From Edaphocola flava (GTDB lineage: Bacteria > Bacteroidota > Bacteroidia > Chitinophagales > Chitinophagaceae), in contig NZ_SAIQ01000002.1 of the NCBI RefSeq assembly GCF_004118155.1, forward strand, positions 310,001 to 374,000: a stretch of 64,000 nt of DNA. Direction: 5' to 3'. The stretch's first letter is position 1. Each line of letters begins with the position of its first letter. The notes below the pieces were generated by a model. It was not told the DNA's origin, made no database searches, and worked only from the letters and a program-made list of their open reading frames with translations. Made by a program: the position numbers and the translations under genes. Below are positions 1 to 64,000 of the stretch, in pieces.

Positions 1-141
1 GTATTGCGGTTTAACCTGGATGATGGAAGACTGAATACCAATTATGTATGGAATATCGGTAGTATTACCTCTAACTATCTGAGAGCAAGCGAATATGTTG
101 GCAATGAACGGTGGAATTATAAAATGGCAAGAGTACAGTAA
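1..141 (+). CDS. 3' end of an unrecognised gene (partial)
   Basis: Frame 1 is open from the left edge to a TAA at 139-141 and gives the last 46 residues of a protein. The tail is rich in Asn, Tyr and Arg and ends in Met-Ala-Arg-Val-Gln. I do not recognise the family from so short a piece. The stop codon is followed at once by a rho-independent terminator, which supports a real gene end. No T9SS sorting motif is visible in the tail. Confidence 0.6.
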   Translation, partial: VLRFNLDDGRLNTNYVWNIGSITSNYLRASEYVGNERWNYKMARVQ

Positions 142-165
142 GGTTGTAGCAATACAACCTTTTTT
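141..165 (+). terminator. Rho-independent terminator
   Basis: Arms AGGTTGTA and TACAACCT around a 4-base loop are followed by six T residues. The hairpin starts at the stop codon of the partial gene. Confidence 0.75.
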
Positions 166-186
166 AATGCCCGCATCCCTGGAAGA

Positions 187-1578
187 TTAGTCGGTAATAT
201 GCGTATGAATGCTGTATTCGGGGAGCACATCGGCCAGATATTGTTTAAAGAGGTCATGATCAAATCCGGGATGCACGGTGATACTTGCATGGATATGACT
301 TCTCAGCACCGCATCTTTCTGAATGAATACATGCACTGTTTGGACAGCGCTGAATTTCCTGATCTGCTGTGCAATCATTTCCGGGTATACATTTAATCCG
401 CCAATAACCTGCATCTGATCTTTCCGGCCTTTATAAAGCCAATAGCCCGCCTCATCAACCGAAATAATATCTCCTGTGCCTATAAATTCCCTTCCTGCTT
501 CTCCGGCAGACCAGGTGCATTTTACCCATAATTCTTTGCCCTCCTGTTCCGGACAGTGGACAAATGTGTACCGGAGACCTTTTATAGGTTTACCCAGTGT
601 ACCGGGATTGTGCCGGAGCATTTCTGTTGTGGCAATAGCGCAGATACCAGTCTGGGAGGTGCCGTACAGGTTGTAAAGTTGTACATCTGTATCGTATAGG
701 ATTTGTTTGGCCCAGGTACATTCCAGCTGATCTCCACCCGAAATAATGGCTTGTGTACCCTGTAGCAATTGTTCTTTATGCCGGTATAATGCCGGAATCA
801 TAGAGGGCACGACAATCCAGCAGTCAATAGACTCCCGTTCCGATGCGTCATACAGTTGACCAGAACCATAAGCCGGATGGCAATAAATACGTTTTTCTAA
901 GAAAATAGATAATAATACCGCGGCCAGACCATAACCATGTGAGAAAGGAACAGCGATATAGGTGCTGCGGTACTGCTGCAATTGCAGTTGTGTATATATA
1001 TCACGAAACGGGCGATAATAACGCCATGCCCTTGTTGCTCTTGTATAAGGGCGGGGAAGACCCTGAGAACCGCTGCTCAGCACGGTCAGGTGACTCGTTT
1101 GCCCTGCTGCAGCATATCGTGGAGTTGTGGCAGGTATATTGTTTATGACTTCGGCCAGGTCAATTGCCCTGACAGGAAGGGAAGAGGTGTAGGTTCCTGT
1201 CAGCAATACAGCATCATATGCTTGTCCGGCAAGCCGGTCTTTAAGTGTCGTTTCGGTTAGCGCTGCACCCGCAAGTACAATGTCGCAGCCCAGGGCGGAC
1301 AGCGCGAAGAGCATTGTCAGAAAAGGAATACCGTTAGGGCAGGCAAGGAGTACTCTTTGCCTGCCCTTAATATGATATTGATGATATAGTATATGTGCTG
1401 TTTGTAAGGCTTGTGTATACAGTGCCGGGTAGCTGATTTTTTGCTCACCATCATCAATAAAAGCATCTTCAGCACTGCTGTGTCGTACACTGTCGAGCAG
1501 GCTGATGAGGTTGTGCCCGTGCCTGGATACAGAACGGAGCAGGGTATATGCTTTTTTGATTTTCTGGTGCAGCTGCAT
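187..1578 (-). CDS. AMP-dependent synthetase/ligase family protein, C-terminally short
   Basis: This is an ANL-superfamily adenylating enzyme (acyl-CoA or acyl-ACP ligase-like). The phosphate-binding loop is SSGSQGLPR at residues 168-176, with Arg where the family usually has Lys. An A5-like YGTSQTG and an A7/A8-like GTGDI...YKGRKDQ...GGLNVYP segment follow. The protein ends at Leu-Pro-Glu-Tyr-Ser-Ile-His-Thr-His-Ile-Thr-Asp, before the A10 block with the catalytic lysine of the C-terminal domain, so the second half of the two-step reaction may be lost. It lies 2 bases after the SDR gene on the same strand, so the two are surely co-transcribed. Such ligase/SDR pairs occur in fatty-acid and aryl-lipid pathways. 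The substrate cannot be read from the sequence. Confidence 0.85.
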   Translation of the reverse strand: MQLHQKIKKAYTLLRSVSRHGHNLISLLDSVRHSSAEDAFIDDGEQKISYPALYTQALQTAHILYHQYHIKGRQRVLLACPNGIPFLTMLFALSALGCDIVLAGAALTETTLKDRLAGQAYDAVLLTGTYTSSLPVRAIDLAEVINNIPATTPRYAAAGQTSHLTVLSSGSQGLPRPYTRATRAWRYYRPFRDIYTQLQLQQYRSTYIAVPFSHGYGLAAVLLSIFLEKRIYCHPAYGSGQLYDASERESIDCWIVVPSMIPALYRHKEQLLQGTQAIISGGDQLECTWAKQILYDTDVQLYNLYGTSQTGICAIATTEMLRHNPGTLGKPIKGLRYTFVHCPEQEGKELWVKCTWSAGEAGREFIGTGDIISVDEAGYWLYKGRKDQMQVIGGLNVYPEMIAQQIRKFSAVQTVHVFIQKDAVLRSHIHASITVHPGFDHDLFKQYLADVLPEYSIHTHITD

Positions 1579-1580
1579 AT

Positions 1581-2417
1581 TTATCCCTTCGAGGATACCT
1601 TGACATAGCTATACTTATTCCAAAGGCGTTTTCCAAAAAAGCTGGCCGCTTGCGGCGCTACGCCCCACCACGGTTTTTGTGCGGGCTTGTTGCGGTATAT
1701 AAGCCTGCATATACGGATAGCAGCCTGATCGGCTTCCATGGCCAGTGCATTAGCATACTTTGGATTCGGAGCGATCATCCTGGTTTTAACCAGCGGGTAA
1801 TAAATGCTTTTAGCCGTAATGCCCATATGCTTCCATTCTGCCCAGTTACCCCTGAACCAGTTGTCAAAAGCTGTTTTAGATGCCTGGTAGGCACACCACA
1901 TCGGTGCCGGTAGCAATAAAACAATCATGGAGGATACATTGATCACCGTTCCCTTGCTTTTGGCCAGCAGGGGGGTGAGGGCAAGGATCATCCTGGCCGG
2001 AGTCAGATAATTAAGGGCATTGGTACGGGTAATATCATGATAGCGATCTAAAGACCTTGCCAGGGAACGCATAATAGATTTGCCCGCATTGGAAATAAAG
2101 TAGTCAATTCTTTCGAGTTGCAATAACTGGTTGATGGTCTGCTCTATCTGTTCGTCATCATACAGGTCTGCGGCAATAATGGCTGCAGTAGATCCGTTGG
2201 CTTCAATTTTTTGCGCCAGTTCCTCCATCACAGATCTGGTACGGGCAACAAGGACTAGGTGCACATTATAATGTGAGAGCAGTAAACAGAGCTCAGAACC
2301 GATGCCAAAACTGGCCCCGGTCACAACAATTGTTTTGCCATTAATGGCATTGTTGAGTCTGGTTTTATTTATTTTTTTATGAGGAAACAGCACACTTTCC
2401 AATAATCGACGAAACAT
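1581..2417 (-). CDS. Short-chain dehydrogenase/reductase (SDR)
   Basis: This is a classical SDR with an NAD(P)-dependent Rossmann fold. The TGASFGIG dinucleotide loop is at residues 33-40, NAG at 110-112, and the catalytic pair Y177-x3-K181 sits in AYQASK with the preceding Ser at 162/163. The 278-residue length includes a basic N-terminal extension of about 25 residues and a Lys/Trp-rich tail, so it may sit at the membrane surface. The next gene on the strand, an AMP-ligase, begins 2 bases after its stop. That suggests a shared acyl substrate, which is inference. The start at 2417 is the only good ATG before the Rossmann motif. Confidence 0.9.
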   Translation of the reverse strand: MFRRLLESVLFPHKKINKTRLNNAINGKTIVVTGASFGIGSELCLLLSHYNVHLVLVARTRSVMEELAQKIEANGSTAAIIAADLYDDEQIEQTINQLLQLERIDYFISNAGKSIMRSLARSLDRYHDITRTNALNYLTPARMILALTPLLAKSKGTVINVSSMIVLLLPAPMWCAYQASKTAFDNWFRGNWAEWKHMGITAKSIYYPLVKTRMIAPNPKYANALAMEADQAAIRICRLIYRNKPAQKPWWGVAPQAASFFGKRLWNKYSYVKVSSKG

Positions 2418-2567
2418 AATCTTGTTTTAAACTGTGATAATAGTGAATACCGCAATATTCAACCTGTTTACCGACAAAAAGCCCCCGGAGGATTACGTTG
2501 ATTAAACGAATCCTTCAGATGCAGTCAAAATACCAAACATTTATTTAGAACAATAAAATTTGAGATT

Positions 2568-3158
2568 ATGAAAAAGGTAATGATGATATTGGCGATTGCT
2601 TTTAGTCTGATCGGTACAACAACAACACAGGCACAGGCAAAATTACAAGTAAATATTGGAAATCAGCCGGGATGGGGTCCAACTGGTTACGATCATGTTG
2701 ATTTTTATTACCTGCCGGAGCTGAATTGCTACTATGATGTGATCAGAGGACAGTTTATTGTTCTGACAAATAATGCCTGGATATACAGTAATACCGTCCC
2801 TTCAAGATACCGTGGTATAGATCTGTACCGTACCTATAAGGTTGTAGTCAACAATCCAAGACCGTACCAGTACAATGCCAGTCACATCAGACAATATGCC
2901 CGTTACAAAACCGATCATACACAAGTTGTGATTCGTAATAGTAAAGAATATAAATATTATCAGAGTGCCGGACACCCTAACCATAACCAATGGAAAGGAA
3001 ATAATGGTTGGGCTGGAAATAACAGACAAGGTCAGGGGTATCAGAACCGTAATAATAGTAATCATAATACGGTAAGAACCAATCCTGGTACAACACGTGG
3101 TAACACACAACAATCTGTAAGAACAAACGATAATCGTAATAACGGCAACAGAAGATAG
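2568..3158 (+). CDS. Small secreted protein with Asn/Gln/Arg-rich tail
   Basis: The 196-residue product starts with a clear signal peptide (MKKVMMILAIAFSLIG...), cleaved near TQAQA. The middle part, residues 30-130, is rich in aromatic residues, with WGPTGYDHVDFYYLPEL and a later YRGIDLYRTYKVV segment. It resembles a family of hypothetical secreted proteins common in Sphingobacteriia and Chitinophagia. The last 60 residues are low-complexity Asn/Gln/Gly/Arg. No catalytic motif, lipobox or T9SS domain is seen. Function is unknown; a periplasmic or surface-associated structural role is a guess. A strong hairpin terminator follows. Confidence 0.8.
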   Translation: MKKVMMILAIAFSLIGTTTTQAQAKLQVNIGNQPGWGPTGYDHVDFYYLPELNCYYDVIRGQFIVLTNNAWIYSNTVPSRYRGIDLYRTYKVVVNNPRPYQYNASHIRQYARYKTDHTQVVIRNSKEYKYYQSAGHPNHNQWKGNNGWAGNNRQGQGYQNRNNSNHNTVRTNPGTTRGNTQQSVRTNDNRNNGNRR

Positions 3159-3198
3159 ACCGGAAGAAGAGACTTTATGAGTGGAGTATTGAGTAATT

Positions 3199-3232
3199 AA
3201 AAAGGGCTGTCGAAAGACAGCCCTTTTCTTAT
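3199..3232. terminator. Bidirectional rho-independent terminator
   Basis: Arms AAAAAGGGCTGTC and GACAGCCCTTTTC pair around a short loop. It lies between the convergent small secreted protein gene and the large T9SS gene and has A and T runs on both sides. Confidence 0.8.
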
Positions 3233-3248
3233 TTAAGTAGTAAAAACC

Positions 3249-6200
3249 TTACAGTTTCTGCACTTTTTGTTGCCATACCTGGCCATTGTTATTGTTGAAC
3301 TTGATGATGTACATGCCTTGAGCGAAGGCACTCAGGTCGATCTGCAGTGTTTTGCTGCCATCGGTTTCTCCTTCAGCCAGCATTCTGCCCAGGGCATCAT
3401 ATAATCTGTAATGATCACCTTTGATCAGACCTTCAATATTGATTAAAGTCTGAGTAGGGTTAGGATACATTTTGAAGCCCGGACGATTCGGTACATTTTT
3501 AATGCCGTTCGGGTTGATAGACATCATTAATGCATTACTGTATACGGTCTGATTTGCCGCACAGAAGTTGAAATTACTTGCATAAGCAGAGATTTCATCT
3601 CCGTGGTAGAAATCTGTACCGGCTACACCGCTCCAGGTTGCTGCAGTAGCACCAGGAATATCGATGCCGTTTTTGCGCCATTTAACCAGTGGGTTACTAC
3701 CACCGTCTGTTACCAGTGCAGTAAAGGTTGTCGTCACACCAGAGTAAATAGTACCGCTCGGATTTCTGGTAATGAAAATACTTGGATCACTGCTGGCCGT
3801 TACATTCAGGTTCAGTGTTACCGTACTGTCACAACCGTTGGCAGATGGTGTTACGTAAGTCGCAATACCTTGTCCGCCGGTAGCAACCGATTGACCGTTC
3901 CATGTATAAGGCAGTTCTTCAGAACAGATCTCCAGTGTTTCTGTATACTGAGAGGTTGGTAATACCGTTACACTCATTGTCGCAGTAGTGTTACAGGAAG
4001 CACCACTTGTTGGCGTAAAGGTATAGCTGCCACTTGCTGTGTTACTTATGGTAGATGGTACCCACGTTCCGGTAATACCATTGTTTGAAGTCGTAGGTAA
4101 TAAAGGCGCTGTAGTACCATTACACAGAGGCGCTACCGCAGTAAAGGTCGGAGTGATCAGACCGCTTACCGTAATATTCTGTGTTACGTTAACCGCACAT
4201 TGGTTCGGAGCCGGAGTAAATACATAAGTACCACTTGCGGTGTTACTTACAGTAGACGGGTTCCATGTACCGGTAATGTTATTGGTAGATGTGGTAGGCA
4301 GCGTAGGCGCTGTAGCACCGCTACATAATGTTTGTGGTAATGTAAATGTTGGGGTGATCTGGATATTCGGGATCGCCACATCAACAGGTCCAACCCAGTC
4401 AGAGAAAGAACCACTGCCACAGTTAGTACGTACATACAGCTGATAGTTTACGTTAGGACCCATATAAGGGAACACGTAAGTATTCACGCCGGTACTACCC
4501 GTAATCGATACAATAGTACCATTATTGGCATAATAACCTGCAGGGCCATAGCTCACCTGGTAGTTTGTATTGGTTCCGTTACCCATCCAGGTCAGGGTAC
4601 CGCCGGCACAGGTTACGTTACTGGCCGTTGGCATGCCTGGCAGAGGACATGTTTGTTTGGTATTCGGTACCACGCTCACCGCCAGGATGTTCATCACACC
4701 GGTTCCGCTGTGTGCAAAAGAGATACTGTCGATTTGTTTATTGCGGTTAGCCGTAAGGATGGTAATTGCAGAATCATGCAGGTATGGACCACCGGTACCT
4801 AAAGCATTAGAGCTGATGGTAATACGACCAACAGTCGAGGCTACGTTGTTACCGCTGGCAAACCAGTCAGGATAGCTTTGTGTAGCTGTTTGTGTTGTAC
4901 CATCATTGAAGTAAACCGTTGCAGTATGCGTAGACGCACCACTTCCGCTTACACCCATTACATACACTTTATTTGCTCTTTTCGGAGCCAGGAAGCGTAC
5001 CGTACCACTGTTTGTACCAGTCAGTCGCAGAGAGTTATTCTCAGAATAAGAGTTCAGTCTGTATTTTCTGAATGTATTCTGGATAATGCGGCTTACCGGA
5101 ATAGACTGGGTAGGGAAGGCACTGCTGGATGTTGCCTGGAAATCGGCAGATACCAGGGCATAACCTGCACCATCCACATCATTGTTGGTAGAAGCAGAGG
5201 CATTACCGATGCCATTGGCAATTACGTCAAAGGCCAGTCCATTCAGAGATACCGGAGTAAGGGTATCGGTCAGTGTCGTAAAGGAGACAGACGTCCAGCT
5301 GCTGGTGTCACCCACGCTACAGAAAGTACGTGCATAGAAGCTATATTGTGTACCCTGGTATAAGTTGGTAAATGGCACACTGAATGCAGTGGTAGTACCG
5401 TTTGCTGCCAGACCGGTAGCACCCGATCCCGGAGCAGTACCATCCAGTCGCAGTTCATAGATATAGCTTGTCGGTGTATTACCTACCGGAGGTGCAGCAT
5501 AGTTCACCGTTGCCCCCGTAAAGGTAATACCACTTGTTGTCAGGTTGATCGGGTTTACGCAAACACCGCTTACAGACAATACATTGAAGGTATAATCTTC
5601 AGCTTCACCATATTGGATGTTACCACAGGAGTTCATTGTATTGATATAGTATGCATTTCTTACACGCATACGGGTCGCGCCTACTGTTGCTGTCCATGGC
5701 ACCATAAAGGAACCTGTTACCGTAGCGGCAGAAACAGCAGAGTAGATACCGGAATACACTTTTTCGGTAACTTCATCAAAAGCACCATCTTTGTTCCAGT
5801 CTATATAAATGGCACGATTACTAAAGCCGCTGCTGGTCGTCAGGGAGAAGTTTACCGTACCGCCCAGTGGCGCAGAAGCAGACATAGTCGCGCTGTAGTC
5901 ATTGTAAGAAGCACTACCCGTACCGTTGTTCGTAATATTAGTTGTTCCTCCTGTAGTAGAGAAGCTGGTAATATAATACGAAGCAGGGGTAGTAGAGGTA
6001 GGTATACAATAACAGCTTGACGGAGCCGTTAAGGCCACATTGATCACATTAGAGATTGTAGAGTCACCGGTGCCCGTACATTTTACAATACATCTGTAGT
6101 ATCTAGCAGCAGATTGTGTGGTTGCAAAAGTTGTGGTTGTACCACCTGCAATATCAGCAAAAGGACCTGCTACAGCTGCAGCAGATTGCCATTTGTATGT

Positions 6201-7154
6201 AATGCCAGGTGCAGCGGTAATACCAGTCAGGATCAGATTAAAGCTGATCGTTGGACAAACGGTAGCTACAGAAGAAGAAGCCACACCAACGCCAGGATTA
6301 CCACCACATAAGGTAGTAAAGTCATTCACAAGGTTCCATGCACTACTGTCAGATGCAGAACATAAAGATTTTACATACGCATCGTAAGGCGTAGAAGAAG
6401 CCAGACCTGTAGCATTTACACTTGTACCTGTAGTGGTACCGGTTGCTACAGCAGGTGCAGTATTAGGGTTAGCACCATCTGCTACCACTAACCATCTGTA
6501 GTTTGCAGGGTTAGATGTAGAAGCAGTCCAGCTGATCGCAGCAGAGTTTGATGTAGGTACAGATGTAATGTTGGATGGAGGTAAACAGGTAGCGGCATTG
6601 GTCACAACAAGTTTATAATCCATGTACCGGCCATAACCATAACCGGTGCCGCAAGGTACCAGTCCGTTATTAGGACCGCCTGAGTTACCCCCTCTGCCCC
6701 AGATACGTAAACGGTAGTTACCGGCTGCTACTGATGGCGGAATGGTAATACTGCCCGTGTATGCAATAGTGCTTGCACTGGCATCATAGTTTGGGGTAAA
6801 GAGCAGCTCACCTGCATCTTCAAAATCATTGTCATTATTGAAATCGACCGCAAGTCCTACACCGCAGTAGCCTAATGAAGAAAGGCTTACATTGGTCGCT
6901 ACACCAGCAGTCATAGGTATGTTCTGAGTGGTGTAATCCTGGTATTTCGTAGTGCTGTTACATGCAGGACTGTGGGTAAATGTACCAATGGTAACCTGAT
7001 TAACGCCCCATGTAGTACATTGGTTGGCATAGGTAATGCTACAGTACGGAGCCTGAGCACTGGATCGTCCGGCAAGGCCGAGCGACACCATTAGTAACAA
7101 TAGTGGAGCGTACCAGGGTCGTCCACTGATGGAGGGGTAAAAATTAAACTTCAT
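3249..7154 (-). CDS. Large secreted GEVED/fibronectin type III protein with T9SS type A sorting domain
   Basis: This 1301-residue modular surface or extracellular protein has a signal peptide (residues 1-33, ending near RSSAQA). A GEVED-type domain with DFNNDNDFEDAGELLFTP lies at about 40-188 and a first FN3 domain at about 190-285. An Ig-like segment is near 285-375, and a second GEVED domain (DWNKDGAFDE...GEAEDY) is at about 383-530. A second FN3 domain follows. Two tandem ~77-residue repeats of the TAPxLPTTS...ITGTW type are at about 930-1070. The final ~75 residues (FKMYPNPTQTLINIEG...GMYIIKF) are a type A sorting domain that directs export through T9SS and surface attachment. No enzyme motif is visible, so it may be an adhesin. 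Large ORFs on the other strand are shadows of its Thr/Ser-rich codons. Confidence 0.93.
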   Translation of the reverse strand: MKFNFYPSISGRPWYAPLLLLMVSLGLAGRSSAQAPYCSITYANQCTTWGVNQVTIGTFTHSPACNSTTKYQDYTTQNIPMTAGVATNVSLSSLGYCGVGLAVDFNNDNDFEDAGELLFTPNYDASASTIAYTGSITIPPSVAAGNYRLRIWGRGGNSGGPNNGLVPCGTGYGYGRYMDYKLVVTNAATCLPPSNITSVPTSNSAAISWTASTSNPANYRWLVVADGANPNTAPAVATGTTTGTSVNATGLASSTPYDAYVKSLCSASDSSAWNLVNDFTTLCGGNPGVGVASSSVATVCPTISFNLILTGITAAPGITYKWQSAAAVAGPFADIAGGTTTTFATTQSAARYYRCIVKCTGTGDSTISNVINVALTAPSSCYCIPTSTTPASYYITSFSTTGGTTNITNNGTGSASYNDYSATMSASAPLGGTVNFSLTTSSGFSNRAIYIDWNKDGAFDEVTEKVYSGIYSAVSAATVTGSFMVPWTATVGATRMRVRNAYYINTMNSCGNIQYGEAEDYTFNVLSVSGVCVNPINLTTSGITFTGATVNYAAPPVGNTPTSYIYELRLDGTAPGSGATGLAANGTTTAFSVPFTNLYQGTQYSFYARTFCSVGDTSSWTSVSFTTLTDTLTPVSLNGLAFDVIANGIGNASASTNNDVDGAGYALVSADFQATSSSAFPTQSIPVSRIIQNTFRKYRLNSYSENNSLRLTGTNSGTVRFLAPKRANKVYVMGVSGSGASTHTATVYFNDGTTQTATQSYPDWFASGNNVASTVGRITISSNALGTGGPYLHDSAITILTANRNKQIDSISFAHSGTGVMNILAVSVVPNTKQTCPLPGMPTASNVTCAGGTLTWMGNGTNTNYQVSYGPAGYYANNGTIVSITGSTGVNTYVFPYMGPNVNYQLYVRTNCGSGSFSDWVGPVDVAIPNIQITPTFTLPQTLCSGATAPTLPTTSTNNITGTWNPSTVSNTASGTYVFTPAPNQCAVNVTQNITVSGLITPTFTAVAPLCNGTTAPLLPTTSNNGITGTWVPSTISNTASGSYTFTPTSGASCNTTATMSVTVLPTSQYTETLEICSEELPYTWNGQSVATGGQGIATYVTPSANGCDSTVTLNLNVTASSDPSIFITRNPSGTIYSGVTTTFTALVTDGGSNPLVKWRKNGIDIPGATAATWSGVAGTDFYHGDEISAYASNFNFCAANQTVYSNALMMSINPNGIKNVPNRPGFKMYPNPTQTLINIEGLIKGDHYRLYDALGRMLAEGETDGSKTLQIDLSAFAQGMYIIKFNNNNGQVWQQKVQKL

Positions 7155-7278
7155 CTTGCTGTTATTTAAGGTAAGTAATTGAATTGTTTTAACGCGTGAA
7201 TTTACTTTTTATTCGGATGAAATGCAAGTGTTTGGCCGTAAATGAGGTTCGGTAAGATACAGAGAAGTATATTTGGTT

Positions 7279-9375
7279 TTAGCGAAGTAATGTTACATCG
7301 CCCTTAAGTGTCGCCGTTTTTCCTAGTTGGTCTGTGTACGTCAGGTAATAACAATATACACCTGTTTCCGCTTTTTTGCCTTTGAAATTTCCGTCCCAGC
7401 CTTTAATGCCGTTACTCTCAAATATTCTTTGTCCGTATCGGTTGTAAACCGTCATTTGCACCAGTTTTACGGCACATCTTGCCTTTGCTTCGAACAGATC
7501 ATTACGGCCGTCACCATTGGGCGTAAAGGCATTCGGCAGCATCGGCACGCAGTCACAATCTATCGTTTTTACGGTTATCGTGTCTTTCAATATGCCACAA
7601 GGAGAATTTGCCGTAACGATATAGGTTCCTGCAGCAGATACAGTCAGTGGTGCAGATACAACACCGTTGTCCCATTGGTATTCTGGAAGAGTAGTTTCTA
7701 CCGGAATGGTTACACTGGTACTCTGGCAGATTGTGGTGTCGGACTTCAGCACACTCAGGTAATCCGAACTGTTATAAATATTCACCGTATCGGAAATGGT
7801 ACAACCGTTTTTGGTAATCTGTACAATATATTGTCCGGGCTGGCTCGCTACAAAAGTAGCTTGGGTACTTCCATCCTGCCACACATAGCTCGCCCCCGCA
7901 GTACTGGCATTCAGGGTAAGATTGGCACCCGGGCAGATCGCTTTATCATCACCCAGTATATTGGCCGCAGCCTCATTCAGCCTGGTAATATGGAAGGTGT
8001 CAATGCGTACTGCACAGGGAGACTGGCTTTTGACCCAATAGGTTCCCGGTGTCGCAGTTGTAATAGATGCCGTCGTAGCTCCGGTATTCCAGGTATAGCT
8101 ATTTGCATTGGCACCTGCTGTCATCGTCAGGGGGGCGCAGATCGCATCGTTATGCGTGTAATATGCAATGTCTTGCTTGCGGACAGCTGCTTTCAGCCCC
8201 ATTGAGTTGGACTGCCCGTTGGTCCAGGGCATTAAAATGGCATCCTGTACCAGATTACAGGCATTACCAGTGGCATTAGGGTTGTTGATCACTGTAAGGG
8301 TATGATCGGCATAGTTAATGGTTGAGGTATTGATATAGATTTTTCCATCCGGGCCCAGGCGGGTGCCCATAAACTTACGGTTGCTGCCTCCATTCGGAAT
8401 CAGCTCTATCTTAGAAGCCTCAATAGCCGCTGCATTGGGATACAGACTGGCATCATACTGCCTGATGTAATAAGAGCCACCCGGAAGATAGAACTTAGAC
8501 CCGTCGGGTGAAAATTCTATACCATAGTTGCCCGTTCCCGGTCCCCACCAGGTAGTGTTAATGGTAATGCGGTTGCTGATCAGACCCGTATTCCGGTCAA
8601 ATGTACCCATTTCCATTAAATGTGTTTGAAAGTTCATCCAGGCAATGATTGTACCCGCAGGGTTGAACTTCATCTCGCCACCGTTGCTCTGCAGTCCCTG
8701 TGTAAGATGTACCCCCATGGCAGGGTCATGCGGACTGGCTACAGGCGGGTGAATACCAGTGGCATTAATTTTATAAGCTTTATATTCTTGGGTACTATAG
8801 TTGCGTACAACCAACCAGTAACCCTCACAGTTATCCAGGGGAAGGATGGCCATCTGCTCAGATATATGTGTTTCCAGCACGATGTTTTTCTGGCCCGGCA
8901 TTACATCTCCCAGTCCGCCGTTCAGGCTCATATCTATGACGCTGTAGCGCAGGGTAGGAGTGCCATTGTAATATTGCTGGTAAGCCATGTCTTCCATAGT
9001 AAAGAGGTAATACTGGTTGGGATTGGCAATAGATTGTACAATACCGGTACCCTGGGAGGTAGATCCTCCCGAAGTATAGCCAATGATGCCGGCACCATTG
9101 GGCATAACATTGCCATTACGGTTCCATACCGACTCACTGTTGGAGTAGAAGAGCAGGTTTCCATTCTCATCGCAGACAGAGGCCGCGGATTCTGAGGAGG
9201 CGAGTGGCGTATTGTAAACGATTACCGGCGCACCGGAGTTAAAATCAAGTCCGTGGTGGTCTCCAAAGATCCATATATTATCCTGACCCTGGGAAAAGAG
9301 GTTTGTTGCAGCAGGGGCAATAAAGGAGCAGCACAGCAATAATAATCTGAGATAGAATGGTTTAGGGCTTGTCAT
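7279..9375 (-). CDS. Secreted protein with gliding-type (CHU_C, T9SS type B) C-terminal domain
   Basis: The start at ATG 9375 (MTSPKPFYLRLLLLCC...) gives a 698-residue protein with a signal peptide ending near NLFSQG. A longer frame to 9483 would run through the rplS terminator hairpin and is rejected. Residues ~25-380 look like a beta-propeller of the kind common in type B T9SS substrates, with the start DNIWIFGDHHGLDFNSG and repeated FSPDGSKFY/GPDGKIYI-like blades. Two or three PKD/Ig-like modules follow. The end, MLPNAFTPNGDGRNDLFEA...YNRYGQRIFES...GVYCYYLTY, is the typical CHU_C sorting domain. It is predicted to be surface-exposed or released. Function beyond that is unknown. Confidence 0.92.
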   Translation of the reverse strand: MTSPKPFYLRLLLLCCSFIAPAATNLFSQGQDNIWIFGDHHGLDFNSGAPVIVYNTPLASSESAASVCDENGNLLFYSNSESVWNRNGNVMPNGAGIIGYTSGGSTSQGTGIVQSIANPNQYYLFTMEDMAYQQYYNGTPTLRYSVIDMSLNGGLGDVMPGQKNIVLETHISEQMAILPLDNCEGYWLVVRNYSTQEYKAYKINATGIHPPVASPHDPAMGVHLTQGLQSNGGEMKFNPAGTIIAWMNFQTHLMEMGTFDRNTGLISNRITINTTWWGPGTGNYGIEFSPDGSKFYLPGGSYYIRQYDASLYPNAAAIEASKIELIPNGGSNRKFMGTRLGPDGKIYINTSTINYADHTLTVINNPNATGNACNLVQDAILMPWTNGQSNSMGLKAAVRKQDIAYYTHNDAICAPLTMTAGANANSYTWNTGATTASITTATPGTYWVKSQSPCAVRIDTFHITRLNEAAANILGDDKAICPGANLTLNASTAGASYVWQDGSTQATFVASQPGQYIVQITKNGCTISDTVNIYNSSDYLSVLKSDTTICQSTSVTIPVETTLPEYQWDNGVVSAPLTVSAAGTYIVTANSPCGILKDTITVKTIDCDCVPMLPNAFTPNGDGRNDLFEAKARCAVKLVQMTVYNRYGQRIFESNGIKGWDGNFKGKKAETGVYCYYLTYTDQLGKTATLKGDVTLLR

Positions 9376-9441
9376 GAAGAATATCGATATTACCTTCAAA
9401 GACAGGAGGTTCTGCCCGGTTGGTTTGCTGTTATGAAAAAT

Positions 9442-9475
9442 AAAAAACCGGACTCTGTACAGAATCCGGTTTTTT
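9442..9475 (-). terminator. Terminator of the L35-L20-L19 operon
   Basis: Arms AAAACCGGAtTCTG and its complement (one mismatch) surround a 3-4 base loop. The hairpin lies 26 bases after the rplS stop and is followed by a T run on the reverse strand. Confidence 0.85.
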
Positions 9476-9500
9476 ATAAACACGCTTAGAAGCGGTATAA

Positions 9501-9869
9501 TTATTTTTTGGCAACAACAGCCATACGTTTTTCTTTGATACGTGCTGCTTTACCGAAACGCTCACGTTGGTAGTACAGTTTCGCACGACGTACGCGACCT
9601 CTTTTGTTAACAACGATAGACTCGATGTTTGGAGATAAGATAGGGAATAAACGCTCAACACCAACACCGTCAGAAATTTTACGAACAGTGAATGTTGCCG
9701 TAGCACCAGTACCCTGACGTTTGATTACGTCACCTTTGAACGATTGGATACGCTCTTTAGTACCTTCAATGATTTTATAATTAACTGTGATATTGTCACC
9801 AGCTTTGAATGCAGGAACTTCTTTCTTTGTAGTTAATTGTTCGTGGATAAATGCAATTGCTGCTTCCAT
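9501..9869 (-). CDS. rplS: 50S ribosomal protein L19
   Basis: The 122-residue protein matches L19 throughout, including [44 protein letters not shown] and [23 protein letters not shown]19 lies at the 30S/50S interface. It is the last gene of a reverse-strand ribosomal operon, 76 bases after rplT, and is followed by a strong terminator. The usual bacterial location beside rimM/trmD is not seen here; the window shows an L35-L20-L19 order instead. The length is normal for Bacteroidota. Confidence 0.98.
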
Positions 9870-9945
9870 TTTAAATTATATTTATTGATGAACATCAAAC
9901 AGTATGTACGAACTATTTTACAACAGCTCGCCATACAAGAATTAT

Positions 9946-10290
9946 TTATTTAACCTCAGCTACTAAGCTTTTAAAGCTTTCTGGTTGATTCATAGCTAAG
10001 TCAGCCAAAACTTTTCTGTTCAGGTTGATTCCTTTTTCATTTAATTTATGCATGAAAACGGAATAGCTCAGACCTTCTTCACGAACGGCAGCGTTGATAC
10101 GTGCGATCCACAAGCCGCGATAGCTGCGCTTTTTCAGTTTACGACCTACATATTTGTAGCCTAAACCTTTCTCTAATACGTTTTTGGCAACGGTATAAAC
10201 GTTTTTACGCTTACCGTAGAATCCTTTCGCCTGTTTTAGGATTCTTTTTCTTCTTGCACGTGATGCAACTGCATTTACTGAACGTGGCAT
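9946..10290 (-). CDS. rplT: 50S ribosomal protein L20
   Basis: The 114-residue product has the L20 hallmarks [33 protein letters not shown] and RDLWIARIN-like [20 protein letters not shown]20 is an early 23S rRNA-binding assembly protein and, in other bacteria, an autoregulator of its operon. It follows rpmI by 76 bases. No infC is found upstream in this window, which is unusual for an rpmI-rplT pair. The start is fixed by the conserved MPRS. Confidence 0.98.
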
Positions 10291-10366
10291 AATTTATAAA
10301 ATTAAAATGCTGTTTTAAATAATGTAATTTAATAACATACCTCTTTTACAGAGGGAAAAATGGGGC

Positions 10367-10564
10367 TTAACGTAAGTTCAACATTCTCTTAACCAGTGGC
10401 AGGTTAGCAGAGTGAATCTCAGTGCTACCACGTAAGTGACGTTTACGCTTAGTTGATTTTTTTGTTAAAAGGTGACTTTTGTATGCTTTGAAACGGCGGA
10501 TTTTGCCGGTACCAGTGATTTTAAAAGTCTTTTTAGCCCGTGAATGTGTTTTAACTTTTGGCAT
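10367..10564 (-). CDS. rpmI: 50S ribosomal protein L35
   Basis: The 65-residue product starts at ATG 10564 ([15 protein letters not shown]), the conserved L35 N-terminus; a start three codons upstream is possible but not needed. It is very basic and has the typical [12 protein letters not shown] and VKRMLNLR segments. It is the first gene of the operon: a complete Bacteroidota-type promoter sits only about 20 bases upstream, leaving room for only a very short leader. An L20-binding leader as in Firmicutes or E. coli is therefore not apparent. Confidence 0.97.
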
Positions 10565-10584
10565 AATATTCAAATTTCGGATGG

Positions 10585-10614
10585 CAAAGGTATGATAATA
10601 TTTTCTACTAACAA
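10585..10614 (-). promoter_or_regulatory. Promoter of rpmI-rplT-rplS
   Basis: Reading the reverse strand, TTG (10614-10612) is followed after 19 bases by TACCTTTG (10592-10585). This matches the Bacteroidota primary-sigma consensus of TTG, 19-21 bases, TAnnTTTG. Transcription would start near 10578, about 14 bases before the rpmI ATG. Confidence 0.7.
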
Positions 10615-10668
10615 TATTTTTTTAAAATAATTTCCTATAAACCGCTCCTAATGCAATATGGTCATGCA

Positions 10669-11010
10669 TTAAGATTTTTTTGGTTTTGATTTTTTGGCCG
10701 TAACCAGTTGATAAGAGTGGAGAATTTCGCTCTTTACAGCGGCATTATCCAGTGCTCCATCCATTATTATGGTGTTCCAGTGCTTCTTGTTCATATGGTA
10801 TCCGGGCAGCACAGAACTGCAGGATTCCCTGAGTTCAATGGCCCGGTCCGGATCGCATTTTACATTGATGCGTGCCGGCTGTTCATCCAGCGCCAGTAAC
10901 AGAAATATCTTCTCATTGGCTTTAAATACCAACGTTTCTGCTCCGAAAGGGAAGCTTTCCGTTACATTTTCCTGGCTCAGGCAAAATGATCTGATGGATT
11001 CTATATCCAT
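10669..11010 (-). CDS. MmcQ/YjbR family protein
   Basis: The 113-residue product matches the MmcQ/YjbR fold: DIESIRSFCLSQENVTESFPFGAETLVFK at the start, then KIFLLLALDEQPARINVKCDP and a late GYHMNKKHWNTI. The family is often annotated as DNA-binding because of its CyaY-like/double-wing fold, but its role is not established. It follows the SUI1-family gene by 3 bases and ends the permease-acyltransferase-SUI1 gene string. The tail is Lys-rich (KKSKPKKS). Confidence 0.85.
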   Translation of the reverse strand: MDIESIRSFCLSQENVTESFPFGAETLVFKANEKIFLLLALDEQPARINVKCDPDRAIELRESCSSVLPGYHMNKKHWNTIIMDGALDNAAVKSEILHSYQLVTAKKSKPKKS

Positions 11011-11013
11011 AAT

Positions 11014-11364
11014 TTATACCGTTTTAGTTTTTGTATAACCCCATTCAAGCAGCCATTGCGCAATCTTTTGCTTATAGTCTCCCTGGATCAGGATCACCCA
11101 ATCTTTAGCACTGCCACCGGTCCCGCATTTGGTCTTTAGTTTTTTGGCCAGTGCCTGAAAATCTTCTTCATTACCGGCAAAACCTTCTACCAGCGTTACA
11201 ACCTTGCCGGCTCTTTGTTTTTTATCCAGGAGCACACGCAGCTTTTGTTGTGCGGGCTCCAGCGTATCAATATGTTCTTCCGGTTCGGATTGCATCGCCT
11301 CCGGGTTGGTCGAGAAAACCAGTCCACCCAGATCCGACAATCCCAGTTTCTTTTGCTTACTCAT
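11014..11364 (-). CDS. SUI1/eIF1-family translation factor (YciH-like)
   Basis: The C-terminal ~75 residues form a SUI1 domain: RVLLDKKQRAGKVVTLVEGF, then LAKKLKTKCGTGGSAKDW and a final VILIQGDYKQKIAQWLLEWGY. Bacterial YciH proteins resemble eIF1 and may influence start-codon selection or stress translation. I place the start at ATG 11364 (MSKQKKLGLSDLGG), giving 116 residues; a start at 11391 would overlap the upstream gene and adds residues not typical of the family. It sits between the FemAB-like and MmcQ-like genes in one tight operon. Confidence 0.87.
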   Translation of the reverse strand: MSKQKKLGLSDLGGLVFSTNPEAMQSEPEEHIDTLEPAQQKLRVLLDKKQRAGKVVTLVEGFAGNEEDFQALAKKLKTKCGTGGSAKDWVILIQGDYKQKIAQWLLEWGYTKTKTV

Positions 11365-11383
11365 GCTAAATTGTTTAAATCGG

Positions 11384-12322
11384 TCAGTCAATACCGGTAA
11401 GTCGGGAGATGATACTCCTCACCGGGAAACGGTAATGTTGCTCCTGCAGCAGATTGTAATATTCCGTCTGCGGCCCAAAGCTAAGATAAAAATCGGCAAC
11501 ATTCTTCAGATCGGAGCCTTCGAAGTCCAGTTTAAGGGGCATGCCGGCATGTTGCTTAATGATAGCGTTAATGAAGAAATAGGTGGCCCTTGCCTTGCGT
11601 CCCTCCTCATTAGGAGCGCCCAGTACATAATAAAGCGCGTGACGGTCCTGTATCAGCAGTGCTGCAAACACCAGGCTGCCGGCCGCATTATATACACCGA
11701 AGGTACGACAACGGAAATGACTACTGTGCTGCTGCATCAGCCGGTCAAAACTGGCATAGCTTTTATCGTGCAGCTGGTTTAGCGAGCCATAAGCGGCCTG
11801 GTATAGAGCGACAACAGAAGCTATAGGAATGCCTTCTGTGATATGCAACGACTCATCTAGTGCCTTCCTGATATTCTTTTTCCCACTTTTGGTAAAGCCT
11901 TCATGCAATACCTCATAGGAGCGGTGCAGCGGAAGCACAAAATTGGTTCTTTGCCTGGTGGCATTTATGTCCAGGCTGTTTTCACTACAGCAGTAACGGA
12001 TCAGCTTAAAGTGTGATCGTATAGCCTCCGTAATGGCCAGCCGTTCTGCCGGGGAAACGATACCTTCTCCGACAGAAAGATGAAACTGTTGTATAAAGGC
12101 CGGCATCTGCAGCCAACGGGCGTTCAGCCGCCGGTATACGGGCAGGGGCAGGCAGGCCTCATAATTGCCTAATATCAGCCCCTGCCATTCCGGGGCAAAT
12201 GCGTCCAGGTAATTACTGTAGTTATACACCTTCGCCTGCTCATCCTGCCACACACAAGTGTCCCAGCGGGCGGTATCCAGTCCGGCAGAAGGGATAATGC
12301 GTATAGAGCGGAGTGCAGACAT
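11384..12322 (-). CDS. FemAB/GNAT-like acyltransferase
   Basis: The 312-residue product has the double-GNAT layout of FemAB-like proteins: an N-terminal half with WDTCVWQDEQAKVYNYSNYLDAF and a C-terminal acyl-CoA or aminoacyl transfer half with SGKKNIRKALDE, FAALLIQDRHALYYVLGAP and a final DFEGSDLKNVADFYLSFGP motif. The family adds amino acids or acyl groups to peptidoglycan precursors or lipids. The substrate here is unknown. It starts 4 bases after the FtsX-type permease gene, so it is part of that operon. No signal peptide or membrane segment is seen, so it is cytoplasmic. Confidence 0.8.
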   Translation of the reverse strand: MSALRSIRIIPSAGLDTARWDTCVWQDEQAKVYNYSNYLDAFAPEWQGLILGNYEACLPLPVYRRLNARWLQMPAFIQQFHLSVGEGIVSPAERLAITEAIRSHFKLIRYCCSENSLDINATRQRTNFVLPLHRSYEVLHEGFTKSGKKNIRKALDESLHITEGIPIASVVALYQAAYGSLNQLHDKSYASFDRLMQQHSSHFRCRTFGVYNAAGSLVFAALLIQDRHALYYVLGAPNEEGRKARATYFFINAIIKQHAGMPLKLDFEGSDLKNVADFYLSFGPQTEYYNLLQEQHYRFPVRSIISRLTGID

Positions 12323-12326
12323 TTGA

Positions 12327-13562
12327 TTAGCGGAATCTTAGGGCTTGTACAATATTTACTTTTCTTACAATCAGGCTGGGCAATATCATGATCAGGGTAC
12401 AGAAAATCAGCGTTCCCAGGTCAATCAGTACCACATACCACCATTTGAGTTCTATAGGGGCGGCCTTCATGTAATAGGTATTTTCGTTGAGCTGTATCAG
12501 GTGTGTGTATTGCTGGAGCAGGCATAAACCGACACCCAGCAAAGTGCCCCATAAAACCCCTTTCAGCGCAATGCGGGCAGCATGGTAACTAAAAGTCCGC
12601 TGTATGGCTGCATTAGACATACCCAGCGCTTTAAGCACACCAATCATATGTGTACGCTCCAGGATAAAAATAAGCAGTGCCGTAGCCATATTAATCGCGG
12701 CAACAAGGCCCATAATGATCAGGATAATACGGGTATTGACATTCTGAAAGTCAAGCCAGGAAAAGATAAACGGATAGATATCTTTGATCGTAGATACAGA
12801 CATCGGTGGTTGCAGATAAGATTGGTAAATGTCCTCACCGGTCTGTTGCGCCGTTCTGTAATCGGTCATGTTTATCTGTATTGCACTGATGTCATCAGCC
12901 GCCCAGTTACTTACCCTCCTCAGCAGGCGAATATCGCATATGCCAAAGCTCTTGTCTATTTCCTCCATTCCCGTATGGTAAGTGCCCACCACCGTCAGTT
13001 TACGTACGGGAGGTACTTCCGATTCCGGATCAAAGAATACAACCAGCACTGTGCCGCCGATCTTTAACCTGAGCCGGTCCATTGTAGATTGAGACAGGAT
13101 GATCTCCTGTGCATAACCGGAATCCGGAAACTGTATCGGCCTTCCGGAGAAGCCGATCGCTGTATTGCTTTTCAGCGGATAATTAGCTTCTACGCCTTTT
13201 AGTTTTATACCCTCCAGGCTGTTATTTGCCTTTATGATTCCCGGCTTTACAATATAAGGATATACCGCCTGAATGCCTTTGTGGCTGCGGATCTGTTGTA
13301 AAAGTGCAGGATCTTTTCGGAAGGGCTTACTGGCAACCTGCGCGCTGGGGTTAGGGTCAAAAAGTGTCACCTGTGCATGTCCCCAGAAGATAAACATCTT
13401 GTCCCGGATCGTAGTTTTGAATCCCTGAACGATAGCCACTGCCATGATCATCACCGCTACACTCAGTATAGTAGCAGCAGTCGCAAGGCGGATGATGAAC
13501 GATGAAAAGGTCGATTGTTTGTTCCGGGCTATTTTAGCGGCAATGAAATATGCTGTATTCAA
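12327..13562 (-). CDS. FtsX/LolC-LolE-type ABC transporter permease
   Basis: The ~411-residue product has an N-terminal transmembrane segment (AATILSVAVMIMAVAIV), a long periplasmic MacB-like domain, and three C-terminal membrane segments near IILIIMGLVAAINMATALLIF, GVLWGTLLGVGLCLL and WYVVLIDLGTLIF. It resembles LolC/LolE, which extract lipoproteins from the inner membrane. There is no ATG before the first membrane helix. I prefer the TTG at 13562 (Asn-Thr-Ala-Tyr-Phe-Ile-Ala follows), because the alternative TTG at 13583 lies inside a TATTTTTG promoter element. No ATPase gene is adjacent, so the partner LolD must be elsewhere. Confidence 0.88.
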   Translation of the reverse strand: MNTAYFIAAKIARNKQSTFSSFIIRLATAATILSVAVMIMAVAIVQGFKTTIRDKMFIFWGHAQVTLFDPNPSAQVASKPFRKDPALLQQIRSHKGIQAVYPYIVKPGIIKANNSLEGIKLKGVEANYPLKSNTAIGFSGRPIQFPDSGYAQEIILSQSTMDRLRLKIGGTVLVVFFDPESEVPPVRKLTVVGTYHTGMEEIDKSFGICDIRLLRRVSNWAADDISAIQINMTDYRTAQQTGEDIYQSYLQPPMSVSTIKDIYPFIFSWLDFQNVNTRIILIIMGLVAAINMATALLIFILERTHMIGVLKALGMSNAAIQRTFSYHAARIALKGVLWGTLLGVGLCLLQQYTHLIQLNENTYYMKAAPIELKWWYVVLIDLGTLIFCTLIMILPSLIVRKVNIVQALRFR

Positions 13563-13580
13563 TGCAGGGTGTGTTTGAGA

Positions 13581-13588
13581 CAAAAATA
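13581..13588 (-). promoter_or_regulatory. -7 element before the LolE-type permease operon
   Basis: The reverse strand reads TATTTTTG, a match to TAnnTTTG. No clear -33 TTG is seen at the right distance. Its position supports translation starting downstream at 13562. Confidence 0.4.
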
Positions 13589-13684
13589 AGGTAAAGTGTT
13601 ATGCTGTCATTAATTTTTTCTAAACATTTTTCTAATCCGTTTGTTTTTTCTTGCTTTGCTGATCGTTTTAAAATATTGAGATAA

Positions 13685-14728
13685 ATGAAAAAAGCAGCCC
13701 TTTCTTTACTCATCTGTTTGGGTATGACCCATACTGATTATGCCCAAAAGAAAGATTATCAGATCAGTGCCGTTGCCTTTTATAACCTGGAGAATCTTTT
13801 CGATACTGAAGATGATCCTAAAAAGTTTGACGAAGAGTTTACCCCGACCGGTGCTAATCACTATACAGAAGCCATTTATGCCAAGAAATTGCAGAATATG
13901 TCCCGTGTATTATCTGAGATCGCAACAGAAAAGATACCGGAAGGCCCTGCGCTGATCGGTGTGGCGGAGATTGAAAATAAAAGAGTTTTGCAGGACCTGC
14001 TCCAGCAGCCCAAACTGAAAGACCGGGGCTGGAAGATCGTTCATTTCGAATCGCCAGATGCCCGTGGGGTAGATGTGGGTATGCTCTATAATCCTCGTTT
14101 GTTCAAAGTGCTGGATGCAGAAGCATTATTTGTAGATATTAAAGAAAACGGCAAGCAGCAATATACCCGTGATATCCTGCATGTAACCGGCATCCTGGGC
14201 GGAGATACCGTTACGGTATTCGTAAACCACTGGCCTTCCCGTAGTGGTGGTGAAGCGGCCTCTGCCTGGAAAAGACAGAAAGCGGCCAGCGTCTGTAAAG
14301 CCATTATAGATAAGAAAGTCGCAGAGAATCCTAATGCTAGAGTGATCCTGATGGGAGATCTTAATGATGATCCGGTAAGCCCAAGTGTAGCCGAGATCAT
14401 CGGCGCTGGTGGCGATAAGGATAAGATAAAACCTGGCGGCATGTACAACCCATGGATGTCCTTCTTCAAAAAAGGTATTGGTACCCTGGGCTATGGTGAC
14501 TCCTGGAACCTGTTCGATCAGATCATTCTTTCCTACGGATTGATAAATAAGAAAAATGCTGGCTGGTCTTTTTATAAGGCCGAGATTTTCAAACCAGCTT
14601 ATCTCATCAGTAATTTCGGGCGTTATAAGGGATATCCGCATCGTTCCTTCTCCAACGGAGTATGGATCGATGGTTATGCCGACCACTTTCCGACCTATAT
14701 TTACCTGATCAAGGAAGTGCAGCCTTAA
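13685..14728 (+). CDS. Secreted endonuclease/exonuclease/phosphatase (EEP) family protein
   Basis: The 347-residue product has a signal peptide ending near HTDYAQ and one EEP domain. Active-site motifs are in order: FYNLENLFD (Asn), VAEIEN (Glu, metal ligand), RGVDVGMLY, VNHWPSRSGG (His), MGDLNDDP (Asp/Asn) and a final YADHFPTY (Asp-His pair). The fold hydrolyses phosphodiesters or phosphate esters with Mg2+; the substrate could be extracellular DNA or a phospholipid. It is a single gene with a strong downstream hairpin, divergent from the permease operon. Confidence 0.9.
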   Translation: MKKAALSLLICLGMTHTDYAQKKDYQISAVAFYNLENLFDTEDDPKKFDEEFTPTGANHYTEAIYAKKLQNMSRVLSEIATEKIPEGPALIGVAEIENKRVLQDLLQQPKLKDRGWKIVHFESPDARGVDVGMLYNPRLFKVLDAEALFVDIKENGKQQYTRDILHVTGILGGDTVTVFVNHWPSRSGGEAASAWKRQKAASVCKAIIDKKVAENPNARVILMGDLNDDPVSPSVAEIIGAGGDKDKIKPGGMYNPWMSFFKKGIGTLGYGDSWNLFDQIILSYGLINKKNAGWSFYKAEIFKPAYLISNFGRYKGYPHRSFSNGVWIDGYADHFPTYIYLIKEVQP

Positions 14729-14760
14729 AATAGGATTGCAATAAGATTATATAGCAATTG

Positions 14761-14796
14761 TATTATGGTGTACTGTCCGGGCAGTACACCATAATA
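14761..14796 (+). terminator. Hairpin terminator after the EEP gene
   Basis: TATTATGGTGTACTG is perfectly complementary to CAGTACACCATAATA across a 6-base loop (stem of 15 bp). The downstream T run is weak (CTTTA), so it may act as a 3'-end stabiliser rather than a classic terminator. Confidence 0.6.
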
Positions 14797-14827
14797 CTTT
14801 AGTACAGCATTATAGCCAATTTGTCCG

Positions 14828-14835
14828 TATCTTTG
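14828..14835 (+). promoter_or_regulatory. -7 element of the fabV promoter
   Basis: TATCTTTG matches TAnnTTTG, 50 bases before the fabV ATG. No good TTG is present 19-22 bases upstream, only a TTTAG. Confidence 0.45.
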
Positions 14836-14884
14836 GCCTCGATTTGTTTTTACATTTTATAGAAATACCTAAAGCAATTAGTTT

Positions 14885-16075
14885 ATGATAATAGAACCTA
14901 GAATGAGAGGGTTTATATGCCTTACGGCACACCCTGCAGGCTGTGCGCAGAACGTAGTGAATCAAATCAATTATGTAAAAGCGCAAGGCCCGGTCGAAGG
15001 CCCTAAGAGAGTATTGGTTATCGGAGCATCAACTGGTTTTGGCCTGTCTTCGCGTATTACCAGCGCTTTCGGTGCTAACGCAGCTACGATCGGTGTCTTT
15101 TTTGAAAAAGCCCCTCAGGAAGGAAAAACCGCTACTCCGGGATGGTACAACACTGCCGCATTCCAGGATGAAGCAGAGAAAGCAGGCCTGTATGCCAAAA
15201 GCATTAATGGTGATGCCTTCTCCGACGAAATAAAACAACAAACGATAGCGCTGATCAAGCAAGATCTGGGACAGATAGACCTGGTGGTATACAGCCTGGC
15301 TTCTCCAGTGAGAACGAATCCAAGAACCGGTGTTACACACCGTTCCGTGCTGAAGCCTATCGGTGCAACTTATACAAACAAAACTGTAGATTTTCATACC
15401 GGTGTCGTTTCTGAAATATCTATCGAACCTTGTAATGAGGAGGATATTAAGAATACCGTTGCCGTTATGGGTGGCGAAGACTGGGATATGTGGATGGATG
15501 CCATGATGGAAGCCGGTGTACTGGCTGAAAATGCGCTTACTGTAGCTTATTCCTATATCGGGCCAGTACTGACAGAACCGGTATACCGTAAAGGTACCAT
15601 CGGTGCCGCAAAAGATAACCTGGAAGCGACTGCCTTTACGATCTCTGATAAATTGAAATCACTAAATGGACGTGCGATTGTGTCGGTAAACAAAGCACTG
15701 GTAACACAGGCCAGCTCTGCCATTCCGGTTATTCCGCTGTACATCTCCCTGCTGTACAAAATCATGAAAGAAAAAGAAATTCATGAAGGCTGTATCGAGC
15801 AGATGTATCGCCTGTTCAATGATCGCCTGTATAACGGCGGCACCATTCCTACAGATGAAAAAGGCCGCATCCGTGTAGACGATTGGGAAATGAGAACCGA
15901 TGTGCAGGATGAGGTAGATGCATTATGGGCTAAAGCAACAACAGAGACTTTGCCGGAAATTGGTGATCTGAAAGGCTATAAATCAGATTTTCTGAGCCTG
16001 TTCGGATTCGGTATTGATGGCGTTGAATACGGCACAGATGTAAACGAATTAGTACAGATTAAAGGATTACAATAG
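14885..16075 (+). CDS. fabV: FabV-type trans-2-enoyl-ACP/CoA reductase
   Basis: The 396-residue protein reduces the enoyl double bond in the last step of each fatty acid elongation cycle, using NADH. It begins MIIEPRMRGFICLTAHPAGC, typical of FabV/TER. The nucleotide loop is in RVLVIGASTGFGLSSRI. The FabV-specific active site Y-x8-K is Y234...K243 (YRKGTIGAAK). The C-terminal part DDWEMRTDVQDEVDALWA is also typical. FabV is insensitive to triclosan compared with FabI in other bacteria. It is monocistronic: own -7 element upstream, bidirectional terminator downstream. Confidence 0.96.
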   Translation: MIIEPRMRGFICLTAHPAGCAQNVVNQINYVKAQGPVEGPKRVLVIGASTGFGLSSRITSAFGANAATIGVFFEKAPQEGKTATPGWYNTAAFQDEAEKAGLYAKSINGDAFSDEIKQQTIALIKQDLGQIDLVVYSLASPVRTNPRTGVTHRSVLKPIGATYTNKTVDFHTGVVSEISIEPCNEEDIKNTVAVMGGEDWDMWMDAMMEAGVLAENALTVAYSYIGPVLTEPVYRKGTIGAAKDNLEATAFTISDKLKSLNGRAIVSVNKALVTQASSAIPVIPLYISLLYKIMKEKEIHEGCIEQMYRLFNDRLYNGGTIPTDEKGRIRVDDWEMRTDVQDEVDALWAKATTETLPEIGDLKGYKSDFLSLFGFGIDGVEYGTDVNELVQIKGLQ

Positions 16076-16083
16076 TTTCCATT

Positions 16084-16131
16084 ACATAAAAAAGATGCGC
16101 ACCTAATCCGGTGCGCATCTTTTTTATGTAG
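16084..16131. terminator. Bidirectional terminator between fabV and pyrB
   Basis: Long perfect arms with an AGATGCGCAC/GTGCGCATCT core are flanked by A6 and T6 runs, with an 8-base loop. It serves both convergent genes. Confidence 0.9.
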
Positions 16132-16139
16132 TGATATGA

Positions 16140-17072
16140 TTAAATCAGATTGTCTTTCTTGCCTGCAAGTAGGTACAGTACCGCCATACGCACCGCAACA
16201 CCATTTTCTACCTGATCCAGGATGATGGATTGCTTACTGTCCGCAACATCAGAGCTTAACTCCACACCGCGGTTGATTGGTCCGGGGTGCATGATCACGA
16301 TATCCTTCTTCACAGCATCCAGCAGGGATTTAGAGACACCGTAGTACATCGAATACTCTCTCAGAGAAGAGAACAGCGGCTTGTTCTGGCGCTCCAGCTG
16401 AATGCGCAGTACATTCGCCACATCACACCATTCCAGCGTTTTACGCACATCATAAGATACCTTTACACCCAGTGTTTCGATATGTTTGGGAATCAGCGTA
16501 GGAGGTCCGCATACGATTACCTCCGCACCCAGTTTGGTCAGGCAGTAAATATTACTCAGGGCTACACGGCTATGCATAATATCACCGATAATAGCGACCT
16601 TTTTACCTTTCAGATCACCCAGCTTTTCGGTCATAGAAAAGGCATCCAGCAATGCTTGTGTAGGGTGCTCGTTGATACCATCTCCGGCATTCACAATGCT
16701 GGCATTGATATGATTGGCCAGGAAATGCGGCGCACCGGTGGCAGAGTGTCTCATCACCACCATATCCACTTTCATGGACAGAATATTTTTAGCCGTATCG
16801 ATCAGGGTTTCCCCTTTTGATACCGAACTGCCGGATGCTGCAAAATTGATCGTATCGGCACTTAAGCGCTTTTCGGCCAGTTCAAAAGAGATGCGTGTAC
16901 GGGTTGAGTTCTCAAAAAATAAATTGACTATGGATGTATCACGCAGGGTAGGGACCTTCTTGATCGGTCTTTGCAGTACTTCCTTGAATTTTTCTGCAGT
17001 TTTAAGAATCAATTCGATATCTGATGGTAACAGATCCTTGATGCCTAAAAGATGTTTGACAGATAATGACAT
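16140..17072 (-). CDS. pyrB: Aspartate carbamoyltransferase catalytic subunit
   Basis: The 310-residue enzyme forms N-carbamoyl-L-aspartate from carbamoyl phosphate and aspartate, the committed step of pyrimidine synthesis. The carbamoyl-phosphate site FFENSTRTRISFE is near residue 53-65. MRHSATGAPHFLA, HPTQALLDAFSM and MHPGPINRGVEL are all present as in the ATCase family. No pyrI regulatory subunit gene is adjacent. It is second after pyrR (58 bases apart), so control through PyrR is plausible, although I see no attenuator hairpin with a T run in the 58-base gap. Confidence 0.97.
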   Translation of the reverse strand: MSLSVKHLLGIKDLLPSDIELILKTAEKFKEVLQRPIKKVPTLRDTSIVNLFFENSTRTRISFELAEKRLSADTINFAASGSSVSKGETLIDTAKNILSMKVDMVVMRHSATGAPHFLANHINASIVNAGDGINEHPTQALLDAFSMTEKLGDLKGKKVAIIGDIMHSRVALSNIYCLTKLGAEVIVCGPPTLIPKHIETLGVKVSYDVRKTLEWCDVANVLRIQLERQNKPLFSSLREYSMYYGVSKSLLDAVKKDIVIMHPGPINRGVELSSDVADSKQSIILDQVENGVAVRMAVLYLLAGKKDNLI

Positions 17073-17130
17073 AATTTATTTTTCCTAAATATGTTTGCTG
17101 ATATTAAAAACTTAAATCTTGTGCCGGAAA

Positions 17131-17667
17131 TTACTTGGTGCCGATCATAACGACCTCATCCTTGCCCTCATGTTCTTTCCAGAGCACTTTTACTTTCTGG
17201 TTATTGATCACATCTACAGACATGCCCACATAATCCGGTTGGATCGGTACTTCTCTGCTGAATCGGCGATCGATCAGCACCAGCAGTTCCACATGTTCCG
17301 GACGGCCAAAGTCGAGCAGGGCGTCAAGTCCCGCACGGATACTGCGACCAGTGTACAAAACATCATCGATCAGGATCACTTTCTTGCCGGATACAGAAAA
17401 GTCCAGCTGGGTTTCCTGCGCCTGGTGTAATGATCCACCGGAATTAAAGTCGTCACGGTAAAAGGTAATGTCCAGTTTGCCGTAAGGTATACTTATCTCC
17501 GGTAGCAGTTGTTGCAGTTTCTGGTGTATTCTGTCGGAGAGAAATACACCGCGCGGCTGCAGGCCTATAATAACCGTATCGGAAAAGTCCAGGTGATTTT
17601 CGATCAGCTGATGCGCCAGACGGGTAAGCGTAATATCCAGTTCCTGTTGTGCGTATAATGATTTCAT
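17131..17667 (-). CDS. pyrR: Bifunctional pyr operon regulator / uracil phosphoribosyltransferase PyrR
   Basis: The 178-residue PRT-fold protein carries the PRPP loop VILIDDVLYTGRSIRAG near residues 93-109. The PyrR signatures TIIGLQPRGVFLSDRI-like segment and GKLDITFYRDDF are present, as is the C-terminal VDVINNQKVKVLWKEHEGKDEV. In Firmicutes PyrR binds pyr mRNA in response to UMP. Its RNA-binding role in Bacteroidota is less certain, but the pairing with pyrB supports it. It starts 20 bases after pdxH ends. Confidence 0.95.
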   Translation of the reverse strand: MKSLYAQQELDITLTRLAHQLIENHLDFSDTVIIGLQPRGVFLSDRIHQKLQQLLPEISIPYGKLDITFYRDDFNSGGSLHQAQETQLDFSVSGKKVILIDDVLYTGRSIRAGLDALLDFGRPEHVELLVLIDRRFSREVPIQPDYVGMSVDVINNQKVKVLWKEHEGKDEVVMIGTK

Positions 17668-17687
17668 TACCGGGTATAATATTGTGA

Positions 17688-18335
17688 TTAAGGTGCAATC
17701 CTGTACTGAGTCCAGGAGCTGCCTTCTTCTGTTTGTTCAAATACGATTCTGTCATGCAGGCGGCTTGCCCGGCCTTGCCAGAACTCTATTCTTTGCGGTT
17801 TGAGCTGGTATCCGCCCCAGTGTGCCGGTCTTTTCACGTCGCCCTGCGCTGCCACAGCTGCAAGAGATTGTTCCAGAACAGAACGGTCTGCGATGCGCTG
17901 GCTTTGCGGAGAGGCTATTGCACCGATCTGGCTGCCCAGCGGTCTTGAATAGAAGTACTCATCAGAGTAAGCAGGATCTACTTTTGAGATCAGCCCTTCT
18001 ATACGGACCTGACGCTGTAGCTCGGGCCAGAAAAATACCATACTGGCATGTGGGTTAGCGGCCAGCTCATGCCCCTTGTCGCTATTGTAATTGGTAAAGA
18101 AAACAAAAGAACCGTTTTCCAGTCCTTTCAGTAATACAATACGTGCATGTGGTTTGCCACTTGCATCAACAGTTGCAAGGGTCAGGGCATTTACCTCTAT
18201 ACACTCAGCATGCTGCGCTTCTTCAAACCATCTGGTGAAAAAAAGAACAGGATCGTTACCGGTTTCACTTTCAGAAAGTGTGGCCTGGCAATAATCCTGT
18301 CTGATATTGGCAATGTTTTTTGAAAATGAATCCAT
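17688..18335 (-). CDS. pdxH: Pyridoxamine 5'-phosphate oxidase
   Basis: The 215-residue FMN enzyme makes pyridoxal 5'-phosphate. Diagnostic segments are DPVLFFTRWFEEA, MTLATVDASGKPHARIVLLKG-like ALTLATVDASGKPHARIVLL, GSFVFFTNYNSDKGHELAANP and PLGSQIGAIASPQS. The C-terminal AHWGGYQLKPQRIEFWQGRASRLHDRI ends with the usual YRIAP-type tail. The gene heads pdxH-pyrR-pyrB by spacing, although pathway logic between PLP and pyrimidines is not obvious. Confidence 0.96.
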   Translation of the reverse strand: MDSFSKNIANIRQDYCQATLSESETGNDPVLFFTRWFEEAQHAECIEVNALTLATVDASGKPHARIVLLKGLENGSFVFFTNYNSDKGHELAANPHASMVFFWPELQRQVRIEGLISKVDPAYSDEYFYSRPLGSQIGAIASPQSQRIADRSVLEQSLAAVAAQGDVKRPAHWGGYQLKPQRIEFWQGRASRLHDRIVFEQTEEGSSWTQYRIAP

Positions 18336-18364
18336 TTTCTTAATGGTTGCTATTGGTGGTGAAA

Positions 18365-18505
18365 TTATTTTAAATCAGAGGTGTCCAAATACTTGAACAT
18401 AACCCAGATCAATAATATTACACCAAAAATAGTCAGCGCTAATGAAGTGAAATCACCAAATTTATCACCGATTTTATAAAAAGAGTTCAGTAATACAGAT
18501 TGCAT
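18365..18505 (-). CDS. Small single-span membrane protein (46 residues)
   Basis: An ATG at 18505 opens a 46-codon frame ending in TAA at 18365. The product starts MQSVLLNSFYKIGDKFGDF, continues with a hydrophobic helix of about 18 residues (SLALTIFGVILLIWVMF) and ends in a charged tail KYLDTSDLK. It looks like a small inner-membrane protein with one helix. It lies 29 bases upstream of pdxH and downstream of the Omp28-like gene's terminator, so it may be the first gene of the pdxH operon. I know no function for it. Codon use is ordinary, but the frame is short. Confidence 0.6.
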   Translation of the reverse strand: MQSVLLNSFYKIGDKFGDFTSLALTIFGVILLIWVMFKYLDTSDLK

Positions 18506-18562
18506 ATCTAATTATTTTAAAGTCCTGCAAATTTAGTATTTAATTTCTATTTCTGAAAAAGA

Positions 18563-18590
18563 AAAAGCAGTATCTGTGGATACTGCTTCA
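18563..18590 (-). terminator. Terminator of the Omp28-like gene
   Basis: Arms AAGCAGTATC and GATACTGCTT surround a 4-base loop, followed on the reverse strand by CTTTTTC. It lies about 7 bases after the stop codon. Confidence 0.8.
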
Positions 18591-18596
18591 AAAAAC

Positions 18597-19514
18597 TTAA
18601 GGTTTCAACTTACCATCAATTGCCTGGTAGACTTTTTTATCCGTGCCACCGGTACTTTTATGTACAAAGGCTACTACATGAATATTGTCCAGGTTCCAGA
18701 ATTTCTGCTTCAGATTTGTAGCATCATCCTTATTGATTTTTAATTTGTAATTCGTTACAAATACACGACCAGCCTCTTTGTTCGGGATGCTGTCCAGTAC
18801 TGCAATACCGTTAAACGGAGTTACAGACTGGCGGAATACGTGGTTGTATTCGTAATCGTGAATTTCCGGTTCGATCTGCTCATCAACGATTTTGTCTTCC
18901 GTCAGATATATCGTCAGGAATTGCGGATCAGTAACCGCTTGTGTATAGGCCAGTTTAATGCGGATATTATATTCATCTTTAGTTGCATCGTACGTGGTCG
19001 TCAGGGACATATTAACCGGAGTACTGCTGTTTTGAGATTTAGCAGCAGCCAGCATAGCATCCCATTGGTCCTTATTACCCAGCAACACATTTCCTGATGC
19101 AACCGGCATTCTGTCAAAGCTGGCAGCAGGTTTGGCCGGATCGCCACCGTAGATCAGGTTGGTGATCAGCAGGCCGTCGCCCTCTCCGTTGATGCCGGAA
19201 CGTAAATCCTGTTTGCTGACACCATCTTTAGGCGATGTAAGAGAACCGGCGTGGATGGTAACCAGCTTCAGTCTGCCCGGATTCTGTGACATCAGGTCCT
19301 CTAGCTTTAACGCACCCGCAGGACAGTTCGGACATCTTACACCAGAAAACTCTTCTATATAATAATTCTTGGTTTGTTGTGGTTCTACAGTAGTAACATA
19401 GGTAGAGTCTACAGCAGCCTCACCTGCAAAGATACCCACTGGCTGCTCTTTACAGGAGAACAGAAAAGATGCACCGATAAGCGCTGCAACCGCAGGAAAA
19501 CGTTTTTGAAACAT
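18597..19514 (-). CDS. Omp28-related outer membrane lipoprotein
   Basis: With the start at ATG 19514 the 305-residue product has a lipoprotein signal (FPAVAALIGASFLFSC), which the longer start would bury. The Omp28-type domain begins at NYYIEEFSGVRCPNCPAGALK, a thioredoxin-like CPNC segment, and runs through KLVTIHAGSL and a late NVVAFVHKSTG-like HVVAFVHKS region. Omp28 proteins of Porphyromonas and relatives are surface lipoproteins implicated in adhesion; whether the CxxC is redox-active is unknown. It appears monocistronic, with its own terminator. Confidence 0.87.
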   Translation of the reverse strand: MFQKRFPAVAALIGASFLFSCKEQPVGIFAGEAAVDSTYVTTVEPQQTKNYYIEEFSGVRCPNCPAGALKLEDLMSQNPGRLKLVTIHAGSLTSPKDGVSKQDLRSGINGEGDGLLITNLIYGGDPAKPAASFDRMPVASGNVLLGNKDQWDAMLAAAKSQNSSTPVNMSLTTTYDATKDEYNIRIKLAYTQAVTDPQFLTIYLTEDKIVDEQIEPEIHDYEYNHVFRQSVTPFNGIAVLDSIPNKEAGRVFVTNYKLKINKDDATNLKQKFWNLDNIHVVAFVHKSTGGTDKKVYQAIDGKLKP

Positions 19515-19635
19515 ATGCGTTATGAAATTTATAGCTTTCAAAGTTAATTATAAATTAAGTTATTTGAAACTACTTTTTTTTAGCACGGATATTAGCTGTA
19601 ATTTTATCGGTTATATATAAAAATCAACGCTGAAC

Positions 19636-20025
19636 ATGACGCAAGAGACTAAAAGACAAAGGCAGGTAGCACAGCTTATACAGGAAGAGATGAGCATGAT
19701 CTTCCAGAAAGAGGGTATTAATGTGATAAAGGGTGGTATGGTATCGATCGCAAAAGTTTCGGTAACCCCCGATCTGCTGGAAGCGCGCATATATTTAAGT
19801 TTATTTAAGATAGAGCACCCGGACGTGTTGATGGACGAGATTAAAGCCAAAACAAGTGAGCTGCGTGGTGCGCTGGGTAATAAATTACGCCATCATCTGC
19901 GCAGAATACCGGAGCTGCAATTCTTCCTGGATGATACCCTGGATTATGTATTCAAAATGGAGGAGCTGTTCAAGCAGATCAACGACGAGAAAAAGCCTTC
20001 ATCTGACACAGACGCTGAAGCTTAG
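19636..20025 (+). CDS. rbfA: 30S ribosome-binding factor RbfA
   Basis: The 129-residue protein matches RbfA: TKRQRQVAQLIQEEMSMIF, GMVSIAKVSVTPDLLEARIYLSLF, and a final RHHLRRIPELQFFLDDTLDYVFKMEELF. It is a KH-fold maturation factor for the 16S rRNA 5' end. The next gene, a LolE-type permease, starts 8 bases later, an arrangement that recurs in Bacteroidota. The acidic C-terminal tail is short. Confidence 0.95.
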   Translation: MTQETKRQRQVAQLIQEEMSMIFQKEGINVIKGGMVSIAKVSVTPDLLEARIYLSLFKIEHPDVLMDEIKAKTSELRGALGNKLRHHLRRIPELQFFLDDTLDYVFKMEELFKQINDEKKPSSDTDAEA

Positions 20026-20033
20026 TCCAGCTG

Positions 20034-21263
20034 ATGAATGTTGCGTTTCATATTGCATTAAGATACTTTAAGGGAAAGAAGACTGCACAGGCGATCAATA
20101 TCGTAACCTGGATCAGTATCGGAGCTATTGCCCTCGCAGCAGCGGCAATGGTGGTGCTGTTTTCGGTCTATAACGGACTGGAGCAGTATGTAAAGGGAAT
20201 GTACACATCCTTCTATCCTGAAGTGAAAATCACGCCTAAAGAAGGTAAGTTTTTTACATTTACAGATGTTCAGAAAAGTGCCGTAAGTAAAGTAAGCGGC
20301 ATCAGATATATCGGCTATGCTGCCGAAGATATGGCCCTGCTGGACGGCGTCGATCATCAGAAAGTAATTACCCTGAAAGGGGTAGATAACAACTGGTTTC
20401 TGGTCAATGATATGGCCCCTCATATGACCGTAGGTACGGCCGCCTGGCCCAATGAGAGTACAGACATCCCCTCCAATATAGGTGTAGACATTGTTGCCGA
20501 GATGGGCATTGAAGTCAGTAACCCCTTCAACAAGATCAGGATTTATTACCCTAAGGCTGATGGTCTGGGGGCAGGTGCCTTGAATGCAGAAGCTGCCGTA
20601 ACCAGCCTGGATCTGGCGCCATATGCGGCATTCAATGTGCAACCCGAACTGGACGGACAATATTGTCTGGTGCCGATAACTGCGGCTCAGCATCTGTTCG
20701 GAGTGGCAGGACAGTATAGTTCTGTAGAAATCTCATTGACCTCCCCGAAGCTGGAAGCTGAAGTAATTGATCAGATAAAAGCGATACTGGGCAAGGATTT
20801 TAATGTTCAGAGCCGCCTGGAGCAGAACGCCACATTGTACATGGTTACCAAAACCGAAAAGTGGGCTATTTATGGCATTCTGTTGCTGGTACTGATTATT
20901 TCTTCGTTCAACATGGTCGGTTCCCTATCCATGCTGGCAATTGAAAAAAGGACAGATGTAGCCATTCTTAAATCTATGGGCGCAACCCCGGCACACATCC
21001 GCAAGATATTTATAACCGTAGGGCTTTTGCTCGCACTGGCCGGGGCGCTGATCGGGATGATCTTAGGTTTAATTATTTCCCTGATCCAGATACGCTTTGG
21101 TATTATATCTATGGGCGATGGTTTTATGGATGCCTATCCTGTGGCCCTTAAAGGGGCAGATTTTATACTGGTACTGATCACCGTACTCAGCATAGGTTTG
21201 ATCGCAGCGCTGTATCCTGCCCGTAAAGCAGCACGGCAATTAATGATTTTCAGAGACGAATAA
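20034..21263 (+). CDS. FtsX/LolC-LolE-type ABC transporter permease
   Basis: The 409-residue protein has one N-terminal membrane helix (ISIGAIALAAAAMVVLFSVY), a periplasmic domain of roughly 220 residues, and three C-terminal helices near WAIYGILLLVLIISSFNMVGSL, GLLLALAGALIGMILGLIISL and FILVLITVLSIGLIAALYPA. The EKRTDVAILKSMGAT motif between helices is the permease-ATPase coupling element of LolC/E/MacB permeases. A role in lipoprotein release is the best guess. It is a paralogue of the permease at 12.3-13.6 kb; the two may form a heterodimer as LolC and LolE do, which is inference. Confidence 0.9.
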   Translation: MNVAFHIALRYFKGKKTAQAINIVTWISIGAIALAAAAMVVLFSVYNGLEQYVKGMYTSFYPEVKITPKEGKFFTFTDVQKSAVSKVSGIRYIGYAAEDMALLDGVDHQKVITLKGVDNNWFLVNDMAPHMTVGTAAWPNESTDIPSNIGVDIVAEMGIEVSNPFNKIRIYYPKADGLGAGALNAEAAVTSLDLAPYAAFNVQPELDGQYCLVPITAAQHLFGVAGQYSSVEISLTSPKLEAEVIDQIKAILGKDFNVQSRLEQNATLYMVTKTEKWAIYGILLLVLIISSFNMVGSLSMLAIEKRTDVAILKSMGATPAHIRKIFITVGLLLALAGALIGMILGLIISLIQIRFGIISMGDGFMDAYPVALKGADFILVLITVLSIGLIAALYPARKAARQLMIFRDE

Positions 21264-21275
21264 AACAGCCATATT

Positions 21276-22253
21276 TTGATCACTTCACTGCCCATTCATA
21301 TCCAATCGCCGGAACCTTTAATTCAACACCAGGATAAACTGATGCTGATCGGATCCTGCTTTACCGAACATATAGGTAAGCGATTGAGCGATGCGAAGTT
21401 TCGTGTAGCGGAAAATCCGAACGGAATTCTCTTCAATCCGCTTAGTGTGGTGAAGAGTGTGCAAAGCTATATGAATGCAGAGATGATCGAAGCCTCAGAT
21501 CTTTTTTACCTCAATGAAATATGGAACCACTGGGATTTTCATACCCGGTTTTCAGAAGTAGACCAGCAGCGTGCGCTGGACGAAATGAATGCTTCTATTC
21601 GCAATGCACATACCTTCCTGAAAGAGGCAGACTGGCTTATGATCACACTGGGGTCTGCCTTCCAGTATTTCCTCAATGAAGATGACCGTGATGTGGCGAA
21701 CTGCCACCGGGCACCCGGACAATGGTTTGAGAAAAAGCTGTTATCCATAGCACAGATCAGTGCTGCGCTGGAAGAAATGATAGGCCAGTTAAAGGAGTTC
21801 AATCCCTATCTGAACATCATCTTTACCATCAGTCCTGTACGACATATTCGTGATGGCGTGGTGGAGAATAACCGCAGTAAAGCCAGGCTGATAGAAGCGG
21901 TGCATGAAATGGTGCAGCAATATGCGCACTGCCATTATTTCCCGGCTTACGAGCTCATTATAGATGTGCTTCGCGATTACCGCTATTACGATATTGATAT
22001 GGTGCACCCCAACTTCGCGGCAACAGGTGCTGTGTGGGAGCAGTTCTATAAAGCTTATTTAAGCCCGGAGGCACAGTCGGTAGCGACAAAGATGCTGGAA
22101 CTGAGTACTGCTGCCAATCATAAAGTACGTTTCCCGGAGACGCAGGCTTATGAAAAGTTTCGCAGCAGCCAGCTGCAGAAAATTGTCCGATACGAAAAGG
22201 ATTATCCCTATATCGATTTCGGCAGAGAGAAAACAATCTTTAATGCGGAGTGA
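21276..22253 (+). CDS. GSCFA family protein
   Basis: The 325-residue product has the family-naming LIGSCFTEHIG near residues 25-36, followed by NPNGILFNPLSV and a C-terminal HYFPAYELIIDVLRDYRYY...MVHPN segment. The fold resembles SGNH/GDSL esterases, with the Ser in the GSCF block and the Asp/His near VHPN as likely catalytic residues. It may be a carbohydrate or lipid esterase. The start codon is TTG at 21276, 12 bases after the permease stop; no ATG is available before the GSCF motif. It likely ends the rbfA operon. Confidence 0.9.
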   Translation: MITSLPIHIQSPEPLIQHQDKLMLIGSCFTEHIGKRLSDAKFRVAENPNGILFNPLSVVKSVQSYMNAEMIEASDLFYLNEIWNHWDFHTRFSEVDQQRALDEMNASIRNAHTFLKEADWLMITLGSAFQYFLNEDDRDVANCHRAPGQWFEKKLLSIAQISAALEEMIGQLKEFNPYLNIIFTISPVRHIRDGVVENNRSKARLIEAVHEMVQQYAHCHYFPAYELIIDVLRDYRYYDIDMVHPNFAATGAVWEQFYKAYLSPEAQSVATKMLELSTAANHKVRFPETQAYEKFRSSQLQKIVRYEKDYPYIDFGREKTIFNAE

Positions 22254-22262
22254 TGCAAGCTT

Positions 22263-24017
22263 TTAGGAAGCTGCAATTTCCGGATCGGTATGAATAAGCT
22301 GGTGATATAAACCAGTCTGTGCCAGCAGGCTTTCATGCGTACCTTCTTCCATAATATTTCCCTTCTCCAGTACGATGATCTTATCTGCTTTGCGGATGGT
22401 CGATAACCTGTGTGCAATCACGATAGCCGTACGACCCTGGATCATTTGCTCAATCGCGTGCTGGATCAGGATCTCCGATTCACTGTCTATAGAAGAAGTT
22501 GCTTCATCCAGGATCAGGATAGAAGGGTTGAATAATAGTGTTCTGGCAAAGGATAATAGCTGTCTTTGTCCCTGAGATAAGGTATTACCTCTTTCCCTTA
22601 CATTAAACTGATAGCCACCGGGCAGGCGCATGATAAAGTCATGAATACCCAGTGTCTTACATACATTAATGGCCTGTTCTGTGCGGATGGCAGGGTCTTT
22701 AAGGGTAATGTTGTCCAGTATCGTTCCGGAGAACAGGAATACGTCCTGGAGCACTACACCGATATGTTTGCGCAGGGAATAGATATCATAATCTTTCAGC
22801 TCTATATCATCAATATAAATATGCCCGTTCTTGATCGGGTATAATCTGCTGAGGATAGAGATGATTGAACTTTTTCCGGCTCCGGTATGGCCTACAAGGG
22901 CTACTGTTTCGCCGGCATTAACCGAAAATGATATATTGCGCAGCACCGGAATGCCTTCTTTGTACTCGAAATATACGTCTTCAAAACGGACATCTCCTTT
23001 TATTACTTGTGCTTGTATGGCACCATTTTCTTGTAAAAATTCCTTACTGTCCAGCACCTGCATGACCCGCTCACCAGCAATAAGGCCCATCTGTAAGGTA
23101 TTGAACTTGTCTGCCAGCATACGCAACGGACGGAACATCAGGTTTAGGTACATATTAAAGGCAATAATCGTACCCTGGGTTACCTGGTAATTGAGCATAC
23201 GGGTAGCACCCCACCAGACCAGCAGTCCCAGAGACACTGCCAGTATAATCTCTACAACAGGAAAGAAGATAGAGTAGGCCATAATGCTCTTGATATTAGC
23301 ATCGCGGTGCTCTTTATTAATGGCGTTGAATTTCTTTTGCTCTTTTTGCTCAGCAGCAAAACTCTGTACAATATACATTCCGGTCAGGTGTTCCTGCACA
23401 AATGCATTTAGTGCAGAGATTGCATTCCGCACCCTTTTGAACGATTTGTTGACACTCTCCTTGAACCAGTAGGTCGCTAAGAGCAGCAGGGGAAATACAG
23501 CAAGGCTGACCAGGGTTAAACGCCAGTCAGTATATAACATAATCCCGATCAGTGAGAGAATGGTCAGCACATCGGCCAATATGGAAATAAAACCTTCGGA
23601 AAAGATATCGTTGATCGATTCAATATCATTGATGGTACGGGTGGTCAGTGTACCGATAGGCGTATTGTCATAATAGCTCAGGTTCTGGTAAATCACTTTT
23701 TCATGTACCTTACGGCGAATGTCATTGACCACTGTTTGTCCCAGCCAACTGGTAACAAACGAGAATATGAAACGTAGTGCCGTCTCCAGCAGTAAGAGTC
23801 CGAACTGGATTACGGCAATATAGATCAGGCCTTGCAACAGCTTGTTCTCTATATAATGGTCAATAGTGTACTGGATAAGGTATGGGCGGAATGGGGTAAG
23901 TACCGCCAGGATAATGCTCAGGCTTATACTGAGCCATAGCTTGGACTGATACGGTTTGCCAAAAGATAAAATACGGAGCAGTAAATTGCGGTCAAATTTC
24001 TTCTTCTTTCCTTCCAA
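22263..24017 (-). CDS. MsbA-like ABC exporter (fused membrane and ATPase domains)
   Basis: This is a half-transporter of about 585 residues: six membrane helices in the first ~310 residues, then an ATPase domain with Walker A GHTGAGKSS, Q-loop VLQDVFLFSG, signature LSQGQRQLLSFART, Walker B ILILDEATSSID and the H-loop IAHRLST. It would export lipids, glycolipids or peptides as a homodimer. There is no ATG at the N-terminus. The first TTG (24062) lies before a TATCTTTG promoter element, so I favour the TTG at 24017 (Glu-Gly-Lys-Lys-Lys-Lys follows). The gene is convergent with the GSCFA gene. Confidence 0.92.
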   Translation of the reverse strand: MEGKKKKFDRNLLLRILSFGKPYQSKLWLSISLSIILAVLTPFRPYLIQYTIDHYIENKLLQGLIYIAVIQFGLLLLETALRFIFSFVTSWLGQTVVNDIRRKVHEKVIYQNLSYYDNTPIGTLTTRTINDIESINDIFSEGFISILADVLTILSLIGIMLYTDWRLTLVSLAVFPLLLLATYWFKESVNKSFKRVRNAISALNAFVQEHLTGMYIVQSFAAEQKEQKKFNAINKEHRDANIKSIMAYSIFFPVVEIILAVSLGLLVWWGATRMLNYQVTQGTIIAFNMYLNLMFRPLRMLADKFNTLQMGLIAGERVMQVLDSKEFLQENGAIQAQVIKGDVRFEDVYFEYKEGIPVLRNISFSVNAGETVALVGHTGAGKSSIISILSRLYPIKNGHIYIDDIELKDYDIYSLRKHIGVVLQDVFLFSGTILDNITLKDPAIRTEQAINVCKTLGIHDFIMRLPGGYQFNVRERGNTLSQGQRQLLSFARTLLFNPSILILDEATSSIDSESEILIQHAIEQMIQGRTAIVIAHRLSTIRKADKIIVLEKGNIMEEGTHESLLAQTGLYHQLIHTDPEIAAS

Positions 24018-24035
24018 AATCTTCTGTTTAGGGTG

Positions 24036-24043
24036 CAAAGATA
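24036..24043 (-). promoter_or_regulatory. -7 element before the MsbA-like gene
   Basis: The reverse strand reads TATCTTTG, matching TAnnTTTG, just upstream of the preferred TTG start. A TTG is found 16 bases further upstream, somewhat closer than ideal. Confidence 0.4.
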
Positions 24044-24079
24044 CTTCAATAAGCCTTTGCAAAATATTATCAATAAGCT

Positions 24080-24112
24080 AAAAAAAGCAGCGATAGTATC
24101 GCTGCTTTTTTG
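24080..24112 (-). terminator. Terminator of the NIF3/zinc-ribbon operon
   Basis: Arms AAAAAAGCAGCGATA and TATCGCTGCTTTTTT surround a tiny loop. A and T runs on both sides allow action on either strand. Confidence 0.85.
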
Positions 24113-24127
24113 ATAAAATAAAAAAAA

Positions 24128-24883
24128 TTAAGATTGTATAGAATCATTCAGGTCATTATCAACCAGGATACGACCACAGTGCTCACATACGATGATTTTT
24201 TTGCGCTGCATGATCTCTGTCTGACGTTGAGGAGGAATCACGTTAAAGCATCCACCACAGCTGTCTCTCAGTACAGGTACTACAGCCAGGCCGTTTTTGT
24301 AGCTTTTACGGATACGCTCATAAGCGCTGAACAGACGGGCATCAACTTTAGATTTAGCGTCTTCAGAACGTTTTGCCAGTTCTGTTTCTTCTTTCTCTGT
24401 TTCTTTGATGATTTTTTCTAATTCGTCTTTCTTCTGAGCCAGCATGTCTTTTTTTGCATCCAGCAGATTGTTGTTCTGGTTACGTACTGCTTCACGCTCC
24501 TGTAATTCAACCAGTGCATCCTTTACGTTTTTATCGCAAAGACGCATTTCCAGGTTCTGCATTTCCACTTCTTTAGAAAGTGCTTCGAACTCGCGGCTGT
24601 TTTTTACATTATCCTGTTGCTTTTCGTATTTAGCGATAAGGGCTTCAGCATCTTTTTTCGCATCTTTACGGGAGGTAATATAATCATTGATCGTTTTTAC
24701 CTCTGCTTCCAGGTTATTAATGCGTGTCTGTAAACCTTCTATATCATCTTCAAGGTCTTTCACCTCCATTGGTAATTCTCCCTTTAACGTCTGTAATTCG
24801 TCAATTTTGGAATCAACTTTTTGTAAAGAAAGAACTGCAACCAATTTTTCTTCAATAGAGAAGTCTTTTGCTACTGTAGCCAT
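24128..24883 (-). CDS. Coiled-coil protein with C-terminal C4 zinc ribbon (DUF164/CT398-like)
   Basis: Residues ~10-185 form a long Glu/Lys-rich antiparallel coiled coil. Residues ~205-245 carry two CxxC pairs, CGGCFNVIPP and CEHCGRIL, the zinc ribbon of the DUF164 family. CT398 of Chlamydia has the same architecture and is thought to interact with sigma-54 and flagellar/type III components; the role in Bacteroidota is unknown. It follows the NIF3 gene by one base and is clearly translated from the same mRNA. This pair is common in the phylum. Confidence 0.92.
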   Translation of the reverse strand: MATVAKDFSIEEKLVAVLSLQKVDSKIDELQTLKGELPMEVKDLEDDIEGLQTRINNLEAEVKTINDYITSRKDAKKDAEALIAKYEKQQDNVKNSREFEALSKEVEMQNLEMRLCDKNVKDALVELQEREAVRNQNNNLLDAKKDMLAQKKDELEKIIKETEKEETELAKRSEDAKSKVDARLFSAYERIRKSYKNGLAVVPVLRDSCGGCFNVIPPQRQTEIMQRKKIIVCEHCGRILVDNDLNDSIQS

Positions 24884-24884
24884 A

Positions 24885-25985
24885 TTAGAAAAAATAATTT
24901 ATCGGGTTTGTTTTTGTTGTCGACAAATAAACAGCAAAATTAGGAAATTTTTTATTTATAATAGCATCAAATATTTCCACGGTAAATTGTTCACTCTCAT
25001 AGTGACCTATATCGGCAATAATAATCTTCTGTTCCGCCTCAAAAAACTGGTGGTATTTATAATCAGCCGTGATGAATATGTCGGCCCCTGCTGCAATCGC
25101 ATCGGGTAAGAGGAAACTGCCGCTGCCCCCGCAAACTGCCACTTTACGGATTTTTTCCTGAACAATAGCGGTATGACGGATGCAGCTGACCTGCAACACA
25201 TCCTTAATATGATGAAAAAAATCACCCCAGTCTGCCGGTTCGGCCAGCGTTCCGATCATTCCCGCACCAATAGTCTGGTTTGTATTGGCCAGTTGGATCA
25301 GTTCGTAAGCCACCTCTTCATAAGGATGGCTTTGTTGCAATGCTTTTAATATGGCCTGTTTAAGGTGTACCGGAACCAGTACTTCTATTTTTACCTCATC
25401 TACCACTTCTCTCGCGCCACCGGCAACACCGATAGCAGGGTTACTCGCTTCATTGCCTCTGAATGTTCCCCTTCCCTGCAGGTTAAAGCTACATTCCCCG
25501 TAATTGCCGATTTGTCCGGCACCGGCTGCAAACAGGGCATCTCTTACCGTATCTGCATGATCGTAGGGTACATAAGTGTACAGTTTATATAAGTTCTGGT
25601 TTGTCGGACGCAGGATCCTGCAATCGCTCAGTCCCAGCTTTTCTGCAATTTTACGGTTCACGCCAGCCTGCATATTATCCATATTGGTATGGGCAGCATA
25701 AAGCGTAATGTTATGGCTGATCGCTTGTATAATACAGCGTTCTACCATGTTCTTTCCCGTAATGCGTTTGATGCCGGAGAAGATCAGCGGGTGGTGTGCA
25801 ACGACCAGGTTACAGTTCCGGCTCAGCGCCTCTTCAATAACTTCTTCTGTGATATCCAGCGCTAATAATACGCCGGTACATTCCTGTTGTATATTGCCGA
25901 CCTGTACGCCGCAGTTATCATAGCTCTCCTGATAGGGGAGTGGTGCGAACTGTTCTATCTCCTGTATAATATCTTTAATTTGCAT
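24885..25985 (-). CDS. NIF3/YbgI-like dinuclear metal-centre protein
   Basis: The 366-residue product matches the longer NIF3 type with a central PII/CutA-like insertion (residues ~130-230, including YVPYDHADTVRDALFAAGAGQIGNYGECS). Metal-site motifs are YDNCGVQVG near the start, NLVVAHHPLIFSG with paired His, YAAHTNMDNMQAGVN, and DIGHYESEQF near the end. The function is not settled; GTP cyclohydrolase-like or metal-dependent hydrolase roles have been proposed. It is first of two genes with the zinc-ribbon protein. Confidence 0.93.
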   Translation of the reverse strand: MQIKDIIQEIEQFAPLPYQESYDNCGVQVGNIQQECTGVLLALDITEEVIEEALSRNCNLVVAHHPLIFSGIKRITGKNMVERCIIQAISHNITLYAAHTNMDNMQAGVNRKIAEKLGLSDCRILRPTNQNLYKLYTYVPYDHADTVRDALFAAGAGQIGNYGECSFNLQGRGTFRGNEASNPAIGVAGGAREVVDEVKIEVLVPVHLKQAILKALQQSHPYEEVAYELIQLANTNQTIGAGMIGTLAEPADWGDFFHHIKDVLQVSCIRHTAIVQEKIRKVAVCGGSGSFLLPDAIAAGADIFITADYKYHQFFEAEQKIIIADIGHYESEQFTVEIFDAIINKKFPNFAVYLSTTKTNPINYFF

Positions 25986-26023
25986 ATGCTCGTTCGGCGG
26001 TAAATGGTGTAAAACGTAAATAT

Positions 26024-26344
26024 ATGAACATCAAAATTAAGGAAAACGCTTTATTGGCACGCATAGCCGCCCGTGTTTTGCGCAGCGAACGCATGGCTAT
26101 TACCGTTGGATGCACCGTATATTTATGGAAAACAGATGCAGTAACCTTTCGCTCAGATTCTTGCTGGGTGCGGCATGAGCTGAAGCATGTTGAACAATAT
26201 CTGCGTTACGGATGGATTCTTTTTCTGCTTTGGTACACCTGGGAATCATTGGTGCATGGCTATCCGAATAACCGTTTTGAGATAGAAGCACGCAATGCAG
26301 AAAATGAGGTAACCATCCTGGAAGGCTATCTTTTTAGTGCCTGA
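26024..26344 (+). CDS. Small protein with a metalloprotease-like HELKH motif
   Basis: The 106-residue product contains WVRHELKHVEQYLRYG near residues 48-63, an HExxH site of the DUF4157/gluzincin-like type, followed by a hydrophobic aromatic stretch (WILFLLWYTWESL) and RFEIEARNAE, where a Glu could be a third ligand. Short proteins of this kind occur as hypothetical genes in Bacteroidota. I cannot say whether it is an active peptidase. It is divergent from the NIF3 gene, with starts 38 bases apart. Confidence 0.7.
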   Translation: MNIKIKENALLARIAARVLRSERMAITVGCTVYLWKTDAVTFRSDSCWVRHELKHVEQYLRYGWILFLLWYTWESLVHGYPNNRFEIEARNAENEVTILEGYLFSA

Positions 26345-26400
26345 TTTGGCTTTATTTTAACCTTTATACTAAGCTTTTTCACCTCATTTATACATATTTG

Positions 26401-26433
26401 TTGGTACAGCTATTTAAATTTACGTTAACTTTG
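26401..26433 (+). promoter_or_regulatory. Promoter of the M4 metallopeptidase gene
   Basis: TTG (26401-26403; a TTTG also ends at 26400) is followed after 22 bases by TAACTTTG (26426-26433), a Bacteroidota-type promoter. Transcription would start near 26440, giving a ~50-base leader. Confidence 0.55.
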
Positions 26434-26490
26434 GTAGGCTTTTTTGTCAAAGAGCTTCAATTATATAGACATAAGTTTTAAATAGTAAAC

Positions 26491-28779
26491 ATGAAATTTC
26501 AAATCTCCTCACTCCTGTTACTCTCTGGTATGATTGCCGGAGGTACTATGAGTCTGCATGCCCAGGATGGTAAAGCACCTGTTGCATTAAACAGTTCCAT
26601 CGTGGTAAACAATGGTAAAGTTCTGACGTCTTTCAGAGGGCAGAATGTTACTGTAAAGGGACTGGAAAAGCAATTGACACAATTGCTGAACCTGCCTTCT
26701 GGTTACTCCTTTACAGAAGAAAAGACCACGACTGACCAGCTTGGCTTTACCCATACTGCATATCAGCAGTACTTCAGAGGGGTGATTGTAGATGGCGGAT
26801 TATTGTTGGTACACAGCAAAGCTGGTATCCTTCAGTCAATCAACGGTTATGTGGCTACAGTATCTGATGTAGGTACCAACAGCTCTTTCGATGAGTTTAA
26901 AGCTGCTGATATTGCCCGTACCGCAATGGAAATTACAAGTCAGTTCCGTGCTTATCCAAGCCCGCTGACGATTGTGAGCATTGATCCTAAGCGTAATGAA
27001 CAATATGCGCTGGCATATAAAGTACGCGTAGATGGTCGTTCCAAAAACGGTAACATCGTTATGAGCAATGTATATATTGATGCTAATTCAGGTGATGTGC
27101 TGGAAACAGAAAACCTGATTGCACACCAGGATGTGAATGCAGTAGCACATACATACCTGAGTGGCCAGCAGAATATTGTGGTGGACAGTGTAGGACCACA
27201 TTATCGTTTGTTTGATAATGAGCGCCACATTACTACCCTGAATGCTGCCGGTTCTGAATATAATCAGAATGCCAATACTGGTGCTGACCTGTTCCCTCAG
27301 GCAAATGAGTACCGTGATACTTCCCTGACATGGTCTCCAAGACTTGCACTGATGACAGTGCGCCTGCAAAACGTAGCTAGCAGCAGCAACCTGTTTACCA
27401 ATATCGGATGGGGCACCGGCGCATTCCCTGCAGGTATGGTTATGTCAGATGTAGCGACCAATCCATCTATGGCGGCATGGCCTGATATTAAATTCAACTC
27501 CACCACTTTACCTTTAATTACCCGTAACCTGTTCATTTATCCGGAAGCGGGTAAGACATATACTGGTATGTTCGGTAAGTTAAACCTGAATAACGGTAAT
27601 TCTACAGATACTGTTTCCTTCAATATCAACATTACCGGTACCGGTTCATTCCCATGGAGTGATACCGCAAACAACAACGGTAGTTATATTACAGCAAATG
27701 TTGCCAATCCGGCACTGGATGCGCACTGGGGTATCGAACGCACATTTGACTATTACCAGTCAGTGTTCAACAGAACAAGCTATGATAACAATGGCGGACC
27801 AGTGGTTAATTATGTAAATGGTATCTGGCCGACTTCTTACACACAGAATAATGCAGCTGCAATGCCTTCTCCATATAACTCTATGGTGTATGGTATGGGT
27901 GATGGTGTATATACCAATCCATTTGTAGCTATCGACGTGACTGGTCACGAGTTTACCCATATGGTAGTAGAGCACAACGGTCATAATGGTCTGCGCTACA
28001 GAGGCGAGTCTGGCGCGTTGAACGAATCATTTGCCGATATCTTTGGTACCTGTGTAGAATTCTATGCAAAACCGGCAACGGCTAACTGGACTATCGGTGA
28101 GCAGGTATATATCAATGGTGATTATATGCGCTCTATGGCTAATCCTAAAATCAGAAATAATCCTGATACATACGGTGGTCAGTACTGGATGGATCCAACC
28201 AACCTGAATAATGATAATGGTGGTGTGCACTACAACAGTGGTCTGCAAAACAAATGGTTCTACCTGTTATGCCAGGGCGGATCTGGTACCAATGATAATG
28301 GTTACAGCTATAACGTAACGGCTATCGGTATGGAGAAAGCAGAAAAAATTGCCTACAGAAACCTGACCGAGTACATGACCAACAGAGCAGATTATGAAGA
28401 TGCTTATAATGGTAGCTTACAAGCGGTACTGGATCTGTATGGTAATGATACTACCTCTACAGAGTATAAAAATGTAAGAGAAGCATGGTATGCAGTAGGT
28501 TTAGGCGCAGGCGGTCCTGTAGGCATCCGCAGCGTAGATGTAACCAACTCCAATATCAATGTATTCCCTAATCCGGCAAGCAGCAACCTGAATATCAATT
28601 CTACCCTGAATAAAGCAGTAGAAATGCAGGTGATGAATGCACTGGGCCAGCAGGTACGTACACTGCAAGTGAAGAACGGCAGCAATGCATTCGACATCAG
28701 CAGCCTGCCTAAAGGTATGTATATGCTGAACTTTGTAGTAGATGGTAAATCATATACACATAAAGTATCAGTTCAATAA
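26491..28779 (+). CDS. Secreted M4 (thermolysin-like) metallopeptidase with T9SS sorting domain
   Basis: The 762-residue preproprotein has a signal peptide (residues 1-24, ending SLHAQ), an FTP/PepSY propeptide to about residue 210, and the catalytic domain. Zinc ligands are H486 and H490 in GHEFTHMVVEH, with general base E487, and E512 in GALNESFADIFG. The transition-state His is H580 in NDNGGVHYNSG. The last ~75 residues (INVFPNPASSNLNINS...GMYMLNFVVDGKSYTHKVSV) are a T9SS type A signal. It is a secreted neutral protease for protein degradation, self-inhibited until the propeptide is removed. Own promoter and terminator. Confidence 0.96.
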   Translation: MKFQISSLLLLSGMIAGGTMSLHAQDGKAPVALNSSIVVNNGKVLTSFRGQNVTVKGLEKQLTQLLNLPSGYSFTEEKTTTDQLGFTHTAYQQYFRGVIVDGGLLLVHSKAGILQSINGYVATVSDVGTNSSFDEFKAADIARTAMEITSQFRAYPSPLTIVSIDPKRNEQYALAYKVRVDGRSKNGNIVMSNVYIDANSGDVLETENLIAHQDVNAVAHTYLSGQQNIVVDSVGPHYRLFDNERHITTLNAAGSEYNQNANTGADLFPQANEYRDTSLTWSPRLALMTVRLQNVASSSNLFTNIGWGTGAFPAGMVMSDVATNPSMAAWPDIKFNSTTLPLITRNLFIYPEAGKTYTGMFGKLNLNNGNSTDTVSFNINITGTGSFPWSDTANNNGSYITANVANPALDAHWGIERTFDYYQSVFNRTSYDNNGGPVVNYVNGIWPTSYTQNNAAAMPSPYNSMVYGMGDGVYTNPFVAIDVTGHEFTHMVVEHNGHNGLRYRGESGALNESFADIFGTCVEFYAKPATANWTIGEQVYINGDYMRSMANPKIRNNPDTYGGQYWMDPTNLNNDNGGVHYNSGLQNKWFYLLCQGGSGTNDNGYSYNVTAIGMEKAEKIAYRNLTEYMTNRADYEDAYNGSLQAVLDLYGNDTTSTEYKNVREAWYAVGLGAGGPVGIRSVDVTNSNINVFPNPASSNLNINSTLNKAVEMQVMNALGQQVRTLQVKNGSNAFDISSLPKGMYMLNFVVDGKSYTHKVSVQ

Positions 28780-28794
28780 GCACAGTTAAGAGTA

Positions 28795-28839
28795 CACATA
28801 AAGAAGGCGGCCGCAATTTGCGGCCGCCTTCTTTATGTG
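28795..28839. terminator. Bidirectional terminator
   Basis: A very strong stem with GAAGGCGGCCGC/GCGGCCGCCTTC arms and a 5-base loop lies between the convergent M4 peptidase and L,D-transpeptidase genes. Confidence 0.88.
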
Positions 28840-28853
28840 TCAGTATTGGTATA

Positions 28854-30431
28854 CTATTTCAATCTGGCTAATATCACAGAATCCTTTTTATACGGGTCGT
28901 TCAGGTAAATTACCTTTTGCAGGGCACTGTCTGCATTAACGGTAGTATACGTAATATACACCGGTATTTTAGGCGTAGGGAACTGACGGGTACGGTTCCT
29001 GGAAATTAATACATTAATAGAGTCCACTCCCACATTGCTTTCCTCCAGGATCAATGCTGCCAGTGTTTTAGGGTCTTTTACCCTTACACAACCATGGCTC
29101 AGGTAACGGTTCTTATTGGCAAACACATATCTGCCCGGAGTGTCGTGGAGGTAAATGTCCCATTGGTTCGGCAGGTTGAATTTAACGTAACCCAGCGCAG
29201 CTCTTGGTCCCGCAGGTTGACGCACGGTAAATCTGCGGTAGTTAGAGGCATTAACGGCACTGTTCGGTACGCGTTTGCCACCCTGGTAGACCTCATAGTA
29301 ACTTGGTATGCGGCCACCATATTCTTTTCCTACAATAGATAATGGTAAAGTCCAAGGCGGGCAGATCACAATATTCTGCATCGGTTTCAGAATCGTCGGA
29401 GTACGGGTAATCTTTGCCCCTACAACAGAACGGTTATGAAAGAGATTATTACCGTCTTTAAAATAGTCAATCTCCGTTTGCGGAATGCTTACCCATATAT
29501 AACGGCCTTCCATGGTATTAGGCAGCCAGCGCAACCTTTCCATATTGATCTTGAGCAGCTCCACGTATTCATCGGGAGATCGGTGTAATGCTTTGATGGT
29601 CTCCTCATCTATCTTCCCAGTTTTAGAAAGATGGTTCAGGTACTGATATGTTTTAACCATATCGGTATCAGATGCAGAAGATGCCAGCTCCTTTTGCATA
29701 ATGCTAATGGCAACATCGGAAGCTGCGTTGCCTATAGCCGTTTTACTTTGCTGGTAAGTGGTATCGCTACGCAGTTTGTCCCATTTCTGCAGTTCCTTTT
29801 GCATCAGGGCATAACGCGGATTTGCCGGACGGTATTTCTGAAGACTAATGTCCTTAGGCGCTTTAGCCAGGTCATCGGCAGCAGTAAGCGTACTGTCATT
29901 GTCCGCATGCCATTCCTTGTCAATCTCTGCGGGGTTCAATACACCCAGGGTCAGGTCTCTGGCCGCACTCAGGTAAGAAGCGGTAAAGGCAAGTTCACCA
30001 CTGGCCAGCGCTTCATCAGAAGCATCTTTTTGTGCAACTGCTTTTTTAAGTTCAGAAAGGCCATAAGTTTCAGGGTCCAGGCCATCCCATTTCAGGTCTT
30101 CAATTGCCTTGATCAGTTCCGTTGCCTGCTTGCCGAATTTTCGGCCCTCCAGCCATAATGGTTTGGTGCTGTTTTGAGCATATACACGATGCATTTGTGC
30201 ATTCAGGTCACGCAGCGGATCAGCTTTTGCAGAATCACTTGACTGAGGATATTTTTCCTGCAGGATTTTATTGATGGTTTCTGGCGTTACTTCAGAAGAG
30301 AATGCTTCAGATATATTGTCGAATATACCCCCTCCTTCCCGGCTCTGACCGGAATTACAGGATACAGCCACAGCACCTGTGACTATAACCGTAGCGGCTA
30401 ATACTTGTTTCGATAGGACTCGGATTTTCAT
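28854..30431 (-). CDS. L,D-transpeptidase (YkuD/YcbB-like) lipoprotein
   Basis: The 525-residue protein has a lipoprotein signal with the lipobox AVSC (C25). A scaffold domain of the YcbB type fills residues ~40-320, including WLEGRKFGKQATELIKAIED and LKWDGLDPETYGL. The YkuD catalytic domain has the active-site motif SHGCVRVKDP with nucleophile C448. It would form 3-3 peptidoglycan cross-links or attach proteins to peptidoglycan, in the periplasm. It is monocistronic and divergent from pgk. Confidence 0.92.
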   Translation of the reverse strand: MKIRVLSKQVLAATVIVTGAVAVSCNSGQSREGGGIFDNISEAFSSEVTPETINKILQEKYPQSSDSAKADPLRDLNAQMHRVYAQNSTKPLWLEGRKFGKQATELIKAIEDLKWDGLDPETYGLSELKKAVAQKDASDEALASGELAFTASYLSAARDLTLGVLNPAEIDKEWHADNDSTLTAADDLAKAPKDISLQKYRPANPRYALMQKELQKWDKLRSDTTYQQSKTAIGNAASDVAISIMQKELASSASDTDMVKTYQYLNHLSKTGKIDEETIKALHRSPDEYVELLKINMERLRWLPNTMEGRYIWVSIPQTEIDYFKDGNNLFHNRSVVGAKITRTPTILKPMQNIVICPPWTLPLSIVGKEYGGRIPSYYEVYQGGKRVPNSAVNASNYRRFTVRQPAGPRAALGYVKFNLPNQWDIYLHDTPGRYVFANKNRYLSHGCVRVKDPKTLAALILEESNVGVDSINVLISRNRTRQFPTPKIPVYITYTTVNADSALQKVIYLNDPYKKDSVILARLK

Positions 30432-30592
30432 TTAGGTAAAATGGATTTAGACACAAAGGTTAAATATTTCTTGGAGTCAAACAAATATAAGTAGTTTTCA
30501 CTCAAGTGTGAAAACATGATCGTAAATGATGTGTTAAGCAACTGAAAAATAACGGATTGTAAAGGATTCCCCTTAAGAGTATATTAAATATG

Positions 30593-30600
30593 TATATTTG
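30593..30600 (+). promoter_or_regulatory. -7 element of the pgk promoter
   Basis: TATATTTG matches TAnnTTTG, 25 bases before the pgk ATG. No TTG lies at the usual distance. Confidence 0.5.
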
Positions 30601-30624
30601 CACACAAATTTTTTATTCCAAGCT

Positions 30625-31833
30625 ATGAGTAAGTTTTCAACTTTTGACTTTTCGGGCAAAAAAGCCCTGATCCGGGTAGACTTTAACGTGCCAATTAAGG
30701 AAGGTAAAATCACCGATGATACCAGAATTAAGGCTGCACTGCCAACAATTAAGAAAGTACTGAATGATGGAGGAAGTGTTATCCTGATGAGTCACTGGGG
30801 ACGTCCTATAAAAGATATGGCCAAGAAACCCGAACTGACCAAAGCTGATTTCTCTCTTAGCCGCATCGTAGCGCACCTGTCTGAATTATTAGGTACAGAG
30901 GTACAGTTTGCCGAAGATTGCCTGGGCCAGGACGCAACTGCCAAAGCTAATGCCTTACAGGCAGGGCAGGTTTTACTACTGGAAAATGTGCGTTATTATA
31001 AAGAAGAAGAACAGGGTGATGCAGGATTTGCAGAGCAATTATCTAAATACGGTGAGGTATATGTAAATGATGCATTTGGTACCGCGCACCGTGCACATGC
31101 TTCCACAGCTGTGATTGCACAATACTTTCAGCCGGAGCAGAAAATGTTCGGCCTGCTGATGGAAGCAGAAGTAACGGCAGCACAAAAAGTACTGTCTCAG
31201 TCAGAAAAACCATTTACAGCCATTATCGGCGGAGCAAAGGTTTCTGATAAGATCCTGATCATCGAAAACCTGCTGGAAAAGGCTACTGACATCATTATTG
31301 GTGGTGGTATGGCGTATACATTCTACAAAGCAATGGGTGGTAACATCGGTAATTCTTTATGCGAAGAAGATCGTTTGGAAATGGCTAACGCTTTACTGGA
31401 AACCGCTAAGGCTAAGGGTGTAAACATTCACCTGCCTGTAGACAGCATCATTGCAGATAAATTTGCACCGGATGCTGCTACAAAAGAAGCCGATAATGTG
31501 AGCATCGAATCTGGCTGGATGGGCCTGGATATCGGACCTAAAGCAGTAGCAGATTTCAAAAATATCGTATCCAACTCCAAAACCATTTTATGGAACGGAC
31601 CAATGGGTGTGTTTGAAATGGAAGCCTTCCAGAAAGGAACCAAAGCGATTGCAGAAGCAGTGGTAGAAGCTACAGAAAAAGGAGCATTCAGCTTAGTTGG
31701 CGGTGGCGACAGCGTTGCTGCAGTAAACAAATTCGGCTTTGCGGATAAAGTAAGCTATGTATCTACTGGTGGTGGTGCATTACTGGAATTCTTCGAAGGA
31801 AAAGTATTACCAGGTATTGCAGCGATTCAGTAA
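30625..31833 (+). CDS. pgk: Phosphoglycerate kinase
   Basis: The 402-residue enzyme converts 1,3-bisphosphoglycerate and ADP to 3-phosphoglycerate and ATP. The start ATG 30625 gives [24 protein letters not shown]; the upstream extension would overlap the -7 promoter element. Family motifs include [58 protein letters not shown] and the final GGGDSVAA...[13 protein letters not shown]. Length is normal. The 416-bp repeat element begins 26 bases after its stop. Confidence 0.97.
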
Positions 31834-31859
31834 TTACAGTTAAACATTATACTATATCT

Positions 31860-32275
31860 GACTATCCGCATGTAGTAACCTTTTTTCTTCGTCCTTTTGT
31901 CCGGCAACAAAAGGACCAAAAATGCCTTTGTTTTCATCAAGGCGATTGCGGTGCACCGCCATTTTGTACCGTTGCGTGCATTGATCGTCTGAGCTTAACG
32001 TGTGATTCGTTCGCTGCTCAACGATCGCAGCTCCACTCCAAAATGGCTATCGCTGTGATGAAAACAATAAGCGATCCGTACCGTACAGATCGCTCCAAAT
32101 GGCCTTATAAATCCGGCGTTAAGAAAATCATTGGCTCGGTCGATAAAGTCGGAAACCACTGTCTGAGCGCAGCGAGTCTGGTTTGCGACCGGCCGACACA
32201 TTGATTTTTAGCCAGGGATTTATACAGCCTTGATTTTTTTGCGGTACCCTTTTGCATCAAGGCAAAAGGTAGCAA
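31860..32275 (+). repeat. 416-bp dispersed structured repeat, copy 1
   Basis: This stretch matches the reverse complement of 62877-63292 over its whole 416 bases; similarity stops sharply on both sides, and both copies have the same length. It fills most of the gene-free gap 31834-32398 between the convergent pgk and CarboxypepD_reg-like genes. Internal inverted repeats include: GTCCTTTTGT/ACAAAAGGAC (31891-31916); a long imperfect stem with arms GTTTTCATCA...GCCATTTTG (31930-31966) and CAAAATGGC...TGATGAAAAC (32039-32065); a palindrome GCGATC...GATCGC (32071-32093); and CCTTTTGC/GCAAAAGG (32248-32269). A 68-codon reverse frame inside is cut short in copy 2 and is probably not a gene. Confidence 0.9.
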
Positions 32276-32347
32276 TAGATATAAATTGACTACTTAAATC
32301 ATAATTTTAGACTTTGTTTCCTTTAAGCGGATACTCAGTATACTATA

Positions 32348-32384
32348 AATAGAAAGGACGAGGCAATGCCTCGTCCTTTCTATT
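32348..32384 (-). terminator. Terminator of the CarboxypepD_reg-like gene
   Basis: AGAAAGGACGAGGC pairs with GCCTCGTCCTTTCT across a 3-base loop, 15 bases after the stop codon. Confidence 0.8.
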
Positions 32385-32398
32385 TATTAATAATGTCT

Positions 32399-33043
32399 TT
32401 ATTTATCACTCCGGTAATCACCCCTTTGAATTGCTTTATAGAATTCTGCCCATTTGAAAGGATTGAATAAACCGATAGGAGCCTGTTGTCCGTAATAAGT
32501 AGCTTTATTAGCCTGTTGCCCTTGCATAAAAGCCGCATTTTCACCAGCACTGTTTGGCATATTACGCATCATCATTTTCACCACTTCCTTGCTGGTATTC
32601 TCTTTGATCGCATCATACATATCACCATCGTATTGTTTATACCTCATGGCATAATCAAACTCTGCCGCATTCAGGTAAGGACGTACTATAGCCTCTTTCA
32701 GGTAAAAGGTATCCTGGAAGAAGTACTGTATGGTAGAGAAATAGTTCTGATCCAGATTAGCCGGAATAACAACTTCTTTGGAGCGGAAACCTATACGGTT
32801 GAATAATAAGGTATCACCCTTATAACACAGCAGGGAGAAGACCCCGTTCTCGTTAGTCAATGTTCCGGTACTTTTGTTTTTTACAAATACACCCATATAT
32901 GGGATCACATCAGAAGTGTCTGACATCTTAGCCACACCGGTTACCTGCACCAGTTTGTCCTTATTGTCCTGCGCAAAAGAATATACACCCATGCATAAGC
33001 AAAGGAAAAGTATGGAGAAAAGTGTAAACGTGTTGCGGTTCAT
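32399..33043 (-). CDS. Secreted protein with CarboxypepD_reg-like domain
   Basis: The start at ATG 33043 (MNRNTFTLFSILFLCLCMG) gives a 214-residue protein with a signal peptide ending near YSFAQ. Residues ~28-110 form a CarboxypepD_reg-like beta-sandwich (VTGVAKMSDTSDVIPYMGVFVKNKSTGTLTNENGVFSL...LLFNRIGFRSKEV). The rest is helical, with repeated Met and Asn, and has no known motif. Such domains also sit at the N-terminus of SusC-type receptors, but here no barrel follows. It is likely periplasmic; function unknown. Its promoter-side gap (33044-33298, 255 bases) contains no gene. Confidence 0.8.
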   Translation of the reverse strand: MNRNTFTLFSILFLCLCMGVYSFAQDNKDKLVQVTGVAKMSDTSDVIPYMGVFVKNKSTGTLTNENGVFSLLCYKGDTLLFNRIGFRSKEVVIPANLDQNYFSTIQYFFQDTFYLKEAIVRPYLNAAEFDYAMRYKQYDGDMYDAIKENTSKEVVKMMMRNMPNSAGENAAFMQGQQANKATYYGQQAPIGLFNPFKWAEFYKAIQRGDYRSDK

Positions 33044-33260
33044 ATAAAGCAAAAATACTGTTTTATCTCGTTTATTCATCATTAATTGTAGGCCTTTTAA
33101 CCATTATTAAACTGTATTTGCCTCATATTTATTGTATATATAGACATAAGAAATTTCATTGCACTAAATCATGCATGCTGTTGCTGCGTAAATAGATTTG
33201 TTTTATGACATTATTTAGCATTAGTATGTTAAATCTGCATCCATTCTCACTCAGACAATG

Positions 33261-33268
33261 TAACTTTG
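33261..33268 (+). promoter_or_regulatory. -7 element of the mrp promoter
   Basis: TAACTTTG matches TAnnTTTG, 30 bases before the ATG at 33299. No clear -33 TTG is seen. Confidence 0.45.
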
Positions 33269-33298
33269 CAGGCGAACTTATAAATAATAAATATATAT

Positions 33299-34399
33299 AT
33301 GATTACGGAAGCAGACGTGCTTAAGGCCCTATCCAATGTAGATGATCCCGATTTCGGAAAAGATATTGTTACCCTGAACATGGTAAAGGATGTAAAAGTA
33401 GAGGGTAAGCAAGTTTCGTTTACCGTTGAGCTGACTACACCTGCCTGTCCGATGAAAGATATGATCCATAAAGCATGTGTCAATGCGGTTAAGATCTTTA
33501 TTGATAAAGAAGCAGAGGTTAATGTTACGATGACGGCCCGTGTACTGGGTGCTCGTAGTGCTGATGGCAGCGATGTATTACCTCATGTAAAAAATATTAT
33601 TGCAGTAGGTTCTGGTAAAGGTGGTGTAGGTAAATCTACCGTAGCGACCAACCTGGCTATTGCACTGGCTAAAGAAGGCGCTAAAGTGGGCCTGATGGAT
33701 GCTGATATATATGGCCCTTCTGCACCATTAATGTTTGGTGTACAGGGTGAGCGTCCTATGATGCGCGATGTGGATGGTAAAGGATATATTGAGCCTATCG
33801 AACGTTTCGGCGTGAAAATGATGTCTATCGGTTTGCTGGTTGATGAAAAGCAGGCAGTGATCTGGCGTGGACCCATGGCCACCTCAGCACTGAAACAATT
33901 CGTGACTGATGTATACTGGGGCGAGCTGGATTACCTGATCATTGATCTGCCACCGGGCACCGGAGATATACACCTGACCCTGGTACAGACTATTCCGATT
34001 ACCGGTGCGGTAATCGTAACCACTCCTCAGAACATTGCCATGGCAGATGCTAAAAAAGCTATGATGATGTTTAAAAATGCCAATATCAGCGTACCTATCC
34101 TGGGTGTTGTAGAAAATATGGCTTATTTCACCCCCGCAGAATTACCTGAAAATAAATATTACATCTTCGGTAAAGATGGCGGAAAGAGCCTGGCAGAGCA
34201 GTTTGAAGTACCATTCCTGGGCGAAGTGCCATTGGTGCAAAGCATCCGTGAAGGAGCGGACAGAGGGTTCCCTGCAGTACTGAATGATGAACCGATATCG
34301 TTAAATGCCTTTACAGAGATTGCAAAGAAAGTAGCACGCAATGTAGCCATGCGTAATGCCAACCTTGATCCTACCAAAGTAATGACCATTGGGGTATAG
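33299..34399 (+). CDS. Mrp/ApbC-type iron-sulfur cluster carrier ATPase
   Basis: The 366-residue product has an N-terminal MIP18/DUF59 domain (residues ~1-90, with TPACPMKDMIHKACVNAV) and a ParA/NBP35-like ATPase domain. The deviant Walker A GSGKGGVGKST is at residues 104-114 and the switch region LIIDLPPGTGDIHLTL follows. It is expected to assist Fe-S cluster assembly. The CxxC usual after ENM in NBP35/ApbC proteins is absent (ENMAYFTPAELPENKYYIF), as in the Bacteroidota form; only the DUF59 cysteines remain as cluster ligands. It is monocistronic with a bidirectional terminator. Confidence 0.93.
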   Translation: MITEADVLKALSNVDDPDFGKDIVTLNMVKDVKVEGKQVSFTVELTTPACPMKDMIHKACVNAVKIFIDKEAEVNVTMTARVLGARSADGSDVLPHVKNIIAVGSGKGGVGKSTVATNLAIALAKEGAKVGLMDADIYGPSAPLMFGVQGERPMMRDVDGKGYIEPIERFGVKMMSIGLLVDEKQAVIWRGPMATSALKQFVTDVYWGELDYLIIDLPPGTGDIHLTLVQTIPITGAVIVTTPQNIAMADAKKAMMMFKNANISVPILGVVENMAYFTPAELPENKYYIFGKDGGKSLAEQFEVPFLGEVPLVQSIREGADRGFPAVLNDEPISLNAFTEIAKKVARNVAMRNANLDPTKVMTIGV

Positions 34400-34413
34400 T
34401 CCCGGTTGTATGC

Positions 34414-34459
34414 ATAAAAAGCGATGGGGCACTGTATACAGTGCCCCATCGCTTTTTAT
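34414..34459. terminator. Bidirectional terminator
   Basis: AAAAAGCGATGGGGCACTG pairs perfectly with its complement across a 3-4 base loop and overlaps the stop codon of the SpoIIM-like gene. It serves both convergent genes. Confidence 0.88.
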
Positions 34460-35424
34460 ATCTTTTTAAAGCTTATCTGGTCAACATTTAGTCTCCTGGC
34501 CACTTTCATGGGGTAGAGGATGAAATAAAAAATGATAAAAGCCAGCGAAGCAGCCAGTATGATTAAATTCAATACCACAGGCATTTCTGTATGCCGGGTA
34601 ATATAGCTTTCAAAAAATCCAGCCATAATAACGATCGGGATCAGCGAGACAACAATCTTAATCCCGTCTTTGGCTCCCCGCACAAATGACTCCTTCCGGG
34701 TATAGGTACCGGGAAACAGGATGGCATTGCCCATAATGATACCGGCCGTTGCTTCTATGATCATACCGGAGATTTCCAGTGTCCCGTGCGTAAATACAAC
34801 CAGTATAGATTTGAAGCCCAGGTTATGGGCAAAAAACATCTGTTCAAAAACACCCAGCATAAGACTATTTTTAAACAGCAGGTATATAGTGCCTACAGAA
34901 CAGGTTATGCCCGCCAGGAAGAACATGAACATAACTCGGATATTATTCCAGGTAATCTGCAGGAACATACTGAACTCGCCCTGGTCTTTATACACCTTGA
35001 ACGGATCACCGGAGGAGATATTGGCCATGGTCATATCCACATAATCATCTCCCAATACAGCACGTACAAAAGTCTGATCTCTCCAGCCTGAGAATATGCC
35101 CATAAGCATAAACACCAGGAAGAACAGGAATGTATACAGCAGCGTTTTGCGGTTGCGGTACATAATCAACGGCAGCTCTTCTGTAAAAAACAGTTTGAAT
35201 TTATTGCCCTTTTCCTTCTTGTTCCTATAAATAGACAAGTAGATTTTTGCGGCAATACTGTTGATATACGTAATGGTATTGCTGTGGGGGTAATGGGTTT
35301 TGGCATAGCCCAGATCATCGACCAGGTATGCAAAGCGTTTGGCCAGCTCATCCGGATCATTGGTGTCATCCAGATAGCTGTCCCAGCGTTCTTTATTGAT
35401 TTTGATAAAATGCCCTTCTCTCAT
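34456..35424 (-). CDS. SpoIIM-like integral membrane protein
   Basis: I place the start at ATG 35424 (MREGHFIKINKERWDSYLDD), giving 322 residues; a longer frame would overlap the adenine deaminase start. After a cytoplasmic helical segment of ~90 residues there are about five to six membrane segments, including LLYTFLFFLVFMLMGIFSG, VMFMFFLAGITCSVGTIYLLF and a TLEISGMIIEATAGIIMGNAI motif. This matches the SpoIIM/stage II sporulation M-like family, widespread in non-sporulating bacteria, often beside RDD, MoxR and DUF58 genes. No such partners are in this window. Function unknown. Confidence 0.88.
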   Translation of the reverse strand: MREGHFIKINKERWDSYLDDTNDPDELAKRFAYLVDDLGYAKTHYPHSNTITYINSIAAKIYLSIYRNKKEKGNKFKLFFTEELPLIMYRNRKTLLYTFLFFLVFMLMGIFSGWRDQTFVRAVLGDDYVDMTMANISSGDPFKVYKDQGEFSMFLQITWNNIRVMFMFFLAGITCSVGTIYLLFKNSLMLGVFEQMFFAHNLGFKSILVVFTHGTLEISGMIIEATAGIIMGNAILFPGTYTRKESFVRGAKDGIKIVVSLIPIVIMAGFFESYITRHTEMPVVLNLIILAASLAFIIFYFILYPMKVARRLNVDQISFKKI

Positions 35425-35512
35425 AACAGGAAAAAAAACTGCCCGCAGGCAAGATGCCGTCCAAAAATAAGTTATTTTTATACGTAACACCAAAATACGA
35501 AAGATTTCAGAT

Positions 35513-37165
35513 ATGTACACTTCATTTTATATAGACGGACAGTTTGTAGATCTTGTACAGCGTACCTGTTACCCGGCCAGGGTAATCGTGCTGGATGGCA
35601 AGATACATGAGGTAATGCAGGTGCCCCAGGCACCTGCTCAGTATATCCTTCCCGGCTTTGTAGATGCGCACATACATATTGAAAGTTCCATGCTTACGCC
35701 TACAGCATTCAGCAGAGTAGCTACGGTTTATGGTACAGTCGCGACAGTATCCGATCCGCATGAAATTGCTAATGTTTGTGGTGTGGCCGGGGTGCATTAT
35801 ATGATCGAAAATGCTCGTAATGCCGCACTGAAGTTTAGTTTCGGCGCACCGTCCTGTGTTCCGGCTACAGGTTTCGAAACGGCCGGTGCGATCATCGATT
35901 CAGACCAGATCAAAGAGCTGCTGGCGATGCAGGAGATCCGCTACCTGGCCGAGATGATGAATTTTCCCGGAGTATTGTACGAAGATGATGAGGTGATGAA
36001 AAAGATCACCTGGGCAAAATATTATGGTAAGCCGGTTGATGGTCATGCACCGCAGATGCCGGAAGATGATGTGATCCGCTATGCCGGAGCCGGTATCACT
36101 ACCGACCATGAATGCACCACACTGGAAGAAGCTTTGTATAAGATAAAGCATGGAATGAAAATCCTGATCAGGGAGGGTAGTGCGGCTAAAAACTTTGAGG
36201 CACTGGTGCCTTTGTTTGCCACACATCCCGATCAGCTGATGTTCTGTAGTGATGATAAACATCCCGATGAACTGGTGAGGGGACATATCAATCAGCTGGT
36301 TGCCCGTGCGGTGGCCAAAGGATATGATGTGTATGATGTATTGTTTGCAGCCTGTATTGCCCCGGTAAGACATTATAAATTAGAAGTGGGGCAGTTGCGT
36401 CCAGGAGATCCGGCAGACTTTATCGTTGTGGAAGATCTGGTCGATTTTACCGTATTGCAAACTTATATTGATGGTCACCTGGTTGTAAAAGGGGGCATTA
36501 ATTTCGAGAACGTGTATGTCCCCGAAATTATTAACCAGTTTAATTGTCTTCCTGTGGTGGCTTCAGATTTTGCAATCGAAGCCACAGAAGAAGCGCTGCA
36601 ACCGGTGCAGGTAATCGAGGCCCTGGATGGCCAGCTGATCACCACTGCAGGTACCGCAAATCTACCCGTCAACAATGGCGTTATCTGTACCGATACGGTG
36701 CAGGATGTGCTGAAAATTGCTGTGGTAAACCGTTATGCCCCGGCCCCGCCGGCTATTGGTTTTATCCGCAATTTTGGATTAAAGGCCGGAGCTATTGCCT
36801 CTACTGTTGCGCATGACAGCCATAATATCGTCGTGGTCGGTGTAGATGATGAGGCCATTGCAGAGGTTGTCAATGCCTTGATTACAGTACAGGGCGGTAT
36901 CGCCGTTACCGGTGGGGGGCGTACAGAAGTCATGCCTTTGCCGATTGCCGGACTGATTACCGATATGCAGGCCGATGCTGCAGCAGCTGCATATGTAAAG
37001 CTGGATGCAGCAGCCAAAGCCCTGGGCAGTACCCTGGCGGCACCCTTTATGACCTTGTCATTTATGGCGCTTCCCGTCATACCATCTTTAAAGATGACCG
37101 ATAAAGGACTATTTAATGTAGATTCCTTTAACTTTACAACAGTGATAGAGTCTAAACAATTATAA
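35513..37165 (+). CDS. ade: Adenine deaminase
   Basis: The 550-residue amidohydrolase converts adenine to hypoxanthine in purine salvage. Metal ligand motifs are PGFVDAHIHIESSML and GHAPQMPEDDVIRYAGAGI, and DHECTTLEEALYKIKHGM, FCSDDKHPDEL and HDSHNIVVVGVDDEAI follow as in the ADE/YerA family. The length is typical. It starts 88 bases from the divergent SpoIIM-like gene, and the TonB-C gene follows 12 bases after its stop. Confidence 0.96.
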   Translation: MYTSFYIDGQFVDLVQRTCYPARVIVLDGKIHEVMQVPQAPAQYILPGFVDAHIHIESSMLTPTAFSRVATVYGTVATVSDPHEIANVCGVAGVHYMIENARNAALKFSFGAPSCVPATGFETAGAIIDSDQIKELLAMQEIRYLAEMMNFPGVLYEDDEVMKKITWAKYYGKPVDGHAPQMPEDDVIRYAGAGITTDHECTTLEEALYKIKHGMKILIREGSAAKNFEALVPLFATHPDQLMFCSDDKHPDELVRGHINQLVARAVAKGYDVYDVLFAACIAPVRHYKLEVGQLRPGDPADFIVVEDLVDFTVLQTYIDGHLVVKGGINFENVYVPEIINQFNCLPVVASDFAIEATEEALQPVQVIEALDGQLITTAGTANLPVNNGVICTDTVQDVLKIAVVNRYAPAPPAIGFIRNFGLKAGAIASTVAHDSHNIVVVGVDDEAIAEVVNALITVQGGIAVTGGGRTEVMPLPIAGLITDMQADAAAAAYVKLDAAAKALGSTLAAPFMTLSFMALPVIPSLKMTDKGLFNVDSFNFTTVIESKQL

Positions 37166-37177
37166 ACAGAAGAATTT

Positions 37178-37588
37178 ATGTTAGATCGTAGCAAGTTGAA
37201 AAAAGTATTACTGATAGGTGCATTATTGCTCCCGGCTGTAGTGGCTACACAGACAATATATGCACAGTCCAAATCGGCTAAAAAAGACCTGGATCCGGAA
37301 CCCGAATTTGTAGGTGGTAAACCAGAATTACAACGTTATATAGATGCAAACCTGCGCTATCCCGAAAAGGCTAAAACATCCCGGAAAGAAGGGGTGGTAT
37401 ACGTATCCTTCACGGTAAGTGAAACCGGCAAAATAGAAAATGCCAAGATCGTACGCAGCATTGGTATGGGTTGTGATGAAGAGGCTTTAAGACTGATCAA
37501 TGAAATGCCGGTATGGACACCGGGTAAAGAAGACGGGGTGGTAAAAGCCTTACCTGTCGTGATTCCTATTGCATTCCGTTTACCCTAG
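37178..37588 (+). CDS. Secreted TonB C-terminal domain protein
   Basis: The 136-residue product has an N-terminal hydrophobic signal (LLIGALLLPAVVATQTIYAQS) and then a TonB C-terminal domain: LQRYIDANLRYPEKAKTSRKEGVVYVSFTVSETGKIENAKIVRSIGMGCDEEA..., ending in PVVIPIAFRL. The apparent cleavage site after YAQ suggests release to the periplasm rather than membrane anchoring as in an energy transducer. It lies 12 bases after ade and may be co-transcribed. Role unknown. Confidence 0.85.
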   Translation: MLDRSKLKKVLLIGALLLPAVVATQTIYAQSKSAKKDLDPEPEFVGGKPELQRYIDANLRYPEKAKTSRKEGVVYVSFTVSETGKIENAKIVRSIGMGCDEEALRLINEMPVWTPGKEDGVVKALPVVIPIAFRLP

Positions 37589-37608
37589 AACGTTTGGGGT
37601 ATTGAATA

Positions 37609-37652
37609 AACAACAAAGAAGCGCACCGTTACCGGTGCGCTTCTTTGTTGTA
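37609..37652. terminator. Bidirectional terminator
   Basis: ACAACAAAGAAGCGCACCG pairs with its complement across a very short loop, between the convergent TonB-C and acyl carrier protein genes. Confidence 0.85.
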
Positions 37653-37692
37653 ATGGTTGTATCGTACAACGCTTTTATAATAAATAACAAGA

Positions 37693-37950
37693 TTATCCCT
37701 GTTGTTTAGACTGGATATATTCTGCCATAGATTGTACCGAACTCAGGATATTACGGCTCTCTTTAGGATCTTCCAGTTTGATGCCGTAGTTTCTTTCCAG
37801 CAATACGATCAGCTCCAGGGAGTCGATGCTGTCCAGGCCCAGACCATCACCAAATAAAGGTGCATTGTCGTCAATATCTTCAGGTTTCATATCCTGAAGG
37901 TTCAGCGATTCGATGATTTGCTGTTTTAATTTAAGCTTTAACTCTTCCAT
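37693..37950 (-). CDS. Acyl carrier protein
   Basis: The 85-residue acidic protein has the phosphopantetheine site GLDSIDSLEL with Ser in the middle of helix II, and the usual LNLQDMKPEDIDDNAPLFGDG loop before it. It differs from housekeeping AcpP (DSLD) and resembles ACPs used in Bacteroidota aryl-polyene, flexirubin and related lipid pathways; this is inference from resemblance. It lies 38 bases after the fused E1 gene, so the two are likely co-transcribed. Confidence 0.88.
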   Translation of the reverse strand: MEELKLKLKQQIIESLNLQDMKPEDIDDNAPLFGDGLGLDSIDSLELIVLLERNYGIKLEDPKESRNILSSVQSMAEYIQSKQQG

Positions 37951-37988
37951 GTTGTGTTTTGGTATAATAAATAAGTTGATTAATAAAA

Positions 37989-40394
37989 TTATTCAGCCAT
38001 CATTTCCTCAATAGCCGCTGCGATTTCTTCTGCATTAGGTTTAGAGAAATAATCGCCATCCGTTGCATAAGCAGGGCGGTGCGCTTTTGCAGAAAGTGTG
38101 CGTGGCGCCACATCCAGCCATTTGTAACCACCTTGCAGCTCCATTACCTGCTGGAACATATAGGCGCTGGCACCTCCCGGTACATCCTCGTCAATGAAGA
38201 TTATACGGTTGGTTTTTTCCAGAGACTTCACAATGGTATGTGTCGTGTCAAATGGCAGTAAAGTACGTACATCCACTACTTCACAGCTGATACCTTGCGG
38301 AGCCAGATACAGATCAATCGCTTCCTGGATCACTCTCAGTGTAGAACCATAAGAAACGATGGTAATGTCTTCCCCTTGCTGAATTACTTCAGGTATACCT
38401 AATGGAATGGTAAATTCGTTCAGGTTGTCCGGTTTGCGCTCTTTCAGACGGTAGCCGTTCAGACACTCGATCAATACTGCAGGCTCATCACTTTTCAGTA
38501 AGGTATTGTACATACCGGCAGCCTGTACCATGTTACGAGGCACACAAATATTAATACCTCTCAGGGCATTAATGATCATACCCATAGGAGAACCACTGTG
38601 CCAGATACCTTCCAGACGGTGTCCGCGGGTACGGATGATCAGCGGGCATTTTTGTCCACCTTTGGTACGGTATTGCAGTGTAGCCACATCATCACTTAAG
38701 GTCTGCAGACCATACAACAGGTAATCCAGGTACTGGATCTCTGCAATTGGTCTTAAACCACGCAGTGCCATACCTAATCCTTGTCCTACAATAGTAGCCT
38801 CACGGATACCGGTATCACTTACGCGCAGCGGGCCGTATTTTTCCTGTAAACCGGCAAAAGCCTGGTTTACGTCACCGATCTTACCTACATCCTCACCAAA
38901 GGCAAATACCGCAGGGTTAGTCGCTAATAAATTATCGAAATATTGGTTCAGTACTTCAAATCCGTTCAGCACCGGGCTGTTGTCAGAATAAGCTGCAGCA
39001 ACTTCTTGCACATTGCTTACTGCATATTTAGACTGAGAGGTGAGGTGAGAATTGAATGTATCCTGTGCCTGTTTGCCCAGATCATCATAAAAATTACGCA
39101 GGTTACGTACCGCCTGGCTGTTTGTACCACCGGACAGTTTCAGTACACGTTGTACGGTACGGAATACATCTTTACGGATCGGTTCTTTAATGTTTTGTAA
39201 TTCCTGTGCAAGTGCCGCGATCTGCTGCCCTTCAGCGTGACCTTCCATCACTACTTGCTGGATCAGCTGAGCACTTTGTGCAATCTGCGCTTTGATCGGT
39301 TCAATGAAATTGCTCCAGGCAGATTGTTTAGCGGTACGCGCTACATCTTTCGCTTTCTCTTCAATCGCAATCAGCTCCTCTTCGGTTCCGATAGCATTAT
39401 CCAGGATAAACTGGCGCAGTTTGCGCACACAATCCATTTCCTTTTCCCATTCCAGGCGCTCTTTAGATTTGTAACGCTCGTGAGAGCCAGATGTAGAGTG
39501 GCCTTGCGGCTGTGTTACTTCCTGGATATGGAACAGGGCAGGAATATGATTTTCTCTTACGCGGGCAATACCTTCTTCAAAAGATTTTACCAGGCTGGCA
39601 TAATCCCATCCTTTTACACGATATATTTCTACACCGCTTTCCAGTTTTTCATCATACTGGAAGCCGGCAGTAGCTTCAGATATTGAATTCTTAGTTGTCT
39701 GGTACTTACGTGGTACAGAAATGCCGTATCCGTCATCCCATACACAGATTGCCAGAGGTACTTTTAATACAGCAGCAGCATTCAGGGTCTCCCAGAAATG
39801 TCCTTCAGAAGTAGAGGCATCACCGATTGTACAGAAGCTGACTTCATTACCATTATTGGTGAATTTCTCAAAACCCTCTTTCAGGTTTTCGCTGTTGCGG
39901 TATAATTTAGAAGCAAAAGCCACACCCAGGGCACGCACCATTTGTCCTGCAGTAGGAGAAATGTCACTTGTTGAGTTAGGTTGCGCCATCAGGTTTTTCC
40001 ACTCGCCGTTTTCATCCAGCCAGCGGGTAGCATAGTGACCATTCATCATGCGGCCTGCAGAAGAAGGTTCCAGTTCCGGATTCGGATTGGCGTATAACTG
40101 TGCAAAGAACTGCTCCACATCAGACATACCGGTTGCAAACATTAACGTCTGGTCGCGATAGTAGCCAGAACGGTAATCGCCCGGCTGGAATGTCTTGGCC
40201 AGAGCAATCTGCGCCAATTCTTTACCATCACCGAAAATGCCGAACTTGGCTTTTCCGGTCAATACTTCCTTTCTACCAATAAGACTGGCTTCACGGCTCA
40301 TCACCGCCAACTCATAATCTTTTAATACTTCGCCTTTCATCTCATCAAACGAGATTTGAGCTTCCATGTCTTTGGTCTTGTTTTTTGTGGCCAT
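37989..40394 (-). CDS. Fused E1 alpha/beta of a branched-chain 2-oxoacid dehydrogenase
   Basis: The ~801-residue protein joins both halves of a heterotetrameric thiamine-diphosphate E1. The alpha half has the ThDP motif GDASTSEGHFWETLNAA...WDDGYGIS near residues 190-225 and HSTSGSHERYKS phosphorylation-loop-like residues. The beta half, from ~residue 480, has FGEDVGKIGDVNQAF, GIREATIVGQGLGMAL, PLIIRTRGHR and IFIDEDVPGGASAYM. It decarboxylates 2-oxoisovalerate and related acids, feeding branched-chain acyl-CoA and iso-fatty acids. E2 and E3 genes are not adjacent. The start MATKNKTK at 40394 is preferred; 40406 is also possible. Confidence 0.93.
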   Translation of the reverse strand: MATKNKTKDMEAQISFDEMKGEVLKDYELAVMSREASLIGRKEVLTGKAKFGIFGDGKELAQIALAKTFQPGDYRSGYYRDQTLMFATGMSDVEQFFAQLYANPNPELEPSSAGRMMNGHYATRWLDENGEWKNLMAQPNSTSDISPTAGQMVRALGVAFASKLYRNSENLKEGFEKFTNNGNEVSFCTIGDASTSEGHFWETLNAAAVLKVPLAICVWDDGYGISVPRKYQTTKNSISEATAGFQYDEKLESGVEIYRVKGWDYASLVKSFEEGIARVRENHIPALFHIQEVTQPQGHSTSGSHERYKSKERLEWEKEMDCVRKLRQFILDNAIGTEEELIAIEEKAKDVARTAKQSAWSNFIEPIKAQIAQSAQLIQQVVMEGHAEGQQIAALAQELQNIKEPIRKDVFRTVQRVLKLSGGTNSQAVRNLRNFYDDLGKQAQDTFNSHLTSQSKYAVSNVQEVAAAYSDNSPVLNGFEVLNQYFDNLLATNPAVFAFGEDVGKIGDVNQAFAGLQEKYGPLRVSDTGIREATIVGQGLGMALRGLRPIAEIQYLDYLLYGLQTLSDDVATLQYRTKGGQKCPLIIRTRGHRLEGIWHSGSPMGMIINALRGINICVPRNMVQAAGMYNTLLKSDEPAVLIECLNGYRLKERKPDNLNEFTIPLGIPEVIQQGEDITIVSYGSTLRVIQEAIDLYLAPQGISCEVVDVRTLLPFDTTHTIVKSLEKTNRIIFIDEDVPGGASAYMFQQVMELQGGYKWLDVAPRTLSAKAHRPAYATDGDYFSKPNAEEIAAAIEEMMAE

Positions 40395-40474
40395 ATTATG
40401 TATCAAAAATAATGCGACAAATATACAGTTTTGTTTGTATACTGCCTTTGAGCTATGTAATTAATGGGTAAAAA

Positions 40475-41764
40475 CTACAAAAATACTTTAAATCTCTCAT
40501 ATGCCTGTTGATGGAGCATAGCCCGGTCATCAGGGTGAGCGAGATCGATCAGGGCTTTGGCACGCTGGCGCAGATTCTTACCGAAAAGATTGGTGATCCC
40601 GTATTCTGTAACTACATACTGGATATGCCCGCGGGTAGTTACTACACCGGCACCCGGTTTCAGGGTAGGTACAATACGGGGCAAGCCTTTCTTCGTCCTG
40701 CTGTTTACGGCAATAATCGGTTTGCCACCTCTGCTCAGGGCTGCACCACGCATGAAGTCCATCTGGCCGCCGATACCGCTGTACTGATATGTACCGATAC
40801 TGTCAGCACAAACCTGCCCGGTCAGGTCGATTTCTACACAGGAGTTGATCGCTACAACCTGATCGTTTTTAGCAATAATGGTTGGGTTATTGACATAATC
40901 TATATCCAGAAACGTCAGGCCTGGATTATCATCCAGGAAGTCATACAGTCTTTTGGTGCCCAGCGCAAAACTGGTCACAATACGGTTGGGATGCAGATTT
41001 TTGTAACGATTATCGATAACATCTTTTTCAAAAAGATCAATCACCCCGTCACTGAGCATTTCGGTATGCACACCCAGGTGTTTATGATTGCCCAGGTAGC
41101 TGAGTACCGCATCGGGAATGGTACCGATGCCCATTTGCAAAGTTGAACGATCCTCGATCAGCCCGGCTACATAAGCACCGATCTTACGGTCAATATCAGT
41201 AACCTTTGCCGAATAGTCAACTTCCGGTAGGGGCGCTTCGTGAAAGACCATTTTGCTAAAATAAGTATGGTGCACCAGGCCATCGCCATGGGTACGCGGC
41301 ATCCTCGGATTAATGAGCCCGATTACCGCTTTAGCCGTATTTACCGCCGAGCGGGCCACGTCTATAGAGGTGCCTAAAGAACAATAGCCATGGCGGTCGG
41401 GTGGAGATACCTGAACGATGGCTACGTCTAAGGGGAGAATCTGGTTGTTGAAGAGGTCGGGAATGTCGCTGAGAAATACAGGCACAAAATCGGCATATCC
41501 CTCGTTTACAGCACTGCGTACTGGTTCCGATACAAAAAGGCTGTTTACATGAAACGATTCGCGGTATTCCGGTTTGTAGATCTCTACGCTCTTGCCTTGC
41601 TGTGTAATAGAAACCAGTTCTACATTACGCAAGCGGGGCGCTTCGTGTACTAATTCGTTCAAAAGGTAGGTTGGGGTGCAGGCACTACCGTGTATAAAGA
41701 CACGGTCGCCACTCTGAATGAGTGATAATGCTTCTGCGGCTGAAACATAATTGTACGTACTCAT
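40475..41764 (-). CDS. Acetyl-CoA hydrolase/CoA-transferase family protein
   Basis: The 429-residue protein starts at ATG 41764 (MSTYNYVSAAEALSLIQSGDRVFIHGSACTP). It has the two-domain fold of acetyl-CoA hydrolase/4-hydroxybutyrate CoA-transferase, with GLVHHTYFSKMVFHEAPLPE, DRSTLQMGIGTIPDAVLSYLG, HTEMLSDGVIDLFE and the C-terminal GHIQYVVTEYGITNLFGKNLRQRA. The Glu of the VVTEYG block or a nearby Glu would carry the CoA thioester. It likely interconverts acetate with acyl-CoA. Spacing to the E1 gene (80 bases) is compatible with an operon but not proof. Confidence 0.92.
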   Translation of the reverse strand: MSTYNYVSAAEALSLIQSGDRVFIHGSACTPTYLLNELVHEAPRLRNVELVSITQQGKSVEIYKPEYRESFHVNSLFVSEPVRSAVNEGYADFVPVFLSDIPDLFNNQILPLDVAIVQVSPPDRHGYCSLGTSIDVARSAVNTAKAVIGLINPRMPRTHGDGLVHHTYFSKMVFHEAPLPEVDYSAKVTDIDRKIGAYVAGLIEDRSTLQMGIGTIPDAVLSYLGNHKHLGVHTEMLSDGVIDLFEKDVIDNRYKNLHPNRIVTSFALGTKRLYDFLDDNPGLTFLDIDYVNNPTIIAKNDQVVAINSCVEIDLTGQVCADSIGTYQYSGIGGQMDFMRGAALSRGGKPIIAVNSRTKKGLPRIVPTLKPGAGVVTTRGHIQYVVTEYGITNLFGKNLRQRAKALIDLAHPDDRAMLHQQAYERFKVFL

Positions 41765-41860
41765 ATAAAAAGCAATGGTTAAAAAAGCAGGGCAAAGATA
41801 AGACTTATTGCCGGGCAATTTTAACCATTACTGTATTAGATCCCACTGGGAAACATTCGT

Positions 41861-44800
41861 TTATCTTGGATCGTAAACGATTTTATACTCCTGGGTCTGG
41901 CCACCGCTGTTCACCTTGATGATGTAGATGCCGGATGCGCCTCCCATGTTTTTAAGCGATATTTTTTCTGAGCTGTTGAAGTCAGACTGGTCTACCCATC
42001 CGGTACGGATACGCTGACCGATTACATTATATAATTCCCAGCTAAAGCCTGATTGCTGAGGGTTATACCATTTGAAAACGATATCACCATCATGCGTCGG
42101 GTTAGGGTACACCTCAAAGGTTACCGGCAAACCACTCCAGGTTACTTTCTTGACAATACTATAGAACACACTACCGTCAAAGCTGGTATACCTTACACGG
42201 TATAAAGCATATGGAGCATCCAGCACAGGAGTGTCCGTATAACTGTACTCATGTCCATTGACAGCAATGGCTGCCTCGGTATGTACCGTTCTGAACACAC
42301 CGTCTTTACCGGCGCGCTGCACATTATAATGGAGTACATCGGTGTCCACCGTATTAGACCAGCGGATCTTCGCTGTACGCTCATCATTTTTAACCGCATC
42401 GAAGGTGAGCGTATTCAATGGTAGCGGGTTATTGCGGGTAATGCCACCATCATTAAACCAGTATTCACCTGCCTTGTCGGTACGGAATTGTGCATAATAG
42501 CCATTTGCATAAGGAATCCACAATACACTGTCCCGAGGTATGTAGCTGAATACACCGTTTGTATCATCGGCCAGGGTATGATTGAGTACCGCAGTATTAT
42601 TGTCTGTATAGGTGGTGACACCCAGCTGGTACACTTCTTTTGGATGAGACGTGCAGGACGTACAGTTTGTGGCATTACGTACTACAGCCATCAGGGAATC
42701 CTTCACGAATAATTGCATCAGCACCGGAGCCGCTGGGGCGCTGGTCGTAACAAAGGCAAAGTTTCTCGGCAGGAAATACTGTTGTGCATCCGGGCTTATA
42801 TAATCTGTATGCTTGTAAGACTGGAATTTTGCATTGGTAAATGATTGAGACAGCGGATCTATGTTGGCAGATATTTCTGTTGGTGTGCCGAATGCAGTAT
42901 TCGCATTAAGCGTAACAACCGGTGCCGTAGCAAAGCTATCCTGGTCAAAAACAGTTTTCTGCAGGTCAAAAATATGTATGTCATCAATGGCCAGGCCTCC
43001 GAATTCCGCTCCCGGATCACTTTTTAATACCCATCTGAAGGTAATACTGCTGACTACCGGTAAGGGTATACTGGCAACAGTCCAGTAGTTATTGGTTGCA
43101 GTTGCCCAGATATTTTCCGTAGCATTGTCATACCAGTTATACCCTTGACCGCTGGCACCCAGTTTCTGCCAGTTCAGGCCACCGTTCGTAGAGTATTCCA
43201 TATACCCGCGATCAAAAATCTCTGCACCGTTAGGAGCCTCAATTTCACGGAAGAAACTGAAACTGAGCATAGGATTGCTGAGACTGCTTAGATTAAAGCA
43301 GGGACTGTAGAGATAAGAAAACTCATTAGAATTATAAGCGCCGGTAAGGTTCGTTTTCCAGGCTTTCGTGCCATTTGCTGCATGCGTAATGCCGATTGCG
43401 TTTGGCGTACCATATGCCCAGGAGTTGTTCGTTCCTTCGCTGTAATAATAGCCATCATTAAGCTCAAACCCTTCCAGATAAGGGAAGCTGCTGATGACAG
43501 GCTGATTGTGTAGTTCAATATTGCTCAGCGTATCATTCAGGTGGTAATTGTCGCTGCTGTAGCTTACCCATACCTTAACCAGGTGCTTGCCCGGTGCAGA
43601 AAGGTTCATGGCCTGCGCAAAGTTATGCGTGATGGTATCTTTTGCGTTAATGCTTGCAATGGTCTCCGTCACGATAGATTGCTGATCTACCTGGTAGCTG
43701 ATGCTGATCGTATTGATCGCATGATTGACCAGGTTCGCTACATCTACACTCAGCGGTACAGCATTACTCAACCCGCAGTTGAATTTTATAATATTATTGG
43801 CTTTGATCAGTGCGATATCATCCTGAACCTCGTACAATTTAAAATTATCCACCGTCAGACCATTTCCGTAACCAATACTACTGATCAGGGAGGTGTCTTT
43901 CTGCTGGATCATAATCTGTGTCGTGGCAGAGAATGTCTGTCCATTGGCCAGTAAAAGATCATTGATCGATAAAGAGCCATAATTCCGGTCAGTGCCTACA
44001 TAGTTGGTGTCAAAAGGAGCGATGGTGATCCAGGAAGCCAGATCATTACCCCTGATCATTACTTTGTTATCACTGTAGAATTTTGGTTTGCCGTGCAGGA
44101 CATAGTCAAAGTCAAACCGGATCTCATTATTGCTTATGTTATATGTAGACAGGTTGAAGGTGCCGGCCAGTGTATTAACACTGCTGGCGTTAATATCAGC
44201 CTTTTGATTTATTTTATTATCAAGGCTTATAGATTTGTTGCCGCCAATGGTAATATCTCCATCCACAAATGTGCGCATACGACCGTTGATACCACTGAGG
44301 TCAAAGTCGAAGCGGTCTGCATTTGGAATCGCAAAAACAGCCTGTGTACTTTCTGCAGGAGCAGCGGTTTCAAAACCCTCATTAAATGCCGTAGCCAGGT
44401 TCATCGGTGGGTTAGCAACATGTCTTACCACTACCGTTTGGGTATCATTCATTATCAAAGGATCGGTAAGGGCAAGATTGCGCACATAAGCATCAATAGT
44501 ATAGCTGCCTGTAGCACTTAGGTTTAGTCCCGGTACAGACAAGATAGTATTGCCTCCTGCATTAATGGAGGTGCTAAAATTGTTGATTATCCAGGAACCA
44601 CCATTTACACGGTAGCCCACCTGGTAGTTATTGGCGACTGCATTATCCATGTTTAATACGCGTACAGTAAGTGTATTGCCTATAGGATTTGAACTGAAGG
44701 CACGGGCACTTACAGGGCTTAAAATACGGGTCAGTGCAAGGTCTCCGTGGTTGGTGATATTGTTACAGTTGCCATCATTAGGCATTCTGTTCAGAGCCAG

Positions 44801-47161
44801 TGCACGGATACCTTTCGCTCCGTTAGCGCTCGCTGCAACAGATACCCAATAAGTACTGTCTACAGATAACCCGCTGAATGTATAACTGGTGCCAGCTGTA
44901 GAATCCACAACCGCCATTACAGGTCCAATTTTGCGGTACAGGTAATATTTACTTACACCACTGATCGCTGTCCAGTTAATGCTGATATTGCCAGGGCACT
45001 GATCTGTCGCTAAGGTTGCAACAGGGCGGGCAATTACGGCAAATGTTTCGGATACGGCACTACCTGCATTCTGGCTTACGCGTATTTTGCATAATCCGGA
45101 ATTAATACCGGCTGGTACAGCCCATGTTACAAATCGCTTGTCATTCGTTGTACTGGCAATGCTGTTCCAGCTGCCGCCATTGTCCGTACTGTATTCTACA
45201 GTATAGTTTCCGGTGGCGGTTGGTGCAGCCCAGTGTACGTATATGGTTGATCCCGCTTCCACTTTTGTGCCGGGACCGGGATAGGTTACTTTAATATCAT
45301 TGGTTACAAACTGGTATACCACACGGTAAGACTGGCTTCCTGTTGGCACATTAAAGCCTGTTACATTGATAGTGTAATTACCAGCGGCCGGATTGTTGAT
45401 CACTACCTGCTCTACATTGTTCAGGTGGTCGGCACCCTCAACAGCAGTATCAGTCACATGCGCTGCTTCCGGGTTCAGTACCAGCGGAAATCGGGTGGGG
45501 CCGGATGGCGGACTCACATTCAGGTCCAGGTCATTGACCAGTGCTTTGGCATTGACAGGAGAGGCCGGTGCATCGTTCCAGTACAGCATGATTTTAAGCT
45601 GAGAAAGATTGGCCGGTACCGTAAGGGCATGATTTTGCTGCGCGGCATGTGCAACCGTTTGCGACATATAGCGGCTGTTATTAATAATCTCCAGGGCCTG
45701 GCCCACATCCATGCGGCCGAATCCGTAGCGGAAATCCGGTCCGGGATTGCCCAGATCAGTAGCGCTGTTCATCAATATGGCTTTAAGCAGATCACTTGGA
45801 GGATACTGCCCGCCATTCACTTGTTTGTATCGTTGTTGCAATAAAGCCGCTGCACCGGTCACGTTCGGACAAGCCATACTGGTGCCGGTCGACAGGCCGT
45901 AGCCATTATTGAATACGGTAGACATAATCTGTACACCGGTAGCGGTAATCTCTGGTTTCAGGCGGCCATCCTTTGCCGGGCCACGGCTGCTGCCTGCACT
46001 GAGGATGTCTCCATTCTTACCGGTATTGGCCACCACCAGGGTATTCTTCGCAGCCTGGTAAGAACCTCCAACCGTTGCATAGCTTTGGGGATATGCACCG
46101 CAGGTGAGCAAGCCATCATTTCCGGCTGCAAATATGTTCAATAGCTGGGGTGAATTTAAGGCCAGTTGATCCAGGTACTGAGACGCCGCATCATAGGTGC
46201 CTGCATAGCCACAGTTACCTACAATAGCTGCATAAGAGTTATTGGTCAGCTTCATATTGAAGTCCTGCTCATAGCGCGGGGCCTGGGTAATGATCTGGCT
46301 GAAAAAATTATCGACCAGTGTTGCCCTTGGAGCAAAACCCTGGTACGATTCATTTACAATACCACCGCCACCTACAGTCCCTGTAGTATGCAGTCCGTGA
46401 GAACTGCTCAGCATCGGGTTGTAGTTCTTTATGCGGTCATCATAGTCTATATGTGAAGGCTGGCTATCATCACCAACACCGACAGTAATGCCATCTCCCG
46501 TCAGGTTGAATCCTGTTGTATTCCGGGCCTGTTCTGCATCAGCGACGGCTATGGCACCATCATTGAGGCTTCTGTCCTCAAATTTGGGCTCTATAGTCAG
46601 TATCGCCGGAGTAGCGGCAAGTGTCGTTAGCTGGTTATAAGCAACGGAAACAATCCATTTGCGCTGGTTTTTCCAGTCCTGCTGAGGCAGTACGGTTGCA
46701 GATACTCTTTTCAGTACAGCATCGATATCTTTTATATCCTGTCCCGCAGCCAGTGTAAGAAAAACATTGACCTGTTCATTAGTGTTCTTACTAGCCAAGT
46801 ACGGACTGATCTTGTCATCGGCTGCAACTACAGCCCAGTAATCAATCACATTCTTCAATGCACTCAGGTCCTTACTTTTGGTGACGATTGCTGAGAATGT
46901 ATTATTGCCGATATATTCCTGCAATTGAATGCCGGATGCAGCAAGTTTCTCCCGCGAAGGCGGTTTCTTGAACTGGAGGTATAACTGCACCGTTTCTCCT
47001 GCTGGAGTAGCAGAAAATAATTTGTCCAGTCCGTTGCGTGCAGATTGTACCGATACGATTCTGTTGCGTAAAGATACCGGCTGCTGTGCTGTAGCCGTTA
47101 TATAGCTACCCAGCAGGACTGCACTTAAAAGAAATAATCCGGGTTTTGTGTATATTTTCAT
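41861..47161 (-). CDS. Giant secreted subtilisin-family (S8) protease with T9SS sorting domain
   Basis: The ~1766-residue preproprotein starts at 47161 or two codons earlier. It has a signal peptide ending ITATAQ, an inhibitor-like propeptide to ~200, and an S8 catalytic domain with Asp233/234 in GVGDDSQPS, His257 in SSHGLHTTGTVG and nucleophile Ser430 in STGTSMACPNVTG (numbered from the longer start). A P/proprotein-like jelly roll (WNDAPASPVNAKALVNDLDLNV) follows. FN3-like, CARDB-like and MAM/jelly-roll-like modules fill ~650-1650. The end FEVYPNPTHDGDIVFKW...GIYIIKVNSGG is a T9SS type A signal. It is a very large extracellular protease with many adhesive modules. Confidence 0.95.
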   Translation of the reverse strand: MKIYTKPGLFLLSAVLLGSYITATAQQPVSLRNRIVSVQSARNGLDKLFSATPAGETVQLYLQFKKPPSREKLAASGIQLQEYIGNNTFSAIVTKSKDLSALKNVIDYWAVVAADDKISPYLASKNTNEQVNVFLTLAAGQDIKDIDAVLKRVSATVLPQQDWKNQRKWIVSVAYNQLTTLAATPAILTIEPKFEDRSLNDGAIAVADAEQARNTTGFNLTGDGITVGVGDDSQPSHIDYDDRIKNYNPMLSSSHGLHTTGTVGGGGIVNESYQGFAPRATLVDNFFSQIITQAPRYEQDFNMKLTNNSYAAIVGNCGYAGTYDAASQYLDQLALNSPQLLNIFAAGNDGLLTCGAYPQSYATVGGSYQAAKNTLVVANTGKNGDILSAGSSRGPAKDGRLKPEITATGVQIMSTVFNNGYGLSTGTSMACPNVTGAAALLQQRYKQVNGGQYPPSDLLKAILMNSATDLGNPGPDFRYGFGRMDVGQALEIINNSRYMSQTVAHAAQQNHALTVPANLSQLKIMLYWNDAPASPVNAKALVNDLDLNVSPPSGPTRFPLVLNPEAAHVTDTAVEGADHLNNVEQVVINNPAAGNYTINVTGFNVPTGSQSYRVVYQFVTNDIKVTYPGPGTKVEAGSTIYVHWAAPTATGNYTVEYSTDNGGSWNSIASTTNDKRFVTWAVPAGINSGLCKIRVSQNAGSAVSETFAVIARPVATLATDQCPGNISINWTAISGVSKYYLYRKIGPVMAVVDSTAGTSYTFSGLSVDSTYWVSVAASANGAKGIRALALNRMPNDGNCNNITNHGDLALTRILSPVSARAFSSNPIGNTLTVRVLNMDNAVANNYQVGYRVNGGSWIINNFSTSINAGGNTILSVPGLNLSATGSYTIDAYVRNLALTDPLIMNDTQTVVVRHVANPPMNLATAFNEGFETAAPAESTQAVFAIPNADRFDFDLSGINGRMRTFVDGDITIGGNKSISLDNKINQKADINASSVNTLAGTFNLSTYNISNNEIRFDFDYVLHGKPKFYSDNKVMIRGNDLASWITIAPFDTNYVGTDRNYGSLSINDLLLANGQTFSATTQIMIQQKDTSLISSIGYGNGLTVDNFKLYEVQDDIALIKANNIIKFNCGLSNAVPLSVDVANLVNHAINTISISYQVDQQSIVTETIASINAKDTITHNFAQAMNLSAPGKHLVKVWVSYSSDNYHLNDTLSNIELHNQPVISSFPYLEGFELNDGYYYSEGTNNSWAYGTPNAIGITHAANGTKAWKTNLTGAYNSNEFSYLYSPCFNLSSLSNPMLSFSFFREIEAPNGAEIFDRGYMEYSTNGGLNWQKLGASGQGYNWYDNATENIWATATNNYWTVASIPLPVVSSITFRWVLKSDPGAEFGGLAIDDIHIFDLQKTVFDQDSFATAPVVTLNANTAFGTPTEISANIDPLSQSFTNAKFQSYKHTDYISPDAQQYFLPRNFAFVTTSAPAAPVLMQLFVKDSLMAVVRNATNCTSCTSHPKEVYQLGVTTYTDNNTAVLNHTLADDTNGVFSYIPRDSVLWIPYANGYYAQFRTDKAGEYWFNDGGITRNNPLPLNTLTFDAVKNDERTAKIRWSNTVDTDVLHYNVQRAGKDGVFRTVHTEAAIAVNGHEYSYTDTPVLDAPYALYRVRYTSFDGSVFYSIVKKVTWSGLPVTFEVYPNPTHDGDIVFKWYNPQQSGFSWELYNVIGQRIRTGWVDQSDFNSSEKISLKNMGGASGIYIIKVNSGGQTQEYKIVYDPR

Positions 47162-47267
47162 GGCCATAGACCGTTCTTAATTTTAATAGTAAATATAATC
47201 TTTATATACGAATCGGGGCAGGATATGCGGTAAATATGTTATTGTATGATTAAAAAGATTATGGGTA

Positions 47268-47298
47268 TTGCAATTCTTATTTCAAAATATTATATTTG
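47268..47298 (+). promoter_or_regulatory. Promoter of the 156-residue membrane protein gene
   Basis: TTG (47268-47270) and TATATTTG (47291-47298) are separated by 20 bases, a full match to the Bacteroidota primary-sigma consensus. Transcription would start near 47305. Confidence 0.65.
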
Positions 47299-47340
47299 TT
47301 AGGAGTATGTTTTTAATAATTACTTAAAATCATTTTATTT

Positions 47341-47811
47341 ATGATATTTAATACTACCTCACGAATTAAATCAAAGTTTTCCCCTGACGCCATTAAAGAT
47401 AAATTACTGGGACAAAGGGTGATGGTTCATCATTTAGATTTTGAAGTACTGGAGTCTAACGGTATGTTGAAAGTGATTCCTCATGCTGAAAATATAGACG
47501 GATTAAAAACATTACCTATTACCCACATCGAAATGCACCCCCAGACTGCAGAGACAACCATTACCATTAGCAGCAAACCCCGCAAGATTGATGTCGGCGG
47601 TTTGTACCTGATCTTAGCCTTTGTCTTGTTTATGTTTGCGGTAGCGGTATATTTCTGGAAGGCTTATCCCGATGAGACGTTTATCGTACCATTATCCCTG
47701 TTGGGTGTGGGTGTCATTATTTTCATTGTATTCATGATACGTATGCAATCAGGGTACTATGATTATGTACGTAAAATCAGACATTTTTTACAGAGTAAGG
47801 TGAATTCCTAA
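47341..47811 (+). CDS. Two-span membrane protein of unknown function
   Basis: The 156-residue product has a soluble N-terminal part of ~85 residues (GQRVMVHHLDFEVLESNGMLKVIPHAE, ending TTITISSKPRKID), two closely spaced membrane helices (GLYLILAFVLFMFAVAVYFW and FIVPLSLLGVGVIIFIVFMI) and a short basic tail. No motif is recognised. It has its own consensus promoter. The next gene, a TPR lipoprotein, starts 55 bases later on the same strand and may be co-transcribed. Confidence 0.75.
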   Translation: MIFNTTSRIKSKFSPDAIKDKLLGQRVMVHHLDFEVLESNGMLKVIPHAENIDGLKTLPITHIEMHPQTAETTITISSKPRKIDVGGLYLILAFVLFMFAVAVYFWKAYPDETFIVPLSLLGVGVIIFIVFMIRMQSGYYDYVRKIRHFLQSKVNS

Positions 47812-47866
47812 ACAACTCTTTTTAAAAAGAAATAGAATTTGTTCTTTTGTAACTCAATTGCGTTAC

Positions 47867-48871
47867 ATGAGAAACATTTTCTATTTTTTTTTATGCCTGG
47901 TCGTATTGAGTTCCTGCGGGGATAATGATGATGCCGGCACACAGCAGCAACAGCAGCTACCGGCTGCACTGGTCAATCCGATGATAAGACCGCTGACAGA
48001 AGCCATAGCCGCAGATACGGGCAATGCAAAGCTATATTACCAGCGTAGCCTGGAACTGAATAAAATGGGGCAGGATAGCCTCACGCTGCAGGATCTGATG
48101 AAAGCAGTAGCATTGGCACCTGATAATATAGTGTACCGCGAATCGCTTACTTTTTTCCTGATTGATAAGAAGAAGGCTGCGCAGGCTATGGAGCAGGTAA
48201 AAATACTACAGCAGAAAAATCCGAAGAATGCAACCTATACCTTACTGGAAGCAGAAGCACATATGGCCGGTAATGAGTTGGCTAAGGCAGAAATAATCCT
48301 GAACGACCTGATGGCCCGTATGCCGGGAGAACCTGATGTATTGCTGGATGCATCGCGTCTGAAAGCTGCACAGAAAGATACTGCACAGGCAATTGATTAT
48401 GCAAAAAAAGTCCTGGAAGTAACCCCTAACTTCTTTGACGGATTGTACCAGCTGGCCGATCTGTACAGCGCAACCGGCAATGCAGAAGCATTGAAGTGGT
48501 ATGATAAAATTTACAGGCTGGATACTTTAAATCCTAACCCCCTGTATGATGCTGCTTTGTTCTATCAGCAAAAAGGCGATCTGACTGCCGCAAAAAAGTA
48601 TTTTGTGAAAACAATTTATGTAGACAAAGACTTCACCGATGCATATATTCAATATGGTAAAATATTACTGACACAGGATTCCGTAAGCAAAGCTGAGCGC
48701 CAGTTTAACATTGCCATAGAGGTAGCACCTAACAGTGCGGAAGCATACTATCTGAAAGGACTGACGCTGTTGAAACAAAATAAGAAAGCGGAAGCGAAAA
48801 ACCTGTTTAATCAGGCGCTGGTATTTAACCGCAACCATACCGCTGCACAGGCAGCTTTGAAAGAATTATAA
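47867..48871 (+). CDS. TPR-repeat lipoprotein
   Basis: With the start at ATG 47867 the 334-residue product has a lipoprotein signal (FYFFLCLVVLSSC, Cys at ~16). About seven to eight TPR-like helix pairs fill the rest, for example AKLYYQRSLELNKMGQDSLTLQDLMKAVALAPDN and AEAYYLKGLTLLKQNKKAEAKNLFNQALVFN. TPR lipoproteins in this phylum are often parts of envelope complexes; the partner here is unknown. A TTG three codons upstream is a possible but less likely start. The gene ends 5 bases from the convergent thermonuclease gene. Confidence 0.88.
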   Translation: MRNIFYFFLCLVVLSSCGDNDDAGTQQQQQLPAALVNPMIRPLTEAIAADTGNAKLYYQRSLELNKMGQDSLTLQDLMKAVALAPDNIVYRESLTFFLIDKKKAAQAMEQVKILQQKNPKNATYTLLEAEAHMAGNELAKAEIILNDLMARMPGEPDVLLDASRLKAAQKDTAQAIDYAKKVLEVTPNFFDGLYQLADLYSATGNAEALKWYDKIYRLDTLNPNPLYDAALFYQQKGDLTAAKKYFVKTIYVDKDFTDAYIQYGKILLTQDSVSKAERQFNIAIEVAPNSAEAYYLKGLTLLKQNKKAEAKNLFNQALVFNRNHTAAQAALKEL

Positions 48872-48876
48872 GCCGG

Positions 48877-49485
48877 TTATTTATCGGCCTGGTACAGGCG
48901 CAGCGCCGGATTGTGCTCCTGCTGCATTTTACGGTATTCCGCATCTGAGATGCCTGCGCGCCTGTACTTTCTTACCACCCATGGTGGTGTAGGTTTGGGC
49001 TCAGCCCATAAGCCCTTCTTTGCAGTACGCGCCTGCGCTGCCAGATCAGCAAGATACTGTTCCTTGTTGTATTGAATATAATGCCAGGCAAGACCTGCAT
49101 GAAGCATCAGCTCAGAAATATCAGTTTTTCTTCCTTCCTGCATAATATATACCCTGGCCACAAACCGATTGTACTGGTCCGTTTTGCGGATCTCGCAGCG
49201 GACAGACTGGTTCAGCAACAGATCTGCCAGGTATTGTTTGGCCACCTTGTAATAGGGCATCCCTTTTTCCGGAGCATCGATTCCGTCCAGTCGGATATGA
49301 TATTGTTTTTTATCAGTAGTAAGTAGCGTAAAGGTATCGCCATCCGATACAGAAACCGATTTACCGGTATACACTTTCTTCTCCGGTGCCGGTTGTTGCT
49401 GTGTTTTGCGTTGTTGGGCAGGAACAGGTAAGGTCGCAAAAAGGCTGGTAATGCAGAGCAGGGAACTAATAAATCTTCGGGTCAT
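48877..49485 (-). CDS. Secreted thermonuclease (SNase-like)
   Basis: The 202-residue product has a signal peptide ending near PVPAQ and a staphylococcal-nuclease domain. Catalytic equivalents are Arg and Glu in YHIRLDGIDAPEKG and the second Arg in NRFVARVYI; DGDTFTL supplies the calcium-site Asp. It cleaves DNA and RNA with Ca2+. The C-terminal ~35 residues (PPWVVRKYRRAGISD...) are a family-extra tail. It starts 9 bases after the BBE oxidase gene ends and probably shares its transcript. Confidence 0.92.
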   Translation of the reverse strand: MTRRFISSLLCITSLFATLPVPAQQRKTQQQPAPEKKVYTGKSVSVSDGDTFTLLTTDKKQYHIRLDGIDAPEKGMPYYKVAKQYLADLLLNQSVRCEIRKTDQYNRFVARVYIMQEGRKTDISELMLHAGLAWHYIQYNKEQYLADLAAQARTAKKGLWAEPKPTPPWVVRKYRRAGISDAEYRKMQQEHNPALRLYQADK

Positions 49486-49494
49486 GTTATGTTA

Positions 49495-50976
49495 TCAGGG
49501 TAAGCTAATCGCTTGCGGGTACTGGAATATATTTTCAGGATCGTATTGTTGTTTTATTTTCTGCAAAGCAGCATAATTATCGCCATAGTAAGCCTGCTGC
49601 CAGTTTTTGAAATTAATATCCGGGTAGTTGCGGTACTGTGCCGTAATACCGGCATCCAGTATCATATCCTGTATCTCCTGGAAGGCTTTCAATAATGGCG
49701 CTTCACGCGCTGGTTGCTCCCAGTAAGCCTGCAGCTCGCTCAGGTAGGGCAGTGCGCGGTGCGGATAGCAGGATGCCTGCTCCATAGCAGTATTATTGAT
49801 TGCGCCACCCAGTGTATTGATCTGGTAGATCAGCCCTTTGTTCTGTACCACTTTATTAAAGATACTTGTGGCTATCTGTTTAATGTCGTCAAAGTTGCGG
49901 TAAAGGCCAGCACTCGCATTTTTAAACAAGATAGGTCCCTTGCGGCCATAGTAGCGTTTCATGGCCAGTGGCAGGTTCTGGTCCATTGTTCGGCTTACAC
50001 TATCTGCAATTGTAACAATAGGTTTAATCGCCGCCTCTAGCTGACTGTTCGAACCATACGTAGTAGCCAGTACTGTAAGGGTGCTGCCATTGAGTACAAA
50101 GGCAGAGAAAGCCTCCTGCGCCAGTGTTTCTGAAACGGTAAACCAGGTAGAAATTGCTTCTGTAAAACGTTCCGGTGTAAGGTTTCTGAATTTCAGCACA
50201 ATACTGGTGAACGTTGCCGGCATAGGATGTGTTTTGAAGGTCAGTTTAGTGATCACCCCATAGTTTCCGTTACCACCGCCACGGCAGGCCCAGAGCAGTT
50301 TGTCATCTGCGGTATAGGATTTACCATCGCCGGCTACCATCTGCACTTTTTTAAGGCTGTCGCAGGTAAGGCCATATTTACGGCTGAAGAAGCCATAGCC
50401 GCCACCAAGTGTAAGCCCTGAGATACCTACAGTTCCACAGCTGCCGGAGGGTATCAGTTGTCTTTTGGCAAAGAGTGCCGCCTGTACTTCCTCCAGTACA
50501 CAACCTGGTTCTATAGTCACCACATCATTCGCTTCCCAGGTCACTTTTTTCATCTGTGATACATTGATCACCATACCGCCGTCATTACCTGAAAAACCTT
50601 CAAAACTGTGCCCACCGCTCTTTACCGCCACTGGCATTTTTTGCTGTTTTGCATAATTTACGGCAAGGCTTACCCCTTTTTCTGTTTTACACAGGGCAAT
50701 GTATTTAGGCATTTTTTTGACCCTTGCATTGAATGCTTTATTGAACACCGCATAATCCTTGTCCGAACGGGTGAGCAGGAGTACATCTGCCGGATCAGCC
50801 TTGGTCAGGTCTATGGTTTCTTCGCTCTTTTCTGGCAGCTTGCTGCCGGAAGGGTCGGGCTTTCCGGTTGTTTTGGTTTCGTTATTATTTCCGTTGCCGA
50901 AGCAGGAGATGAATGGCATAAAAGCAATGCCCAGTCCCATCATGCGGAGAAATTCTCTTTTGGTGTATGTTTTCAT
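49495..50976 (-). CDS. FAD-linked oxidase of the berberine-bridge type, exported lipoprotein
   Basis: The 493-residue protein has an N-terminal hydrophobic signal ending in the lipobox FISC (C25). The PCMH FAD domain holds VKSGGHSFEGFSG with H123 and IPSGSCGTVGISG with C180, the two residues that can bind FAD covalently in BBE-like oxidases; GLTLGGGYGFFSRKYGL follows. The C-terminal BBE motif is AYYGDNYAALQKIKQQYDPENIF. It would oxidise sugars or alcohols outside the cytoplasm and make H2O2. It lies between mltG (8 bases upstream) and the thermonuclease gene. Confidence 0.92.
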   Translation of the reverse strand: MKTYTKREFLRMMGLGIAFMPFISCFGNGNNNETKTTGKPDPSGSKLPEKSEETIDLTKADPADVLLLTRSDKDYAVFNKAFNARVKKMPKYIALCKTEKGVSLAVNYAKQQKMPVAVKSGGHSFEGFSGNDGGMVINVSQMKKVTWEANDVVTIEPGCVLEEVQAALFAKRQLIPSGSCGTVGISGLTLGGGYGFFSRKYGLTCDSLKKVQMVAGDGKSYTADDKLLWACRGGGNGNYGVITKLTFKTHPMPATFTSIVLKFRNLTPERFTEAISTWFTVSETLAQEAFSAFVLNGSTLTVLATTYGSNSQLEAAIKPIVTIADSVSRTMDQNLPLAMKRYYGRKGPILFKNASAGLYRNFDDIKQIATSIFNKVVQNKGLIYQINTLGGAINNTAMEQASCYPHRALPYLSELQAYWEQPAREAPLLKAFQEIQDMILDAGITAQYRNYPDINFKNWQQAYYGDNYAALQKIKQQYDPENIFQYPQAISLP

Positions 50977-50984
50977 AAGGTATG

Positions 50985-51998
50985 CTATTTGATATTGTGT
51001 TCATCCAGCCAGGCACGATAACGGGCGGCATTCTGCTCCTGCTCTGCAAGGGTACGCGCAAACCAGTGGTAGCCCGGCTTTTGCGGATCAGCAACGAAAT
51101 AGATGTAATCATGTTTTACCGGATTCAGTACCGCATCTATAGCCGATGGATTAGGCATACAGATCGGGCTGGGTGGTAAACCCCGGTTTAAATAAGTATT
51201 ATATGGCGAAACGATCTTCAGGTCATTATAATAAACCCTTGAAATTTTAGTGCGGAAACCGGACTGCATTTTCTTGATAAAGATGATGGTAGGATCGGCA
51301 TCCAGCTTCATGCCTATGCGCAGACGATTAAGGTAGAGCCCAGCCACTTTGGCCTGCTCATCTTCTTTTGAAGACTCCAGTTGTACTATAGATGCTAGGG
51401 TGATCACTTCTTCAGTACTCATGCCAGCAGCCTGTGCCTTAGCCTGGCGATCACTCGTCCAGAACTGGTCGAACTCTTTTTTCATTTTTTGTGCAAAATC
51501 AGCACCGGAAGTATTCCAATGAAAGTTGTACGTATTCGGCATGAAAAAGTGGAGCATAGAAGGCGTGTCTACCCCTTGCGTATAAGCTGCCGTAGCAATG
51601 CTCTCCACGATTTGAGCAGAATCAGCCTCCAGAAATGGGGCTACCTTTCCGGCCAGCTCATAAATACTGGCATAGTTGCCGATGCGTATAGCTATTTCAT
51701 CCTGCTTGCCCTGCTTGATCATATTGACGATCTCGGCATTACTCATGCCTGGCTTCAGGGTATAGCGTCCAGGATAAAAATGCTGATCCAGCCCCTTCTG
51801 CCTGGCCACTTGTTTAAAGGTCGCATTACTTTTCAGTAAGGGTTGCACCGAATCCAGTATCTGCTCGAAGCGTGCACCGGTAGGAATAAACAGGTAACCT
51901 TTCTGTGCTACATTATTGGCATAACGCAGCATATAAAAATAGCCCCCTGCAGCCAGGGCGGCGACAGCAATAATGCCGATCAGGATTTTTTTCTTCAT
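50985..51998 (-). CDS. mltG: Endolytic murein transglycosylase MltG
   Basis: The 337-residue inner-membrane protein has one N-terminal helix (ILIGIIAVAALAAGGYFYML) and a LysM-like and a YceG catalytic domain. The motif ITLASIVQLESSKEDEQAKVAGLYLNRLRIGMKLDADPTIIF keeps the conserved second Glu of the E. coli IVEKE block, while the first is Gln. The late YNTYLNRGLPPSPICMPN...YFVADPQKPG is also family-typical. It cuts nascent glycan strands and sets their length. It heads a reverse operon with the BBE oxidase and thermonuclease genes. Confidence 0.95.
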   Translation of the reverse strand: MKKKILIGIIAVAALAAGGYFYMLRYANNVAQKGYLFIPTGARFEQILDSVQPLLKSNATFKQVARQKGLDQHFYPGRYTLKPGMSNAEIVNMIKQGKQDEIAIRIGNYASIYELAGKVAPFLEADSAQIVESIATAAYTQGVDTPSMLHFFMPNTYNFHWNTSGADFAQKMKKEFDQFWTSDRQAKAQAAGMSTEEVITLASIVQLESSKEDEQAKVAGLYLNRLRIGMKLDADPTIIFIKKMQSGFRTKISRVYYNDLKIVSPYNTYLNRGLPPSPICMPNPSAIDAVLNPVKHDYIYFVADPQKPGYHWFARTLAEQEQNAARYRAWLDEHNIK

Positions 51999-52026
51999 TG
52001 TAAAAATGTATCGGAAATACGATACT

Positions 52027-52034
52027 CAAAAATA
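52027..52034 (-). promoter_or_regulatory. -7 element before mltG
   Basis: The reverse strand reads TATTTTTG, a TAnnTTTG match about 29 bases before the mltG ATG. No convincing -33 box. Confidence 0.35.
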
Positions 52035-52205
52035 AGGTAAAATAGTACGCATATGATAGCTGTTATAAATTTTAAACAGTCCTTTGGCAACTGATTTTAT
52101 GCTATAGATGGCAGCAGGATAATTTTATATATACTGTTTGTTCTAAATGTTGCAGGAAAAAAGTAATATTACTACCGTATTTATTTTATCACCGAACATT
52201 TATTT

Positions 52206-52766
52206 ATGGCAATCCAGGAAATTATTGAACGCTTTGCCCTGCTCCTCATTTCTATAGGGATCATTTATTTTTTTACCAACAGAAATCGTACGGTCAAGTT
52301 ACATCCTATGGTAAATCTTCTCAGTATCTGCACTTTTTTTATGTGCTACGTATTTACACGTATAGAAGTAAGTGTAGGTATAGGTTTTGGTTTGTTTGCT
52401 ATATTCTCTATACTGCGCTTTCGAACAGATTCTTTTTCTATTCAGACAACTATTTTCATTTTTGTATCTATTACCTTATCAATGCTAGATATTCTCCTGC
52501 CTCTGGACAGAATTATATTTCTTGCAGCAATCAATATGGTAATTGTTTTAGCATTTGTCGGACTTAATTATTTTGAGAAAAAAGATGAATCGTTTAACGA
52601 TAAAAAATATGCAGATATTATTGTTGGGACAGAAGTATTTCTAGTCCTTGATGAAGAGGCTAAACGAGCATTTGTGCGCGAGAAAACGCACTTCCCATAC
52701 TTTACCTATCACATCAAAACAATAGATCTAAAGGAAAATAAAGTAGTTGTAAGAGTGTCTTACTAA
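52206..52766 (+). CDS. DUF4956 membrane protein
   Basis: The 186-residue product has about four membrane helices in the first 125 residues and the DUF4956 signature GFGLFAIFSILRFRT...IQTTIFIFVSIT, then a cytoplasmic domain of ~60 residues. DUF4956 proteins often accompany VTC-type polyphosphate polymerase or CotH-like genes; none is present here. Instead a secreted PPDK-like gene is convergent, only 4 bases away. The gene is visibly AT-richer than its neighbours. Function unknown. Confidence 0.88.
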   Translation: MAIQEIIERFALLLISIGIIYFFTNRNRTVKLHPMVNLLSICTFFMCYVFTRIEVSVGIGFGLFAIFSILRFRTDSFSIQTTIFIFVSITLSMLDILLPLDRIIFLAAINMVIVLAFVGLNYFEKKDESFNDKKYADIIVGTEVFLVLDEEAKRAFVREKTHFPYFTYHIKTIDLKENKVVVRVSY

Positions 52767-52770
52767 TGAG

Positions 52771-54666
52771 CTAATCTACATAGGCTCTGACCTGTTTAAT
52801 ATAAAGTTCCCGATCGCTACCCTCTAGCTTAAACTCAATATCCAGAGGCATATTACGGTCGCACATATGATAGGTACGCCACAATCTGTTTATATGCTTT
52901 TCAATGAGTAGGGAAGTGTGATAAAGTTGTTGTATTTCCTTATCTTTTAGTATTGCCTTATGGTCATTAATACTAGAGGTTGAACGGTAATCAATACTCA
53001 GTTCATGACCCGGAATATTAAAGCTATGTACATAAAATTCATCGCAGGTTACTCCAGAATCGGGGGTGACAACAGAAGCCTCTCCTTTCTGCACGTTTAC
53101 GGTAATACCCTGATATCGGTCCCGGTATAAATTACGGGTGATGAGAACGCCATTGGCCTGCTCATCAGGGAAAGAGCGGTGAATGAGTACTCCCATAGCG
53201 CAGCTCTGGTGATCAATATGGAATAGCTCCCTCTCGTAAAAAGCCCGCTCATTCCATAGGCTGGCCCAAACTTCCAGTATTGCGTTCTGAATTGTTTTGT
53301 CAGGATCGTTAAGCACTGCCGATTTAGAATCATACAAACCTGCCCCATTAAACCCTTTAAGGTCCTCAGCATTTGTAGAAGAGCGGAATTTGAAATGAGT
53401 AAACTGGCCCTGCTGACTGAGAATATGACTTATATTTTGTATCAAACTACTGTCAATAGCAGTTTGTTTTATGGCTTTTCTTAATTGTTTTAAGGCTTTA
53501 GCAATTTGCTCTGTAGAATCTACCGGAATCTGTAGCAAAGCGTCAATCTGCTTATCCAGATGGTTTTTCTGGATATGGTCTTTATAATAATAAAAAGGTA
53601 TTGCATAGGCATGTTCAGGTGTCTTAAACCCCTTTACCCGCTTCTGAACTATTTTTAACAATGCAAGATTAGAAGCTTTTGAACCGATAATATCTGCCGG
53701 ATGGCCGGGCAAAGGCATGTTTAGATCCACGATTTGTTGTACTGTGTAGTCCGGCTTTAACACGATCCTTGATACTGGTTGCTCGGGACTGACATTCTTT
53801 TGTGTTGCTTGCATTGTATACCCGTTTTCAGATACAATTAGCTCAACTTTCTGTCCTTCTAATGCTGTAAGTGCCGGTTTACTCCATGCAAGTTTATCTG
53901 CATACAAGGGTACATTCCGGTTTTTGGCCAGTAATACTAGATGGCTTAACGGTGTTTGTAATTCAGTTATAATAATACCCTTAACTCTTGGTAGTACTTC
54001 TGGAGTTGTATTGATCATAATAATTTCATCAGGGCGGGGTTGAAGTTTAGGATATTGCTTCAGATCATATTTTCTGAGTATCCCCACAGCTTTGCCTGTT
54101 TCCAGAGTTTGTTCTGTGATATTTTGGAACATGAAATCTGAATATACACAAGGGATTTTTAATTTGCCGTCTTCCTTGAGCTGAATAAGTCGAGGTGTAT
54201 TTAAGTAGAATTTAAGCCGGTCTTTAAAAAAAGTATGTTGTGCTACTTGCTGGTAGAAGAATTGAATTAACTGGGTATTCATCTCGTCTATAGGTGCTAG
54301 CTCAAGAACCCAGTTGTCCTTCTCATTCAGATAGTTAAGGTTTCCCAGCAGCAGTATTCTTGTAGGTTCAGAGTTGTATGAGATGTCATTGAAGTAATTC
54401 AGATCGTCAGAAAAGTTCAATACATCATGACAGAAGTTGTGGTGATATTTATATAGTACGCTATTAAAGAAGTATAACTTTTTTTCTGTGTAATCATATA
54501 CAATCTTTACGGATTTAATGTTGGTAAATTTGTCGGATAATGGCTTTCCTGCCAGTTTTAAAAATGTTTCTTTACTATCCAACTGATGTACATAATTCTT
54601 CTGCGCTCTGGCATTTATAATTAAGCTTAGAAAGAGGAACAATATGCATAGTAATCGCAGTCGCAT
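52771..54666 (-). CDS. Exported PEP-synthase/PPDK-like protein with swapped domain order
   Basis: The 631-residue product has a signal peptide (LLCILFLFLSLIINARAQ). Residues ~25-210 have no recognised domain. Residues ~225-285 resemble the phosphohistidine swivelling domain, with H242 in ELQTPLSHLVLLAKNRNVP. Residues ~325-631 resemble the PPDK/PEP-synthase ATP-grasp: GSKASNLALL (328-337), FRSSTNAEDL (427-436), GVLITRNL (506-513) and a final DIEFKLEG...LYIKQVRAY. Canonical enzymes place the ATP-grasp first, and the C-terminal PEP-binding barrel is absent. Export away from cytoplasmic ATP is puzzling. Sequence is AT-richer than the surroundings, possibly by transfer. Confidence 0.82.
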   Translation of the reverse strand: MRLRLLCILFLFLSLIINARAQKNYVHQLDSKETFLKLAGKPLSDKFTNIKSVKIVYDYTEKKLYFFNSVLYKYHHNFCHDVLNFSDDLNYFNDISYNSEPTRILLLGNLNYLNEKDNWVLELAPIDEMNTQLIQFFYQQVAQHTFFKDRLKFYLNTPRLIQLKEDGKLKIPCVYSDFMFQNITEQTLETGKAVGILRKYDLKQYPKLQPRPDEIIMINTTPEVLPRVKGIIITELQTPLSHLVLLAKNRNVPLYADKLAWSKPALTALEGQKVELIVSENGYTMQATQKNVSPEQPVSRIVLKPDYTVQQIVDLNMPLPGHPADIIGSKASNLALLKIVQKRVKGFKTPEHAYAIPFYYYKDHIQKNHLDKQIDALLQIPVDSTEQIAKALKQLRKAIKQTAIDSSLIQNISHILSQQGQFTHFKFRSSTNAEDLKGFNGAGLYDSKSAVLNDPDKTIQNAILEVWASLWNERAFYERELFHIDHQSCAMGVLIHRSFPDEQANGVLITRNLYRDRYQGITVNVQKGEASVVTPDSGVTCDEFYVHSFNIPGHELSIDYRSTSSINDHKAILKDKEIQQLYHTSLLIEKHINRLWRTYHMCDRNMPLDIEFKLEGSDRELYIKQVRAYVD

Positions 54667-54786
54667 TGTTTATGATAATAAGGTAAGGAACTAAGATAAG
54701 GCTAATTTCAGATACAGCCCAGCTTGTGAAATTAATTAATTTTTTGTCGTTTTTACTGCTGACATACCCTTGTCACAGGGCCATTC

Positions 54787-54794
54787 TACCTTTG
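54787..54794 (+). promoter_or_regulatory. -7 element of the dinB-like gene
   Basis: TACCTTTG matches TAnnTTTG, 27 bases before the ATG at 54821. The -33 box is not evident. Confidence 0.45.
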
Positions 54795-54820
54795 TGTTGT
54801 AAACATTAAAACCAAATATT

Positions 54821-55312
54821 ATGACACAGCAAACACTGACACAGCCGTCTGTAATCCTGACACCTGAAACATTATTAAAGCACTGGCAGGGACATCGTAA
54901 CCTGACCCGCAGAGTGATCGAAAAATTCCCGGAACATGAATTATTCCACTTCTCTATCGGCGGCATGCGCACTTTTGCACAACTGGCTACAGAATTGTTG
55001 AGTATTGCCGGTCCTTCACTGCAAGCGATTGTAGCGAATGATGAAAATCCGTATACCGAGGAGCGATTTACCTGCAATACCAAAGAGGCTTTATTACAGA
55101 AATGGGATGAAGAAACGGAGGTGATCAATACTTATTACGCACAGATTCCTGCAGAGCGCTTCTCAGAAGTCTTTAACCTGTTTGGCCAGTACAAAAATGA
55201 GATCATTCAGAGCATCTTTTACTTCATCGATAACGAGAATCACCACAGAGGGCAGGGCTATGTATACCTGAGAGCCCTGAATATTGAACCACCATTCTTC
55301 TGGGAAAGATAA
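54821..55312 (+). CDS. DinB-like four-helix metalloprotein
   Basis: The 163-residue protein matches the DinB/YfiT-like superfamily: LLKHWQGHRNLTRRVIEKFPEHELFHF at the start, MRTFAQLATELLSIAG in helix 2 and FYFIDNENHHRGQGYVYLRAL near the end, whose His residues (HH) would bind metal. Many relatives are thiol transferases (bacillithiol/mycothiol) or unknown hydrolases. It is monocistronic, with a -7 promoter element upstream and a hairpin terminator downstream. Confidence 0.88.
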   Translation: MTQQTLTQPSVILTPETLLKHWQGHRNLTRRVIEKFPEHELFHFSIGGMRTFAQLATELLSIAGPSLQAIVANDENPYTEERFTCNTKEALLQKWDEETEVINTYYAQIPAERFSEVFNLFGQYKNEIIQSIFYFIDNENHHRGQGYVYLRALNIEPPFFWER

Positions 55313-55337
55313 GCAGCAACATTTTTCAATACTATTT

Positions 55338-55379
55338 CACGCAAAAGTCGGGGTGTTTCTACGCCCCGGCTTTTGCGTG
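55338..55379. terminator. Bidirectional terminator
   Basis: CACGCAAAAG and CTTTTGCGTG arms extended by CGGGG/CCCCG lie between the convergent dinB-like and WYL-regulator genes and overlap the 3' end of the latter. Confidence 0.8.
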
Positions 55380-56327
55380 GCGTTGTTGAATATTATGTGT
55401 CAGGTTAAGCAGGTATGTATTCAGGATTTCAGGAGCAATGACGGTTGCTTTATCCGCAAACATCATCATCCATCGGGAAAAGTGCTGCTCTATATCACCG
55501 ATCATAAAGGTCATCTCTATACCATCGGCCACTTCCCGCTGAGATACAAAGCCATAGTGCAGTTTGGCCTGGGCAATGTATTTGGCCGTATTGCGGTCCA
55601 CCACAATAACCACCTTCTCTTTTTCACAGTCCGCATATTCCCTTCGATGCTCCTCCAGTTTGCCATGTTCCCGGCTGAAGGGCTGTTCGGTAATCTGCAT
55701 AGACAAAATGCGATCGGTACGGAACTGGCGGTAATCTTCCCGCAACAGGCAATAGCCCAGAATATACCAGCTGCTGTATTCGTAGAAAATACCCACCGGC
55801 TCAATAACACGCTCAGTCTCGCTATCCGAAAATGCACGGTATTGCATGCGCAGTTGCTTTTGGCTCACGATGCACTCCAGTACCAGCTCCAGCGCATTGG
55901 GCACCGTGCTTGGTGCCTGATCTTTACGTGCATGTACCGCAATATTAGATGACACCCCTTCCAGCATTTCCTTTTGCGTACTGCGCAGTACCGATTTTAT
56001 TTTAGTCATGGCCGATTCATAATGACGGCCAATGCCTTTATCACTGAGTTGCAGCATCAGCTTCTCGGCTGTCACAAAGCTCATCGCTTCCTCTCTGCTG
56101 AACATAACTGGTGGCAGACGATAACCCTCCATGATACTATACCCCAGCCCCGGTTCTCCGATCACCGGTACACCAGCTTTTTCCAGGGCCTGTATATCCC
56201 GGTAAATGGTACGCAGGCTCACATCAAAGCGCTCGGCCAGGTCACTGGCTTTTACAACTTTCTTGGACTGCAGCTGGATCAGTATCGTAATGATGCGGTT
56301 AAATTTCTTAAGGCTTTCGTCGTTCAT
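55359..56327 (-). CDS. YafY-family transcriptional regulator (HTH_11 + WYL)
   Basis: The 322-residue protein has an N-terminal winged HTH (FNRIITILIQLQSKKVVKASDLAERFDVSLRTIYRDIQALEKAGVPV) and a C-terminal WYL ligand-sensing domain containing RVIEPVGIFYEYSSWYILGYCLLREDYRQFRTDRI. A WCX-type extension follows. Such regulators often control a divergent neighbour; here that is a GyrI-like gene whose first ORF codon lies 17 bases away. The ligand is unknown. Confidence 0.93.
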   Translation of the reverse strand: MNDESLKKFNRIITILIQLQSKKVVKASDLAERFDVSLRTIYRDIQALEKAGVPVIGEPGLGYSIMEGYRLPPVMFSREEAMSFVTAEKLMLQLSDKGIGRHYESAMTKIKSVLRSTQKEMLEGVSSNIAVHARKDQAPSTVPNALELVLECIVSQKQLRMQYRAFSDSETERVIEPVGIFYEYSSWYILGYCLLREDYRQFRTDRILSMQITEQPFSREHGKLEEHRREYADCEKEKVVIVVDRNTAKYIAQAKLHYGFVSQREVADGIEMTFMIGDIEQHFSRWMMMFADKATVIAPEILNTYLLNLTHNIQQRHAKAGA

Positions 56328-56418
56328 AGAATCATGCAGATGAGTGAAAATGAATGCTGAAAATTACTTCTTTTTTGTCAATAGCCGGATAACGGTTACA
56401 TTCGTCCGTAAAAATTAT

Positions 56419-56904
56419 ATGCTTATGGAACCCCAGGTTGTCATGCTGGAACCGATACGGATAGGAGGGTACAGTACACAAACATCTTACCTTGTCAATA
56501 CCATTCCTCAACTGTGGGGACGATTTATGCCACAACGGAAGCAAATACAATTGCCGGCTGATGATAACCTGTATTCTGTTGCTGTTTATCCTGAAGATTT
56601 TTTTGAAGGCATGCAACCGGGTAAACTGTTTGAACGCAGAGCGGCAGTACGTATGAACGAAGCAACGGTATTGCTGCCGGATATGGATGAATGGACCATT
56701 ACGGGTGGCTTGTATGCCGTTTTTCGGCATGTAGGTGCACATACCGATATGAGTACGATTGACTATATTTTCCGGGAATGGTTGCCGCAGAATGGTTTTT
56801 ATGCGCTGGATGCAAGACCTCATTTCGAGATACTTGGTGCAAAATATAAACAGGGGGATCCTGCCTCGGAAGAAGATATTTATATCCCGGTAAGAAAAAA
56901 GTGA
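56419..56904 (+). CDS. GyrI-like / AraC effector-binding-domain protein
   Basis: With the start at ATG 56419 (or 56425) the product is ~161 residues and begins MLMEPQVVMLEPIRIGG. The GyrI-like SOUL/AraC-E-type fold is supported by YSTQTSYLVNTIPQLWGRFMP, MDEWTITGGLYAVFRHVGAH and the late EILGAKYKQGDPASEEDIYIPVRKK. These stand-alone domains bind small hydrophobic ligands or act as hydrolases. The upstream in-frame extension to 56344 is unlikely coding because it would occupy the promoter region shared with the divergent WYL regulator. Confidence 0.85.
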   Translation: MLMEPQVVMLEPIRIGGYSTQTSYLVNTIPQLWGRFMPQRKQIQLPADDNLYSVAVYPEDFFEGMQPGKLFERRAAVRMNEATVLLPDMDEWTITGGLYAVFRHVGAHTDMSTIDYIFREWLPQNGFYALDARPHFEILGAKYKQGDPASEEDIYIPVRKK

Positions 56905-56930
56905 GGCACTGTAACAGTGCCTCACTTTTA
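56897..56930. terminator. Bidirectional terminator
   Basis: GTGAGGCACTG pairs with CAGTGCCTCAC across a 3-base loop with flanking A and T runs, between the GyrI-like gene and gmk. Confidence 0.85.
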
Positions 56931-56945
56931 GTATGTAATTAATTC

Positions 56946-57509
56946 TTAACTGTGCAGGAAATTTCCGATCAATCTGGAAACCTCTGCTACTGCATGTTCC
57001 AGCGTATCGTTGATGACGGAATGGTCAAAATACGGTGCGAAGGCCAACTCTGATGCTGCCTTTTCAACGCGCTCTTCAATAGCTTCCATAGGATCAGTAC
57101 CTCTTGAAATCAAGCGTTTACGCAATTCTTCAACAGACGGTGCCTGTATGAAAATGGATAAAGCTTGCTGCTTGTATTGTTTTTTTACATTCACAGCACC
57201 CTGTACATCTATGTCAAATAAAGGTACGTGATCATCCTGCCAGATACGTTCCAGCTCTGATTTTAGCGTGCCGTAATACTTGCCAGCGTACACCATTTCA
57301 TATTCAACAAATGCATCGTCTTTGATCTTTTGCTCGAACTCTGCTACCGTCAGGAAATAATAATCCTCACCATCCTTTTCGTTGCCCCTGGGACTGCGTG
57401 TACAGGCCGATATAGAGAAGCAGATCTGGGGGAAAGACTTCAGTACTTCTTTAATAATAGTAGACTTGCCCGATCCGGATGGGGCAGTAATAATTAAAAT
57501 TTTACTCAA
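56946..57509 (-). CDS. gmk: Guanylate kinase
   Basis: The 187-residue enzyme phosphorylates GMP to GDP. The P-loop is APSGSGKSTI near residues 9-18; the GMP-binding SACTRSPRGNEKDGEDYYFLT and LFDIDVQGAVNVKKQY segments, and the lid region RLISRGTDPMEAIEERV, are all present. It is the last gene of a probable fmt/beta-helix/TlpA/gmk string, 20 bases after the TlpA-like gene, and ends at a strong terminator. Confidence 0.97.
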   Translation of the reverse strand: MSKILIITAPSGSGKSTIIKEVLKSFPQICFSISACTRSPRGNEKDGEDYYFLTVAEFEQKIKDDAFVEYEMVYAGKYYGTLKSELERIWQDDHVPLFDIDVQGAVNVKKQYKQQALSIFIQAPSVEELRKRLISRGTDPMEAIEERVEKAASELAFAPYFDHSVINDTLEHAVAEVSRLIGNFLHS

Positions 57510-57529
57510 AATATAATATGCTTGTCAGT

Positions 57530-58084
57530 TTAGAAAATGCCCAGGAATTTCTTCTTTTTACGGGTAGATACTAGCTTTTCGATATCGGGAATGGCCTGGT
57601 CAGCTGTCAGGTAAGTGCCGATGATTTTGCCATTAGGGTCCAGCAGAAATGCCTGTGGAATAAATTGCACACCGTAGATATCGGCTGCTTCCGATTGCCA
57701 GGACTTCAGATCGCTGATGTGGTTTTTCCAGTACAGGCTATCTTTCGCGATAGCTGTGGTCCAGGCTTCTTTATTATTGTCCAGGGATACACTCAGAATA
57801 TCAAATCCTTTCTTAGCTCCGGTAAAGTTCTTTTTAGAGTAGGTAGTGTAGAACTTAACCAGGCTTGGATTCGCTCTGCGGCATGGGCCACACCAGCTTG
57901 CCCAGAAATCTACCAGCACATAACGGCCTTTATTCAGCGATTTCAGGCTGAGGGTCTTGCCCTCAGGATTGCTGAAAGATAACTCAGGAGCCTGATCACC
58001 GACTTTTATTTTTTGGTTAGTGTACTGCGCCATCGCTGGTACTGTACTGAATAATAAGAAAGCACAAAGTAATTTTTTTATCAT
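57530..58084 (-). CDS. TlpA-like secreted thiol-disulfide protein
   Basis: The 184-residue product has a signal peptide ending VPAMAQ and a thioredoxin fold of the AhpC/TSA-TlpA type: GDQAPELSFSNPEGKTLSLKSL, the active site WASWCGPCRRANPSL, and the later YGVQFIPQAFLLDPNGKIIG with cis-Pro. It would reduce or exchange disulfides in the periplasm. Neighbours are gmk (20 bases downstream) and the beta-helix gene (47 bases upstream). Confidence 0.93.
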   Translation of the reverse strand: MIKKLLCAFLLFSTVPAMAQYTNQKIKVGDQAPELSFSNPEGKTLSLKSLNKGRYVLVDFWASWCGPCRRANPSLVKFYTTYSKKNFTGAKKGFDILSVSLDNNKEAWTTAIAKDSLYWKNHISDLKSWQSEAADIYGVQFIPQAFLLDPNGKIIGTYLTADQAIPDIEKLVSTRKKKKFLGIF

Positions 58085-58118
58085 GATTGTATTTGTTTTC
58101 AGGGATTAAATATAATTA

Positions 58119-58153
58119 CAAGTATAGGCTGTTATTCATAACAACCTATACTT
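58119..58153 (-). terminator. Possible terminator at the end of the beta-helix gene
   Basis: AAGTATAGG and CCTATACTT arms with additional ACA/TGT pairs overlap the stop codon at 58132. The T run is interrupted, so termination may be partial. Confidence 0.4.
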
Positions 58154-59613
58154 GGTGGATTATTTCTTGGCGTTCCGTCCATATCCTGGCTGGCCATACC
58201 GGAGAAGGTAACACCCGCGCCTTTGGCCGGAGAACCGGTTTTTAAATGATAATCGTTGAAATGCAGGTTATTGGCATTGGTATTTTCAAACAAAGGATCC
58301 TGGTTCAGGAGCACACTCTGCTGTGTCACCCATGATGGCAAGGCTGCATTGCTCCTGATCAGGCAGTGGTCCAGGGTCACCTGTGCGGTGAAATCATTTA
58401 CTTTATTAGGGAAGAACTCGTCCTCCATATTACCATAAACAATACAGTTACGTAAAGTCAGGAACAGGTTACCGCCAATATATTCATTGTTGCCCGTGCT
58501 GAGGAAGTTGAGTGCAACCATGCTGAAATGTTTGTCTGTAGCGGTGTTGATCCTGCTGGCAAATCCGGCAATGGTGCAACCGAAGAAGTCATAACGGCCA
58601 CCTTGTATCAGGGCTACATTCTCTTTGGCACAGGCAAAGAACAGGTTGTTTTCCGATTTAATACTGGAAGCAAATGCCAGTAAGCCATAACCTCCAGAAT
58701 TGCGTATGGTAGAATTGGTAATAGTCAGTTTCGGAGTGCCATTATTCACCGTATCAGGATCTACCTGCAAGCTGGCATCAGTAATCACATTTTCGCCCAG
58801 CATGGTGCTGGCTCCGCCATTTTTCAGCAGCAGGTAATTGATTGTATTGTTATAACTTGTTTTCAAGAGATTGATACCGCCCCATTCACCGCCAACGCCA
58901 TTGACGAAATCCTCATCATCAAAATAAATCCTGCGGTCTATACGATCACCCTGGAATACTACGCTGTCGTTTTTAGTACCGTTTACCTTGAGCGTACCCT
59001 GTACAAAAAGACGCGAATCGGCATGCACATATACTCTTGTACCTGCATTGAGGGTGAGGGTATGTCCTTCTTCCACAAGAGCATTTTTAATGATCACATA
59101 AGGCCTGTTCTTTGTCCAGGTCTGCGTTTGCAGTACACTGTCGGTCACATAGATTGCATTCTGCCCGTAAGCCAGTACAGGTAAGGTAAAGTCCTGTCCG
59201 TTTACACGTGCCACGATACGGTCCTCTACGATAAACGGGTTGTCGGTATTGGTCGGGTCGATGAATACCGAAGCAAATACATACAGGCTGTCATTGCCTT
59301 CTATAGATACATCGGAAACCGATTTTCCGGATACCCCGTTTACATTCAGAAAATATGGAGAGGAACTGCCTCTGAACAGCCGTATAGATTCGATTTTCAG
59401 CCTTTCCTTCTCTTTATTGATAATCTTGATACTGCGGGTAGAGGTACCCATTGCCGTAAAGACGGTATCAAACAGCAGGGTATCCTGCGAGAATGCAATA
59501 GTGCCGCCATTGGTGCGGAAATTGTCCCTGCGGATACAGGAGCTATTGTACAACCAAAGCCATGCAGTGATGCAGAGCAGTAAAGGGAAACTATATTTTT
59601 TGATCAGCGACAT
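58132..59613 (-). CDS. Right-handed beta-helix lipoprotein
   Basis: The 493-residue product has a lipoprotein signal (FPLLLCITAWLWLYNSSC). Residues ~45-150 form a beta-sandwich (DTLLFDTVFTAMGTSTRSIKIINKE...), then a parallel beta-helix occupies ~170-480 with repeated short turns (LTITNSTIRNSGGYGLLAFASSIKSENNLFFACA). The end (DMDGTPRNNPPSIGCYE) is typical of choice-of-anchor/beta-helix proteins with DxDG...PDIGAYE-type ends. No polysaccharide-lyase catalytic residues can be named. It is probably an outer-membrane lipoprotein; function unknown. Confidence 0.87.
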   Translation of the reverse strand: MSLIKKYSFPLLLCITAWLWLYNSSCIRRDNFRTNGGTIAFSQDTLLFDTVFTAMGTSTRSIKIINKEKERLKIESIRLFRGSSSPYFLNVNGVSGKSVSDVSIEGNDSLYVFASVFIDPTNTDNPFIVEDRIVARVNGQDFTLPVLAYGQNAIYVTDSVLQTQTWTKNRPYVIIKNALVEEGHTLTLNAGTRVYVHADSRLFVQGTLKVNGTKNDSVVFQGDRIDRRIYFDDEDFVNGVGGEWGGINLLKTSYNNTINYLLLKNGGASTMLGENVITDASLQVDPDTVNNGTPKLTITNSTIRNSGGYGLLAFASSIKSENNLFFACAKENVALIQGGRYDFFGCTIAGFASRINTATDKHFSMVALNFLSTGNNEYIGGNLFLTLRNCIVYGNMEDEFFPNKVNDFTAQVTLDHCLIRSNAALPSWVTQQSVLLNQDPLFENTNANNLHFNDYHLKTGSPAKGAGVTFSGMASQDMDGTPRNNPPSIGCYE

Positions 59614-59678
59614 GAATATTCAGGTAATATGTGATTTACTATTGATAAACGCAAATATAGGACTTCTAATTATGTATA

Positions 59679-60605
59679 CTAAAACCGGTATCCCCTCAGA
59701 AAGTCCGCTACAGGCATCTTTTTCTTACCTTCGTACTGCACTTCAGTACAAGACAACCAACCGTCAGGTGTTGCAAATCTCAGGTAAGTCTTACCGTCGC
59801 TGTCTGTAGTACCCGGTGCAACCTCATGTACCGCCGTTTCTGCAGTAGCGCTGAAGATCTTCAGCTGCTTGTCGCCAAGCGTGGTAAATGCCGTCGGTAC
59901 AGGTGCCAGTCCCCGGATCAGGTTATGAATAGCCATAACCGGTTGGTTCCAGTCAATGCGACAGGTTTCTTTGAATATTTTCGGGGCATGCGTCTCTTTA
60001 TCTACCAGGTGCTGTGGCTGCTCCTTAATGCCGCCTTCCATCAATCCGTTAATCGTAGTGACCAGGAGTTGTGCACCGGCCTGCATTAATTTGTAATACA
60101 TTGTTCCGAAATTATCTTCCGGTAAGATGGCTTCTTTATGTTGCAGCAGGATGTCTCCTGTATCAATCTCATGTTTCAGTTGGAAAGTCGTTACTCCGGT
60201 TTCTGTCTCTCCGTTGATGATAGCCCAGTTGATTGGTGCGGCACCACGGTAATAGGGCAATAAGGAGCCATGCACATTGATGGTGCCCATAGGAGGCATA
60301 TTCCATACCGCTTCCGGCAACATGCGGAAGGCTACAATAACCTGCAGGTCTGCATTGTAGCTGCGTAATGCAGCAAGGAATTCAGGATTTTTCAGTCTTT
60401 CCGGCTGCAATACCGGAATGTCCTGGCTTACGGCATATTCTTTCACGGCTGATGCTTTCAGCTGCATGCCTCTGCCAGCCGGCTTGTCCGGTGCGGTAAC
60501 AACAGCAACTACCCGGAATCCGTTTTCTACCAATGCCTGTAAAGAAGCTACGGCAAAATCCGGTGTGCCCAGGAAAACAATCTTTATTTGTTCCTTATTC
60601 AACAT
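59679..60605 (-). CDS. fmt: Methionyl-tRNA formyltransferase
   Basis: The 308-residue enzyme formylates initiator Met-tRNA using 10-formyl-THF. Motifs are FLGTPDFAVASLQ at the start, the catalytic block NVHGSLLPYYRGAAPINWAIING with Asn, His and later Asp in HEIDTGDIL, and the C-terminal OB-like domain. def is not next to it. It starts 159 bases from the divergent FAD-enzyme gene and leads the reverse-strand string towards gmk. Confidence 0.96.
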   Translation of the reverse strand: MLNKEQIKIVFLGTPDFAVASLQALVENGFRVVAVVTAPDKPAGRGMQLKASAVKEYAVSQDIPVLQPERLKNPEFLAALRSYNADLQVIVAFRMLPEAVWNMPPMGTINVHGSLLPYYRGAAPINWAIINGETETGVTTFQLKHEIDTGDILLQHKEAILPEDNFGTMYYKLMQAGAQLLVTTINGLMEGGIKEQPQHLVDKETHAPKIFKETCRIDWNQPVMAIHNLIRGLAPVPTAFTTLGDKQLKIFSATAETAVHEVAPGTTDSDGKTYLRFATPDGWLSCTEVQYEGKKKMPVADFLRGYRF

Positions 60606-60763
60606 GTTGCGAAGTTACTGAAAATGAGGCAGAGCACACAGCAGCGCGCGTCTCTGAAGTAAAAAGTGAAAATCCAGGAGAGAAAAACGGGATTTGTGAG
60701 GCTGAAAAGTGGAGCTTATCTTGAAACCGTTGCCGATTGAAAGGATAATATTATTTTTGCAGG

Positions 60764-62332
60764 ATGCCACAAAAAGTAGACATCAGGGTAAGCCCGCAAA
60801 TGGCCCAGGACGAGGAGCAGTTTAAAAAAGCATTGGCACAGAAGCTTAATGTTGCCCCCCGTCGTATAAATGCATACCAGATCTTACGCCGTTCGATTGA
60901 TGCGCGCAGCCGCAATATCGTGGTGCAGATGCAGGTCAATGTATTTGTAGAGGAGCCGTTTCAGGATGCTTATGCTTTTAGCCCGGCATTGCAGAAGGTA
61001 GAGCATGCCCGTCCGGTAATAGTCGCCGGAGCCGGACCTGCAGGCCTTTTTGCAGGATTACAATTAATAGAAAAGGGCCTGAGGCCGATCATAGTAGAAC
61101 GGGGTAAAGATGTGCGTAACCGCCGCCGTGACCTTGCCGCTATGAATAAACAGGGAATCGTAAATCCCGAATCGAATTACTGTTTCGGTGAGGGTGGGGC
61201 CGGTACCTATAGTGACGGTAAGCTGTATACCCGTTCGAATAAACGAGGCAGCATTTACCGCAGCCTGCAGTGGTTTCACTACTTCGGTGCTACAGAGAAA
61301 ATCCTGTACGAAGCCCATCCGCATATCGGTACCAACAAATTGCCGCATATCATCGTAGCCATGAGAGAGGCCATAGAAGCCTGTGGCGGACTGGTGTTGT
61401 TCGATACCAAAGTGACTGACCTGGTGCTGGAGGGAGATACACTGAAGGGGGTAATGGTTAATGAAAATGAACAGATCCTGGCCGATGCGCTGATACTGGC
61501 CACCGGACACTCTGCCCGTGATATATTTGAATTACTGCACCGTAAAAATATTAATATTGAAAGCAAGCCTTTCGCTTTAGGTGTGCGGATCGAGCACCAG
61601 CAGGCGCTGATCGACGCTACACAATATCATTGCCCGGTAGATCAGCCTCGGAGCGAATACCTGCCTCCTGCCTCCTATGGGCTCGTGAGCCAGGAGCTGG
61701 ATCGTGGTGTGTTTTCGTTCTGTATGTGTCCCGGAGGTATTATAGCCCCGGCCAGTACGACAGAGGGTGAGCTGGTGGTGAACGGATGGTCTCCGTCCAA
61801 ACGGGACGGGACTTTTGCCAACTCCGGTATGGTAGTAACTGTAGACGAGCAGGACTTTGCCCGTTACGGATTCACCGGACCACTGGCAGGTATGCAGTTT
61901 CAGCAAATGGTAGAGCGTAAAGCCTGGCAAGCCGGTGGCGGAAAGCTGGTGGCCCCTGCACAGCGCATGACTGATTTTGTACGCAATAAAGTGTCCAATA
62001 CGCTGCTGGATTGCAGTTACCTTCCGGGTACCAACAGTGCCCTGATGAGTGAGATTCTGCCTGAAGAAGTATACAATTCTATGGCCAAGGCATTTGTCAG
62101 CTTCGGGAAAAAGATGAAAGGCTATTATACAGAAAATGCCATGATACTGGCTACAGAATCCCGTACCTCAAGCCCGGTGCGTATTCCAAGAAATGAGGAT
62201 AGTCTGCAGCATCCACAGATCAAAGGATTATTTCCTTGTGCAGAAGGAGCTGGTTATGCCGGTGGTATTATCTCTGCTGCAATGGATGGAGAGAAGGTGG
62301 CCGGCAAGGTCTGGGAATATTACCAGGATTAA
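60764..62332 (+). CDS. FAD-dependent oxidoreductase of the YhiN-like/'FAD-dependent protein' family
   Basis: The 522-residue protein has a ~75-residue N-terminal ferredoxin-like domain, then the FAD loop VIVAGAGPAGLFAGL (GAGPAG at 89-94), ERGKDVRNRRRD and NYCFGEGGAGTYSDGKLYTR, and a late GLFPCAEGAGYAGGIISAAMDG FAD-binding end. This layout is shared by a large uncharacterised family of bacterial flavoproteins found across Bacteroidota and Firmicutes. The substrate is unknown. A strong terminator follows. Confidence 0.92.
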   Translation: MPQKVDIRVSPQMAQDEEQFKKALAQKLNVAPRRINAYQILRRSIDARSRNIVVQMQVNVFVEEPFQDAYAFSPALQKVEHARPVIVAGAGPAGLFAGLQLIEKGLRPIIVERGKDVRNRRRDLAAMNKQGIVNPESNYCFGEGGAGTYSDGKLYTRSNKRGSIYRSLQWFHYFGATEKILYEAHPHIGTNKLPHIIVAMREAIEACGGLVLFDTKVTDLVLEGDTLKGVMVNENEQILADALILATGHSARDIFELLHRKNINIESKPFALGVRIEHQQALIDATQYHCPVDQPRSEYLPPASYGLVSQELDRGVFSFCMCPGGIIAPASTTEGELVVNGWSPSKRDGTFANSGMVVTVDEQDFARYGFTGPLAGMQFQQMVERKAWQAGGGKLVAPAQRMTDFVRNKVSNTLLDCSYLPGTNSALMSEILPEEVYNSMAKAFVSFGKKMKGYYTENAMILATESRTSSPVRIPRNEDSLQHPQIKGLFPCAEGAGYAGGIISAAMDGEKVAGKVWEYYQD

Positions 62333-62350
62333 ACTATTGAAGCAACATAA

Positions 62351-62390
62351 AACATTAGCGGCCCCAAACTTTGGGGCCGCTAATGTTTTT
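62351..62390. terminator. Terminator after the FAD-dependent oxidoreductase
   Basis: AACATTAGCGGCCCCAAA pairs with its complement across a very short loop and ends in T5. It lies 18 bases after the stop codon and could act on both strands. Confidence 0.9.
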
Positions 62391-62412
62391 ATACAACCAT
62401 TGCGGACAAAAA

Positions 62413-62449
62413 CGGAACATTGTATTCCGGTATGGAGAATGTGTTTCCG
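62413..62449 (+). promoter_or_regulatory. Two tandem 17-bp dyads, candidate enhancer-binding-protein sites
   Basis: CGGAACATTGTATTCCG (62413-62429) is a perfect 5-bp inverted repeat with a 7-base spacer. TGGAGAATGTGTTTCCG (62433-62449) shares the half-sites and lies 20 bases further on, two helical turns. The second dyad centre is about 73 bases upstream of the -24 element, a usual distance for activators of sigma-54 promoters. That they bind a regulator is inference. Confidence 0.45.
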
Positions 62450-62513
62450 GAAAATGGAATATATAATAGTGTTTTGTTGTTGTAAGGGTCTGATTTTCAA
62501 TTGTTATTTGTTT

Positions 62514-62529
62514 TGGCACGCTATTGGCA
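62514..62529 (+). promoter_or_regulatory. Sigma-54-type -24/-12 promoter
   Basis: TGGCACGCTATTGGCA matches the consensus TGGCACG-N4-TTGCA at all defined positions except one (TGGC for TTGC). The invariant GG (62515-62516) and GC (62527-62528) have the correct spacing. It lies in a gene-free region with no ORF directly downstream. Transcription would start near 62540. Confidence 0.55.
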
Positions 62530-62539
62530 TATATCATAA

Positions 62540-62737
62540 TTGTAATCAGTAGTGAACTTTACAGATTTTAGTATAAGGGTTAATTATAGTTATAGTATGA
62601 AGTAATTTTTTTAGTATTCTTCTTTACAGAATCAGACGGAGCTGTATGATTTGTAACAAAATATTTTGGGAAAGACCATAACATAGAGGAGTAAATGCAA
62701 AAAGCGCCGGAGTGTCTACTCCGGCGTTTATTTTTTT
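62540..62737 (+). ncRNA. Candidate sigma-54-dependent small RNA (~198 nt)
   Basis: The boundaries are inferred: start from the -24/-12 element, end from the strong terminator at 62701-62737. No ORF of convincing size lies within; an 11-codon frame and a 36-codon frame from 62695 (which runs through the terminator hairpin) are both unlikely. The body is AT-rich with a CAAAATATTTTG palindrome near 62655-62670. Its targets cannot be read from the sequence. An alternative is that the hairpin ends transcripts arriving from the right on the other strand. Confidence 0.4.
62701..62737 (+). terminator. Strong rho-independent terminator in a gene-free region
   Basis: CGCCGGAGT (62705-62713) and ACTCCGGCG (62718-62726) pair across a GTCT loop, extended by A-T and G-T pairs, and are followed by TTTATTTTTTT. 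The reverse-strand T run is shorter (CTTTTTG), so forward termination is favoured. No coding gene ends nearby on this strand. The remaining gap to the repeat (62738-62876) shows nothing I can name. Confidence 0.85.
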
Positions 62738-62876
62738 GTACTGTCTGGGCTTCGTATTTCGGTTTTACCAGAACTTACTTAACTTATCCCGGTAAAGTCG
62801 GATGAAACTTGAGGATATTAGTGGCCCTTAAAAAAAACAGGCATAAATTATTTCTTTGTTTTTCAATTATAGTTAT

Positions 62877-63292
62877 TTGCTACCTTTTGCCTTGATGCAA
62901 AAGGTACCGCCAAAAAATCAAGGCTGTATAAATCCCTGGCTAAAAATCAATGTGTCGGTCGGTCGCAAACCAGACTCGCTGCGCTCAGACAGTGGTTTCC
63001 GACTTTATCGACCGAGCCAATGATTTTCTTAACGCCGGATTTATAAGGCCATTTTGAGCGATCTGTACTTGTACGGATCGCTTGTTGTTTTCATCACAGC
63101 GATAGCCATTTTTGTTGGAGATGCGATCGTTGAGCACCGAACGCTTCACACGTTAAGCTCAAACGATCAGTGCACGCAACGATACAAAATGGTAGTGCTC
63201 TGGAATCGCATTTGATAAAAACAAAGGCATTTGTTGTCCTATTGTTGCCGGACAAAAGGACGAATAAAATAGTAGCCTACATGCGGATAGTC
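62877..63292 (-). repeat. 416-bp dispersed structured repeat, copy 2
   Basis: This is the inverted copy of 31860-32275, with the same length and the same order of hairpins. Differences are scattered; the central palindrome GCGATC...GATCGC (63058-63081) keeps its arms while its loop differs from copy 1. One stem (63243-63268) has a mismatch in this copy. It ends 8 bases before the stop codon of the convergent methyltransferase gene. The short frame seen in copy 1 meets a TGA after 35 codons here, which argues against coding. Confidence 0.9.
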
Positions 63293-63300
63293 CGTAAATA

Positions 63301-64000
63301 TTAATTGCTTTTTCTTAGTACAAAGATCAGGTTACTGGTACGTTTGGTATTATCAATCACCTGTACACTCATACCTTTTGCTACGGCCCATGCTTCGATA
63401 GATTGCTGGCTGAGGAAATGAAGTTCGTTCTGCGTTTTATTAAATCCGATAATCTGCGTAGAATATTTTTCAGTTTGTTCTGTTCCTTTATGTCGTTCCG
63501 ACAGTTCTGTTACCCCGTCGCGGATGATCAGCATACCCTCCGCATTCAGTGCGGCATAGCAGCGATCCAGTAAGGCCTCTTGCTGTTCTGGTAACAGGTA
63601 GTGCAGTACATCACTGATGATAATGCCATCACAAGCATTCAGTGTATACTGGTTCAGGTCTGCATGCTCGAAGCGGATGCGTTCTGGGTCACGTTTGTAA
63701 TTATGCTGCGCTGTTACGATTTTGTCCTCATCATAATCAACACCGGTAAATATTCTGTCATTGGCTGCCCAGTGCAGCATGTAGCTCATAAAACCATAGC
63801 CGCAGCCAAGGTCATAAAAGGTTCCGGTGCGAGGCAGTAAATTGTGAAATACCTCGTAATTGCCTTCCAGCTTGCTTTTAATGCGGCAGTACCATTCTAC
63901 TACAGGTCCTTTGTAGGTATAACTTCGGATCAGCTGTTCACGGAAGTAAGACGGTGTTTCGTTTTTGATTTTTTCCTGTTCAAATTCGGCTTTGAAAAAA
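63301..64000 (-). CDS. SAM-dependent methyltransferase domain, 3' end of a longer gene
   Basis: The frame is open from the stop at 63301 to the right edge, so the true start is outside the window; the ATG at 63789 falls inside the SAM site. The readable 232 residues contain PSYFREQLIRSYTYKGPVVEW, then the SAM motif FYDLGCGYGFMSYML, GVDYDEDKI and DGIIISDVLHYL. In Chitinophagia this segment is typical of the C-terminus of trifunctional MMPL exporter/acyltransferase/methyltransferase proteins of flexirubin-type pathways; that assignment is from resemblance. It ends with an Arg-Lys-Ser-Asn tail. Confidence 0.85.
   Translation of the reverse strand, partial: FFKAEFEQEKIKNETPSYFREQLIRSYTYKGPVVEWYCRIKSKLEGNYEVFHNLLPRTGTFYDLGCGYGFMSYMLHWAANDRIFTGVDYDEDKIVTAQHNYKRDPERIRFEHADLNQYTLNACDGIIISDVLHYLLPEQQEALLDRCYAALNAEGMLIIRDGVTELSERHKGTEQTEKYSTQIIGFNKTQNELHFLSQQSIEAWAVAKGMSVQVIDNTKRTSNLIFVLRKSN

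Follow-up and report, generated by a model that had tools for sequence, protein, structure and literature searches.

The window analysed here, a stretch of 64,000 nucleotides from the soil bacterium Edaphocola flava, contains a gene-free block. A gene for a FAD-dependent enzyme ends before it, at 62332, and beyond it a methyltransferase gene runs on the opposite strand from 63999 down to 63301. In order, the block comprises a perfect inverted repeat, a pair of operators, a box that is nearly palindromic, a -24/-12 element, some 195 bases and a terminator of 12 pairs followed by a T-run (Table 1). The inverted repeat is probably a terminator that shields the downstream unit, and the box is possibly the site of a DNA-bending protein. 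The block was initially annotated as a candidate small RNA gene read from a sigma-54 promoter. The strong forward terminator claimed there is real: its stem (62702-62729) contains 12 pairs, seven of them G-C, followed by ATTTTTTT, and the region 62300-62900 contains four terminator-like sites vs. 0.4 in shuffled sequences. A convincing open reading frame is also lacking, as had been claimed. The ORFs of at least 30 aa in or touching 62540-62737 are one of 34 aa (minus strand, 62580-62684), one of 36 aa (plus strand, 62695-62805) and the end of another that begins at 62193; the 36-aa ORF meets a stop after 17 codons in the sister species Edaphocola aurantiacus. The window has no match in Rfam at the gathering score, and comparison of the block with Rfam at E ≤ 5 gave 11 weak matches, all far under the family scores. 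A phage or plasmid origin of the block was considered and rejected, as no match was found. A dispersed repeat of about 415 bases is present in the window at 62877-63292 and 31860-32275, and also in L020, L022, L023, L024 and L025 and beside rpoN in L028; its long copies are 85-92% identical, and it adjoins several of the RNA units described below.

Table 1. Features of the block, in window coordinates.
Feature	Position	Strand	Remarks
Inverted repeat	62349..62389	.	Arms of 20 nt with 100% complementarity; lies after the FAD-enzyme gene and before the promoter
Distal operator, TTCC-N7-AGAA	62425..62439	+	20 bp before the proximal operator in 14/16 copies
Proximal operator, TTCC-N7-GGAA	62445..62459	+	
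Near-palindromic box CTGATTTTCAA, TTGAT-N-ATCAA type	62490..62500	+	Start 24 bases before TGGCAC in 16/16 copies
Putative sigma-54 -24/-12 promoter with TATA after it	62514..62533	+	Kept in copies
Predicted non-coding RNA, ~195 nt	62540..62737	+	12 further related units aligned; found by model R1
Conserved RNA core	62615..62694	+	
Intrinsic terminator	62702..62737	+	Stem and T-run; compensatory changes among units

Using the DNA of 62333-62760 as a query, we found matches in two of five genomes of the genus, the window's own (G000) and that of the sister species E. aurantiacus (G001); the three other congeners are referred to as G002-G004. A composite pattern (TTCC-N7-GGAA, 40-68 bases, TGGCAY-N5-TGG) occurs nine times in G000, seven times in G001 and not at all in G002-G004, while the reversed pattern is absent from all five genomes. 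An eighth G001 promoter, at C1:583,562, is outside the 16 counted copies because its TTTGC at -12 was missed by the pattern. Sigma-54 promoters have the consensus form TGGCACG-N4-TTGCW. The element at 62514-62529 (TGGCACGCTATTGGCA) deviates from it by one mismatch, as the initial annotation had stated, and shows GG and GC (or a near form) 10 bases apart in the TGGCAC-N5-TTGC context. A lone match of this kind is no evidence, since 0.77 sites of such quality are expected by chance in the 64-kb window, and the strength of the sigma-54 case lies in the copies: both the sister orthologue and the other copies retain the element with its spacing. The invariance of TTCC, GGAA, TGGCAY and TGG is partly by construction because the pattern demanded them; no such demand was made on the spacing, the distal operator, the box or ATATA. 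All 16 copies have TGGCAC and, following the -12 element, ATATA. The distance from the start of the proximal operator to TGGCAC is 69 bases in 14 copies and 68 in two, out of 29 spacings that the pattern permitted. The tandem dyads of the initial annotation survive as paired operators 20 bp apart, in a shifted register. The originally proposed xGGAx-N7-TTCCG framing was not kept: read as GGA-N7-TTCC, 62413-62429 is CGGAACATTGTATTCCG, a dyad disrupted in the sister species (CGGGTCATGGTATTCCG); the two operators of Table 1 are intact there and recur in the other copies. Two observations weigh against the sigma-54 assignment. The -12 base pair is GT instead of GC in several copies, and one of the four sigma-70-like sites of the region (vs. 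2.5 in shuffles), matching at 10 of 12, coincides in part with the -24/-12 element. A sigma-A promoter, of consensus form TTTG..TAnnTTTG, was rejected; TTTG-N17-23-TAnnTTTG occurs in 0/16 copies and a loose -7 box in one.

Seven of the nine G000 promoters head a related, terminated RNA unit of approximately 180-200 nt: the window unit, five units clustered at C9:254,500-256,700 and one near C9:191,700. G001 has six such units. In the window unit we place the start near 62540, 12 bases after the -12 element. Terminators are on the right strand in all five cluster units, with the T-tail interrupted in units 3 and 4. The 13 units of the two species, aligned from the -24 element onward without the two protein-gene leaders of each species, have a mean column identity of 72%. 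The RNA model R1 was built on nine of them. Those of cluster positions 3 and 4, four units in all, were omitted because the alignment had shifted a helix strand by one base in the position-3 type and the full UUCUUC strand is missing from the position-4 type; R1 still detects these four. It gave seven strong matches in G000 and six in G001, none in the three congeners at E ≤ 1, and a match in one of 117 genomes of the family. A core pattern searched in 84,980 species genomes hit six DNA stretches, two from E. aurantiacus and four without a model match. By these searches, the RNA has been found in just two species.

Comparison of the window locus with its G001 orthologue revealed unequal conservation. 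The RNA core (80/80) and the terminator (38/38) are identical, together 118/118, as is the stretch from the box to the -24 element (24/24), followed by the -24/-12 element with TATA (19/20), the operator stretch (36/39), the inverted repeat (33/36), 62391-62421 (28/31), the RNA 5' part (67/75) and the spacer (25/29). The end of the preceding ORF is 94% identical (498/532), and past the terminator identity falls to 57/68, after which the sequences no longer align. Selection on the RNA core is the simplest reading, since core and terminator are 118/118 identical vs. 498/532 in the end of the preceding ORF. The comparison of close genomes suggested in the initial annotation thus found the -24/-12 spacing and the terminator conserved, and the RNA core conserved above the adjacent gene. 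Folding is less informative outside the terminator. Without it most of the 13 units fold no better than shuffles (z from -2.07 to +0.9), and with it z ranges from -1.42 to -4.57. The candidate core helices (62615-62623 with 62685-62693, a hairpin at 62625-62655 and a weak one near 62664-62680) are weakly supported: the named helices pair in 95.8% of the alignment cells and RNAalifold, unaided, found the central hairpin and the terminator, while the pairs that changed on both sides are terminator pairs only. Shine-Dalgarno use is rare in Bacteroidota. A Shine-Dalgarno-like stretch before an ATG, AGAGGAGTAAATG at 62685-62698, is present with slight variants in 13/13 RNA units and has no conserved ORF after it; within the RNA it can pair with the UUCUUCU strand at 62615-62623.

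The copies allow three other readings of the unit to be weighed. Each of the two remaining G000 promoters, at C8:198,958 and C8:92,981, is followed by a leader of about 330 bases that has its 5' half in common with the RNA and contains no terminator-like site; the ORFs after these leaders are of 562 and 345 aa, respectively. The 345-aa protein carries a type IX secretion sorting tail; the 562-aa protein matches no family above cut-off and, from its N-terminus, is predicted to be secreted. As two of nine promoters are built in this way, the window unit might itself be an mRNA leader or attenuator whose terminator is sometimes passed, with the downstream gene as the real product. We consider this very unlikely, given that the next long gene downstream of the window unit is on the opposite strand, that each of the five cluster units has a strong terminator and that sister identity drops past the terminator. 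A second reading holds that promoter and leader were duplicated along with the dispersed repeat and that the copies have no function. It would account for the occurrence of this repeat within the cluster and adjacent to both the window unit and the C8:198,958 copy, and for the copy number difference between the species (7 vs. 6). It is hardly credible in view of a core and terminator that stayed identical through changes in the adjacent gene and flanks, and of a promoter spacing kept in all copies. Least probable of all is a small protein translated from the ATG at 62695 after AGAGGAG(G)TAA: AGAGGAG(G)TAAATG or a close form is indeed found in 13/13 aligned units, but the frame enters the terminator, its length and frame vary between units, gaps between units are not multiples of three, and the 36-aa ORF ends early in the sister species.

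The five-unit cluster is divergent from a response regulator gene of the NtrC type, with receiver and sigma-54 interaction domains, which is followed by a gene for a FIST-domain protein and then by one for a hybrid kinase with PAS, HisKA, ATPase, receiver and Hpt domains. Both the rpoN gene and the enhancer-binding protein that the initial annotation proposed to look for are present. The rpoN gene is intact and encodes all three sigma-54 domains, and the predicted activator would supply the enhancer-binding protein for the candidate upstream sites. A close activator orthologue occurs in two of the five genus genomes, G000 and G001, which are those having the RNA; in G002-G004 the best activator matches that span most of the length reach 35-39% identity, and the promoters and the RNA (E ≤ 1) are missing. 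In the family, orthologues at E ≤ 1e-120 were found in 44 of 114 genomes, own included, and 29 of the 46 non-own places were used as loci (one, L064, begins at a contig end). Near the activator-orthologue starts TTCC-N7-GGAA occurs 13 times in 11,541 bases vs. five times in the remainder of these loci (about 112,000 bases), an enrichment of approximately 25-fold. The background, being the rest of the loci, is largely coding and less A+T-rich than the pre-activator stretches, and four other spaced palindromes, which control for that, gave 0-3 vs. 2-6 occurrences in the same stretches. Since the operator is enriched and present at 10/29 loci, it goes with the activator, though not in every orthologue, and the 19/29 orthologues without a strict operator alongside weigh against the assignment. 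So does the presence of four activator-domain matches above 200 bits in the genome, any of the other three of which may be the regulator. The FIST gene was rejected as a general activator partner, being within the 1.5-kb flank at 2/29 orthologue loci. At L057 and L058, from two other genera, a sigma-54-like promoter points away from the activator orthologue and apparently precedes a gene for a single receiver-domain protein.

The sequence itself shows the promoter anatomy, the copy number, the joint occurrence with the regulator, the link between operator and regulator and the selective conservation; transcription and its start, binding, the pairing with the kinase and action in trans are deduced. 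Based on the rpoN gene, the activator gene, the kept -24/-12 element and the conserved core, the sigma-54-dependent small RNA of the initial annotation is supported in an extended form: with a probability of roughly 0.8, the block is a member of a multicopy small-RNA family controlled by a sigma-54 promoter and an NtrC-type activator. In the mechanism that we propose, the activator would be phosphorylated in response to a signal, and the kinase is presumably the hybrid one whose gene lies downstream in the same cluster. The NtrC-type response regulator would then bind the two operators, centred about -108 and -88 from the predicted start, and loop over approximately 90 bp to the sigma-54 polymerase, opening the -24/-12 promoter, and a non-coding RNA of about 195 nt would be made, ending at the 62702-62737 terminator. 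Seven loci, five beside the regulator gene and two solitary, would together make related RNAs, and two protein genes, one with the type IX secretion tail, would be under the same promoter. A signalling pathway with an RNA output would in this way also control cell-surface proteins.

The likeliest role of the RNAs may be Qrr-like, that is, redundant trans-acting RNAs that would give a graded or amplified post-transcriptional output. The Vibrio Qrr RNAs are described as several related small RNAs co-activated by the NtrC-type LuxO at sigma-54 promoters, downstream of kinases (PMC4878744). The Edaphocola family would resemble them in its several paralogous small RNAs (seven units here), shared operators and one presumed NtrC-type regulator, and differs in that five units lie in one cluster and in the absence of an Hfq match. 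The action of Qrr RNAs reportedly uses Hfq. Nine of nine genomes examined, the window's own included, gave no Hfq match, so the Hfq partner of a Qrr-type circuit was not found. The redundant copies suggest dosage-sensitive trans action, as reported for Qrr (PMC4878744), and we rate action in trans by base pairing as plausible at slightly below even odds. A different comparison is offered by CrcZ and CrcY of Azotobacter and Pseudomonas, RpoN-dependent small RNAs reported to antagonise Hfq-Crc, with crcZ adjoining the activator gene cbrB (PMC6292655). The Edaphocola units likewise have a putative sigma-54 promoter, and five of them adjoin an activator gene; unlike CrcZ/CrcY, they have no long A-rich repeat stretch, in a genome without an Hfq match. 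By analogy with these RpoN-driven RNAs, the Edaphocola RNA might be a sponge that titrates an RNA-binding protein and does not pair with mRNAs. The multicopy output of one motif set, the repetition of CTTTACAGAT and AGAGGAG motifs within units and the AAACAAA- or CAAACA-rich RNAs predicted under the same promoter in other genera would fit a sponge, which we regard as rather unlikely, Hfq, the target of CrcZ, being missing from 9/9 genomes examined. Titration of Hfq itself was rejected, as Hfq was not found, which also speaks against a CrcZ-type sponge that acts on Hfq/Crc by means of A-rich repeats.

Small RNAs driven by sigma-54 are already known, and small-RNA control in Bacteroidota, where Hfq was not found in the genomes examined here, is poorly understood. 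The initial statement that sigma-54-driven RNAs are little described in Bacteroidota appears fair; one sigma-54-linked putative RNA is in print, Rfp36 of Flavobacterium psychrophilum, a putative regulatory RNA with a sigma-54-type motif at its mapped 5' end (PMC9723704). Set alongside by description, Rfp36 is similar in being a sigma-54-linked putative RNA of this phylum, and differs from the Edaphocola family as a single RNA in the published table, which names neither an activator nor a function for it (PMC9723704). FopS and GibS of Bacteroides thetaiotaomicron are multicopy paralogous small RNAs of a phylum poor in Hfq, and FopS, in contrast to the Edaphocola RNAs, is reported under canonical sigma-ABfr promoters (PMC11697453). 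The GibS model (RF04182) scored the block at 24.2 bits, vs. a gathering score of 115, which does not place it in that family. In the literature covered, which left preprints and most subscription journals outside its scope, no paper describes the Edaphocola RNA family in its title or the start of its abstract. What is new is the multicopy RNA family together with its activator and operator code. As a test system the locus is compact, with a single activator, a fixed promoter code and seven redundant RNAs, besides three congeners without the whole set. It would link a sensory pathway to an RNA output and surface proteins.

The same operator-promoter code was sought in other Chitinophagaceae, and the fetched loci outside the genus were read by eye. 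The composite pattern matched in 13 of 117 family genomes with one control match, and a stricter pattern in 11 of 394 genomes, also with one control match; several other matches of the 117-genome search, in apparently coding DNA, are probably due to chance. Some matches head sequences without a long ORF. G024 has three copies (L128, L135, L136) of an AAACAAA-rich sequence of this kind, of which none was found in six congeners, and in G082 (L126) a CAAACA-repeat stretch without a long ORF is followed by a strong hairpin with a T-run. G069 and its congener G212 have a common short unit whose terminator stem differs between them in a compensatory way. Other matches head protein genes. Five copies in G372, three of them at contig ends, and two in G300 stand ahead of genes that start alike; at L145 and L147-L151 (G372, G300) and at L144 (G327) the code heads near-identical genes for small, secreted-looking proteins. 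DUF4402 was detected in L147 and L149 (one G372 and one G300 gene scanned), with L144 below the cut-off. In G037 the code heads a gene for a NusG-domain protein. These loci support the view that the pathway output varies between genera and may have been an RNA more than once. Our wider proposal is tentative, and we hold it as somewhat improbable: one conserved two-component/sigma-54 pathway with the operator TTCC-N7-GGAA may have repeatedly acquired unrelated non-coding RNAs in Chitinophagaceae, namely the seven of Edaphocola, the three of G024, that of G082 and that of G069/G212, with DUF4402 or NusG-domain outputs elsewhere. If true, a counterpart of the Qrr and CrcZ circuits that works without Hfq would have arisen on several occasions under a single activator. 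The operator-promoter code predicts further non-coding RNAs elsewhere in the family.

Two other sigma-54-like promoters were encountered in the genus. In G000, on the minus strand of contig C1 (L092:1354), a TGGCAT-N4-TTGGCAT promoter with a similar TTGATTTTCA box sits between another activator gene and a kdpA gene (KdpA by Pfam); given this form, TTGG at -12 may be usual in the genus. In G002 (L090, 3045 to about 2850, minus strand) and in G004 (L093) a gene-free unit of about 190 nt follows the sigma-54-like promoter TGGCACAGTTATGGTA and has a terminator hairpin directly before another activator gene. The two copies are near-identical within this unit while the upstream stretch drifts, and they are possibly a second sigma-54 RNA of the genus.
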